Origin: Lepisosteus oculatus
Lineage: Eukaryota > Chordata > Actinopteri > Semionotiformes > Lepisosteidae
Assembly (NCBI RefSeq): GCF_040954835.1
Contig: NC_090707.1
Location: forward strand, 17,812,570-17,876,569
Reading direction: 5' to 3'
DNA: 64,000 nt
Part shown: positions 1 through 64,000 of the stretch, in pieces
Position numbering within the stretch: the first letter of the stretch is position 1
How the letters are laid out: each line of letters opens with the position of its first letter
Made by a program: the position numbers and the translations under genes
Notes under the pieces: generated by a model
What the model was told of the DNA's origin: nothing
The model's database searches: none
Seen by the model: only the letters and a program-made list of their open reading frames with translations

Positions 1-2724
1 AATAAGCTTAAATATGGTATGAAATATGAATTGAAATAGGAAATCAACACAGAATAAGAAATAATTAGTTATATGTTTCATTTTAAAGGAAAAACCAGAG
101 GTCATTAACATTGACAATTATTATCATTATTATCTTTTTAAGAACCCCACATTTTAAATGTGGGGTTTGCAGTCATGAAGGTAAAAGATGAAGAAAAATA
201 ACCTCTATTTGATCTATTTAATACATATTTACTTAACTCTAATTTGCTGAAAATTACTAAATTAATTTTCAGCCTTTTAAAGCTTGATCTGCAGACACCA
301 AACAAGGATTTCAGGAGAAGATCAGTTTATTCCAAATAATTTGTGAAACCTTCCCATGCAGTTTAAGGTATTTAAAAGTGACTGCTACAGTAAGGATTAC
401 AAAATACTGTGGGTAGTAAAAACAGTTCTCCTATAATAAACTATGGGTTACTAGCAATTTTTTATGCTGTAAATTCTTTTAAAGAAGACATATATGTCAT
501 CATATAGAACTGCAGTTATACTGACAAATATCTGAATGATGGTCTTTAAATGGGTGATACGTTTTATGCCTCTGCTTTGATTTTCCCAAATCAGAAATTT
601 ATAATAAAACAAAATACATTTTCAGATATTAACAAAAGTAACAGTTCAATCAATCAATTCAATCCGTGAAGTTTAATGAGAGACAATTTTGTGTCATTTT
701 AATGAATGCATGATCAGGTCAGTTCTCCTTAATAATAGTCAGTTGTCTTGTTTACCAAACTTGAAAAAGTCACTACTACACAGATAACACAAAATGTCTT
801 AGGAAAGCTGCAAAATGACACTATGACTATACCCAACTGCCATTCACAGAAAATTAGCAAACCAGCCAGAATCTTATGCTAATTTATAAAGTGTATGAAG
901 TGTATAAAGTGAAGTGTATGTTTCAAGTTTAAAAACTCTTTTAAAAGGGAATTTATCTATATACCGTTGATTTGTAGGAATCACTGGTACATATTTTAAA
1001 TGACAACTCAATACCACATAAGTGTCTTGTGTGTTCTTTCTATTTTATGAAATAGAAATAATTGAATAACCTACTAAGTACAGGGTTGATAAAAGCCTGT
1101 TAATAAATATAGGTTTATCTATATCTATAGTACATATCTATAGTACATGTACATATAGTACATGAAAACCCAGCAAGGGCAAAAGGTTATTATTAAATAT
1201 AACATTTATAAAAAGAAAATGATAGAATAATGATTTGTTTTCATGTACAGAAATTGGAATGTCTACCGTACATAATTGCATTCCATGAATTACTCCAAAT
1301 ACCTGCTTTTAAAAGCACAAAATGGTCAATGACTCCCACAAATATATCTTGAAATATCAGTCACTTTAATCTATCCTGCTTCAAGAAATACAGTAACAGC
1401 ACTGTTAATCTTAAAAAAGCTGAGGTGTAGTCTGTATCAGATCAATGCAACAGCACACTGTGGTGCCTCCTTAATACAAAGTCAACGATTATTTTATCAC
1501 AGGTCTCAACAATCACATTGAACATTGGGCTTAAGGAGAAAAGTAATAAGAAAAAGGTTTACATGGTGTTCTTATGTTAGTAATGGTCACATAATACAAC
1601 ATTTTTACAGTGGTGAACTCAAATAAACTGAAGTGAAATTTTTCTAGCCAGCACTTGATAACCATTTTATTTCATAACCTTATCAAATACATCTTTCCAC
1701 TTTTTAAGAGTGATGAACAGTAGTAGTTTATATGAACAACAGGAAGTTCATGACAATAGTTCAGCCTGACAATAAGACTTCAGCAAAGTAAGTGAAAGAA
1801 ATATGGTTTTGGATTGGATTTTATTTTAAAAAATCCCTGTCCTGTATTTACCAAAACCTTTGTTTTTTAAAAAAAACTTGTGATAAACGGGTTTTGATTC
1901 TCTCTAGTTATGAAGCATTCAAATATAATTTCACAAACGTGATATGAAATGATGCAGTGTTCAAAAACAACCCCATCTTTGCCATTTACTTACGGTTTGT
2001 AAATAGTGTAAACTGCAAATAAAACATTCTGTAATTTAAAGTGTGTCTGCTGCGCTAATATGTGAACACCCTCCATTTGAAGGACAATGCAATAAATGTT
2101 GGGCTGGATAAAATACTGGCTGCCATCAAAAACACAATGAATGAGTATTGGAATAAATAGAATTTGTTGTACTTTTGATGACCCTCAGCATACATATCCT
2201 TACAGCATAATGTGGTGTGGGAGAAAGTCTCTGGGACTGTGCCATGTTGCAGAAAGTACCAGATAAAATTATATATTGCATTCAAAATCAGATCAGAGCC
2301 ATTGTGAAATGGATGTTCCTGCTTGTTACACTTTAGTATGTATAAATCACTGAAATTCAGAGGAGTGTGCAAATTTCTCCACCCCAATCCCACACAAGCA
2401 CTCAATTTTCCAGGCTATTATCTTCAGTTTTCAAGTACAACTGTAAGTGCAGAACATATATTTTCTGAGCTGTATTCTCTGAAAGTATATATGATGGAAT
2501 ATTTGCAACTATATCATTTTACTAACTTGCTATGGTAAAATGTCTCAGGTAGGCTTGCATAACAACTTCAAGCATTGTAAAAAATATAAAATAGTTACAC
2601 AAAAATACAGAACATACCTAAATCTCACAGTCTTTAACCACAGAACCGGAAATTAACCTTTTATTTTCCTGTATGATTACATTTGTTTATCTACTGTATC
2701 TGTACACAGTTATGGTACTCTTAC
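1..2724 (-). other. pde11a intron 2 (partial), no exon recognised
   Basis: AT-rich sequence left of the exon ending at 2725. I searched the minus strand for the next GAF-A/GAF-B linker exon and did not recognise it, so the following exon probably lies outside the window. Only short local repeats such as the tatagtacat-type duplications near 1120-1165 are visible. Confidence 0.6.
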
Positions 2725-2883
2725 CTTTTCATCATCTTCAGTGAAAAGACCACCACCTGGATTTTTGTTTATAGCCTGAGCAACTCCAATGATCGCCCCA
2801 TCACTGTTCCTAATGGGCATGCACAGCAGAGACTTAGTCTTGTATCCCGTCAGTTTATCAATTTCATCACTGAAGCGGTGGTC
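2725..2883 (-). CDS. pde11a: pde11a coding exon 2 (end of GAF-A)
   Basis: This 159-bp exon encodes 53 residues in phase 0, from [20 protein letters not shown] to FTEDDEK. It completes the GAF-A domain of the dual cAMP/cGMP phosphodiesterase PDE11A and continues directly from the AYQ end of the upstream exon. On the minus strand the acceptor reads tcatag|GACCAC and the donor GAAAAG|GTAAGAG. The motif [12 protein letters not shown] followed by GVAQAINK is typical of PDE GAF domains. The linker [11 protein letters not shown] differs slightly from the mammalian EGAPFTEDDEK as I recall it. The reading frame is intact. The catalytic domain is not in this window, so the protein here is only the regulatory N-terminal third. 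Confidence 0.95.
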
Positions 2884-4631
2884 CTATGAAGCATGGAAGA
2901 GCAGGATAAGAATAACAAAACACTTTTCAGAAATAACATATACGTTTAAAGTGGGATTTCAGTGTGAAATAAAAATCTCTTTGTAAATACGTGGGATAAA
3001 ATTAATTACAGATTAATTTTAGCATTTTGTTGTGAACAACAACAGTTGATCCCATGTCCTCTATATTCTCTTTAAAACCTTTCATTTCTACGACAGTAAA
3101 AAAACAGACAATGTACTATAAAAACCAACCATAAAAATGCAAGCAATTATTTACTGTGCTCAGGCTTAACGGTGCATTTATTCAAAGTTTCCCCTTTAAG
3201 AATGCATTTGCATGTTTTCTGTACTGCAAAAGACTCTGTATTGGGCCCTAAATAACCTTGATCGATACCGCGCCTTTACTGGTCAATAAACTTTTCAAGA
3301 TGTCCTGGCATCACTTTGTAGCCAGACAGTTTGGCTGTGGTTTGCCTCTTCTCTTGTTTGATGTTTATACCCAGTGCTACACAACTGGCCTATGGCCAAA
3401 TTGACTTTGCTGCGCCTATTCCAGAATACTAAAAGGAATGGGAGAAAAGATCTGTCAGTCATGAAATCTGATCTTCTACAATAACAGGACAGAAAGTACC
3501 CATAGTCCAAACTGTGAGTTTTGTATAACTAGTGGTTAGGGAAAAATTATGAGCCTCAGTTAGTTTGGTGCCTCAATGATTGGTTGCCTTTGGTGATGAT
3601 TACGTTTCCTGAGTTGCATCAGGTGAAGTTCAGAGTTCAATACCTTCGCAATGAATGGAAATTAATTGAACTAAGATGTTTGTCTAGCATTTATTGGACT
3701 CAAACATGTCACTGATTTCACTATGTTCTTAATAAACCAAGGAAACATAACAGATGTTTGCTACTACAAATTGATAAATGATCAAATAACCACACATGCA
3801 ATCACCAACATTATATAGTCTTGCTATGCTTCCCTTAATAAAAACATAATATACCAGCATGCAGGTTAAACTGCAGTTAAGAGTTATGTCACATTTTTTA
3901 ATCTTTCTTTCAGTTTTTGGAAAGCCTTTTTTTATCATGTCTAAACAATTTCTTAAATAATTGAGGTGATGAAAGCATCTTATGGTAAGCAACCCTATAA
4001 TAATTAATTACCTCAGCCTCTTTCACGAGACATTTTTCCCACGATTCACTGGAATTGTGCCATTATTTTAATTACAACACTATATTCTTTAAATACGACA
4101 CATTTTGTTGAGTGTTATAAGGCTGTCCCTGCATTAAATTGATCACAATTATCGGAATTCGATTTTTCCTTTTCTTTTAACACAAAAGAAATTATTAATA
4201 CCACTTGCTTTAAACTTGATAATGAAAAACTAGTTCAGATGATTAAGGCCTAAAAAAGAGCAAACTGAAATAGATAACATTTTGAAGGATTCTTTAAACT
4301 GTTGAACTATGAAACAAAACTATATTTTTTTACTTGACATGCAATCCAAGTAGTGGAAAACATATTGTACACCTCAGTAAGCTTTAACCAGTAAAACCCA
4401 GTACAAATTCTGTTTAAAGTAAAACAATAAAATAACTAACAACCAACAACTATATTTTCATTTTTTCTTGGGTAATTTGTTGGCATCACCTTTTTATATT
4501 AAAAAACATCACCTTCAAATAAGAGTTCTGAAACAGTATTCTAGGGAACCTTAATAATACAGTGATTATGATTAATAATAATATATCCATTTTCTAACAA
4601 TTTAATTCAATTTAGTGTCAGAGGGGAACCA

Positions 4632-4860
4632 GACCTAATAATAATAAACTTATATAGCGCTTTTCTGGACATTGGATGCGTTACAGGTAATGGGGACTCC
4701 ACTCCACCACCGCCAATGTGTAGCCCCCACCTGGATGATGCGACAGCAGCCATAGTGCTCCAGAATGTTCAGCACACATCAGCTATCAGTAGGAAGTTGA
4801 ACAGAGTGATGAACCCAATTCATAGATGGGGATTATTAGAGGGTCAAGACTGGTAAAGAC
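4632..4860 (-). repeat. 5S-type SINE, 3' part only
   Basis: The sequence tatagcgcttttctgg, the ttacaggtaatggggactcc block and the tggatgatgcgacagcagcc block are shared with the fuller copy at 12190-12670. The 5S-like head is not present; similarity fades after about 4850. Fragment of the same SINE family. Confidence 0.75.
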
Positions 4861-5580
4861 TGGCAAAAACTGAGTGTATGCGTGTCTGTGTCTTCATCCA
4901 AATGCTTGGATGAAGTGTTTGGAAAAAGGATGTACTGGGAATTTTGAGAGCACCAGCTTTTCACTTCACTTCTCAAATTCTGGATGCTTCAATGTGATGT
5001 GATGGGCAACCTACAAGGAAATAAAGCTGTGGATACAGAGTTGATGGACCATTAAGTAGGTGCCACTTAGCCCACTGTTCCAGAATTTCTGCAGTGGTCT
5101 ATAGCGTATGGAGACTGGGAACACTGTGCTATAAAAGTTGTCACCCATCAACAGACATGACAGTAAAACTGTTAATCCCAGTTTCCTGGCTAAATTCCAC
5201 TCTGGTCTTGCACAATCTGGATTCCCTAAATTTAATTCAGCAATTTTTCTCTTCTAAGCCCAAACTGCTGTGTTGTGGCAAAAACAGGTGTCACCGATGT
5301 GGGTACTACACTTCAGTGAATCGGATGAAGTGGATCCCCTCCTGTATATAAAGCTCTTTTGAGATCCTTGTAAAGAGGTGATATGAATAAGGCTGTATTG
5401 AATAATTACTGGGGTAAATATGGTATTTTGCAAGGTTATTTCATGGGGAAAAACATTATTGAATTAATGATTTATTGTGACTTTAAAAATACTTTGGGGG
5501 TGGCCTCATAGAAACTACAGTCTAGTAGCAGACCTGCAATTACATATTTAATCTTTAAAAAAATCGTTTGCCACATTCTA

Positions 5581-5597
5581 GTCGCCACCTAGTGTCA
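5581..5597 (-). promoter_or_regulatory. CTCF-like motif
   Basis: The minus strand reads ACACTAGGTGGCGA, close to the vertebrate CTCF core CCASYAGRKGGCRS with one departure in the first positions. It lies in pde11a intron 1. This is a motif match only. Confidence 0.35.
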
Positions 5598-6616
5598 AAT
5601 TCCGAACAGTATCCTTCAGGCTGTTTAAGCACAGTGATAGATAAAATCTATTTTATGCTGTCTCCTACGCCGTATTTCCTCCTCGTCTTAAATTATTTTG
5701 ATCAAACATTCTTTGGAAAGTAATGTTGGGTATCATTAATACACATCAGTGACAAGTTATTTTCATCACCCAGACTAGTGGCTTTCAGCATAATATCATT
5801 AGACTCAGTGCAGTTTTTAAAACCCATTAATTATCAATATACCCGTGGTGCGTTGTGTCGTTTTGCTGACAGATATTTCTGACGTTTGTTTTTGTTATTT
5901 TAAATGCCCGCTGTTGCACCTGCACTGTCATTAAAAAAAGCACTCATAAAGCACCCTAAGCCTCGTTTGAATTTTTAAAATCCTCTGTTGTTGATACTTC
6001 AACGTTTTTGAAAAGAACATCTGTTGCTTGTCTCTGGACGATTGTTTGTGTAATAATGCGTTGCATAGCGTGAGTGCAATACTGTTATTGTATCCTGGAG
6101 CTTTTACAAAGTAACATTTTAAGATAACTGTTTTACAAATGTGCATCCATATAAAGTAGATAAAAATGGATTAGAAATTCTATAATGAATAATCATACAA
6201 AGCAAACTACAGAGTTCAGATTGTTATTAAACCATTATTTTACAGCTGTCGTACGCAGGTATAATTTTATTAGTAAAGTGTATTTGATATCCGCGTGCAT
6301 CACCAAGTTAATGGCACGTGAAACGCTTTCATATGTCCTTGATTGTAGTCTCAGGACTGTTTGCGTCATCACAGGGTTTTTTTCTTGCATTTTTCTTCTG
6401 CAAGACAGAAACCTGGTTTTGGTCAACACCGAAACCGCACACGCTTACCATTTTCGCGTTATGTCCACAGCTGCTCGTCTTGATTGAGAAAATTGTTTCA
6501 CACGGGCAGAAAAACCGTAAACGATGGACTGTATAGAGTATTAAACACTTCTTTTTACTTGTGAGGACATCTTTATGTGTTCTTACATTCTGTACACTCC
6601 ACTGTACTATTCACAA

Positions 6617-6650
6617 TTATTATTATTATTATCATTATTATTATTATTCA
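6617..6650. repeat. ATT/ATC trinucleotide microsatellite
   Basis: About eleven ATT units with one ATC interruption. Confidence 0.9.
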
Positions 6651-6731
6651 ACGTCTAGACTACCTGGAAATGAAAAAATATGTCCCACTACTACTGTATT
6701 AATGCGCAAAATGTTATATAACCAAACATAC

Positions 6732-7508
6732 CTGATAGGCATCAGGGATATTAACAGTCTCCCCATGTTCAGCAACATATCCAATTATACCCTTTCCCCA
6801 CGGCACTTGTACTTCATTTGAGTTCTCCATACTTGAAGAAGGTAACACTGTGGTTCCCGCATGAACATCAAAGAATTTGGACACAAGAGTCTTCTTGTTA
6901 GCGGTGCCTTCGACTAAAAACAAGGAGCAGCGGTCTGCATCTACCATGATGCAGACATAAACGAGAATCTTGTAGCAGAGGTTAGTTAGATCCAAGTCGT
7001 TTGAAATGTCTTTAACCAATTCAAGAAAGAACTCCCTTTCGTTATGCTGCTTAAGGTAGTACTTGTAGTCAATAGCCGTTGAAGGGTATTGGGGTATGTT
7101 AACTCGGGATTCCAGAAGAGCGCTCAAAATGTGAGCGGTAGTTGGTGGCAGGGAGCTGGCTTTTCTCAAGAGAGCTCTCCGTCTCATGCTTGTTAGGGGT
7201 TCCTGCGCTCTAGAGTTTACATGTTCATCATATGTCCTGTTGGCATTAATAGCCTTGGATCTTGCAAAACTTTTCCTCAGCTCCTTCTGCGACGCACGTC
7301 TGTGCAAGCCATCACCAGCCTTGTTCACCCAACAGTCTTTACTGCTACTAGTTTTATCACCATCTGGGCTCGGATTCCCTGGAGATTTATTCACCTGGTG
7401 ATTTTTGAGCCATTTTTCCACCATGCTTGGTTTCCCTTTCCTATTCAGGTAATCTTCAAATAACTCTGGATGTTTGTCCAGAAAACTTTCTACCTCCGAA
7501 AAGTCCAT
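6732..7508 (-). CDS. pde11a: pde11a coding exon 1 (N-terminus and GAF-A)
   Basis: N-terminal 259 residues of phosphodiesterase 11A, which hydrolyses cAMP and cGMP in the cytosol. The start is the ATG at 7508 (MDFSEVESFLDKHPELFEDY); the longer open frame to 7526 begins at TTG and is not a true start. Residues 70-73 (RRAS) and 115-118 (RKAS) match the two known PKA/PKG phosphorylation sites of human PDE11A4 (Ser117 and Ser162) with the same 45-residue spacing. The GAF-A domain begins near residue 166 (VKDISNDLDLTNL) and continues past the exon end (NIPDAYQ). The donor CAG|GTATG lies at 6731-6730 and the exon ends in phase 0. The segment between the N-terminal helix and the RRAS site is about 44 residues shorter than in human PDE11A4, lacking its Gly/Ser-rich stretch. 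A possible acceptor (gtcag) sits one base before the ATG. Confidence 0.96.
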
Positions 7509-7860
7509 ACTGACGATGTAAGGCAAGCCACACTATTAAGTTAATGAACATTTAAAAAAAAAACAAAAGCCGTTTTTTTAATGCGAAAAAGAAAGTTGTG
7601 CATAGAAAAGCACGATTTGGAGTCACTTTAAACAATCAGCGTACGATCGCATATAATCCTATCCAATGCAAACTATATAGTATTGAAAAGTAATAACATT
7701 CTGAATAGTACAATAAAATATTTCGGAAAGACGGTTCTCTCTCGCTACTTACTAACTCGATTCTGAAACATGTTCTTTGGTGTACAAGGGAGCGAAAATC
7801 CAGTGCTATCCTCTAACTTGAAACGCTTGTAGCGCTGATGCTGCGTAGCTCAGTAGGACC
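7509..7860 (-). promoter_or_regulatory. pde11a: Candidate non-coding 5' exon and promoter side of pde11a
   Basis: On the minus strand a consensus donor GTAAGT begins at 7752, and an AG lies at 7511-7510 directly before the ATG, preceded by a T-rich run near 7545-7575. This would fit a small non-coding first exon above 7753 spliced to the coding exon. No clear TATA box was found. A first exon that simply extends upstream without splicing is equally possible. Confidence 0.3.
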
Positions 7861-10280
7861 AGTGAAGGCAGAGAAATTGGATCCTCCCCGTAGCGGTGTG
7901 ACGTTTGCTGTAGGTTGGTCTGTTTTTCACACATTCGCCCACGTCCTTAACACATTCACTTACACGTAAAACGAAAGCTGTATAATAATCTGGAATCGAC
8001 AGAAATGTACTTTTAAAACGTCTTCGTATTCCCCTTTAAAGCAGAGAAAGATAAAGACTCTGCTATTGCTTCGCTATTTGGTTGCAGAATGCAGACGATG
8101 AAAATATTGTACCCCTTAAGATAGTTTATGCTTTACAGTGCAGAGAAAAAAGATACGGATGGAAGCTTTGCATGTATGTTTGAATTTACGTTATGTTGGT
8201 TTCAGGGATCTGCCATAAGAATCTTGTAATCTTGTAAAATCTCTATTGTAAATGACGAGCCACAGAACAAATACGTAATATAGTCATTATGAGAGGGGTT
8301 TATGTACGAATATTTCACCGTAAAGGGAATTCTATATAGCACAAGACCTCGGTAAGCCCCCTGCTCGCTCCTATTTTTCATGAATTAAAACGGAATCCGA
8401 AATGTATTTTTGCTACAACAACTCCTGAGTCCGTATTTTCTCAGTTCTCAACATGAATGTGTCCGTTTAATGTTTATACTAGAAATGTACTTAAAGCCAC
8501 TGTGGTTTATTTTGTTCCCTACCAGGGAAGCACTGAAAATGACAGTGTGAATAATCATACATACTGTATATTTAAAGACATTCGTAGCTGAAAAAAAAAT
8601 CATATGCAGCATTTCGCCGCTGCTTTTAAGTATTATTTGCTGCATCAGGAAAGGTATATTGATTTCTAAAACGTACGAAGAAGTTGCAGATCCCTGATAG
8701 TGGTGATTTAGATATTGTGCTTCATGCGATAAACTGCCAGTCTTTAAGACCAAAGCTGGTCAACCGTGCATTATGACAGCGTTCTTCAATTATGGTCCTA
8801 GGGGGCTGTTCTGTCAGCAAACCTAGAAAACCCACAGACAGTCCAGGATGGCCACCAGAGCTTTATAAAGTTGAACAGCTACAAAATTCACTGTCAATTA
8901 TCTAGTCAAATGCTGGAATTTTCTGGGTTTTTTTTTTTACTTTTAGAACATATCAAATATATCTACCAAAGTACGTGTAAGTTTTTTAAATGAATGAAGC
9001 AGAATACCTAAATTCTAAGACCACCTGTATAAAAGGGTACTTTCCTGGCTATTATCGAAAATGTGAATGTAATCACAATTGAAATACTTTATCAGGCTAG
9101 AGGACTAAACTAGTTTGTATTTGGGTTTTTCCATCAGTGTACTCCAATTGTTGAAGCTTCTGCATGTTTATTAGGTGTGGGAGCACTTTGTGTAGTTGTT
9201 AAGATTTTCATGTGATGTGCTTGAATATCTAGGTCCAGTTCCTCACATGCTATATTTTCCCACTTGGAGAAGAGTTCAATTGATGTCATTAGGTCTGGTG
9301 GAAATAATTTGCTTCATACGAGATGAGAGCCTTTACTGCTTTAGAGTGCTATACTATTTTATAGTTTTATTGCTTCTTGATGTAATAGTGGACGCTGAAG
9401 CTTTTGTGTGCAGAAAGGGTTAGTTGAGATGTTTTACCAAAATAATTAAGATAATTAGAATTATCAATAAGGAACTTAAAGTTACATGTACCCACGAGGG
9501 GTCTATAACACAAAAGTAAATCCTTTACACTTTTAATAGAACAATAAATGTTACTGTTTATGCCTTATGCCCATGATTCTGTCTGTGCTATAATTTCTTT
9601 AGTTTTTTACTCCATCAGCAAGATTCTTGTTACCCTTAAAATTCTCCTCTCTCTGTCTCAGCACATTTTTTCCCAGGGACACTCTCTCAGTTTCTGTTTG
9701 AGAAACTGCTGATCCAGGAAACCCCCAGGACCAGGGGTGATACACTCGTCCGCCCCTGCCCCATCGACTTCACATTCCTGCTTCTCGTACACTTCTCATC
9801 CTGTTCTGCAGCTCTCTTTATTATCACCTCTGCCGACTGTGCCTTTCCCTTGGTCTTCAGTTTTTCAGGACCTCTCCGTCTCATCCCCTGTGGTAGAACC
9901 AACTACCCATGATCATCAGGACTGTCCTGTCCCTCTCCATTTTCTGGCATTCTGGCGTGTCCACAAAACTCAGCTTTTGAGACTGTACTTGCGCATTCCG
10001 CACTCTTCCACCAACTCCTGTCTACTGCCTGTTGTACTACTCTGCAGTGCTGCTGACTCAGGTGCTTATACAGTACACTTTATTTACGTTGTCTTCTGTT
10101 TATTGGATTTTTTAAATCATTTCCTGCACTATGAAAATTCCCATACTACCGGTACATACGAAAACATTGCAGAATTTGAATAGTTTCTCCTTTTAAATAA
10201 TGTGTTGCTAATACTGTAGCATATTGCAAGCTTTTTAAGTTACTGTGCGCGCTGTAGTGTAAGATAAGGAATGCAATAAT
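7861..10280. other. Intergenic, nothing recognised
   Basis: AT-rich DNA right of pde11a. A C/T-rich block at about 9640-9980 stands out from the background but gave no recognisable family or gene. No exon with good splice signals was recognised. Confidence 0.5.
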
Positions 10281-10539
10281 CCATTTTCAGTAACAACTTT
10301 ATTCTTAGTGTCACAATGAGCTGGAGTTCGATGTGGCAGGCATAAGGCAGATGGTGGGACTACAACCCAGATGGGATGCCAGTATACTGTAGGCTACACT
10401 CACTCACACCACATACCGGGGATGTTATATAGAGGTAAATTAACTATGAGGGGACCTGACACAAATATTCATATTGCTCCAAAGCACTGACAAAATCAAC
10501 CCAATGATCTGTTTTAGAATAATCTGTGAAACCTGGAAT

Positions 10540-10775
10540 AGGGAACTCAAGTGAAAACTATGTGGAAGTGCATTTAAAAGCAATACCAGGAGATAGATAC
10601 TTCTTTACCCAGAGGAGTGGATGGCAGGAGTACAGAACATACTCTCTAGTCATGTTGTTGAAGTTGGTGGCCTGGTTTTCTTCAAGAAACAACAGATGGC
10701 TAATTAGATCAGTTAGATACTAAACTGCCTAGGAGAGGTGAATGGCCTTCTCTCATTCGTAAACATTCTTACATT
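10540..10775 (+). repeat. Interspersed repeat fragment (ends in 'gaatggccttctctcattcg')
   Basis: Carries the 'ttctttacccagaggagtgg' block and the 'gaatggccttctctcattcg' tail that recur in other parts of the window: about 13640-13760 in reverse, 42815-42875 and 57118-57180. This points to one dispersed, decayed family. The class is not determined. Confidence 0.6.
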
Positions 10776-12189
10776 CCAAGACAAAATGGTATTGGACCGT
10801 GGGAGGAGAGTGGAATATCAGCAGTAAGACCCCATGCACAAGGAGAACATGTACCCCATGACACAAAGATGGCAGCCCAGACTGGAATCAAACCCAACAT
10901 ATACATTTATGCAGCTGCATCTATCAAGGTAAAGTTCAAAGATTTAGCAGCCATACGAGAGCCTGGTATTTGAACCCACAACCCAGTGGTCAGGTGAGTG
11001 TAGCACTGAAGCCTGCAATCACACTGAAGCCTGCAAATATTAAATAGACATCAAATTATAGCAATAATTTAAAATATGGCAATGGCACTGGGTACAGCAT
11101 GATAATCTCAGAACAAAGGATCACACATAATGAAGACTTTAGTCCAGGCTGATAGAATAAACTACCACATTCAAATGCAGTTAATGATTTTTTTAACCAT
11201 GAAAATATTGCAAAATACAGCTTTATAATGCCTTAATGACTTCCTTGATACAAAATAGATTACGTTTATTTAAAATAAAGACACCACCAGAGGGAACCAT
11301 ACTCCAGAAATTAACTACCCCTTATACAGGCTCTGGAAATGACATTTATTTACGGCTTTCTGATTGTGATAAACTGCAATGTATATTGAAGCCTGAGTAT
11401 AATGTTAAAATAAAGGGTATTCTTCTTGAGAAAACAGAAATCATATACAACATAAATTGATTTAGACTGCATGCATTTTTGTTTGATCCTTGAAGTTCTG
11501 TTACTGTATTTTGATTACAACTGTGATAGCTCATTCAATCCAGACACCCCCTTCCAGTAACATTGTAATGAGAAGCTCTCCTTTGGTTTTCATTCCCACA
11601 GATGGTAATGAGAGAGGTGCGCTTTCTCTGGTGTTAACAAAACAGACCCATCATGGATTTCAATACTTCTAGAAATAAAAGTAAAATGACAAAATCAGAC
11701 ACAAAGATGAAAGATGTATGAGAGGTTTTGGTTACTTCTAAAAATAAGAAAACCAAACAAACAGAATGCTGATGAACTACTCAAGAAATCTTACATATGA
11801 GGGTACATTATCATCCTTTTCATATTTTTTCTTTAAATATACAGCTCATGGAAGAGTTAAGTAATAAAGCCTGTGTGGGATTCTCTAAAACACACTACTT
11901 TAAAATCATGTGATTTTAGTTTTTATGAACATATTTTGAGTTCATTTTTTCAGACCTGTGAAACAAATTTAATGTTAACCTATTTGTGAAATTACTTCCC
12001 AGCCTGGGTTTCCGTGGAGTCCAGACTGCTCAGCTTCCCTTTCCCTTCAGCTCTCCAACAAAACAAGATTGATGAGGCCCAGCTGATTTCTTTATCAAGC
12101 TGATGCTCTTTACACTCTGCAGCCATTATAGGACAAGAAATGTGGAATTAAGCCAGAACAATCACACACCATCACCATTATTGTTCTTG

Positions 12190-12670
12190 TTATAATAATA
12201 ATTGCTTACACTTATATAACACTTTTCTGGACACTCCACTCAAAGCGCTTTACAGGTAATGGGGATCCCCTCTACCACCACCAATGTGCAACCCCACCTG
12301 GATGATGCGACAGTAGCCATAGTGCACCAGAACACTCAGAGTAATGAAGCCAATTCTTAGATGGGGATTATTAGGAGTCCATGATTGGTAAGGGCCAATG
12401 GGAAATTTGGCCCAGACGCCAGGGTTACACCCCTACTCTTTTCGAGAAACGCCCTGTCTCATCCTAAGGACAGCCCCTGTTTACAGTATAGTGTCCCCGT
12501 CACTATACTGGGGCATTAGGACCCACGTGGGCCGCATGGTGAGCGCCCCCTTCCAGCAGCAACCTTAGTTTTTCACAGGAGGTCTCCCATCCAGGAACTG
12601 GCCAGCCACACACCTGCTTAGCTTCACTGGGCTGCCAGTTGTGAGCTGCAGGGTGATATGGCTGCTGGCC
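12190..12670 (-). repeat. 5S rRNA-derived SINE (SINE3 type), near full length
   Basis: The minus strand starts at about 12670 with a clear 5S rRNA-like head. GGCCATATCACCCTG is followed by the A-box-like GAAGCTAAGCAGG (12613-12625) and the C-box-like TGGATGGGAGACC (12581-12593), in the order and approximate spacing of 5S rRNA. A body of about 390 bp follows and ends in the 'cactttatataagtg' and ATT-rich tail near 12190. The 5S internal promoter is the hallmark of SINE3-class elements, transcribed by RNA polymerase III. The copy is mutated but its layout is complete. Partial relatives lie at 4632-4860 and 29485-29740. Confidence 0.85.
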
Positions 12671-12739
12671 GTATTGTAAGCTTGATTGTAAGCTTGTGTA
12701 AGCTAAATCAATGCGGAAGAGCAAATCTACAGTGGGTTA

Positions 12740-13630
12740 CATGAAAGCCTCTCAACACAGCAATTTGACAGAAAAGTACAGAGTTAATAGCCTGACCTCT
12801 GCGTACATTTTGAACATTTCTACAAGGAACCCTGGGTGTGTACTTGTTTCATTAACTATTCTGACTGCTCTACCAAGGTATTTCAAAGGGCAAAAGCCAG
12901 CAGAAATGAATTTCCTTCAGGCCTCTTAATATTTACATGTATAAGGAGACAAGAGAACAGGAAGACAGTTTTGGCACTTGGCAGGTATTTCCCTCTGATT
13001 GCTCCTATTGTAAGTGCACCTCAATGGTTATGAAAGCAGGTCAAATAACCTTGAAAGAAAATTAAAGGGTAAAGCAATTGACACAAAAATTTAGATTTTA
13101 AGCTTACTAATCCTTCCATTCAGATGATACTAACACTCATGAATGATAAACAGATAAAATAGCTTGCCATTGGAAGGTTAACATTTATGTACTTTCCTGT
13201 ATTTAACTTTATTCATTACTATATCATTATTGTTTTTGTTTCTGATTTTGTTTTTGCTTTACTGGTTTGCATTGACTCCTCGAACTATCATTATGGAACA
13301 TTAATAGCAGACCATAGTGGCCAGAGCAGATGTGAAATTGTTTATTCTGTCAAAGCCTCACAATGGTTACAGTATGTCCCCTGTGATTGTAGTTTTGACG
13401 CAGATGTACATTTTTTTAATATTTCAGCACAATAACCTCCAAAAACATTTTACAAAAGCAACACAAGAAGAGACACACAAACACTGAGAGTGTGAAAGGT
13501 TTTACATTTTCCTATTCGTTAGACATTTGACTTTTCAGATATAATAATTACATATCCACAATGTTAATTGTGTAATAATCAAACAATTGAGAGAAGACTC
13601 GATTGAATTTTCATCACCTAATGGATCCAG
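12740..13630. other. Intergenic, nothing recognised
   Basis: Between the 5S SINE and the next repeat no homology, exon or strong motif was found. Confidence 0.5.
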
Positions 13631-13639
13631 GATCTCATC

Positions 13640-13760
13640 CAAGGGTTTCTTAAAAGATACAAGGTACCGGCTACAACATGTTCAATAACATGTATGCAAC
13701 AGCCTGTTCCACACTCCCACAACCCTCTGTGTAAAGAAGTACCCCCCTGTTTTTAATTTA
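13640..13760 (-). repeat. Interspersed repeat fragment, same family as 10540-10775
   Basis: The minus strand contains 'ttctttacacagagggttgtgg' and 'tggaacaggctgttgcatac', related to the block at 10540-10775. Fragmentary. Confidence 0.55.
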
Positions 13761-13919
13761 CAGTGCACTCTCTTGTAATTTCTACTTTTACGCTCTGCTT
13801 TGAGTTTCACTGTTTGGTCTGGAGAAGCACAGGGTGTTGGCAGCGAACAAAAAATAATGAAAACAGCAAAATATTGTAAAATCACTTAAAGGCACTGGGC
13901 CACCACGTGTGACCAATAA

Positions 13920-14560
13920 GGCCTGTGTAGGTACACATAGACTCTAGCATGTCTGGAATTTTGCAGGAGGGATGCAGCACTATTCTTCAATGAGAATGTC
14001 TATCAACTCAAGTTTAATTAATGGAGGTGGAAAAGATTGTCTCACCAGAATGTCCCATAAATACACACCTGGGTTCAGATTCGGTAACTGAGAAAACCAT
14101 GACATATGGATAACATCAGTACAATGCTCAACAAACCATTGAGCAACCAAACGAGCTCTGTGAATGAGGGCACTGGCATCCTGAAAGACAATAAATACTG
14201 CAACATGGGGTAGAGATGATCACTCTGTACCATTAAGTAGTAATTAGAAACACGCTTGCTTCCTAAGGGATTGAGTGCACCAAAACCATGCCAGAAAAAT
14301 GTGTCCCACAGCATTACAGACCCACCCGAACCTGTTTGTACACTGCAACCAGACAATGGTATCCCACCCTGTGTAGTTCACAACAGAATGTATTTGATAA
14401 AACAGTCTTCTTGCAACCAGGGTTGCTCATCTGTTTTGGCTTGCACTTCACACAAATGTGTGGATATCACAATCGCAGAGTATGCCCTTTCACGCACTGT
14501 TCCCCATTGCCAGTGATATCTTTAGTTTGGAGTTCAACACTGACAGCACCTTAAATGCTG
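13920..14560 (-). pseudogene. Tc1/mariner transposase remnant
   Basis: The minus strand encodes SGGSVMLWDTFFWHGFGALNP, matching the Tc1 pattern SGGSVMVWGCFSWHG. Downstream, QDASALIHRARLVAQWFVEH corresponds to the second-Asp block, and QLPNLNPG to the NPIE block of DD34E transposases. The catalytic Glu position is no longer recognisable, frames change between blocks, and stops interrupt the N-terminal half (about 14360-14560). It is an old, inactive DNA-transposon copy. Terminal inverted repeats were not found. Confidence 0.8.
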
Positions 14561-14699
14561 TCACTTTCAAAGTTAGAGCTCCCCTCTTGTTGCCACGGCA
14601 GCCGTAATTATAGGCACCCAGGCCTGTCTTACATGTTTGTACCTGACACAAAGAATGCTGGGATGATACTTGCTTACTTAACACATGAGGCACATCTGT

Positions 14700-15660
14700 A
14701 TGGAAACCTTTGCTTTTAATCTACTTGACATCCCTGATTACCCAGTGTTTTCCTTTTTTGGTCCAATATCTGAAAAACAATGTATTTGGATAAGCTCCTC
14801 CTAGTGGTCTTCTGTTTTTAAGGCTAAACAGATTCACTTCTTAGGGTCCAGAAGACCGCTAGAATATCTTTGTAAGATATTACAAAGATACAGATATTCA
14901 GTAGAAACCTGGCAAAATCCTTCGTGGGAACAAGCAAATGACAGAGCAGATTCAATTAACTGTCAAGGTCAGAAGCATAAGAAAAAACAAATTTTAAAAA
15001 TAACTGATTTAAGTTTTAAAACTTGTGAACACTGAAATGCCAGATATTACATTTTAGTCCTTGCTAAAAACCAGGGAAGAAAGAAACAAATTAAAATATT
15101 AGATTAACCTAAAAACAAATTAACTAAATGGATATTGCTGATTAAACCCCGAAGAGAGGCTCTATTAAGTGTATTAACTCTTCAAGGATAAGCAGATCCT
15201 GAGGTTATTTCTCAGCCAAGCTTTAATCAAGGCTTTAATCAGCACGCTGTCAAGAAACTACCGTATCATGTTGCTAACATACAACAGCCCCCCATCTATC
15301 ATAAAACTGAAATAAAAGATGCATCAGTTCAATCATGATAATTATTTTAAAAGATGTACAGCTGCTTTCACAAACTAGTTTTAGAATTTTAGTATTTCCA
15401 GATTAAAAGTGTCTCAACTTCACTTTCACCCATGGAACCAGGGAAAAAGTTTACTCCTTCCAATTGGAGGTTCTTTGGAACAATCTGGGTATCATTTTGG
15501 TAGACTTATGTGCAACATGCCTTTGAGAATTGGAGGTTGTACCCTTAATTTACAACTTAAGATAATTCAACATAAAACATTTAATAGTGATTCACATAAC
15601 AGATGAAGGCGAACTACAGAATAATACACTGAGAAAGACAAGACAGACTGTGATTGTTAG
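14700..15660. other. Intergenic, 3' side of cytochrome c
   Basis: AT-rich, no gene recognised. Confidence 0.5.
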
Positions 15661-15671
15661 AGATTAAAAAG

Positions 15672-15677
15672 TTTAAT
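15672..15677 (-). terminator. Candidate poly(A) signal of cytochrome c
   Basis: ATTAAA on the minus strand, about 70 nt after the stop codon. This position suits a short 3' UTR. Motif only. Confidence 0.45.
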
Positions 15678-15746
15678 ATAGTCCACTAACAAAGACATAA
15701 CATCAAAGCTGACTGTACACTGCAATTAATTTAAGATGAACATTTT

Positions 15747-15895
15747 CTATTCAGACGTTGCCTTCTTCAAATATGCAATTAGATCAGCCCGCTCTCCCTT
15801 CTTCTTGATGCCAGCAAAAATCATTTTGGTTCCTGGAATATATTTCTTCGGGTTTTCCAGGTATTCCATGAGGGTATCTTCACCCCACACAATGC
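15747..15895 (-). CDS. cyct: cytochrome c coding exon 2 (C-terminal half)
   Basis: This 149-bp exon completes the glycine codon split by the intron and encodes [20 protein letters not shown] through KKATSE and TAG. It carries the Met80 heme ligand in [12 protein letters not shown]. The acceptor is atttcag|GCATTG. Together with the first exon it makes 105 residues including Met, the normal length of animal cytochrome c. The frame is intact, which argues against a processed pseudogene, as does the intron at the conserved Gly56 position. MIFAGIKKK, rather than the MIFVGIKKK of human CYCS, is the form I recall for mouse testis cytochrome c and several fish sequences. Confidence 0.97.
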
Positions 15896-15989
15896 CTGAA
15901 ATTTAAACAGGAGAGAAGAGACATTAGTCTTGCAAACAAGAGGTTACTGCATTTGTGCAACAGATACAGCATATAATCCACCTACATAC
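15896..15989 (-). other. cyct: cytochrome c intron between coding exons
   Basis: A 94-bp intron with GTATGT donor and TTTCAG acceptor in phase 1, splitting the Gly codon after residue 56. This is the conserved position in vertebrate cytochrome c genes. Confidence 0.95.
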
Positions 15990-16158
15990 CTTTGTTCTTG
16001 TTTGCCTCCGTGTAAGAAAAGCCTTCTGCCTGGCCCGTCTTGCGCCCAAACAGACCCCACAGGTTTGGGCCGACCTTGTGCTTTCCTCCCTTCTCAACCG
16101 TGTGACACTGCGCACACTTCTGCACAAAAACCTTTTTTCCCTTTTCCGCATCAGCCAT
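15990..16158 (-). CDS. cyct: cytochrome c coding exon 1 (heme-binding half)
   Basis: Encodes [20 protein letters not shown] and on to EANKNK plus the first base of the next Gly codon. Cytochrome c carries electrons from complex III to complex IV in the mitochondrial intermembrane space and activates Apaf-1 when released. The heme attachment motif CAQCH and its axial His are intact. [17 protein letters not shown] and [15 protein letters not shown] are closer to the form I recall for mouse Cyct than to human CYCS (IMKCSQCH, GPNLHGLF). Only 9 nt of 5' UTR precede the ATG before an acceptor (gaacag|GGAGGG, AG at 16169-16168), so a non-coding first exon lies upstream. It sits between pde11a and rbm45, the neighbourhood of the mouse testis gene. 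Naming it cyct rather than cycs is an inference from motif and synteny. Confidence 0.96.
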
Positions 16159-16167
16159 GATCCCTCC

Positions 16168-17177
16168 CTGTTCAAACAAGAAAAGAATAAACATTTAAAA
16201 TCATCCAAAACAGCTGACAATGTTATGAACCTCAATATTTCAGAATGGATTTGTGACAGCTTATATGAAACTAAACAAAGTGGAGCTCTTTCAAACTACA
16301 GACACATCCTATTTTGAACATGATAAAGCCAACAGTTATCCTTTAAGAATAAAGTATAAACCACAATTTGTAATTGACAATATTGTAACATGATAAAATC
16401 TTTAAAACTCCTCATGTCCTGAAGGTGATAAAATTCTGGTAAAGGTCAACTTCTGAAATGATGTGTGAACAGCTACATTTCTTTACAAACATTTTTATGA
16501 CCAAGTTAATATAATCTGACGATCTGCTACAGGAGTAAGTTAATCAAAGGTGACTAAAGACAGCTTTTCAAGAACAAACATTCGAATTAACACGTTTAAG
16601 ATGGGATAGAGTTGATTTAATCAAGTCACACAATCCTATTGAAGTACACCAGAACAATAACGACCTTTAAGGAGATTTTAAACTTAAATATAAACTGTAC
16701 AGTTGATCAAGCCTTCCGTATTTGTCATTTTCTTCTTTCATTTTAAAGTCCGTACTCCAATAAAAAGATTAATCCACCTGTTGGAGATGTTTTTAATGAC
16801 AAAAAAGGCGATACTCGCTTACACGCCTTTAAGGCCACTTGCACTCGATTAAGCGACAGAACTCAGTAAGCTTCCGGTGTGATCCGAATGAAAGCTTCAA
16901 TTTTACACTAAATAGAGAAAATAATTGGACGGTATTTATAATTGACATATCATCTATCTTTAAAGAATAAAACACTCGTGGACTCTTTCTTCAGTGGTTT
17001 CACATTATCGACATGCCGGCCTAAGAGCGCTCTTCCGCAAGCCTTTTTTGCTCACCTCCAACAAGGACACAACATTTAATATATTAAACGACTCGTAACT
17101 TCAAGATGCTCAAACGTAACATCGATGGGGAAGAAAATAAGAGGAAAAAGGACGAAAAACACAACAACATTCCTTAC
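16168..17177 (-). other. cyct: cytochrome c 5' UTR intron (candidate)
   Basis: From the acceptor before the ATG up to one of two good minus-strand donors: AAAG|GTAAGG (G at 17177) or GGAG|GTGAGC (near 17056). No exon homology was seen inside. Confidence 0.6.
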
Positions 17178-17300
17178 CTTTATGATAAATCCCAGAACAA
17201 AGAACCTTATGCAATGCACCACCCGCACCCTCTCCAGCCGGTTAAAGAAAAACTTCACAAATTACTAGAAGGTCACACGATTTACAGACGCGGATAATTG
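17178..17300 (-). other. cyct: Candidate non-coding first exon of cytochrome c
   Basis: Sequence upstream of the donor at 17177 and downstream of the CRE/CCAAT cluster. The transcription start is not known; a longer exon ending at the 17056 donor is an alternative. Confidence 0.4.
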
Positions 17301-17327
17301 ACGTCACAGACTAGCGCAAGCCAATCA
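17299..17327 (-). promoter_or_regulatory. cyct: CRE plus inverted CCAAT, cytochrome c promoter
   Basis: A perfect palindromic CRE (TGACGTCA, 17299-17306) lies 13 bp from a gccaatca element (17320-17327). CRE/CREB sites are established elements of vertebrate cytochrome c promoters. A partial NRF-1-like agcgca lies between them. Function inferred from motifs and position. Confidence 0.55.
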
Positions 17328-17385
17328 TGTGCTCCATGCCAACCTTCCTCACAGTGACGAAAACAGGGGAGCAGTTATAGCCCGT

Positions 17386-17395
17386 CCTTATATGG
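17386..17395. promoter_or_regulatory. CArG-type box (CCTTATATGG)
   Basis: A perfect CC(A/T)6GG palindrome about 80 bp upstream of the CRE. It could bind SRF or act as a TATA-like element. Motif match only. Confidence 0.4.
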
Positions 17396-17399
17396 GAGA

Positions 17400-17894
17400 A
17401 GAGGATGGGAGCGTGTGGGTGATCGGTTCAGTGCGAATTTAAAGATATCATAAAAAACGAAACCATTGTGCCACGTCCGTGTTCTGTTTCTGATACCTGT
17501 AGGGCGGATTACGTGCAGGGAGACTGTTCTATTGCTAGCAGGGTTACTAAAGTTTAAAAGAGTTTGATATTACAGTGTAACAGTTTTAACCTTTAAATTA
17601 AAAATGTACATTTGACACTGTGGTGTTATACCCAAATAATTTACCAGCTCCTTCATCTGTTTTTCATTACTTTGCGTGTATCTAAAACAGTACCGATCTC
17701 AAGGTTAGTGTGGTGAAGAAAGGACATTTAATGGACATTGTCTATGTTGTGGCATTGCGCAGTTTTTGTGCTGTTGTCGGTGAAACGTTGACACGACGTT
17801 ATTGTAAAGAATCCAGTTGTTATTACCAGATATTGAGTTGCCAAGAGAGCAAAAATGCATCTAAATATGTCCGGAATGAATCAGAAAGCGACAA
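17400..17894. other. Unannotated upstream region
   Basis: No gene or repeat family recognised between the cytochrome c promoter and the first inverted-repeat unit. Confidence 0.5.
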
Positions 17895-18286
17895 GGATGC
17901 ATTTAATATAATTTAAAAAATATTCATGGTACAAAGAACTAACATTTCCTAATTTAGAATTTTAAAATGCTGTTATAGATTCGGCAATAACAATGATAAT
18001 GGAAAAGGAGAACATGCAAATAAAACCATCGTCTTAGATCTATTTCAGAGGGGCTATAAAACCTTAACACACATGTCCCTTTTCAAGAGCTAAACATTCT
18101 TATTTCATGCAAAAATCAATCTTAAGAAGCCGCTACTCCATGAGATATAATAATAATACATTGAAAATATTCAACAGATATAACCACAAAGACCCCCAAA
18201 TGCATGACGTGTGTTAATGAGCAAAACTCAAAGTTGCGAAATGTTATTTTGGACGACCATAGGGTTGCCATTCCAAAATATCTATG
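17895..18286 (+). repeat. Repeat unit A (392 bp, inverted copy at 19127-19518)
   Basis: Matches the reverse complement of 19127-19518 almost base for base by eye, from ggatgcattt to aatatctatg. Both ends are sharp. Nothing in it resembles a known transposon. It is the leftmost part of the A-B-C-A'-B-C' structure. Confidence 0.9.
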
Positions 18287-18407
18287 TATTGGCTTCTCTG
18301 TCCAGGATTTGTTAATTAGCAAGGCCAAATGTCTATTTTTAAGATTATGGATTCATAATGAGATATGCAGGTTTGAACTGCGGAAAACGAGACAACTGTA
18401 GATTGGC

Positions 18408-18911
18408 ATTATGCAATAGAAAAGTACATGGTCGAGTAGAATAATGAACATGAATGTGTTTCATGTTTGTCAATAAGCAAATAACACACATAAGCCTTTG
18501 AAGTCAGCCATTAAACAGTGGGTAAATGGGTAGTCTGGCTGGAGAAGAAAAGTTCTTTTATATATAGATAAAAAAAATCAGTTTATCTGTAAAATAAATT
18601 ACTGTAATGCAATATTGGTTAAGACCAATGTCTCTGCTCTCTATGTAGAAAACTGCTCCCAGGTATGTGATTAAGTTTGCTGAAGGTCACTTGATGGTTA
18701 AGCTACTCATTCCTGTATTTTTTCTAAGACACAGGATTATAATGGTAAGGAAGGTGATTGCCTTTTTTTCTTTTTTATTGACATCAGCATACCAGAAAAT
18801 TGCTGTCTTCACTTGATTAATAGAAGAAATACTGTATGATTCATTGAGCAAAAACATGTACAGGCAATTGTGTCCCAGAACACAACCCAGGGATGAGAAG
18901 AGATTCATGAT
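18408..18911 (+). repeat. Repeat unit B, copy 1 (504 bp direct repeat)
   Basis: Identical by eye to 19530-20033 at a constant offset of 1122 bp. The 73-codon open frame on its minus strand exists in both copies only because of the duplication and has no recognisable homology. Confidence 0.92.
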
Positions 18912-18917
18912 AAATGC

Positions 18918-19121
18918 AGGTGATTTTGCAGTTTATTGTTTAACAATTCACCAGTTTTTAATGTAGGTCACATGGATAAATGGGTAAGTTAAAGAATTAA
19001 AAGTAAGAAAAAAAACACCAACACACAAGCCAGAGGAAAAAAAAGACTTGACACAGGTGTGCAAATTATAATGAGCTCTTTACTAACTCTTGCCTATAGC
19101 AAAATGCATCAGATAGAAGTC
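18918..19121 (+). repeat. Repeat unit C (204 bp, inverted copy at 20166-20369)
   Basis: Reverse complement of 20166-20369, from aggtgatttt to agaagtc. Six novel bases (18912-18917) separate it from B copy 1. Confidence 0.9.
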
Positions 19122-19129
19122 TGATGCAT
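19104..19129. repeat. Perfect hairpin at the C/A' junction
   Basis: ATGCATCAGA at 19104-19113 and TCTGATGCAT at 19120-19129 form a 10-bp stem around a 6-nt loop, exactly across the junction between C and A'. The bases tgatg at 19122-19126 belong to neither repeat and complete the right arm. Confidence 0.9.
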
Positions 19130-19518
19130 AGATATTTTGGAATGGCAACCCTATGGTCGTCCAAAATAACATTTCGCAACTTTGAGTTTTGCTCATTAAC
19201 ACACGTCATGCATTTGGGGGTCTTTGTGGTTATATCTGTTGAATATTTTCAATGTATTATTATTATATCTCATGGAGTAGCGGCTTCTTAAGATTGATTT
19301 TTGCATGAAATAAGAATGTTTAGCTCTTGAAAAGGGACATGTGTGTTAAGGTTTTATAGCCCCTCTGAAATAGATCTAAGACGATGGTTTTATTTGCATG
19401 TTCTCCTTTTCCATTATCATTGTTATTGCCGAATCTATAACAGCATTTTAAAATTCTAAATTAGGAAATGTTAGTTCTTTGTACCATGAATATTTTTTAA
19501 ATTATATTAAATGCATCC
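19127..19518 (-). repeat. Repeat unit A' (inverted copy of A)
   Basis: Reverse complement of 17895-18286. It is followed by 11 bases not in either unit, containing a 7-bp tandem gaattat repeat at the junction with B copy 2. Confidence 0.9.
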
Positions 19519-19529
19519 AAGAATTATGA

Positions 19530-20033
19530 ATTATGCAATAGAAAAGTACATGGTCGAGTAGAATAATGAACATGAATGTGTTTCATGTTTGTCAATAAGC
19601 AAATAACACACATAAGCCTTTGAAGTCAGCCATTAAACAGTGGGTAAATGGGTAGTCTGGCTGGAGAAGAAAAGTTCTTTTATATATAGATAAAAAAAAT
19701 CAGTTTATCTGTAAAATAAATTACTGTAATGCAATATTGGTTAAGACCAATGTCTCTGCTCTCTATGTAGAAAACTGCTCCCAGGTATGTGATTAAGTTT
19801 GCTGAAGGTCACTTGATGGTTAAGCTACTCATTCCTGTATTTTTTCTAAGACACAGGATTATAATGGTAAGGAAGGTGATTGCCTTTTTTTCTTTTTTAT
19901 TGACATCAGCATACCAGAAAATTGCTGTCTTCACTTGATTAATAGAAGAAATACTGTATGATTCATTGAGCAAAAACATGTACAGGCAATTGTGTCCCAG
20001 AACACAACCCAGGGATGAGAAGAGATTCATGAT
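19530..20033 (+). repeat. Repeat unit B, copy 2 (504 bp direct repeat)
   Basis: Second copy of 18408-18911. It is followed by 132 bp of single-copy sequence (20034-20165) before C'. Confidence 0.92.
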
Positions 20034-20165
20034 GACACTGCAACTTTGCCATGGCCTAGATAAGGTTTATATGTACAGTATGTTACACTCCAAATTGGGA
20101 AATGCATCTCATGGGATTCCTTGATACAATGAGCTGCTGGCAGATTTTCTGATCTTTTGTGCCAG

Positions 20166-20369
20166 GACTTCTATCTGATGCATTTTGCTATAGGCAAGAG
20201 TTAGTAAAGAGCTCATTATAATTTGCACACCTGTGTCAAGTCTTTTTTTTCCTCTGGCTTGTGTGTTGGTGTTTTTTTTCTTACTTTTAATTCTTTAACT
20301 TACCCATTTATCCATGTGACCTACATTAAAAACTGGTGAATTGTTAAACAATAAACTGCAAAATCACCT
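20166..20369 (-). repeat. Repeat unit C' (inverted copy of C)
   Basis: Reverse complement of 18918-19121. Rightmost part of the rearranged block. Confidence 0.9.
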
Positions 20370-20748
20370 TCTGCAGAATGATACAAAAATCAGTTAATAA
20401 TTTCACATAATAGCTACTACATCCCGTTTTACGGTTGCTGTACATTTTTATTTGGCTGACACTAACATCCAAAGCAACTTTACATTTTTACCTGTTCATA
20501 TAGCTGGACATTTCCCTGGAACAATTTAGGTGAAGTACTTCATCTAGGGGTACCATAGCAGTATCTCAATTAGGATATGAAATCACAACCTTTCACTTAC
20601 AAAGTTGGTCCTGATTTGGTCAGAGTTCTGACCATTGCTCCAAACTGCTGACCTTACAGAGCAACCCCTGGACACCCTATCGTCTCAGCATGCAACTGTC
20701 CCACAACTCACATCTCTGCCTTTTTCGACAGCCTTATGAGACCGCTGG

Positions 20749-21270
20749 TTGAAGGGCTTCCTTCATATATCAAGGACACCAACCATACCCTCTAACTTTT
20801 TAATGATTTCCAGTTTCAGGGCCCAGAATGTTACATTTTTACCATGGACATCACATCTTGTACGTCTTGCGGAATTGGTCCTCACACTGAATGCTTTCTC
20901 ATTCAATAACCTTTTTTATGAGCAGGTTAGTGGAGTCGCCATGGGCACCAGGATGGGACTCAGCTATGATATTTTTGTCGGCTGGGTAGAAAAATGCTTC
21001 TATGCTGCCTACACCAATGTTGTCCCCAACGTCTACATTGATGACTGCATCGGTGTCGCCACATGCTCTAATGACCAGCTAGAGCATTTCCAGCATCACT
21101 TCATCAACTTCCACCCATCCCTCAAGTATACAGTTAACATATCTTCTTCTATTCCATTTCTAGACATAAACCTATCCATTAACCAACCACGACTCTACTT
21201 CTGTCTATTACAAACCCACAGATTCACACAGCTATCTCTTGTACAGCTCATTTCACCCCACACAAACTAA
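20749..21270 (+). pseudogene. Penelope-like RT fragment
   Basis: Open stretch holding the RT core: GVAMGTRMG, then the Tyr-Ile-Asp-Asp catalytic box, then PFLDI. It is an arbitrary open piece of a broken gene; its Met is not a real start, and homology begins upstream near 20640 in another frame. Confidence 0.75.
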
Positions 21271-21317
21271 AAATTCTCTCCCTTTTTCACAGTTCCTAAG
21301 GCTCTGACGACTTTGCA

Positions 21318-21893
21318 GTGATGACATGGATTTCCAAAAACATCTTTTTTTCCATCAGCAGAGGATACACCCATGTTATTGACAGGGCCCTCACCTTAGC
21401 CATAAACAGCCCTCATATCATCAACTCAATCAGGAATTTCCAGTCTCACAACTGCATTTCATTGGTGCTTCCCTGTCACCCTAACATCCTTTCTATCACC
21501 AGGACCATTAACAAAAACTTCCCCATCTTACCGGATGATCCCTCCACTGGTACCATTTTTTATGCCTGCCCCACCATCTCATATTTCAAACCACCTAATC
21601 TGCCTAACATTTTTGTTCACAGCTCCCTTGTCCGCCCTCAGCAATCATCCACACCAGGCACTTTCCCCTGCAACAGAATTCGCTGCATAACCTGTAAATA
21701 CGTATACTGTATATCCAATACCACACACATTCAAGGCCCCTCTGGACAATTCTGGATCACCCAGATGACATATTGTACCTCTAGCAGCCTTATCTACTGG
21801 ATCTCTTGCAGAAAATGCCCAGCTACTGTATCTACATTGGGGAAACAGGAAGGAGACTGGGAGACCGCTTCAGGTAATATGTCAGGGCTGTGA
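21318..21893 (+). pseudogene. Penelope-like C-terminal fragment with GIY-YIG remnant
   Basis: Carries the RT thumb/linker region (RTINKNFPILPDDPS), the Cys-rich block RCITCKYV and the start of the GIY-YIG domain (LIYWISCRKCP). A frameshift near 21825-21833 moves the rest of the nuclease motif into another frame. A typical C-terminal block, HFTSNGHDHTDLSVCVLKG, reads near 21925-21985. Confidence 0.75.
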
Positions 21894-22195
21894 GGATCAA
21901 AGATCTCTCCAAGCCCATAGTTTCTCATTTCACCTCCAATGGCCATGATCATACTGATCTCTCCGTCTGCGTTCTCAAAGGGGAGTTTCTACGCTCCTAT
22001 TGCAGAAAGACATCTGAAACCAAAATTATCCTTCCCCCTTCTCTCAACAACAGACACATTTCCTTCTAATCCTCTCTCTTCATTTGCAGGTTTTCACTTT
22101 ACACCTGTCTTCACCTCTCTCGACATCTGAGTGCCCACTCTGCCTTTTGTTCTCCCATGCTTTATTATCTATTGACTTTCCTCTTTTTCTCTCAC

Positions 22196-22229
22196 CTGAA
22201 GAAAGCTACACAGCCAAAACGTTGTTGTC
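22196..22229 (+). ncRNA. Hammerhead-like core in the Penelope terminus (candidate)
   Basis: CTGAAGA, a short stem (GCT/AGC with loop ACAC), AAAAC, then GTTGTTGTC resembles the hammerhead layout CUGANGA, stem II, GAAAC, GUC. A flanking TCA/TGA pairing could form stem I. The G of GAAAC is A here, and an extra A precedes stem II, so activity is doubtful. Hammerhead motifs are known from Penelope-like elements. Confidence 0.35.
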
Positions 22230-22230
22230 A

Positions 22231-22870
22231 TGATTGTAGTCCCTCCCCCTTAAGGGTGCTCCAGCTCTTTCACTTCTGGGTTGATTGTGGGAACCTGCCC
22301 CCTGTTCCAGCCTCCTATTCAGCCCACCTTAAAAGCCAGTCGCTCACTCTGTTCCGGGCTCTGCATTGGTTCCTGTTCCAGGGGAGTCCGGGACTTGTAG
22401 TGCCTGGTCCCGTTCCCCCCCTTTTCCCCCTGACCGTCCACCGAATCCCCCGAATCCCCCTTCGGTTTTTAATCCCATTTGTCTTAGTCTCGGATGGACC
22501 ACCCGGCTCTGGACATTTGCCTCATCTTGGATTTCCCTTTGGACTCCCTTTTGGACAGTTTGCCTTGGATTCACCCCCCAGAACACCTGCGCACCATGGA
22601 CACACCCCCTGTTTTCAATCCTGACCCCTGCATGCTTTTTTCCCTGTGTTTTCCTCACTCTTCCTCAGATTGTGTCATCTGCATAGGGTCCTGAAAGGAC
22701 GCATTCATTACAGTTGTGTTTTTTTTCTTCTCTTTTCAGCATAAACCTTTACTTTTTCCCTTACAGAGCAATGCTCTTCATCTGATAACTGCATTTTTGT
22801 GGATTGGTTTCTATTTTATTTTCAATTTTTTGTGTTTATTCAGCAAGTATTCAACAAATATGTCCATCTG
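22231..22870 (+). other. C-rich unclassified insert between two retroelements
   Basis: Between the Penelope end and the LINE start lies a C/T-rich, proline-codon-rich stretch followed by T-rich DNA. Overlapping open frames on both strands reflect composition. It may be part of a third repeat, but no family was recognised. Confidence 0.45.
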
Positions 22871-22873
22871 CAG

Positions 22874-25588
22874 GAACTTATTCCGGACTCGAACGTTACC
22901 ATCGGCGGCTTTCAGACGGTGCGGGCGGACAGAAACACCGAGAGCGGTAAGAGGAAAGGAGGGGGGCTCGCGGTGCTTGTAAACAACAGATGGTGTAATC
23001 CTGGACATATTCATGTTAAGGAGCGCGTCTGTAACCCGGACATCGAACTGGTAGCCGTAGGACTGCGTCCATACTATCTGCTGCGGGAGTTTACATGCGC
23101 CATCTTTGTTGTTGTTTACATTCCACCTACGGCAAATGCAGAGGTAGCGTGTGACGTCATAAACACAGTCACAGGCAGGCTACAAACAAAGCACCCAAGC
23201 GCTTTTATAGCTATTTCAGGGGACTTTAACCACGTATCTATTTCCACCACTCTGCCTACTTTCCACCAGTTTGTTAAGTGCCCGACCAGGGAAAACAAAA
23301 CACTGGACTTATTATATGCCAATGCTAAGGATGCATATAGTTCCACAGCCCTTCCCCCCCTTGGCAGATCAGATCACAACCTTGTCTTGCTTACACCACT
23401 ATACAAGCCTATTGTCCAGCGCCAATCTGTGACCATGAGGACTGTGAGGAGATGGTCTCAGGATGCTATGGAGGATCTACGTGGTGCTTTGGAGGCCACC
23501 AACTGGGATGTGCTGTTCGAACCACATGGGGACGACATAGACAGCATGGTGGACTGTGTCACTGACTATATTAACTTCTGCGTAGACAACACCATCCCCA
23601 CCAAAGACGTACACTGCTTTTCAAATAACAAACCCTGGATCACCAGCGACCTGAAGGCTCTTCTGAATGACAAGAAGAGAGCCTTTAGGGGGGGAGATAA
23701 GGAAGAGGTCAAGCGTGTACAGAGGGAGCTAAAGCAGAAGTTAAGAGAGAGCAAGGACGCCTACAGGAGGAAGGTAGAGGACAAGCTGCAAAGGAATAGG
23801 GTGAGAGATGTATGGAGCAGCATGAGAGAGATCACTGGCTTCAAACAGGCTGGGGTTGCAACAGAAGGGAACCTGGAGATGGCCAACGAGTTGAACCAGT
23901 TCTTTAACAGGTTTGATTCTGGGTCCTCTGTGGCGCAACACCCATCCCCCCACAGCCACACGCTCCCTAACCCTTCACAGCTGCAACTGCCCAACACCTC
24001 CTCCATCCCCCCACAAACATGGCCGCCTACAGCTACAAGCCCCGACGGCTGCTCACCCACCCATCCCCCACAGCTGCCACTCTCCAACACCTCCGCCATT
24101 AACACCTCCAGCACTGAAAGCACTATGAGCATCATCCCCCGGGCCAGGCTGACCATCACAGCTGACCAGGTGAAGAAGGAGCTGAAGAGGCTGCACGAGG
24201 GTAAGGCCACAGGACCAGATAACATCTGTCCCAGAGTTCTGAGGGCCTGTGCTGATCAGCTGAGCGGAGTGCTCCAGCGACTGTTCAACCTGAGCCTGCG
24301 CTTGGAGAGAGTCCCGGTGCTCTGGAAGACATCATGCCTGGTCCCGGTACCAAAGAAAGGGCGCCCCTCTGCCCTCAACGACTACAGACCAGTTGCACTG
24401 ACTTCTCACATCATGAAGACACTGGAGAGGCTGGTCTTATCCCACCTGAGACCCCTGGTCAGCTCATCACTGGACACCCTACAGTTTGCCTACCAGCCCA
24501 GTGTTGGTGTGGAGGATGCGATCATCTACATGCTGCAAAGGGCCTACTCACACCTGGACAGGGCTGGCAACACTGTAAGGATCATGTTTTTCGACTTCTC
24601 CAGTGCCTTCAATACCATCCAGCCCTTACTTCTAAGGAGGAAGCTGGAGGAGATGCAAGTCGATGCCTCCATGACCTCGTGGATCACTGACTACCTGACG
24701 GGCAGACCACAGTCTGTGAGACTTCAGAACTGTGTGTCTGAACTGGTAGTGAGTAACACAGGGGCACCTCAAGGGACAGTTCTTTCTCCATTCCTCTTCA
24801 CCCTCTATACTTCGGACTTTAAGTACAACTCAGAGTCATGCCACCTGCAAAAGTTCTCAGATGACTCTGCAATTGTGGGATGTATCAAGGGTGAGCAGGA
24901 GGAGGAGTACAGAGGACTGGTCAGCAGCTTTGTGGAGTGGTGTGGGGTGAACCACTTGGAACTGAATGTTACAAAGACAAAGGAACTGGTGGTAGATTTC
25001 AGGAGGAAAAAGGTCAAACCTACTCCTGTCTACATCCATGGGAGTGGCGTGGAGATGGTGGACTCGTACAAGTACCTGGGAGTGCACATCGACGATAGAC
25101 TGGAATGGTCTAAGAACATCGAGGCCATCTATAAGAACGGACAGAGCCGACTTTACTTCTTGAGGAGGCTCAGGTCCTTCAATGTGTGTAGTAAGATGCT
25201 ACACATGTTTTATCAGTCGGTGGTAGCGAGTGCCATTTTCTACGCAGTGGTGTGCTGGGGCTCTGGGATTAGAGCAGTAGATTCCAAAAGGCTGAACAAG
25301 CTCATCAGGAGAGCAAGCTCTGTCATTGGGTCTGACCTGGACCCCTTGGAGGTAGTGGCTGAGAGGAGAATGATGTCCAAACTAGAGGCCATCATGGACA
25401 ACTTCTCCCATCCCCTCTATGACAGGCTTGCAGGAATGAAGAGCACGTTCAGCAATAGTCTGATTCATCCACGGTGCGACAGGGAGCGCTACAGGAAGTC
25501 ATTCTTGCCGTCTGCCATAAGACTGTACAACGCATCCACCTTGCGTCTTGGCAGAGGCAACAGCGACAGTGACCTGTTTCTGGACTAA
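22874..25588 (+). CDS. LINE ORF2: partial AP endonuclease plus reverse transcriptase
   Basis: An uninterrupted frame runs to the TAA at 25586. Numbering from the first Met of the open frame (22799), LINE homology starts near residue 26; the preceding residues come from unrelated flanking DNA. Endonuclease blocks present are YIPP (107-110), GDFNH (141-145) and SDHN (191-194); the N-terminal catalytic Asn/Glu blocks are missing. Reverse-transcriptase blocks are DYRPVALTS (528-536), FDFSSAFNT (598-606) with its first Asp, GAPQGTVLSP (655-664) and FSDDSAIVG (686-694) with both catalytic Asp. The C-terminal YKYLGVHIDD and KSFLPSAIRLYN are typical of the abundant fish family. The long intact frame suggests a young insertion, but without a full endonuclease it cannot be autonomous. 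Confidence 0.88.
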   Translation, partial: ELIPDSNVTIGGFQTVRADRNTESGKRKGGGLAVLVNNRWCNPGHIHVKERVCNPDIELVAVGLRPYYLLREFTCAIFVVVYIPPTANAEVACDVINTVTGRLQTKHPSAFIAISGDFNHVSISTTLPTFHQFVKCPTRENKTLDLLYANAKDAYSSTALPPLGRSDHNLVLLTPLYKPIVQRQSVTMRTVRRWSQDAMEDLRGALEATNWDVLFEPHGDDIDSMVDCVTDYINFCVDNTIPTKDVHCFSNNKPWITSDLKALLNDKKRAFRGGDKEEVKRVQRELKQKLRESKDAYRRKVEDKLQRNRVRDVWSSMREITGFKQAGVATEGNLEMANELNQFFNRFDSGSSVAQHPSPHSHTLPNPSQLQLPNTSSIPPQTWPPTATSPDGCSPTHPPQLPLSNTSAINTSSTESTMSIIPRARLTITADQVKKELKRLHEGKATGPDNICPRVLRACADQLSGVLQRLFNLSLRLERVPVLWKTSCLVPVPKKGRPSALNDYRPVALTSHIMKTLERLVLSHLRPLVSSSLDTLQFAYQPSVGVEDAIIYMLQRAYSHLDRAGNTVRIMFFDFSSAFNTIQPLLLRRKLEEMQVDASMTSWITDYLTGRPQSVRLQNCVSELVVSNTGAPQGTVLSPFLFTLYTSDFKYNSESCHLQKFSDDSAIVGCIKGEQEEEYRGLVSSFVEWCGVNHLELNVTKTKELVVDFRRKKVKPTPVYIHGSGVEMVDSYKYLGVHIDDRLEWSKNIEAIYKNGQSRLYFLRRLRSFNVCSKMLHMFYQSVVASAIFYAVVCWGSGIRAVDSKRLNKLIRRASSVIGSDLDPLEVVAERRMMSKLEAIMDNFSHPLYDRLAGMKSTFSNSLIHPRCDRERYRKSFLPSAIRLYNASTLRLGRGNSDSDLFLD

Positions 25589-25916
25589 ACGCATATACAC
25601 ATCTACTGCTACATCTGTTCTCTTTCTTTTTCTTTTTCTTTTTCCCGTTTACAACCACTTTTGTGCAATATATGCCAGGGACCTGTGCAATACATTTATA
25701 TTTATATCTATGGTTACATCTATATTTATATTCATACGTGTGATACGATTTTCTGTGTACTGTTCTGTTCTAGTTTGTTCTTGTGTGTCCGGACTGTGAG
25801 TAACTCTTGTATTGTATTGTATGTATTGTACTATTATTATATAATTCGTTACACTGTGGCTGTGTTGTGTGTGTTAAGCTGCTGTTGCACTGCAATTTCC
25901 CTCACGGGATCAATAA

Positions 25917-25918
25917 AG

Positions 25919-26006
<88 letters not shown>
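25917..26006 (+). repeat. TATC tetranucleotide microsatellite (LINE tail)
   Basis: About 22 uninterrupted TATC units directly after the LINE 3' end. It most likely expanded from the LINE's own 3' tetranucleotide tail. Confidence 0.97.
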
Positions 26007-26335
26007 CATTTTCTAACTGCTTCTCAGGGTTTTGGGGGAGCTGGAACTTGTCCCAGCAGGCAACAGGCACAAGGCGGGGTACACCCTGGACAAGACCATC
26101 ACAGGCCTCACACAGACACAAACATACACCCTCACACCAGGGCCAGTTTTCCCAGAAGCCAATTAACCTACCAGTATGTTTTTAAACTGGGGGAGGAAAC
26201 TCAGCTGGAGAAAACTCACGTTAACACGGGATTAACATACAAACTTCACACAGAAAGCACCACAAGTCGGGAATTGAATCCAAGGCCCCAGCGAGGCAAA
26301 GGTTAGCAACACTAACCACTGTGCCCGCCACGCTG
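26007..26335 (-). repeat. SINE-like repeat (cctcccacagcccaaag type)
   Basis: Reverse of the element at 62040-62375. The minus strand reads from 'gtggttagtgttgctaacc' through 'ggcctgtgatggtcttgtcc' to 'gaagcagttagaaaatgg'. The family is very common in fish genomes. Other copies: 34222-34510, 45335-45455, and fragments near 30026, 31375 and 47800. Confidence 0.75.
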
Positions 26336-26404
26336 TCCTTCAGCAAAATGTGTTTTTAAAAAATAGAACCACACTGGTGTACCATTTATAATATAGAATG
26401 GGAT

Positions 26405-26690
26405 GGGATGAGTGCTGTCGATTCATGGCAACCCTATGGACAGTTACCCCATCACTATCCACAGAGTTTTCATGGCAAGAGACAGATGTAGATTGCCAGG
26501 CCTTTCTTCCACATGGATAGTGCTAGTGTTGTTGCCTTTGTCATGGAAACATAATCCTCCACCGCCAACACCGCCCCATACTGCTGCCCAGTATGGGTTA
26601 ATAAAGAACCTTGTACCCGACGTAGGACACAAACCCACTACCCTGAGATTATGAGTCTCATGCTCTACCAACAGAGCTAGTCGGGGCTAT
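26405..26690 (-). repeat. SINE with tRNA-Lys-like head
   Basis: The right end on the minus strand is a tRNA-like sequence (26614-26687). The body reads through 'gttctttattaacccatact' and a 'catggcaaccctatggacag' block. A tRNA-Lys head suggests a tRNA-derived SINE rather than a gene. Confidence 0.6.
26614..26687 (-). pseudogene. tRNA-Lys-like pseudogene with CAT anticodon
   Basis: The D arm (TAGCTC...GAGC) and the anticodon stem (TGAGA/TCTCA) are those of tRNA-Lys(CTT), but the anticodon loop reads CTCATAA. The T loop is altered (TTTGTGT for TTCGAGC) and the acceptor stem is off by one base. A degraded B box argues against a working tRNA gene. Confidence 0.7.
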
Positions 26691-26934
26691 AATATAAAAT
26701 ATTTATATAGAAACTGAAATTGATGTTTTTAATATAGACAATTCTGCAGAATAAAACAGGAAATTAAAAAAATAGGAAAACATTACCTGTCCAAAGACAA
26801 GCCACCTATTCTGCAGGTGATTATATTGATTAAAATGACTACAAATAACTAACTTTTTCATGATTATTTTTTTTTTAAATGGCAATTTTACCAACACATA
26901 CTAAAACTGAATTAAGATCACTTTATTGGCTACA

Positions 26935-27182
26935 GTATATACAATTTCTTGATTTAGGAATGTGTCTTTTCGCATACCCCAGCTTGCTCTGAGAGACACA
27001 CAGACAGGGAGAGAAGCTTGGGGTCAGAGCGCAGGGTCAGCCATTTATACGTTGCCCCTGGAGCAGTTGGGGATCAGGGCCTTGCTCAGGAGCCCACCAG
27101 AGTAGGATTCCTCTGCCGGCAGCAGGATACGAACCAGCAACCTTCCAGCCACAGGCGCAGATCCTTAGCCACAGAGCCTTGT
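26935..27182 (-). repeat. tRNA-derived SINE (gcttggggtcagag type), full
   Basis: The minus strand starts with A-box-like TGGCTAAGGATCTG and B-box-like GGTTCGTATCC, then a body with 'cctgagcaaggccctgatcc' and 'gaccccaagcttctctccct', and ends 'ccaataaagtgatc'. Related copies at 48205-48395 (minus, head missing) and 60893-61083 (plus). Confidence 0.8.
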
Positions 27183-27703
27183 GTTTAATGAATATATACA
27201 TGTATATTATTATACTAATATATTACATGTATATTATAGGCTGTTCTTCATGGTAGAGAATGACTGACTTTTGTGAATTCAGAGGTGACTGGTCAGATCA
27301 AAGTGGAACCCTCACTTTGGCAGGTTGAGCTGGTGTTGTCTCAGGACAGAGATATATATTTAGATGTTGTCTGCGGAATCCAGCCAGTGTGCATTCTCTT
27401 TGTCACTCTTGCTTTGCTTCCTCCCTGTGGTCTCAGTGCTGGGCTCATCCCCGCATTTTTTCCTCCACTTCCTCAGAGTCCTACCACACCCCAAGTCAGT
27501 GTTGCATTTCTTTTCTTTGCTTTTATCATATTTTTGAAACACTTCTTCAGAAGCAATTGTCTTGGAAATGCCCTGGGGTGAAGAGAACCTGTTCTGGGGG
27601 GCCTGGAGACCGACAAGAGGAGGACATCACGAGCAGAAGGCCTGTAGAGAAGTAGAGAAGGGTTCACGGTGGTGCTTTCCACTTGATGCATTCCGGATCC
27701 ATG

Positions 27704-27718
27704 CCAACAGATGGCGCT
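27704..27718 (+). promoter_or_regulatory. CTCF-like motif upstream of rbm45
   Basis: CCAACAGATGGCGCT differs from the CTCF core CCASYAGRKGGCRCT at one position. It lies about 180 bp before the rbm45 ATG. Motif match only. Confidence 0.45.
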
Positions 27719-27719
27719 A

Positions 27720-27894
27720 TAGAATTTCCGTGGCATTAAAAGAGGAGGTGCTGCGCTCTTGTGGCTGTAAAGGGTTAGCGGCGGCGTGAGGTCTGATTTT
27801 TTTTGTTATCCGAGTGATTCTAGGTTTTGGTCTGACAAACGGCAAACCGTAAGAGTGCACATTTCCAAACCAGCCGCGGCCTAAGGTTAAGAAG
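27720..27894 (+). promoter_or_regulatory. rbm45: rbm45 promoter / 5' UTR region
   Basis: Short GC-enriched stretch (gcggcggcgtgagg, cagccgcggcc) directly before the ATG with no TATA box, consistent with a CpG-type housekeeping promoter. The exact transcription start cannot be seen. Confidence 0.45.
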
Positions 27895-28170
27895 ATGGAA
27901 GATTATAGTTTTAGGCCGTCCGTTGACAGTCTCGACGACCCTCCAAACAGCCGCTTGTTTTTAGTGACGAGCAAATCCACTTCTGAAGAGGTGATCCGTG
28001 AGCACTTTTCGGTTTTCGGAGAAATTCAAGATATCTGGGTGGTGAAAGACAAGCAAACAAAAGAGTCAAAAGGGGTATCCTTCGTTAAGTTCGCCAAATC
28101 GTCGCAAGCATGTCGGGCTATGGAAGAAATGCACGGGAAATGTCTTGCAGAAGGAACCAAACCCATTAAG
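27895..28170 (+). CDS. rbm45: rbm45 exon 1 (RRM1)
   Basis: 92 codons, [20 protein letters not shown] to GTKPIK, phase 0. The donor is AAG|GTTTGT. It contains RRM1 up to its last strand. The N-terminus is about five residues shorter than in human, lacking the Gly/Ser stretch. Confidence 0.96.
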
Positions 28171-31100
28171 GTTTGTATATATCAAGTTCCTGGCGTTTTG
28201 CATTTGCTGTCTTGTTGTTCAGCACACGTAGCGTCGTTGACAAAATGCGGATGGAATTTCGAGGAATCATGGCGAATGTGACGCTTGCTCTTTCGCCAAA
28301 CCGTCGAATTGGTTTTATTTATAGTGTATTTCGTATCCCACTAACTTGTATACGTAAACAGTGAAATGCGTGAAGCTAAACTCATAGGCGCTTCGTTAAG
28401 CTGCGCTCGCGTTTTCTGGGCCTCGCTCCTCATTTTGCATATAGCCGGAGTTATTGTATATCGTTCAAATACCACTCAAGGCTATCTCTTAGCAAAGTAA
28501 GATGAAAGGTTCGTGTAACTGCACCTTTAAACGATTTTATGTCTGCAATTCATTTTGCGTCCTAATCCATTTTCAGAATGGATATTGTGTTTCCCTGATT
28601 TCCTGAAATTTGCATGCACTTCTTGCCACTTATGCCTGTTGACGTTTGAGGTTTTCTTTTTAGCTGAGGGGCTGTTATTTGAATTTTAATTTGAAATGTG
28701 GCATCCCTTTACATGTCGAAAATGTATTATTTGAACCTACGTTCTTCTGAATCGGTTCTTCTGAACGTATCCCGAAGAAAAGATGTCTTTGTAAATGCAG
28801 CCGAACTGGATTACAGCCGTGCTTTGCTCCTTCGCCATCAAAACGTCCAAAATACTGTAACTGTAGTTCTTGCAGATTTATTTTCTCGCACGCGTTGAGC
28901 ACAAGTTCCTCAGATAGCACATAATTTATAGCTTTCCTAGGTGTTGTAAAAATGATTAAAAAAATGACGGTATTTATAAAAGCTCAATTGAATCTAGATG
29001 TAAATATTATACGTATATATAGATTTAAATATGCATTAATATCTTTGTATAGGTGGGGTAGGTTAGTCCCAAACTGATAGTGAAGTTTTTTTTAATCGGA
29101 TTTAGGGATTTTAAGACGCACACACGCGGTTGTTTTAATTTTGTCCTACTTGATGTGAAGTGACCAGCCAGACTGCTCTGGTATGATGTCACCTGATGGA
29201 CCAATGACTGGTGTTTGTTATAGAAAGGCCAGGGTGGGAGATGTATGTTATTTTTCCCCGAACAGATAACCATCTCATGTGTGGAAGGACATGTAACAAT
29301 AGCATTTCAAAATGTTTTCACCAAAAGCTAAACAAATGGGCTTGCATGCTTGGGGTTCTACTGTAAGGTAGCATGCATTAATTTCATTTTTAGTTCTAAG
29401 GTATTTTTTTAAATGTAAAAACAAAGAAACAACATTGTCCTGCCTGGCTATTGATTTATATAATACCATTTTTAATAGTGTTTTTCTTAACAATCCTCTC
29501 AAAGTGCTTTACAGGTAATGGGGACTCCCCTCCATCACCACCATTGTGTAGCCCCTGGATGATGTGACGGCAGCCATAGTGCGCCAGTACGCTCACCACA
29601 CATCTGCTATCAGTGGGGTGGAGAACAGAGTAGGAAGGAGAAGCCAATTCATAGATGGGATCATTAGGAGGCCATGATTGATAAAGGCAGGGGGAACTTT
29701 GGCCAGTACACTGGATTTAACAGCCCTACACCCCTTGTTGAATGTGTTTGTGTGCAAATGAAAGAAAAGTAAATGGGATCATAACTCAACCATTATGTTG
29801 TAGCCTGTTTGGCAAATACCACAGCGTGTTTTATTCATGTTGGTAACCGTTTTACGTTACGTAAAGCGGTAACATGTTCCAGATATTGTTCATTGTGGTT
29901 TAATGGAAAACCCTTGTTTCAGCTACATGATCTGTAATGGCTGTAAAGTCATTGAAGAATGTTAACGTGTATTCAACATAATTTTCAAACCGGTGTCTGT
30001 AAGTTACTCCTGTGTCCCCTGTTTTAGACTGTCATCTCATCCAGGGTGTACACTTGTCTTGAGCAAGGTGCCGGCTGGGTTAGGCCCTTCCTTAGGATGA
30101 GGCAGTTATGGATAATGGCTGCACTGAAAATGGATTTTAACTGTAAAGCGCATTAGCATACAATGCCATTATGTTTAGGGCATTTTTTAGGGTTTAGGGA
30201 TGCTGCATTCAGACCATTGAGATTTCCTCCGGCATCATTATTTGGAAGAATCTCCAGCCACCACCCGTAGGAAGGAAAAGGATTTTTAATATTTTGAAGC
30301 ATTGTGTGAATGTGGATGAACATCTGTGTTCAATTAACATAAGGCTGTACCAGTCAGATGTGGTTATGATGGCGTTACTGTGTCATATTGGGCAGCAATA
30401 TAAAACAATGTACTTATTTACTCATCGGTGTTCTTTTTATGGCTGTATCACAGCTGTGGCATACACCTTTGCACTGCTTGTAGCACAGATTCATTTACAG
30501 AGGGTGCCAGCAAACACCTGATTTTCTTTAGGTATTGGGGGGGAAAAAAGTGTTGATTCCACAAGTCAATCCTCTGTTCCAAATCATCCTTTCCACGGTA
30601 TCCTACTAAGTGCTTTGGAAGAAGAAAATGATGGAGCCCTGGCTTCAACTCCAGCCCTTGCGGTAAATGGTAAAATGTGACCTTCAAGCTCCGGATCACA
30701 GTGCAGCATGAAAGTTTGAGCCTTTGAAGTGCTCATTTACATCATTTTTTTATATTGCCACTCGAGCTGCTTTTTTTTCTTTAAATTTAGATTGAAAATG
30801 GTTTCTCCGGAAGTTCATTCATGCGTTTTAAATGCTATATTGAGCATTTAAATGCATGTGTTTTTTCCCCAACAACTGAATTTGAGAATACAAGAGATTT
30901 GACATTTCACACCATTTGAGTTTAGAAAAAAAGAGCATTCTAAATATCAGTTATTTAATTTTTTTATGTATGTCACTTTTGCACGGTGTTTCTGTGTAAG
31001 ATGCTTTTCTTTATAAGGGACTGAGAAGCTCTGTTTAGTTCCTGCTGTGGGTAATAGCTATACTGTAAAAAGGAAGTGACTTTCTTTGGAATACAGCCTT

Positions 31101-34100
31101 GTGCTTCTACTGTAAAGTTTTTATAAACTTTTGGCAATAACTGTGTATGTATTTTTAATGCAGTTTATTGAAGAAACGGGGATCAGTGTAGTATGTAGAC
31201 CTTTGGACTCATGACCTTTGGACTGTGGGCTTAGGACCTGCAGCCTCTGTACCCTGAGTGAAGTACTTCTACACCCAGTTTCTACTGCTGTAGAAATGGG
31301 CAGCATTGCTAGGGGGTAATCCCTATCATGTGTATAATTTCATATTTGTATAGGAGGATTTGGTTTTTGATTCTGCATGGTGGTGCCTATTGCTGCCTCG
31401 CACTGCCTGGGCCCTGGTTTAATTCTGGACCTACAAGTCATCAATTCTGAAATCAGTAAAGGGTATCAAAAACTGGACTCTATGAATCCAGACACTGCAG
31501 TTCTAGGAGTCCCCCACCTAAGGCTATGGTTCTGACCAAAACTGTGGACTGCGTTCTGCATGGCTCGCCCTAGTTATGGGGGAGTAGGTGATATTTCTAG
31601 ATGAACTGCACTTAACCCCTGCAGGTCCCGATCACTAGCTGGAAAAACTATGTATGCAGATGAAATGGTATGCAAAAATCATCTGTTCATATATTTTTTT
31701 TTTACTTTGAAATACAAGTGGGGATTGTATATTGAATCTAAGAGCTGTAGTGTTTTGACTTCTGTTTTTCCTGCTAGAATAGTGGGGGGGTGAAGCCACA
31801 CTGATCTTAACGCCTCAGTGACTGCAGCACTTCTGTTTCTTTATAATGTAGGGAGCTGTATGATGTGTAGTGGCATTGTTTGCAAACTATCCTTATTTTG
31901 AAAGTAAGGGGTGTAATAGCCAAAAAAGGGTTAAGATATAAGCTATGATGATATAAAGACACAAAAAAGGCTTTAAATGTTTACTTGATCTGCCAAAAGT
32001 CATTATTACTATGCATCTAAAGTAAGTGTTGTGTAGTATGATTGCAATTGACAAATCACGTTTAAAAGAGTCTGGGATAGCTCTGAAATATTTAGAAACA
32101 TGTTCTATAGTTAGTGAGGCCTGTCGAGTCAGAAGAACTGAATTACATGAAAGAAGAATCCCACTTCATCCATCACTTTAGTGCAGTACCCACCTGGGTG
32201 TTGCACAAAGACTATTATTCACCTGCAACACCTACACATCACATCAGGCTGAACTGAAGAATTGTCTGCCCATCTGAATTAAGTGGCATTTGTAGGAAGA
32301 CCTGATTGTTCAATTCCACGGGGGAGTTTAGCCTGGAAACTGGTTTAAAACAACCTTTTTTTTTCCCCGCTTTAAAAATGTTTTTACATTTTCTTCTTCG
32401 ATATTCTGAATGCCTAGAAGGTATTGAAGTTTGATAAACCTTTAACATAGGCTTTCAGTGTTTTGTCTCTAATTAGCTCTTAAATGCATTTGCATGCTCT
32501 GAAGTAATTTCTCATTATTTCAGAATTGATCCATTGAGCAGTTAAGGCCTCTGCTTTTGGAACTGAATTTGGTAAGGTATTTCTCTTGTGCTTCAAGCAG
32601 TATGCAGTATATGCAGTATTTGTTAGCCACCCATCTCAAAATTCTGTATACTATCTTTCCAAATCTTCATTTTGTAACTTCGCTCATACCAGTCTTCTGT
32701 AGTGTTAGCAGTGTTACGTAATCGCCTTTTCAGAAATGATAAGCTTTAGGTTTTAGCTGTAGAGTTTTAAAACAGGACATTTTATGAGTTATATTTACAG
32801 TATTCTCTAGTGGTTTCTGATCCTCTTTTTCTTATCATGCTGCTTGCAGAAACTAAATCAATTAAAGGCCGATGCCGTTAGCGTGTCCTGACAAATGAGA
32901 CGAAAGCAGTCATTAAACATTTCTGTTTCAGACTTAACCAGCCTTTCTGATCTATAGGAGTGAAATTGAACTCACTGGTAATAATGGCCTCTTCTTTATC
33001 ACTTACGTTCCAGAGTACATTGTTTAAAAAAGCACTCTTTTCAGCTTTTGACTTGGTAACATACCCCTTTTGCTAATCCTTTCAAAACTTTCTTTGCAGA
33101 TTTAAACCATGTAGCCTCTAAAATATTAACTGTCTTCTGACTGACTGCATTTGATGTATAGTGCTTTGAGACGGCAACTTCTGTCTTGCTTTTCTTTCCA
33201 GAATCTATTATAGCCACCAATACTTTGTTCATACCCAAACTTTTGTTTCTAGATTTTAGTGACTCCTATCATCGTGACCATGTGATAATTCTAACTTTCC
33301 TTTCATTTAGATAGTGCCCTGCATATGTTCCTGATACTCTTGCACGTTTTTCACATTGTAGCTTTAAAGCTTGCAGTGTTAATTGCTAGTTCCAAGTATT
33401 AATATTTGTTATAAACACAACATATTCCACACTTTCCAAGCAAAAAACGAAACGGATGAAAAATACAAAACCTTCAGTGTGGCATACATTTTGTTTTTAA
33501 AACAAGTTGTGGAATCTCTTTTGTAAGAGAAGGGTGTGAAAAAAAAATCAGAACCACTGTATATCTCTGCGCATGGTAAAATTGATAAAGTGGAAGGTGT
33601 TGTATTGCATAGATCAGATTGTCCAAACTGAGCAGCTGTATGAGGATGAAACTGTCTAAGGATGCCATTGTGAGACCAAAAGTGACTTTGAAAAAGCTAC
33701 AGAATTTACTGACTGAGATGGGAGAACTCTTCTGTGAGTTAAATCCAACTTGTATGGCAGAGTGGCAGGAAGAAAGGCATTACTCAAAAAAACCCACTAA
33801 AATCTTGCTGTCTTTTGCAGTATCCTTTGTATGCACTACCAGGTCTTTGCCACCTCTATCAGTGACTGGTGAGATCTGCATTCTTGTAACCCAGCAGACA
33901 GTTTTGTGACAACCACAACTTCCTCTTTGTTACAAGTTTGAGAACTGGTTGCAAATATGTGACAGCATGGATATTTTCTTTTTCAGCTCATTTTTTTTAT
34001 TTTCAGTGTCTCGAAGAGGAACAAACCTGTTTAATGATGTGGCAGCTGTTAGTAGTGTATGGGTCATAGTCTTTTTAAAGACCTGGGTACAGATGCTTTG

Positions 34101-37100
34101 CATTTGACTGTCAGTTGTGTGCCATCCTCTGTGAATTAAAGATTTGCTAGCACTTCTGACCTCAAACAACTTGTTCTCCAAGGCTCTGTTGATTGTGGCT
34201 GTTGACTGGTACAAGTTTGAAGGACAGGAAAAACAATGTCGTGTTTTGTTTCCACAGTCACTTGTGGGATACACCTGTGACAGGACAGCAGTCCATCGCA
34301 GGGTACAGATAGATACAAATGGACGCATGTATCGGAGCCAATTTTACAGAAATCACTTAACCTACCAGTATGTCTTTGGGCTGAGGAGGAAGCTGGGGCA
34401 TCTGGAGAAAACCCATGGAACATAGAAACTCCACACATAGTACCTTGGGATTTGAACCCAAGGCCCCAGGACTGTGTGACAGCATTACTTACCACTGTGC
34501 AACCATACTGCCTGTTTGTCAGTTTAATTTTTTAAAAAGCCTTTCCTGAGTTTTACACTAGATGTTTTAAGGTTTCCTCATTATAGGGTTTATCGTAGAC
34601 TGCTGATGGCTTTACGTGACTCTTCTGTTTGCAGGTGTTCATTGCTCAGTCCAGGTCCTCAGGAAGCCATCGGGATGTAGAGGATGAGGAGCTGACAAGA
34701 ATTTTTGTCATGATTCCCAAAACATTTACAGAAGATGATCTCAAAGAAACATTCAAGGTAACTAACTATTTATTCAATTAGAAGATAGCTGTAGATCTCT
34801 CAAAGAGCTGTGTTTTATTTACTGTTACAAAGTGTGTTGCTTTCTGTGTGGAATTGGTGAAATAGAGGCACATTTAAGTACATCATGGATTTACTTTTTG
34901 CACTACATCCTTCTACATTGTCACCCTCTGAGACTTGACTAAACAGAGATCGAATCGGCATTTTCAAGATAAACCCTTTGATTTCTTGCTGTTATGAAAA
35001 GCGTTCTCCTTTGTTATTTTGTCATTTGTTTTTGCACACTCCTGAGTGAATCTTTGTTTTCTAGGAATATGGTGACATAGAATATTGCGTTATTATAAAA
35101 AACAAAACTACTGGAGAGAGCAAAGGCTTGGCTTATGTGAGATATCTCAAACCTTCCCAAGCAGCAACAGCTATTGAAAACTGCGACAAAAGTAAGCAAT
35201 ACTTACTCCTACTCTGTAATATCTGTGCAAACAAAAGTGTAATTGGTTAAATGTTTCATACGAAAAACAATTGAGTTGTTTTTGCCCATTTGCTAGTTAA
35301 TTTATGCATGGCTAAAATGTTATGTCCTAAATGAGTCTATTAACACTCCACTTTTGATGGCAGTATTAAAGAGTGGATCTTCTAACACAAGCTCCTTTGT
35401 TTTCAGCCTTCAGAGCTATTCTTGCTGAACCCAGGAACAAAAATGTGACCACTGAAAATGACTATTTTAGCAATGTCAGAACCGACCACGTGACCAGCGA
35501 TCCAGGAATGAATGCATATCAGTTTGGTAGGTTGCTGCAGAATGTGGTGGACGTGCTTGAAATAAGTGAAGTATACATAGTCACTCTGAATATACAAAAA
35601 TACTGGTAGAGATTACAGAATATAGTGTTTTTGTAGGTTGTTATAGTTCATTAAATACAAGGACATTTTCTAGATGTCAATGTTATAAAACTGTTCTTGG
35701 TATAGCCATATATTTAAGTTAATGATGCATTGTATCAAGAAATAAGAAACTGACAACCCTTTTTTTTCCAGTAGTTTAGCGTAGCTTTAAAACACCATTT
35801 AAATTGTATCTTGTAACATTACTTTTTTGCTTAGTATTTCACAAATATATTTTATGACTTCCCTAGTAATTAGGTCTGATAATGACTTTAATAGTTGTGA
35901 TAGATACATTTATGATAGTAATATAATTGTCAGTAATGTGCAGTGTGCTTCTGGAAAGAAACTTATCAACTCAATTTTGAAGTCTACAGAATATTGTATA
36001 ACTTTTGTTGAACATGATGAAAATCAGTTTTGTATTTCTTTTAAGCATGTGTAAAAGCTTAATTTTAGAAACCCTTCCTCTTGCAAAGGTTGTGGTCACA
36101 GAATTAAGATTTGTTTCTTTTTCACCCGATGAAGCTGAGGCCGTAAATTACGGAATGGGAGAAATGCGAAGCACGGATATTATAACTCGGTGCTTGTTGG
36201 TGTCGTCAAGAGCAAGTATAACGCAGGAGCAAGTTTACAGTCTCTTTGATCTGATTCCTGGGATGGACTATTGTGAGATGCAGAGGGATCCTTATGGATT
36301 TAACAAAGGTATTATAACAAATAAAAGGAAGTGTGTTAAAAATTAATCCTGGCTCCAATTTGAAGCACCTGATAACTTGCCATGTATAGTTCTGAATGTG
36401 GGTTGACCAAGCAGATTCACTAACTGCAGTTCACAAATTGACAAAAACTGCAAGTCCCTGAGCTTACCCCTTCTACACTCCAAAGCTATCCGCACTTGTC
36501 CCTTCTACGTTGGACCAATCTTAGTACAAGCTGACCGCAATGTGGCTCCATACAGAAGTAATGATGGTTTTCTAAACCTAAAAATGCATTCATGGGATAC
36601 AACATGTGTAGTTGGACCTAAAAGCAAAACTCTTTTCTTCAAATCTAAAATAACCCCTAATTTGCTTTCATGGCCAAAACTCTTATGTTCTGCCAAAAAG
36701 TAGGCTGGAAAGCTCTTCAGCCATCACCCATTTTCAGGTCTGCTAAATGGTTCTGAGTGGAAAATGGTTACTTCACTTTCCATAATGGTATAACTATTTC
36801 AATAGCCATGCAAAGAGGCATTTTATAGAGTTTACTACTTTGTCTTGGAAATATAATTCCAAAGATATTTTGGCATAATTTGTTGTCCCATGAATTTTTT
36901 TATAAATGTTTAAAGTTTTCAGTTTAACATTAATTTTATTTTCCCTAGGTCAAGCTATGGTCCGGTACAATAACCTAGGCTCGGCTGTATATGCTAAGGA
37001 GAAGCTGAATGGCTTTGAGTACCCTCCTGGAAACCGTCTGGCTGTTGTCTACGTAGATGATGGTGACGACAGGTCCAGGTAAGGCAAAACATTTAGGTTT

Positions 37101-39223
37101 TCAGAGTTTGGGAATTTTTCCACATTAGTAATGTAGAATTAAACCAGAATAGCATTATTTTTTTTCTACAGTAGTCTGTTCTGCACGCAAATGTGTGATG
37201 TTTTATGTACTGTGGATGGACTTGTGTACTGACCTGTTCCCTGAACACAGCAATTTAAGTGGTCTTTAGCTTTGACACATCTTTCATGTAGACTGCTTTG
37301 GCATGTACGTTTCTTGCCCTTGCTGAGAGTTGAACTCTTATAGTTATTCTTATTGTGAGGTGTTTTTTTTGTTAAAGCCTCAATTCCAAAAAAGCACCAT
37401 TGATCTTCTTGCTAAACGTGCAAGTGCATTCAGGCTGAGGTGCAAAATAGCTTCACTGGCAAATCTAGTAATGGTCCACTTTAAGTCACTTAAATTCTTC
37501 TTTCATACAACTGTATCCATTGTTTCACACTGCATGCATAATGATGCTGTTTGGTTTTGTGCCATCCTATTGATATGCAAACACTGGACATTGAATTGTA
37601 TTCGTATTTTCAAGATGTCTTCCGTTCTATTCCAACACTGCTTTTGACTGTTTAAACACTTTAGGATATTTTTTTTTCTGTCTTCCACATCTTGCCACAC
37701 AAAATACCTGCAGAGCTTTGATTCATAATCTTAGAACTTGGTGCAGGTTCACTTGAAGAGTGAGCTGGCTCTTGGTCACTATAGAGCATTGAGGTGATTT
37801 TATACAACAGGGAAGGAAAAGGGTATTGATCATTCAATGGAAATTATAAAAATGTTCAATGCACCTGTAAATGTAATTTCTACTGTATAATCTAGTTATG
37901 ACATTTTTGTAAAGTGGGTGAGTTTTGAATTTCCTTTTTATAGTAGTTGTGGCCACACATCTGTAATATATGAATACAGTGGTACTGGTTTGATTTTTGC
38001 AGCCCTGTGGGGAAGATGGCCTTACAGTTGGTAACAGCCCAAATGATGTCTATGGTGTGGAATAGCCCTGCCGGCCAACAGTTAATGAAAGCAAACACCG
38101 TAAGTAGTCGACGGAAGAGTAGCTTGTTTAATCTGTGGATTTCACCACATATTCTGGATGTATGGTGCAGAAATGATATCCAGTCGCAGTCAGTCGTTTC
38201 ATGCTTGAACTTGGTTTAGGATTCTTTTTCCTCTAGGACAGTTAACAAAAAAAATTGATTTGGGGATTTTTTTCTTTTTTTGTATTCAGAATAATGCGGA
38301 AGAGTTTTACCAGGTAACAATTTGATATTATTTGTAAATTACATCAATATTTAGGAGGGAAACTTGTTAAGGAGCATCAGGCTGAGCCCAGAGCTTTCGT
38401 CTTGATCTTTTGAAGGGGTACGCAGCAGCCAGTGTTCCTCAGATGCCCCGTGTCCAGACAGACGTAGCCTTGCCTCCCCACAAGAAGCTTGCCCCTTCCG
38501 ACAGCAGAGTCAAAGAGCGGCTCTTTGTGGTCTTTAACCCTGCTCCCTTACCCGTGGACGTGCTGGAGGATGTGTTCTGGTAATAACCCTATACAAACAG
38601 AGATGGTGCTTGGGTGGGGGGGGTTTACCCAGGAAAGTCATTTTAGGAGAGTGTTGTTAGAGTTAAAGGACGTAAATCTACCCCTTTCCTTTACAAATGG
38701 GGTTGGCACTGGTATAACTAAAAAAAGTAATTGGATCAGTGTTAGGCTATTGGCATTAGGAGTAATATTAAAATAACCTTAACTGCCTGCATCTTAAGAT
38801 TGTGTCTGGTAGGGATAGGAGTTCTAGGATGGAAGTAATGGTAATTGGAGGATTTGGTTTGTGGTTATAGATAAGCACGGGCACATAATTAGATGCTTAA
38901 CCCAGTTCATCCTGAAAATGCAGTGCTGTTACCTTGCTGTGGTTTCTCAGTATCAAAACGCACAAAGCTGAAGCAGAATGTACTTGACGTGGGCTTATCG
39001 GTTCGAACCTTTTGTGGTCCCGTCTTTCAGTCGATTTGGATCCCTTGTGGAGGTGTATGTAGTGCCAGGCCGAAATGTGGGCTATATCAAGTATTCTGAA
39101 AGAAAGAACGCCAACGACGCGATGGCGGCCCTGCACGGCAAAGTGGTGAATGGCGTGAAGTTGAAGGTGATGCTTGCGGACCCCCCCAAAGAAGAGTCTC
39201 ACAAGCGTCAGCGGACATACTAA
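27895..39223 (+). CDS. rbm45: RNA-binding motif protein 45 (whole coding span, ten exons)
   Basis: Joined exons give 486 residues, against about 475 in human. RBM45 is a mainly nuclear RNA-binding protein with a homo-oligomer assembly region, expressed in neural tissue. RRM1 has RNP2 RLFLVT (20-25) and RNP1 KGVSFVKF (59-66). RRM2 has RIFVMI (114-119) and KGLAYVRY (153-160). RRM3 has RLFVVF (403-408) and NVGYIKY (438-444). The C-terminus HKRQRTY (480-486) matches the known bipartite NLS end. Exons: 27895-28170, 34635-34757, 35065-35191, 35407-35526, 36102-36308, 36949-37078, 38003-38099, 38290-38313 (microexon), 38416-38579 and 39031-39223. All introns are GT-AG, phases join without a stop, and the sum is 1461 nt including TAA. 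In mammals RBM45 also neighbours PDE11A. The weakest points are the microexon and the start of the fifth exon. Confidence 0.95.
29485..29740 (-). repeat. 5S-type SINE fragment
   Basis: Shares 'aagtgctttacaggtaatgg', the 'tggatgatgtgacggcagcc' block and 'catagatgggatcattagg' with the copy at 12190-12670. Lacks the 5S head. Confidence 0.75.
34222..34510 (-). repeat. SINE-like repeat in rbm45 intron 1
   Basis: Same family as 26007-26335, sharing 'aacctaccagtatgtctttg' and 'gatttgaacccaaggcccca'. Confidence 0.7.
34635..34757 (+). CDS. rbm45: rbm45 exon 2
   Basis: 41 codons, [20 protein letters not shown] to LKETFK, phase 0. The acceptor is tttgcag|GTG, the donor AAG|GTAACT. Ends RRM1 and starts RRM2. 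Confidence 0.96.
35065..35191 (+). CDS. rbm45: rbm45 exon 3 (RRM2)
   Basis: [20 protein letters not shown] to AIENCDK plus one base. The acceptor is ttctag|GAA, the donor A|GTAAGC. Carries RNP1 of RRM2. Confidence 0.96.
35407..35526 (+). CDS. rbm45: rbm45 exon 4
   Basis: Completes Thr176 and encodes [20 protein letters not shown] to NAYQF plus one base. The acceptor is tttcag|CC, the donor TTTG|GTAGGT. Confidence 0.93.
36102..36308 (+). CDS. rbm45: rbm45 exon 5 (oligomerisation region)
   Basis: From Glu216 to Lys284 plus one base, ending [29 protein letters not shown] matches the central RBM45 region. The acceptor ggtcacag|AATTAAG was chosen because it alone keeps the frame from exon 4 near the start of homology. 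The first ten residues are poorly conserved, so this boundary is less sure. The donor is AAAG|GTATTA. Confidence 0.85.
36949..37078 (+). CDS. rbm45: rbm45 exon 6
   Basis: [20 protein letters not shown] to DDGDDRS plus two bases. The acceptor is ccctag|GTCAA, the donor CCAG|GTAAGG. Confidence 0.95.
38003..38099 (+). CDS. rbm45: rbm45 exon 7
   Basis: Completes Ser328 and encodes [20 protein letters not shown] to MKANT, ending in phase 0. The acceptor is tttgcag|CC, the donor ACC|GTAAGT. Confidence 0.93.
38290..38313 (+). CDS. rbm45: rbm45 candidate 24-nt microexon
   Basis: A strong T-rich tract and ttcag precede 24 bases encoding NNAEEFYQ, followed by CAG|GTAACA. Both sides are phase 0, so inclusion or skipping keeps the frame. 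No UGC element was seen just before the acceptor. Evidence is splice signals only. Confidence 0.55.
38416..38579 (+). CDS. rbm45: rbm45 exon 9 (start of RRM3)
   Basis: [20 protein letters not shown] to VDVLEDVF plus two bases. The acceptor is tgaag|GGGTAC, the donor [29 protein letters not shown] matches RRM3 of human RBM45. Confidence 0.93.
39031..39223 (+). CDS. rbm45: rbm45 last coding exon (RRM3 end, NLS)
   Basis: Completes Cys423 and encodes [20 protein letters not shown] to HKRQRTY and TAA. The acceptor is ctttcag|TCG. The exon continues into the 3' UTR to a donor at 39244. Confidence 0.97.
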
Positions 39224-39243
39224 TTCGCCATCCGTGTGGATTT

Positions 39244-40471
39244 GGTAAGTGCAAATACGGGTAAGCTGAGTGTTTACAGAGGAGTGTGGAAAGGAGAGGT
39301 AGACCATATACAATTCCATTTCATTACCTCACCATGAGAGTGTCTCTTCCCTATTCTTCCTTCCCTCTCAGGGACTAAATTCTACATCGAATATGCTTCA
39401 TTGTCTAACCAAATAATGGTCTGTTGTTGTATTTATTAATATAAGGTTTGGGAAAATTGTTGGCAAAATCATGTGAAGCATATGGAATAGTAAATAGGAA
39501 AATTGTTTAGTTTTTTCCTATCTTAAAATGATTACATTTTGTTCTGAGTTAATAAAAACTTGCTTTTTTTGAACACTTAAATCTCAGAGGTTTAATTTTT
39601 GATGGAATTCACCATTGGTCCTTCCTAAATCCAAGTGAGGTTTTGATGTACATTTTGCTTTAAAAGCAAATATTCGACTGTTTCTAATACAGTAAGGGCA
39701 ACATAATATATACTTTTTCATGATCAGATGTTTTTGTGTTAACAGTGTACAGGTTCCTGTGATTTTCATTTTTCCCCCAGCATGTGAAACGGTTGGTTTC
39801 TGTGGCATTTGCTGCAAGGACAATTGCTGGTAGCTTTTTGGTCCAGTAATCTGTTTTCATAAGTCAGAAAGCAGGAAATTGAAAAAAACACATGCGCTCC
39901 ATGAGTGCAGACGAGAAGGACTGTGAATGTTTGAGATACTGTATATACACACTTCAGAAAGCATTAATCCAGTTTAACTACTGGCCTTTAAGCCTTGTGG
40001 TCCTGCTTATGGTTATAAAAAAGGTAAGAGGCTAGAAAAGTAGAGGGAGAAGATGCCAAAACATGATTAAATGGGAAAAGGGTAGACAAATGTTGTAGTT
40101 TACAAATTGTGATGTGGCAGTTTTTCTAGGTAAGACACAAAAAAAAAACTTGGAAGGAATGTTACGTTCACACATTGATTTTGTTTTGATTTTATTATTT
40201 AGAAGAAAGCTTGGGCTGTTGACCTCTTTCTGATTTACTGAACCTGATAACATTTCAGAGTTGGTTTGAACTCTGAAATTGAACTTTACATTTAATGTTA
40301 ATGTATTTTAAAACCTATGCAAATATGCCAGTTACCTTTAAACAGCTGCCACCATAGGCTATGTAAAAAAAGCCCTGTGTCTGGTGTGTGCCTAGTTCAG
40401 GAAAACTTGATGGCAAAAACAAATGTTTTTAATGTTGCGTATTTATGGTTGTGATGTTTTTGTTTCTGCAG
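39244..40471 (+). other. rbm45: rbm45 3' UTR intron
   Basis: Donor TTG|GTAAGT at 39244 and acceptor tttctgcag ending at 40471 define an intron 20 nt after the stop codon. An AATAAA at 39551 inside it could end an unspliced form. Confidence 0.75.
39551..39556 (+). terminator. rbm45: Alternative poly(A) signal inside the 3' UTR intron
   Basis: AATAAA, about 330 nt after the stop codon, followed by T-rich sequence. It would serve transcripts that do not splice the 3' UTR intron. Confidence 0.4.
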
Positions 40472-40700
40472 AGATGATTTAAATGACATGACCCTCAACA
40501 TGACTGGACATAGAAACGATGACTGGACGTCATAGCTACAGACAGTGACTACCTTTTCGTGACATTGCTACTAACTGTTTTTTTTCTTTTGTGTGTCTAG
40601 TTTTTATCGCTTGTTGGAGCAAAGAAGTAAATTATCATGAGACATTAATTTTGGGGTACGAAAAAGCAATTGGTATACAATAAAAACTTTAGTTTGTGCT
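40472..40700 (+). other. rbm45: rbm45 terminal non-coding exon
   Basis: From the acceptor at 40471 to just after AATAAA at 40679. It contains no conserved reading frame. Confidence 0.65.
40679..40684 (+). terminator. rbm45: Main rbm45 poly(A) signal
   Basis: AATAAA followed within 15-40 nt by a T/G-rich stretch (agtttgtgctttggtttcc). A further AATAAA lies at 41187-41192. Confidence 0.65.
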
Positions 40701-43700
40701 TTGGTTTCCAGTTTAGTAGTGATGTCTGTACCTAGGTTTTTCTTCAAAGTTTTTGTTGATTTTCTCTTTTTTTTTACATTTCTGAAAATACAAATTCATT
40801 TTTAATAGAAATTCCAATTATTATTCATCAAATGTAGATGCTCGTTTTTACCACATTTGTTTTCGTTAATAGTCTGTGGTAGAACTGTTTTAGCAGTTAT
40901 CAACATTATGATAATCTGGTTTTATTTCATTAATATTAGAATTTGGGTCTGCACTATTTCCATTAGCAGGTTTATCTTTGTACGTGTGCGACCATGTTAT
41001 AATGACTTACTGTTCCAGCTTCAAGGTTTCTTTGTTCAAGGGATGTTCAACCTGTCCTTTTTAGACACTGCAACAGAATTATAAAAAGTTTTGCATTAAG
41101 GTGTTTTTTGTGATGGAGAAGTACTTTCTGAAAAAAGATGCACGACACATTGAGTCATCCTTTCTGGTTTATTTCTGTTATTACAAAATAAAAACTTCAA
41201 CCATGCTATACGTGTATTAAGATTTTTTTTAATGGTGTCCCTCTGTTTTTCTACCTGCCTACAGAGCTTGATATTCAAAAGCAGGATATATTCACATTAC
41301 TAATTTCAGACAAATTTAGACGTTTTTGGCTAAAGACGACATTTTTTTTAATTTCACCCTATTTTTCACCCTAATTCTATTTGTGTATTTCCTGTGAAAG
41401 ACTATTACCCTATGAAATGTAAAACTGAGAAATGTTTCCCTCAAAATTGACAGTCTCGCCTTCAGAAATATTTTACATGCAGGTAAAATTCATGAATACC
41501 TGATTTAGCCTTGCTATAACTGGTATGTCTTGGCAAGTGGCTTATGATCTTTTTGAAATGGACTGTAGTAAACATACTTTAGCTCTGCACGGAAAAAGAT
41601 GAAAAATGTAATGAGTTGGTGTCAATATTCATACATTTTAGACAGCCAAATTACTTTCTAGATGTGTCCTATACTCTTAGCTCTGCAAAGGCCTTTTTGA
41701 ATTTTTTTCTAAAATCATTTTTTTCTGGCAAAATCGGGGTGCTTGAAAGTTGCTGTCGGCAAAACAAGGTTTACATTGGTATCTCTCCTATCAGTGTTTC
41801 ATTTTGTTAAATGAAAATGTATTTTTCAGGACAATGAAATGACCGAAACAGGACAGTGTGAACAACAAGTTAAATCTCTGTGAAAATTTGTATCTGTTTA
41901 ATCGAACATGGCTGCCATTATGCATGAAGTTCTGTATATTTGTGGATAAGACATTGGGAGAAAGTTAAAAACTGGGTCAGACTGCTTCATGTACAGAAAG
42001 TGAAGGTGTTCGTACTGTTACAGTTAATGTCGATAAAGCCTCTCCAACTATTATCTCAACATTTCTAGACAGTCTTTCTGGTCTTGCAGTAAGCACCTCC
42101 GAATGACACATGAGTTTAGACTGCCAGATTAAGAAGATAAATATCAGGTACCTTAATCACCTTTCTTGGTGGTGGTAAAGCTTTATGACTTCTATAAATA
42201 TTGAAAGGAAAACTCATCACATTCTTCAACTTTAATATTTTTAGAAGCCTCCAGGTTTGTTATGGAGCCCATTTGATGAAACTAAAAAATAGAAAGGGAG
42301 TTGACTTCCTAGTCCTAAGCATTTGGGGTTCAGGTAGTTGCTACTTGTGTTTTGGTATACAAGTTTCTATGCTGTAGTAGAGCTTTATTGATTCTGACTT
42401 TTGGTGTGTTCTAAAAAATGGACCATGCATACAACAGGAAAAAACGTCACACATTTTAAGCCAGATGTCCAGCTTATCCCTTAGCTTTTAAGTTATCCCT
42501 TTATAATTTGTTTTTTCTTATATAAGCTATTTAGATGCACTTACATTTCTTCATTGGGGATGAATAAATATTTTGAATGGATTGATACAGCTGTGTCTGA
42601 TAGTTGTACCCTGTGAGTGACCACTGAAACTTTCGAGTGCTATGGATTTCACTTGGTGTTGCAGTAGTAAGTTCTTGTATACATAAGCGCTATTTCCAAG
42701 CAACTTCCCTGTTTTTAACAAGGTTTGGAGACTATCCCATCAGAGGGAAAATTTGTGAATTAAAATGTTTCTAGTGCTCATCTCCTCAGGAACGCTGAGG
42801 GCACCTTTTTTCCCACATCCGTTAGCAACTAGCAATCTAATGAGCTTGATGAGTTGAATGGCCTCCTCTTTTTTGTGGTCTTTGTTATATTTGATTTCAG
42901 CTTTTCCTTGCTTGATAGATGAATTAAATGTATTGTTTTATGTGCATGAACTTGGCCTTTAATATGTATTCCATAGTGTTCTGGGAACCTAAGTAATGAA
43001 AAGAGCAGTATAAATGTAAGGAATTGTCATTTTAGAAGTACATTTCATCAAGATGTGGCACTTACAAGATGCACTACTACTCTCTTGCGATTTGCCCATG
43101 ATGTGCTATCATTCATACGTATTTTAATTGAAAGACGTATCAGATTTCCATGCTGTAGATTCATTATTTACAAGCTGGGTATTATGGATTGTGCTATCAC
43201 AGGCAGAATGAACGTGTTTAGCTTGTTCAACCTGTTTTAAGTATTATATTTAGTCTAAAACCATGCCTCGTGCATGGCATGATAAAGCCAAACTAAAGTT
43301 ATTAATCTTGATAATCTTGTAGATGCATTAGAGCAACAGTTTTTACACAGATTTGTTTCTGAATGATTTATGAAAATCGAAACCGTAAATTGTACAGACG
43401 GTTTGATATGAATTAAAACCACTTTGTGCCTTCTCAACTGTAGGGAATTTTGCTAATTAATAGTACAGGGTTGTGTTGTGTGTAACACATTCCTGTCAAA
43501 ACACTGCTGGAGAGCACTTGTTTGCCATTTGTTACTGCTGTGAAAACATGTATCACATTATGCATTCAAAGGGGTGAAAATGGTGTCATGTTGTGAGATG
43601 AACTGCTGAAAAAGTCGGCAGTTTGATGCAAGCTCCTAAAATATTCGTTACCACAACCATCAAACTAAAACCAAAATCTTAAAAAGGCCATGAACCTGTT

Positions 43701-45334
43701 TGAATAACATCTCTTCAGCCTAGATCTTTTAATTGCTTTCCAAGAGTAAAATTGCATTTAGTGAATTCTTCAGGCAGTATAATAAGCCAGCTGAAGCTTG
43801 AGTTTCTGTAAGTTTTAATGTCATGAAAGACGAGCCTTCCTTATGTAGAAGCTGCACAAAACCATAAAAATGCAATTTAATACTGGAATAACTTTCTTAC
43901 TGATTAAAAAAAAGTAGTAGTAATATAAAGCAGCAACTTCCTTTGCCATATTTCTGAAGCGGGTATGTTATCCTCTCTGCTCAAGTAACAACAAATGCAG
44001 TTTAATCTTACCAGGATGTTCCACTGAAGGAACCAGGACACACACGCACACAAATGGAAGCTCAGGTAAGTTTTCCTGCGTTTAGTACTTCCTGTTTTTG
44101 TACTTACCTGATGTAATAATTTGAGTTGTGGAAAATTAGGTACAAACTACCTTAGCAACAATGCCACAGAAACATACTGTAGGTATTTGTCATCTTGCTG
44201 AAGTAGGAGATAATTCATTTGAATATTGTTATAAGAATTTACAGAAGAAATGTTTTTTCACTCTGAAAGAATGATCAGTTTTTTTTATGGATAAAATGGT
44301 TTCTTGTGAAATACTTTCAGCCAAACAACTCTGTAATTAGTAACAGTATGCAGTGTTACAGAATTACCTTTTAGTAAGCAGGTGGTAAATTAACCATTAA
44401 AACACAATCTTGAACTGTATCATTAATCCTATATAATTCTTATACATTCATGCTCAAAGGTTTCTGAACGTTCCCACAGTTCAAAGTTCAACCAAAGTTC
44501 TGTTCAAAGGACTGGCGAAGTTTTACTTCACTGTAGAAGTTCTGCTGGATTCCTTGCACTACACACAAGCTACTTTTACCTTTATCTGACCTGTATCTGC
44601 AATACTGCATCCTGGATTATTTGAGACTCTGAGTATCATTAAAAATTTCATTTCAATTTCAAATTAAGGCAACATTACATTTTTTATTGGAAATGTCATA
44701 TACCATGAGAATTTAAAAAGTGATAATTATTCAATACTTTGTGAATAATGTGTGCTTTGTGAAGAGAGTTCTAGATATTGTGCCACTAGTGAGAGTTCAT
44801 GGTGAGTGCCAAGAGTAAGCAGTGGTAATTGTTTGCATGCATACATAGGTGCCATAAAATGAAAAACAATGCTGACACAAGAGTCCAAATGTCAACTAGT
44901 CTACAAAAATACAATCAAGCTGGACTACACACTGAAGCTTTCTAATAACGGACGTGCTTAGTGTTTTGAGAATGAAGTCAATATGGATACTTGGCTTACC
45001 TTCAGTATAGTTGGTGGAAGCTTGGTACCACTTGTAAATTTACAGCCTTTAAATTGAACAACTGTCCTTGCGCATACTAAATTCACTAGTGCCTGCATTT
45101 GGTTTTTGCTGTCTACAGGTGTTTGATTATAAATATCAAGCATTCTGTGAAGGAAGGGATGAACCTGATTTGACATTTTATTGCCAGCAACTACTGCTGC
45201 GTGCTGTATTGTTGTGCATTTAATAAACTTTGATTGACTCTGATTGATTTGTGATTTCTCTGACTTAAAACTCAAAATACTGCGCTCATAGTTTAATGCA
45301 ACATTTTCGAAGGGGAACTAAACTTATTTAAATG
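40701..45334. other. Intergenic downstream of rbm45
   Basis: AT-rich, with a repeat tail fragment at about 42815-42875. No exon recognised. Longer 3' UTR forms of rbm45 could reach 41.2 kb. Confidence 0.5.
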
Positions 45335-45455
45335 GTTCCTGGTGCCCTGCCCATTGTGCACCCTGCCTTGCAGCTGTTGCTGGCCGGGATAGAATTTGAT
45401 TCCGGCTCCCCCGTGACCCTGAATTGTATGAAGCAGTTAGAAAATGAACGGACGG
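45335..45455 (+). repeat. SINE-like 3' fragment
   Basis: Reads 'gctggccgggatagaatttg', 'ccggctcccccgtgaccctg', 'gaagcagttagaaaatgaac', the 3' part of the 62040 family. Confidence 0.7.
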
Positions 45456-45694
45456 TTATAAATGTTTCGTTCTAAAAACAAGGTGACCGGATTTCTAATG
45501 AGAACTAAGTGCCCCTTTGGAAAATGATTCATTGCCAGAACTGTAGTTTGCTGAACAGTTTTTGGTGTAAATGGACGATGCTTTGTGCAATTTTAAAAGT
45601 CTTTACCACATTATCAATTGCTTTGACTTCCTTTCAATTTTGTTGCTGTGAAAAATAAAAGCAAAGTGCTGCCATTGATGTATGCGCTTTTGTG

Positions 45695-45708
45695 CCACTA
45701 GATGGCAG
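45695..45708 (+). promoter_or_regulatory. CTCF-like motif (perfect core)
   Basis: CCACTAGATGGCAG matches every position of the core CCASYAGRKGGCRS. It lies 5 kb downstream of rbm45. Motif match only. Confidence 0.5.
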
Positions 45709-47570
45709 AAATTAGTTAAGTTAAACAATTGCCATAGTGTACTGTTTGCAATAGGCTTATCTACTGTAAGTATCTTGCCTTAAAATCTAATTGTATTTAC
45801 ATGCCCTTATTTTAATTAAATACTGAAATGCTTTAATGCATTTTATTTTAAATATAATGCTTGACTTTAAACATCAGTGTCCTTTTGTTATTGTGGAATA
45901 GATAAAAGGTAAGAAATGTTTTTTTCTCTATGAAGCACATTTTACATTATACAGTGCCAAAAGAAGAAAATGTGATCTAATTATTTGAGACAGCTTCTCC
46001 TGGAAGGAAAATAAATTAGAGATAAGTCTGTTTTAAAGAAAAAGGTGTGACCATTATAACCTTTTATAAAGTCTTTAAAAAAGCTAAAGGATAATTTTAG
46101 TTTTCTCACCATTACATCTACTTTGCCTTCGTATATACAGTCATTATAATGTGACTTTATTATATTTTCTTGTACTAAGGCCAACCAAGTTATAATTTGT
46201 TTTATTTACAATATAAAAATTTGGAAAGAAGAAAATGTGACCTAGTTGCTCCTCATTGAAGTAAACTGCCGTGCAAGATCTCAGACACTGAAAACATTTG
46301 CTTATTGAAAGGCTCGTTCAGTATCGGAATTGTATTATGTTAACATATTATGAGATGAAAAAAATATACTTCTACTTTGAATTGTATACCACTTCTCTTT
46401 GTTCAGCTTTCAAAAATCACCATTGTAATAGAGCTGTATGACTTTGTAACGACACTATAAAATGTGCTCCTGCCGAGGTGATTAACACAAGTGTCTGAAA
46501 TGATAGTGTAAAATGCAATTTTAACATCAGTGGCTTAAAAAGATGTATTGAGAGTGGTCTTCAGAACAGGCAGTTGTTCATAGATGCTGCTGGTTGTGGA
46601 TATTTTGAAGAAAAATAGTTGACGTAAGCCACCATTGTATTTTCAGGGTTATTGTACAAATAGTTATTCTAGTTTTCTCAATTTATATGCTAACTAATAC
46701 ATTAAACAGTGTGTAGCAGATTGTGTATAGCAAACTCCTCCATTGCAAAGTGAAAGCTTAACTCATCCTCTTTTCTTGCCTTTAAACTGTTACTTTTGGT
46801 ATTACTGATAATGCTGTCCTCAGCTTGCTGTCTGCTGTCTAATCTTCTGTTGTGTCCCCATAGTTCTTTTTAACTTGAAAACTGCTGTTTATCGTTCTTC
46901 TTCTTTATCTACTGTACTTGTGCTTGCTGACAGTTCCACATCCTGTTATGTTATTTACCTTCATTGATTTGTTTTCTTCCAGTGCTGTTGCAGTCTGTGA
47001 AATATTTCTATTTTGTATGTATTAGAAATATTAAAATGAGTTTTTGTCCCATTCCATTGATCTGTATAATTATTTAATGTACGAGGTGTTTTGGGGATCG
47101 ACACTAAGCTGCTGACTGAAGCCCTTGCTGAAACTTCCTTCTTTGCTTGGTCGAAGCATTCTTAAATTTTCCGTAATGACAGTTCAATACTTTCCACCTC
47201 CTGTTGTACTGCTCCTAACTACCTCGTAATTTCCTTCAATGAAGCTCTTCCCAAAGATACCAGAGGTAAGTCTCTGTTTGCTCACCCTGGAGCAAGTCAA
47301 GTATGTGTTCTGGAACACCTGCAGGTGAAGTCACTGGGTTTTCTTAAAGTTTGGCCGGCCTTAGGTGGCCGCTGAGAAGACTAATGGGCTTTTTTTAGTG
47401 CGAACTGGCTGCTCCTGTGTACCTTGAGGGTGGTATCAGCAGAATGTGTTGAGTGAACTGGGACGTTCTTTGCTGTCGGGCTTGCTACGGCCTTACCTAC
47501 AGCATGTCCATCCAGCCCCAACCCTTCGGCAGCTCCAGGTTACACCGCCACCCAGGAATCAAATGTGTGG
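45709..47570. other. Intergenic, nothing recognised
   Basis: AT-rich without recognisable genes. Confidence 0.5.
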
Positions 47571-47579
47571 CTTGAGTTC

Positions 47580-47790
47580 AACGTGTAAGTAAAGGTGAAT
47601 TCCACATCGAAATGTAGAAAGAAGAAACTACATTTTGGCTATTGAGCCTTCTTCAGGTGTGAAAATGCTCAACAGCTGAAATGTTGCATTTCTACTTAAT
47701 ACTTTTTGGAATGGTGGAATTAACCATGACCTTATTCCTTTGCAGCCTATACACTCAGATGCAGCCCCCACCCACTCAAAACTAGATAAT
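47580..47790 (-). mobile_element. Penelope-like terminal fragment
   Basis: On the minus strand CTGAAGA (47656-47650) is followed by a GGCT/AGCC stem and AAAATG, matching the end of the element at 22196. Flanking text is partly mirrored (aattccac and aaatg blocks on both sides), suggesting joined terminal repeats. No coding part remains. Confidence 0.6.
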
Positions 47791-48204
47791 GGCTTTATTA
47801 TCAACAGGCACAAGGCAGGATACACACTGAACAGGACACCAGTTCATTGCAGTGGCTAAACTGTATAGTGACACTATCATTGTCTTGCCTTCTATTAAAA
47901 TGATAGCTTTTCAGGTCCACTATGGCTGTGGTATCATGTGTAGCACCTCTTGCCATCATCTGTGTCTAGCTTCCAGAATGCAACCCTTCTGGATCCTTCA
48001 GGAAGTCCAGATGTAGCTGCCTGGTCAATAACACTGAACAAGACACAGCTTTTAGCTGGATAAGCATGCCATTTTAGCAGGTGTTGATTGTTGTACTACA
48101 TATTCTTCCAGTAATCATGCTTCCCACCAGGAGGCCAAGTGACCTGAAAGCTTTAAAATTGAAAACTAAACAACACTAACTTGCAATGAATTATAAGAGA
48201 TAAG

Positions 48205-48395
48205 ACGAGATCACTTTATTAGCCATATACAATTTCTTGCATACCCCAGCTTGCTCTCCATGAGACACACAGATAGGGAGAGAAGCTTGGGGTCAGAGTG
48301 CAGGGTCAGTCATTTATCAAGTGCCCCTGCAGTAGCTGGGGTTAAGGGCCATGCTCAGGGGCCCATTGGAGTAGGATTCCTCTGCCGGCTGCTAA
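48205..48395 (-). repeat. tRNA-derived SINE, head missing
   Basis: Matches 26935-27125 from the aataaagtgatc tail to 'ggattcctctgccggc', then stops before the tRNA-like head. Confidence 0.8.
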
Positions 48396-48979
48396 ATTTC
48401 AAGAATGACAAGAATGCTCTTCTACAGAAAAACTGGAAAATAACCTAAACCTTCACAAAACGGAAAGAATTATGTACAGAAAAGGATAATGAAAAAATTA
48501 TCTGCAATATACTCGATATTCTAAACATTTGTGTTCGTGATGTCTGTTTTTTGAAAGAGATCTGCTTACTAATTTGGGCAATGTGTAAAAAAATCATAAA
48601 GAGTTTATGAAAATGCAGAAATATTTAGATATAGCAGATCATTTAGCTCTGATGTAAAACGGTTAAGTAACTTGTAGGACTGTAGTTGAGTGAGTGACCT
48701 GTTATAAATATAAAAGTGAATCGTGTTGTCTGAATGGGCTCAAGGCACAGAATAAGCACACAGACGCCACCTTCCCTCAGACTTGGGATGTTTAAGATCT
48801 TATTTCAATCCATTATCTAATGTTACGTGTTCTTGCATCTTACAATCGTGTTATCTTTCACGTTGTACAATGTTACGAAATAAGTGTTGAGTATGAGAAA
48901 AGCAGCTGAGCATTAGGAAGACTCACTGTCGGCTGTGTTTTTTAAACGGGTGTCCGTTTTTGTTTGCGATGTTTTTTTT

Positions 48980-49790
48980 TAAAACGCCAGTATGATCTTT
49001 TTTTTTTGTGTGGGCAAGCATGACACAAGTTGTCCACACTGGCATGCAAAGGGCACCTCACGTATGTTCTACTGCCGTAGGTCGAACTCTAGCATGTCTG
49101 CACACATGAACTCAGTGAACTGGATCCAGTTCATCTTTTCTCTCCAGCCCTCGCCCTACCATCCGTTCCAGTGCTCCACTCCGCTCATTAGCAGATGCGG
49201 AGTCCCTTACTGCAGGGAGGAGCGCTGTCAGGCACCCGGCTAACTGCATCCAAGAAACGGGCAAACACAGCACTTTCATTGCTTTTCCTTTTAGGTATCA
49301 GTGAAGCAACGCCAACAATAAACACGAAAATGATTTTAAAAGAGAACGGTGTCGGGAAGAACTGCTCTTAACGTTAGAATCCGCCGAAATCTTCTTACAC
49401 TAGCCGAAGCTCCAGTCATCAGTTTCCTACACCTAAAAGACATGCCAGAGACGGTACATTTCTGGTAAGATTTTTTCCATCTTTATCTTTCTTTTTTAAT
49501 GGGCAGAGGATTTCATTAGGTCTCTGGAAGCATGCATTTGCATGAATTGTGTAACCCTAATGGCAATGCCGGCTGTCACGATGTCTCTGAGCAGTAACCC
49601 AGGTGAATGGAAGCGTTCCGCGACTTGCGGGTCGTTTTCTGTGATGTTCTTGGTGCCACGATTGGGAAGAGCTGTTAAAAGACTAGCAGGTGACGGTGAC
49701 ATTAGGTCATATGGGGGATGGGGACAGTTCCTGCAAACCAGTACTCATTCTAAAGAACACAATACAGGTAGTATCAGGATGGAAAGGTAA
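48980..49790 (+). promoter_or_regulatory. CpG-richer segment with good donors; possible 5' exon of next gene
   Basis: GC and CpG content rise here compared with the flanks. Donor-like TCTG|GTAAGA (near 49463) and GAAAG|GTAAGC (near 49785) occur. By synteny the next gene would be OSBPL6, whose first exons are non-coding in mammals, but no coding homology was found. Speculative. Confidence 0.25.
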
Positions 49791-52700
49791 GCACGGTGAA
49801 ATGTTAGTGCTGCTTCCGTAGTACCCCGTTAACAAAATGACAGTGTATGAGATTTTGAACTGTGCAAATTTTAAGCTATCCGAGATAAAGGTAAGTGATC
49901 CATGGCGTTTCATACATGCGGTGCTATGTATAGATTTAGTTACATGTGTAAGTGCATAAATATTGTTGAGCTTACATATATGGAGACATACAGTACATAA
50001 GGAATAATTTTAATATCTCTGTGTTGAAAAACACTTTCTAGCAGTACTGTGCTCTTTAACTGTACCTAAGATAAATTATTTCCTGTATAGCCCACCAGAT
50101 GAGCCATCGCTTCTTAGCTGGTGTCTTAAATGAACCGTTACCGTGCTCAACTCTTTACTATTGATAAGAATTTTGAGCTGCATCTCGTAAAACAGATCGC
50201 ATCCCCCCACGCGAGGAGATTGAACCTGAAAAGGGTCTGAAGACTGTTCAGTTTTAAACTGAAACGCGAAGGATAAGTAATTTAAAAACAAGTAGTTGGC
50301 TAAACACAGCTATGCCAGCAGTTATCTTTCCAGAGGAAGGACAGACGGGCCTGGTTTAACAGAGCAAAAAATGCTATTTTTAATAAACCAAGGTCAAACA
50401 GAAAACTTCAGTTACACGTCTTAGAAATCCAAGTGGAGCACGAAGAGAGTGAGACGGAATAATTTAAAATTGGCTCCTAGTAATGACGATAATTGCCCAC
50501 CTTTTTTTTTTTGTCATTAAAACTGCTGGGCTGTTGCATGTGCCAGCCAGCAGTCAAGGTAATTGTGTCAAAATGCACCGAAGTGCTGCAGTAGGAGAGG
50601 GGTGTCCTCGCAGTACGATTGTGGTCGGAACAGTTTTGGAACATCTGCCTAGTATAACATTGTAATGTGAGCCGTACAAAAAGAGAATCAGACAAAAATA
50701 AACTGAATATTGTAATTTGCTTTTCCCACGGGGGATAAGTTAAACGTTAGGATATAGATTGAATTGATTTTGCTCAGTAACACCAAATCCCTACGCCTTT
50801 CTCGTCCTTTCAAATATAAAGCAATTTTAGTTTTCTATAATTGTTTATGCCTTTGCAGTTTCTTAAAATCTACTATAGCTCATCACTGTGATGGATGATT
50901 TGGTTTAATTGAACAAAAGTCAAGCTTGATACTGGGGCAGCTTCTCTTTTTTTTTCTTGTCCAGCTGTTGACACTTCAGTCCTGACGCCTGGTCCTCCAG
51001 TTATTTTTTAATTCGTCTCATTGAAGAAACCTTGTTAACATTTATAGAAATGTTGCTGAATAAGCATTGCAGTTTGTTTTTGCCTTAGACGTTGAATGTG
51101 GATTGAATGTCCTAAATTGGTTTTAATTGTGACCTAAATTGAATTTAAACCAGTGCAGCCCAGACTGTAGTGTTTGTCAATACCTCTATTGAAGCATCTA
51201 CTTCACCCCCACGTTTCTGTACACAGGAAACTTTTCCAATTATTTACTTGTGCTTGTGTAACAAACTAATAACAGTCATAAAAAACAACAATATACAGTT
51301 AACATTATGACTGTACTCAGTTTGTCAATTTTCTATCTAGCAGGATTTCTGTGAATACACTGTTTACCATCTATTTGGCTTACATTTTCTGAAAAGGTAC
51401 AAGTACTTTCTTCACAGTTGAAAAAGTGACAGTCTTTACATTGAACCTTCCATGTTGAGACCATGGTCTTAAAAAAAAAAGCATGTGGCTTTCTGAAATA
51501 GGATTCTGGATGGAACATAAAATTAACAATGGAGTCTCACCACAGTGTTGAATACTTCATTATCTTCCAACTTTTCACCAGCTCTTCTTTTTTATGATGC
51601 TACGTATCACACAATGCAGGCAATTTTCATATATCCTACATACAGTACTACAAGCCTAGAACTTTAAAAGGTCTACTAAGGTAAAGTTCTTGTAACTAGA
51701 TTATTGCTAATCAGGGTTCATGATTTCCTATAGGCAGTGCGGATTATGCTAAGAACTAATAAATTAGGTACAGTAGGAAGCAAAAGACATTCAGGAACAT
51801 TTAGTCTTTCTGCGTAAGCATAGCATAGCGTACTATTTTTTAAAAAAATTCCTCGAAAGCATAAGTCTTCCATCTTTTAAAGTTAATGTTGGAGTAGGAG
51901 TCAGTAATTGCTATTGAGCTGTTTTGTTTTTGGCCCTTTGAAAGGTAAATGTATTTTTTTTTATTAAATACAGTGAGGGCTTACTGTTTGGGTGAACAGT
52001 ACTGGGCAGTTGGATGTTCAGTAGTACCATTACTCATAATGGGTACACAGTTAGGGCAGAGAATGTGGATTTGATTACATGATGGTTAGTCTAGAGCCTG
52101 TGGATGACCTCATGTTATCATAAATGTTATGTTAAAGCTCGATGATTTGTGTCCATTACTGTTGAATGACTTTTTCTTAGAATGGTTTATGCTTAAAAAT
52201 AAAACAGAACACTAGGAGTTTCATGGGAATTGGATCATGAAATATCAGAAAGTATTGTGAAGTATTACATGATAAGCTGTGGTCTACTACTAATAAAAAT
52301 GGCCCACTAATAAGAACTGAGGTAAACAAGTAAAAAAAACGAAGAAATACATTTTTCCTGTATGGGTTAAAGATTTGATTAATAAGTTCATTTCATTATG
52401 GTATTGCATGCCAGTTGTGAAGATTTGAAATACATTTCCTTTACTATTAAATAACTTTCCCAAAACATAAAAAATATATTACCTGCATCTGTCAGGTGAT
52501 CAATTTTAAACATGGAATTATCTTTTTTGTTTCTGTAGGAAACAAAAGTGGAAGTCTTATTGCACTTGTAACGTGATCCCAAGGCTGGAAGCTGGCTATT
52601 ACTTTTAATTATGCAATAGAAGGTTGATCAGCATGAATGAGGAAGGCAGGTCTTTGGTATAATATGAAATGTGATAGAGACTTAATAGACTTTCACAATA

Positions 52701-55700
52701 GGAATACAATGTTTTTGAACAAAAAGCTTGTGTGTTGCATATCTCAGGAGAAAATTTATATTTAGTCTTGTTTATTGCCATTTTTGTATTTCCTTGGAGG
52801 TTCTGCTGAATCTGAACAAAAACGTAGCCTAGTGGATGTGCATTAAGCCGTGGCACAAAGCTGGCTGATACCTCAGCCTTATCTTGTGCAGTAATGAAGT
52901 TTTTCCTAGGCAGCTGCTAACGTACAGACAGAATTTAAAGGGGAACTGCAGTACCAATTTCTCAGACTGGTTATTAAATCTAACTAAAATGAACTAATTG
53001 AGGGTATCATAAAATTTGACAAATTTTGAATTAAGCCAAAAATTGTGAACTTTGCGAAAGTACTGTAAGTCGCCATGTTGTCGCAAACGCCAGCAAGATT
53101 GCAAATTGCGACGTAAAGTGTGCCTTCCTGCTCGCTAGTCACCGTAATGACTAATGAAATGTGCTGTACGCGAATAAGTACAGATTGTGCTGCAGACATG
53201 TCACCGCAGAAATGTTCCAACGTGATCTGCATGCAGAGTTAACAAGCGAGTTCCATTTATCAGCAAAACCGTCTCAAAGTTGAGAGCAATATTTCTATTG
53301 GATTAAAAGAGACGTATTCACAAGCCTGCAATGCCAACAATGTTATAATATGTCACTGAAAGTTTTGTTGCCTCATTCTGGATCGCAGAACATGGCGCTG
53401 CGCGTACCTGGAAATCTATTTTGTGATGTAAATTTGAGGTTTTGAGGTTACTGTGTACTTTTTACTTTCATTGGGGTTTGAAATGCACTCATCAATGCCA
53501 ATTCTTTCTAACTCCAAAATATAAAAATAGCATGGCAGTTGCCTTTTAACCAGACACTTTTTACAGACGTCAGTAGAAAGAATAAACTGATGTGAATGCC
53601 TATACAAGGCCCATCCTTTCTTGGCTATCACATTAAGCTTCTTTGCAATCTATAGGTTCTCAAGGTATTTGGATGGAGCAGCTACAGTATGAGCAAGCAT
53701 CACAAGTATAATCTGGGGATTCTTTTTTTTGTTTGGGTCCGAGGAAGAACACTTAGTGGATAGTTAGACATGTTCCATGACAACATTCATACAGAAATAC
53801 AGTGGTCCTGGTATCCTTTACAAACAAATTAATTTTCTCATAAAAGTAATGCCTGATTAAGTATTTCGGCTACTAACTGTGGGTTGTACCATTTCTCTTC
53901 AGTAGGTATGTAGTCATTTGATGCTTTATTTAAAATACCTACCATTAAAAAACAAATACTGGATTACTGTACAAATGGCAGTAGATGACGTTTTACAAGT
54001 GCCTGCTAGTACTTTGTCCGGAAAACTGAACCACTTAAGTAATGAGGTTTAGATTAAAAACTCAAGATGTTTCTTTAATAAAGGTTTGATAATAATTTCC
54101 AATTATTCCAATAATATACAATTATTTTGTAAAGAAAGAAGTAACTGCTAAATCCGACATCGCATTTCCAGATCTAATTTAGATCACTCCATATTTAAAA
54201 ATAATGCAGACATTTATTTGACCAGTAAACATTATATTCCCAAATGGGTTTACACATGACTCACTGCTCCTAGTGTTCAGCTTTACCTCCCCTGAGGGAG
54301 ACGGTTTTATGCTAATGGAGAAACATTTTGATGAAGGGTTGTGTTCTGTAGCAAATTAAACTGAATTCGAAAGAAGATCCCATTTTAAGAGGTCTCTGAA
54401 TGTTTTTTTAATTTTTTAAGCAGACCCAATTTTATGTTGAAACCTGTTTCAATCAGTAAAGCACTGCAGCAGGAAGTTTAGTTAAAGTTTACCACCACTT
54501 TTACCAAGCTGAAAAAGACAAATGTTAATATCTGCAGTTTTTTGGGTGGGTTTTAAAGGATGCATTAATGTTTACATGCAAACCTTTAAAATTCCATTAT
54601 ATATTATTAATGTAACTTGTTTTATTGCTCAGTTAGAATTTTTTATATGATCTGTGTTGAAATTTTGAATGGAAAAAAAGGCTGGAACATGGAAGATGAC
54701 ATGTTCAGACACTGCTTCAGATGAGCAGGGATTGGTCAAATTTTAATCTGAAATATGTTTGCTGTTTTTTTTTTACTTCTGTATTTTTTGATACTGTTGT
54801 AGGAATTTGTATAAATAAGTGGATCCACTCCTACTTCACAATAAAAATTCCAGTCTTTTGGATGAAAAACACCATATAAATGCAATTGTATAGTTTATCA
54901 CTGGCCCCACACTACTAAACTACTGATTGATTGTTAATAATTAAAATAAATGATTGTGATCCTTTAAGAATATATTTAAGGGGCTGAGATGTTAAAGGAA
55001 TTTAAGAGGGTCATATAATCATGGCCAGATTCACTGCATGATTGTGTTTATTATTATGTTGTATAATAATAAACACATCAGAATAATAAACTGTGAAGTA
55101 TCTGGTTATTCAGAAAACTGGTAAAGAAGAAAGCTTTCAGTAATTTTCTATATATTTCTAGAAACAGTAATAAAAATCTAGGCATAAAATAAACAAAAAG
55201 TGTCTAATCGCAATATGGTAGTGGTATCGCAGCAGTTCACGGAAATTAAATTAAACTGTAATTAACAATCACATAATCATCAAATGTCTGTACAAATCAT
55301 TTGGTAAGACACAAAGTCTATAAATTGTATGCATCCACAATTGTTTTCGCAGGGGATTTGTAAGAAGGTGACAATTAGGACTAGTATTAATATGGTGGAA
55401 TTCATACCTGAGGTATTGGTATTGACATGTTTTCACGTAATTATTATTGTTTTTATGAAATGTAATCATTATTACATCGTTACATTTTCTTTCACTTGTG
55501 AATCCTAGAAGTGTGTGGGCATTTTTTAAAAGTGTAATATAACAGAGATATATGTGTATATGAAAAAGGTAAATCACTCTTTTTCATGGTTTTAATGTTA
55601 ATAGTTTACCATAAATATAGATTTTTAAGAGAATACTGCAGATAACTGCAGTTAAAGTGTTCATAAGCTGACATTTAAGTAATTCTTTAGATTCATAAAA

Positions 55701-55740
55701 CACCCTTAAAGGACATTAACTTGGCTTCCAGAATAGTTGA
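49791..55740. other. Intergenic, no gene recognised
   Basis: Mostly AT-rich. A moderately CpG-rich patch at 53050-53420 differs from its surroundings but shows no recognisable gene or repeat family. Confidence 0.5.
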
Positions 55741-55744
55741 AAAG

Positions 55745-55885
55745 ATGTAATACATTTAATACAGGTGGGTGGCTGCGTCTGCATGCATAGGCTGCAAAGG
55801 GACAAGTAATAGGTTTATTCCATGCTGAAAAGAGAAGAAAGAAAACAACGTTTTGGCCATGGGGCCTTCTTCAGGTGAAGATATC
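55745..55885 (-). mobile_element. Penelope-like terminal fragment with hammerhead-like core
   Basis: The minus strand reads CTGAAGA (55874-55868), a perfect GGCC/GGCC stem with loop CCAT, then AAAACGTTGTT, followed by 'ttctttcttctcttttcagc' and 'ggaataaacctattacttgt'-like text. Same family as 22196-22229 and 47650. Confidence 0.65.
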
Positions 55886-55899
55886 ATTCGGTAAGACAG

Positions 55900-58800
55900 C
55901 AGAAATGTACAGCGTAACACAATCTTGTAAAATATAGTACACTCTGTTGTCTTTTAACTTTTGACTGCTGTCTACAATACAACCTCAATGCAAACATGTA
56001 GCAACTCACAATGCAACAATGACAAGTAATGGCTCACTTTAAAGTAGACTCGTTCAATATTGTGTTCTTTATGTTCTTGCTAAATATTAATGGTTTTCAC
56101 CGTTTAAAATGCTACAAGAATATTTCCTAATAATCCATGCTTGAAACAAAAGATCAGGAGCTAATAAATAAATAGTAGTTATTGAATGTTTTTTTTGTTA
56201 TATAAGTACTCTAAATGTCAAGGTTTTATTTGTGCTATAATCTGCATATATTATTATGATGCAAAGCTTTAATGTTTTGTCCCTTTCATGTTGAAGTCCA
56301 TGATTCACTGTGACTGGAGTTTGAATGGCAGTGCAGAAAAGGAAAGCTTGAGTGTTTTTCCACAGGGTTTTAATGAGCTCGGCTGAAAATATGCCGAGTC
56401 ATGGAGTAACACCCAGAAGGAAACCTGACTGTAAACATACAGTATAAGCATAACATAAGCTCTCCATAAACCAGGCTGTTTGAGGTTAATTTATTGAACT
56501 CTATTTCTAGAAAATTTCTTCTTGCAAGTACTTGACCCAGCCCTTAACGCCATATTTTCAAAAGTAAGCCTACTTATATCCTATTTATGTCACTCTTTAT
56601 TTACAAAATCTTTAATTTGATATAAATTTTAAGGTGCCTAGTTTTGAGAGATCAAATTACAGATAATTTCTTATCCACATACACAAAGTATGAATGAAAG
56701 TATGAATCTCATGAAGTTTGCTGATGACACAGCACTGGTCACTTATTAAAGGACCCAGCAAACCATCACGATCCCATTCTAAATGATTTTACTAATGTGA
56801 TGAGTCCTCTTTGGTGTAAAATGTTTTATATACAACGGAAACGATGCAACATCCCTCCAGCCTACTGTTATTAAAATCAAGACAACCTAAATATCCTTTA
56901 AAACAGAAGGGTAGTGGAAGGAAACAGTGCGTAATTTAGGTTGAATGGTTAGAAAATCCTGAAGTACTAAACGTATTAGTTTGGGATGTTTTTTCATATA
57001 AGGTTGTGGCGTCTAGAAAAGCTACCCAGTCCTGTTTTTGAAGCTGGTGTCTGGGTTTTGTTTTCAACATATGGCTGAATGAAATGCTCATATCATTATA
57101 TAAATTCAATACTAATTACCATTTGGGCTAGAGGGGCCAAATAGCCTCCTGTCATTTGTAACCTTTCTAATATTCTTATCTTTAAAGAATCAGGCCATGG
57201 TAATTTATTATTGTTATTCCAATATCACAAGACCCTTGATTTGTTTTCAGCAGTCAAATATTAATATCAATTATGATTTATTTAGTCATTGTACAGTTTT
57301 TTTCTCTTCTAAAAGAGTCTGTAGTGATTGGCACAGATGTTTTGAACAAATAAAGGTTAATTCCAAGCTGAAAAAAAAAATCAATCCGTTTCAGTTGTGG
57401 TAGAAGGAGGAAGAGTGCTGGGACATGAATATTGTATGTACATGTATTGTAGTTATGCACTGTTCAATTGGCTGAAGGTGCTTACAACTCTGAGGTTATG
57501 ACTATTCACAGAGAGTTACCCTGTAAGGTGTGCAATGTTTAGTTGTATAATTCTGCTCCTGGTGGTTTTCAAATCTCAGGGCATCCACAGGCAGGCTTTT
57601 CAATGTTACATATACTGTAGTAATATTTTTCAGTAGGAATAGAGCTACCTTTTACAGTCTCAGAAGCCATTGGTAAGTAACTGAGATAGACTGAGACAAA
57701 TGCTTAGCAAACCAGAGTAGCAATGTACTGTAAGATAACAATAAAATAAAATATGAGTGCCAGTACTGAGGCATTTATGTGCAAGAGGAATTGTAAATTT
57801 ATCACATTGCTCACAGAAACATTCAAGCTCTATTTCAGTATGACCAACGGCATCAGATTCAATGGGATAATATGCTTTTCTTTGACAAATCAAGCTTTAA
57901 ATGCCTCTGAGCATCTCTTGGACATAGTTAAGCATGAGGTTTGTGCTCTTCAATGGCAACCCTAGACCCAGGCAGAGTATGAGTGAGAATTCATTGTTGA
58001 GGTTAGTCAGGTTTGCAATCACCCAGGGTTGTTATAACATTTTTTGCCTGATTTAGACTAGAGTTGCTCAAACAGCAACTGTGGCATTTGCTGTGTGTGT
58101 AAAATCATTTGGTAATGATTGGTGTATAGGTCGCTTCACTTCACACTATTATGAATTGCATCCATACATCATATAGTCTGTATGATATGAATGGTTTCCT
58201 TTTACAGAGATATATTTAAACTGGTTAAAGTGGAAAATGAAAGCTTTTGAAGAGGAGTTATTGAAAACAAACACAGTGAAATGTTTTTCATTTGTAGACC
58301 AAGTAAATCCATTTTTAACAAGACAGAGAAACACCAAAACATCCCAACATTCCCTCTAGATAAACCATATTACTTGTAGAATCCCTTTATACGGTTTCTA
58401 TTAAATTTGAAAGCTCCATAAAATGTAGTTGGCTTTCAAAGTTATGTTAAGTTTGTCAATTCAATAAAAAAAAATTGTAAGTATTTTCCCCAAAGGGGTA
58501 TGTCATATTAAATCTTATAATTTGTTCATTTTTATTATTTTTTATATAAAAGGATTTTCTACACAGGGGTACAGTATTTAAATATTAAAAAAAAATATAT
58601 GTATTTCTTCACTCATAAGGAAGCTTAGAATTTATATTATAACAAATTTAAATAATTTTGATACAGCATGTATCGTCATCATTTATTTCTTACAACAATT
58701 TTGTTTCCTACAGTCATTATAACTAAGCACTTTTATGTCAAATTAAGTAAGGCTGTACTTCTGAGATATCTGGTTCTATGATTTAAGGTTTATATGCTAT

Positions 58801-60890
58801 AGAATATAAATATAGGTTAAATATGGGAAAAATTGTGAATTTGTGAATTGTGACAAATTTAGTGTATACTGTATACTGTACGTGTGAATGATAATTTATT
58901 TCAGCTTAGAAGTCATGAAAAAATTCAGTGTCATTATTTGGTTATAAAGTGTTATGCTTTTTTAAAATAATAATATAGTTTGGATTCATTAAGACTTTCC
59001 TTTTTACTTCATCAAGACTTTATAAAGCTACAAGATTTAATTTAATGGAAACATGCCTACAAGTGGCTTTATTGTTCATAATCAGTGATCCTGATGTATA
59101 AACAGACCATATTTTTATTTTACAAGGCGCCTCTCAACCCAGACTGTGAGGCTAAACAGACAATTATAATCACAACGCCATTTCACAGCAATCAGGGGAA
59201 GGGGAATTAATTTAAAAAATGATCTTTGCAACAGGCTGTATAATGTTCTCTCAAGTATTATAGTAGGGAACTCTGAACTCAGTACTGTAGGTGTGTTATC
59301 ATACTCCTATGGTGAGAGTAATACTTTGTGTTTTTGAAGAAACTGTAGTTTTCTGATTTTGCCCATATTACTCAGTGATTATGTCCGTACTGACACTGAA
59401 ATCATAATATGCTTTTCTGGTTGATATCGAAGTTTCCTTTAGGAGTAAATCTTTAAAATCTTCTATCAGCTTTTGTTTTGTAAAATACTGTTTAACACTA
59501 ACAATGTTAGCCTTATATCCATGTTCTTCAAAAGCCCCTGAAATGTTTATGACATGCAAGGTGGAAGCATTCTGTTAAGGGCAGTGTGCAAATCTGGCAA
59601 AACACAAACACTTTCTGAGTGGGATTTTGTTGTCAGCCTTTGAACATGGTGCAGTTTATAGGTGTAGGTACATTAAATATGGTCATATATTAATTATCAA
59701 GATGATGATTTGCTGTAGAAGAGGTCTACCACTCTATTTCATTGTCACTGCTACTAAAATGGCCCAGTATTGATGGCTGAAATGTTGCTGCCTCCAGAAA
59801 TTTGTTTTGGTTGTTGTCTCCCTGATGCATGAACACACAGGTGCGACACTGGTTGCAGGGAACAGCAAAAGTGTATTCTCCCTAGAGTATCGGCATGGCA
59901 ACCATTTGAACTAAACATAACACTGCGCTTCATAGAGGTTATAATGTGGGTAGTTCCTATTTTCAGTGTTTCATCGGCTAACCCTGGTACCTTGCTTGCC
60001 TCTGTCCCTCACGCAACTCTAAACCAAAGTATCAAGCAGACACTTTGGCCTGGGTCCGAGTATACAGTATTGCCTTGTACTGTGCACTACACAGACAGCG
60101 CTCCTACCTTTCGCTGCCAAATTTTTCACTGAGGTTGTTTAGCTCTGCAGGCAGGGTCATGGTGACTCCCAATGGTGTGTCTTTCAGATTTTTATGAATC
60201 TTTCTTAAAGGTTTTTGGTAACTATCTATAGTCTATATTATATGGTATAGTATATTACCATTTCAATAACCTTTGAGAAGAGGTTTAAGAAAGTTGATGA
60301 CTCACTGCTGATGTAGGACAGCCTTTTTTTCTCTTACAGTAAATCAATTGCTGAGGGGTTCAGTTTTTGTGAAAGAACATTCAATATAATATACTCAGCA
60401 CTTGTGTACAATATTTAGTTACTGGGATGAGATCCATTCCAGGGCTGAGACAAAACCTTAATGCCTTAAACCATTCAGCATTTTTTGTATTATAATGATG
60501 TTATTTTTATGTAATGCAACAGAACATTTTTTTTTAAAAAGATACTTTTCGCTATAATTTCAGTTCTTGTTGTTCTTCCATTTTATCATGATAATTAAGA
60601 CTGTCCCATAAAACTGATTTACTAACCAACCAGTTTAGTAAAACAATTTGACAGCTTTGAGGGTTTTTCCTGTAAACAGTTTATATTGCTCTAAAAACAA
60701 AATATTTAGAAAAGACCAACAGAGACCTATCAATACTTCTTGCTATTTACTGTGTGTGGGCTGTGTTAGATGCACAAGTTTATTTGATATAGTCCTTGCA
60801 GAACTCCTTATTATCAGGAAAACATCTCACAACCTTTACAGGAAGCTCAGATTTCCACAATAACTTTCTGTAGTTATTAAACTACATAAG
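55900..60890. other. Intergenic, AT-rich
   Basis: Contains the repeat tail at 57118-57180 (ccaaatagcctcctgtcatt). No gene recognised; small open frames have no homology I can name. Confidence 0.5.
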
Positions 60891-60892
60891 TG

Positions 60893-61083
60893 GGGCTAAG
60901 GATCTGCACCTGTGGCTGGAAGGTTGCTCAAATCCCGCAGTCGGCAGAGGAATCCTACTCTGTTGGGCCCCTGAGCAAGGCCCTTAACCCCAACTGCTCC
61001 AGGGGTGCTGTACAATGGCTGACCCTGCACTCTGACCCCAAGCTTCTCTCTCCCTGTCTGTGTGTCTGTGTCTCATGGAGAGC
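60893..61083 (+). repeat. tRNA-derived SINE
   Basis: Plus-strand copy of the 26935-27182 family: gctaaggatctgcacctgtg, a mutated B box (gctcaaatccc), cctgagcaaggcccttaacc, gaccccaagcttctctctcc. Confidence 0.8.
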
Positions 61084-62039
61084 AAGAAGGGAGTGTTTGC
61101 ATTGTTTTGACTTTGTCATGACTTAAATGGTATGAAATAGGCCTGTGTTAAGATTTGTCTTGAGGTGTATGGCAGATAAATTGTAAATACATTTCAATTT
61201 TCCTTATGTGCTTGTTACAAAAATCTAAAAGCAGTATCTTATGTTACATAAATAGGGGAAAGTACATGATTCTTATTTAATATACAGGCTTCACTATTCA
61301 TAAAATAATTGATTATTATTTTTTATTAAATATGGATGAATATCCAGTGCTGTCCTACAGTATGTCCAGTCTCACAAGAATAACAACTACCACATTAATA
61401 TTTATTTCATAACAGCTAGGTTGTAGTGGTTTAAATATATCATTAGTCATACAGGTATATATCACAAAGTGATGTGTTATGCGCAATTTTAAACGCATCA
61501 GTAAAAGTTCTTTTTAACATTTGAAGCTGATATGGATGAAAGCATGAGAAAGTAGTAGCCAATAGTGAGTACAGTTTATAATTTATTTCTTTTATAAATT
61601 GTTATATGGAAATGGAATGGACTTGGAAAATGTAGCATTTATTTAAGTTGTTTTGTACTTTTTAAGTACATTTTTGAAGTACAAACAACACTGATTGTGA
61701 GAGAGGACTAAGGGTTTATTAGATTTTTTTGTTTTATTTTGGTAGCAGAATTTGGTTCAATTTAGTTTTACTCCTGAGATCCTCTAGTACTCAGTTCTTT
61801 TCCTTTTGACTCAAAGCAAGTAAGGAAATCTACATGGCCATGGGAGAACCTTGGGTGATACAATAAAGATAAGGCTTGCTTGTGACAGAGGTGTTTTTTT
61901 CAACGCTTTGACGGAAGTCATCTGAACAGTGTTGTTCATTTTCTTTGTAGCATTTTCTGTTTTTTTTATTGTTGTTTGAACACTTGCTCATTATTTAGCA
62001 TCTCCGTAATTTCCTTGCAGTTTTTGTACAGTATGTTTG

Positions 62040-62375
62040 GGAGACACAGTGGTGGTTAGCATTGCTGTCTTGCAGTGCTGGGGCCCTGAGTTCAATTCCC
62101 AATCTGGGGTGCTGTCTGTGTGGAGTTTGTATGTTCTCCCAGGATGTTCAGGTGAGTTTCCTCCGGATGTTCCAGTTTCCTCCCACAGCCCAAAGACATG
62201 CTGGTAGGTTAACTGGCCTCTGAGGAAAAATAGGCCCTAGGTGAAATGTATGCATGTTTGTGTCTGTGTGTTTGGATTATAATGGACTGGCTTCCCATCC
62301 TGCCTTGTGCCTGTTGTTTGCTGGGATAGGCTCCGGCTCCCCCCATGACCTTGTATTGGATGAAGTGGTTAGAAA
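62040..62375 (+). repeat. SINE-like repeat, fullest copy
   Basis: Runs from 'gtggttagcattgctgtctt' and 'gggccctgagttcaattccc' through 'tcctcccacagcccaaagac' to 'gggataggctccggctcccc' and 'gatgaagtggttagaaagct'. The head resembles a tRNA B box, and the order of blocks matches a family widespread in fish genomes. Confidence 0.75.
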
Positions 62376-64000
62376 GCTAATAGATTTTGAATTTTTTTTC
62401 TTAGGGTCATTTCTTTTGTTAGTGAGTATGTTCTAAGCCATCCTTCCACAAAGACTATTTCTGTGTCACATTCTTTCATGACTCTTCAGAGAAACACAAG
62501 TGGTATTGTATGAATATGGGAAAGGGCGCTCTTTTCTCAGTGATGCGGAACTAATGAAAGAACAAGGCAGGGTAGGGCAGTAGGCAAAATGTGTTTAACA
62601 ATCAACAAAAAAGTAAAAGTGATTTAACTCAGACAGTTAACTAAAGATGTTTGTGTGTGGAATCCATCCAAATGCTTATCGCTACATTTTTTAGTACAAA
62701 GAACTACTGATCAGGGAGTTTTTAAATTAGTAAATGCAGTTAATGCTAGCTTGTGTCTTGGAGGACAAGCTTGTTCTACATTCACTTTCCTTCCATTAAG
62801 ATGAAACTCAGCCACTTTTAGCACACCACAGCAGCTAAATATACACATCATCTCGACCCTCCTTAACTGAAGACTAAAAAGGAAGTTGTGGCAGTCTTCT
62901 TGACTCTAACTTCAGCAATTTAATGCTATGTCTGTCTATATGTAGGTAGTTGAATGGCTAATATGTAGAATGTAGGCCACACCTTTGTGCAGCAGGCTTT
63001 AGAGATAAATGTGGGCTAAGCCAGCTCACTGCACAGCAATATAGACTGAATTTGCAAAGCTTTGAAGCTGGCAAAGCAAACTGTAGTGTTTTTTTAAAAT
63101 GCTATGTTTCTTTTGGCCAAATATTTTAGACATGTACAGTAGTTTTCAGTTTATTTTGAATGCAAAGCATTGTCTGACTCCTTTTGTTTGATCACCATAA
63201 CTATTTTGTGCTAACATGAATGACTATGGAGATAAACTCTGTGTGTTGAAGGATTTTGCTCTGACAGCAGGGGACAATCGCAGTAGCAGGAATTATGAGA
63301 TTATCAGTGTGACTAATTGAATCTGGGCAGGAAAGCTCTTAATGAGGCCCCACACAAGTTAGGTAGCTGTTATTGTCCTTGTCACAGGTCTTATGTGAGC
63401 CTTAAAACAAGGCAGATAGAAGTTTTTAGTCATTCCAAATAAAAAAAAATGATTAAATATAGGACACTTGCCATGTAAAAATTGTCATATATTGTTTCTG
63501 TGTATATCGATTTTACATATAGTCTTGTTTTCCTATTCATTTCAGTACCTATCATATTTAATAATGTGTTCTGTAAATTGCCTTTTTATTTCATTTTTAT
63601 TAATTGTCCCACCACTTTAAATATTCTGTAAAATAAACATCTTTAAAGGTGAATGAGACAGAGTTTTTATGATATGAGGGTTGAGCGGATCAGTGCGGGG
63701 TGTTTTAGGTGTGAAACTGTATGATTCATCCTTGCTTCCTGTGGACACTTCCTGACGATAAGCTTAGAGAAATGTTATGTGCTGGTTTTACTGAAAACTT
63801 AACATGGATAATAGTCTAAGATGAAGTAACAGCAGAAAGGCCCAGAATATGTTTGATAGTCTATGAGCTTTAATGCAACAATAACATTAAGATTAGGTTA
63901 ATTGGTAAAGATAAACAATAAACAAGAACAACACAACAACAATTGGTGAATAACCGGATAACATTGTAAAGCCATGGACAACAGAACTAATTATTCTGAT
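62376..64000. other. Intergenic, nothing recognised
   Basis: No gene, repeat family or strong motif was recognised to the window end. Confidence 0.5.

Follow-up and report, generated by a model that had tools for sequence, protein, structure and literature searches.

Background

Inverted triplications flanked by duplications (DUP-TRP/INV-DUP) are known from human disease loci, where they have been ascribed to two template switches (PMC4352052; PMC9851044), and an alternative origin, by rearrangement of an earlier inverted triplication, is put forward in PMC10766186. Their junctions have been described as carrying templated insertions and extra switches, and in one PLP1 case the triplication spans only about 254 bp (both PMC4352052); most of the examples presented in PMC10766186 are without known repeats at their junctions. 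Small inverted triplications (SIT) are described with segments of about 150 bp, as measured in yeast, and have also been called in cancer genomes (PMC13334657). At yeast breaks, fold-back templated insertions have been reported, most of them about 5-34 bp long in the account given in PMC11724301. Among the matches listed from a literature search oriented towards evolution and fish, the sole paper on "inverted triplication" was a test of the ODIRA model (PMC4689423), and the string 1-2-1-2-1-2-1 occurred in none of the papers that matched at least two of three query terms.

In this study, we describe a block of scrambled repeats in a 64,000-nucleotide stretch of the Lepisosteus oculatus genome (hereafter the window), which has the layout of an inverted triplication whose inverted copy lacks its middle.

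Methods

Segment coordinates were defined by maximal exact extension, starting at the coordinates given in a first-pass annotation made from the sequence. Templates for the junction bases were sought widely, in the block plus 1 kb per side, with 1,000 random inserts for each junction, and locally, as fold-back or slippage copies, with 5,000 random inserts each (six tests overall).

Results

The scrambled block is non-coding and lies in the gap between two genes, which are represented in the window by the following exons:

6714-7532, minus strand: exon with a GAF domain (Pfam); best solved-structure matches are cGMP-specific phosphodiesterases
27853-28281, plus strand: exon whose best matches are RNA-binding protein 45 (RBM45)

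We take the product of the former to be PDE11A-like at its N-terminus and the latter to be the first coding exon of RBM45; PDE11A and RBM45 adjoin in vertebrates. A further stretch at 36002-36343 (plus strand), which has no Pfam match, presumably resembles a later RBM45 exon. To the right of the block, interrupted reading frames occupy 20740-21893 (plus strand); we assume them to resemble a Penelope-like reverse transcriptase, and Pfam returned no match for them at E 0.001 and none that was informative at E 10. A LINE-like frame at 22745-25588 (plus strand) is open for 947 codons and matches RVT_1 and ALKBH8_N, with no endonuclease match in Pfam. Elsewhere in the window we observed a dispersed repeat family (26993-27123, 48262-48392 and 60913-61005; 83-86% alike, in both orientations), a perfect (TATC)22 microsatellite (25919-26006), and a 67-nt direct repeat (47593-47659 and 55811-55877; 72% alike, with the final 14 bases in common) that may represent a retroelement family. 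A tRNA-Met-like gene at 26613-26686 (minus strand) could be genuine or a SINE head, and a 5S rRNA-like sequence at 12551-12669 (minus strand), which scored 39.9 against an Rfam threshold of 38 bits, might be a pseudogene or else a SINE derived from 5S.

On the plus strand, the block reads A, u1, B, 6 nt, inverted C, 5 nt, inverted A, 11 nt, B, u2 and C, so that the copy number over A, u1, B, u2 and C is 2-1-2-1-2. Its parts, those of A, B and C delimited by exact extension and those of u1 and u2 by BLASTN and the segment model, are:

17895..18286, plus strand: A, left flank copy, assumed to be in the ancestral position (392 bp)
18287..18407, plus strand: u1, one copy within the window (121 bp)
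18408..18911, plus strand: B, left copy (504 bp)
18912..18917, no strand: junction J1, 6 novel bases without a significant template
18918..19121, minus strand: C, inverted copy (204 bp)
19122..19126, no strand: junction J2, 5 novel bases within a 10-base reverse-complement (fold-back) match
19127..19518, minus strand: A, inverted copy (392 bp)
19519..19529, no strand: junction J3, 11 novel bases without a significant template
19530..20033, plus strand: B, right copy (504 bp)
20034..20165, plus strand: u2, one copy within the window (132 bp)
20166..20369, plus strand: C, right flank copy, assumed to be in the ancestral position (204 bp)

Over these full lengths, the two copies of A are exact reverse complements of each other, as are the two copies of C, and the two copies of B form an exact direct repeat. 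There were no mismatches in the 1,100 aligned pairs of the A, B and C copies, which places the 95% upper bound of their divergence at 0.27%. The repeat coordinates of the first-pass annotation thus proved right to the base, the near-identity it had noted is complete identity, and the sharp ends with 5-11 bp of novel bases that it had described correspond to 6 bases at J1, 5 at J2 and 11 at J3. A repeat finder concurred with the extension, giving B as a 300-base reference copy and the A arm as 395 instead of 392.

Within the window these repeats stand alone. Six pairs of inverted repeats of at least 24 nt lie no more than 3 kb apart, two of which are the A and C pairs; since the other four are short (24-29 nt), with 76-81% complementarity, the scrambled repeats lie far beyond chance. 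No other near-identical repeats of at least 60 nt were found in the window at any distance, the remaining repeats of that length comprising two direct families and two inverted pairs that are 72-86% alike and more than 8 kb apart. When A, u1, B, u2 and C, together with 1 kb of each flank, were compared with the window by BLASTN, no further copies were detected at E 0.01; B is present twice in total, and an inverted copy of B is absent from the window. A 31-base piece of B had no exact match in viral_contigs, a collection in which animal sequence would be unexpected.

The inserts at J1 and J3 had no significant template in the block plus 1 kb per side (chance 0.265 and 0.357, respectively), and local slippage or fold-back did not account for them significantly either (0.23-0.84). 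At J2, the five extra bases together with the flank make up 10 nt that are the reverse complement of the adjacent end of inverted C, at most 30 bp from the junction; this fold-back match was equalled by 5 of 5,000 random inserts of the same length (0.001, as one of the six tests). The direct-copy test for J2 gave 0.047, and the wide template search (block plus 1 kb per side) gave 0.087. In addition, a 51-nt stretch at J2 is predicted to form a strong hairpin (z = -4.95), with none of 200 shuffles equally stable. Judged from these matches, the J2 insert resembles a fold-back copy taken from adjacent sequence during joining. When delimited by exact extension, no junction is a simple microhomology join; every one of them carries extra bases, so that end joining at J1-J3 may also have taken place.

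By parsimony, the ancestor would be a single 1,353-bp block in the order A-u1-B-u2-C, which is the order that the first-pass annotation had suggested and which fits the exact segment map. Compared with this modelled ancestor, the locus has gained 1,122 bp of non-coding DNA, and the derived order would be that of a DUP-TRP/INV-DUP-type inverted triplication whose inverted copy lacks a 757-bp middle (u2-B-u1), again in line with the deletion first proposed. All six ancestral breakpoints fall within 1,353 bp, which fits local switching. If rates between 4e-9 and 1e-9 per year are assumed, the 0/1,100 differences give an upper bound on age of about 0.3-1.4 million years; zero divergence is also consistent with a copy created by misassembly.

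When the nine adjacencies of the block were treated as a graph, five complete paths were obtained, all with the same junctions and copy numbers, and the printed order is one of them. The five differ only in how identical copies are threaded, and the printed order therefore rests on reads that span the copies. Since some of the orders share the neighbours of B, such reads need to cross every one of A, B and C, or else the entire block; short of this, what the locus displays is a small complex variant compatible with five orders.

Discussion

The structure is real in the sequence and probably real in the animal. We read it as a recent, local complex variant that most likely arose by replication-repair template switching of the FoSTeS/MMBIR kind, an interpretation drawn from the sequence to which we would give an even chance. 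Synthesis would have copied A-u1-B and then jumped to the other strand, landing at the right end of C (J1); C would have been copied backwards, the 757 bp of u2-B-u1 skipped, with a short fold-back copy made at the skip, and A copied backwards (J2); finally, synthesis would have gone back to the strand on which it began, at the left end of B (J3), and resumed B-u2-C. Locally copied segments and strand switches, as expected for FoSTeS/MMBIR, are present, with a significant fold-back template at J2 only. The single episode and the enzymes behind it belong to this interpretation, as does the ancestral state. No sign of function was found in the sequence, and none is needed as an explanation; likewise, no observation made in the window hints that the neighbouring genes might be affected.

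The principal alternative is a history in two steps, in which an inverted triplication (A u1 B / C- u2- B- u1- A- / B u2 C) first arose with J1 and J3, and its hairpin-prone middle (u2- B- u1-, 757 bp) was later removed by breakage and end joining that left the fold-back insert at J2; we regard this as possible, though clearly the less probable course. Restoring the 757 bp to the inverted copy yields the DUP-TRP/INV-DUP layout described in PMC4352052, and the full triplication would contain hypothetical stems of 1,017 and 840 bp, with B- common to both. Small inverted triplications borne on plasmids are reported as unstable in E. coli and yeast, in a hairpin-dependent manner, and in E. coli they were stabilised by loss of sbcC, sbcD or rep (PMC13334657); for human cases, "palindrome erosion" has been proposed (PMC10766186). 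However, the loss described in section 2.6 of PMC13334657 restores the original locus and leaves no such remnant, and two rare events would be required in a time short enough for 0/1,100 differences. A simple model of random deletions inside the inverted copy removed all of B in 19% of placements, and in 43% when the length was fixed at 757 bp, so that the removal of B as a whole does not strongly favour one history over the other. We prefer one episode because all copies are identical and the junction inserts are alike in size (5, 6 and 11), a preference that the evidence does not decide. Recent template-switching repair, as the first-pass annotation had it, fits the locus, and one event is one option for it, since a two-step history also fits. 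A more far-reaching version, which we put forward as a doubtful suggestion, is that a small inverted triplication has been eroding in the germ line of a vertebrate and that the locus could be its fossil; the hairpin-forming middle would have been lost with fold-back repair, and 2-1-2-1-2 would be a recognisable end product of erosion. Such a fossil might be fixed or segregating. The two-step history predicts an allele with the full inverted triplication, which, if the structure is real, could be searched for in relatives and populations.

Other explanations concern the assembly or the nature of the repeats. The junctions may be real and the printed order wrong, the locus having one of the four other arrangements, e.g. 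A-C-B(inverted)-A-u1-B-u2-C; identical copies of 204-504 bp could be mis-threaded, as the five enumerated traversals illustrate, and PMC12616954 describes a comparable ambiguity in human linked duplications. We consider this unlikely, as the 64-kb window holds no N, which suggests, without proving, long reads; the order is fixed by reads that cover the three copies and reach into unique sequence at either end. Still somewhat less probable, in our judgement, is an artefact in which the assembly took up a chimeric molecule of the library, or else a path that was heterozygous or misjoined. Amplified DNA is known to yield inverted chimeras of sequences that lie near each other, divergence is zero over 1,100 bp and there is a single source of sequence; against this, three junctions with distinct novel bases should occur in sequenced molecules, and coverage should presumably outvote a single chimeric read. 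Merged haplotypes, which had been named as the main alternative, fare poorly, since co-linear merging alone leaves the 6, 5 and 11 novel bases unexplained; the risk of a wrong order, or of a chimera in the library, is better defined. A mobile or satellite element, with B as long terminal direct repeats and inverted arms inside, is very improbable and was set aside as a main reading. Two long direct repeats do flank a 618-bp insert, superficially like terminal repeats, and the frames that we take to be retroelement-like start 0.4 kb to the right, with no informative Pfam match; however, the inverted parts derive from the flanks outside B, on both sides. Moreover, open stretches in the modelled block reach 85 codons at most, no stop-to-stop ORF of at least 90 codons overlaps 17895-20369, and no Rfam family was found in the block at the gathering threshold (the two matches in the window lie elsewhere); together, the lack of other copies in the window by BLASTN and of a long open stretch argues against a transposon or a gene.

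If real, a variant made by template switching would leave at this locus a natural record, compact and easily read, in which several strand switches are preserved inside 1.35 kb. As in DUP-TRP/INV-DUP at the PLP1 and MECP2 loci, sequence of both outer flanks lies inverted, with a direct copy of the central segment on either side (inverted C and A between the two copies of B, if the assembled order is right), and there are two strand-switch junctions of the polarity seen at J1 and J3; extra junction bases are also described in some human cases (PMC4352052). In that class the central segment occurs three times, the middle copy inverted, with only two novel junctions, whereas here the inverted copy is without its middle, B has two copies and the junctions number three (J1-J3). 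The scale differs as well, the duplicated segments surveyed in PMC10766186 measuring anything between a few kb and thousands of kb, against a block of 1.35 kb here. A pair of inverted repeats at one junction is a frequent but not universal trait of DUP-TRP/INV-DUP; at or above a floor of 24 nt, no further inverted repeat was found at the locus.

Small inverted triplications, as described in PMC13334657, resemble the locus in their scale of hundreds of bp and in their DUP/inverted/DUP layout, but their junctions lie at reverse-complementary sequences of about 6 bp with median spacers of about 30 bp. Here, inserts of 6, 5 and 11 bp are present at the joins instead, as delimited by exact extension, and the equivalents of the spacers measure 336 and 513 bp, or 342 and 524 bp when the inserts are counted, with an internal loss in addition. 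Local n-jumps and templated-insertion cycles are generally of larger scale, and short-range template switch events are small mutation clusters of tens of bases, whereas the segments of this locus measure 204-504 bp and meet at three junctions. The former two, which are described in somatic cancer genomes, share with it several junctions per region, copy gains and inversions (PMC7025897), and the latter, which belong to germ-line evolution, likewise copy the reverse complement of a template close by (PMC7954356). The fold-back templated insertions of PMC11724301 resemble J2 in having a short reverse-complement copy beside the join, but would explain J2 alone. Taken together, these comparisons indicate that the kind of rearrangement is already known and that its scale has precedent, and that the combination differs from the named classes by an extra junction and a missing middle.
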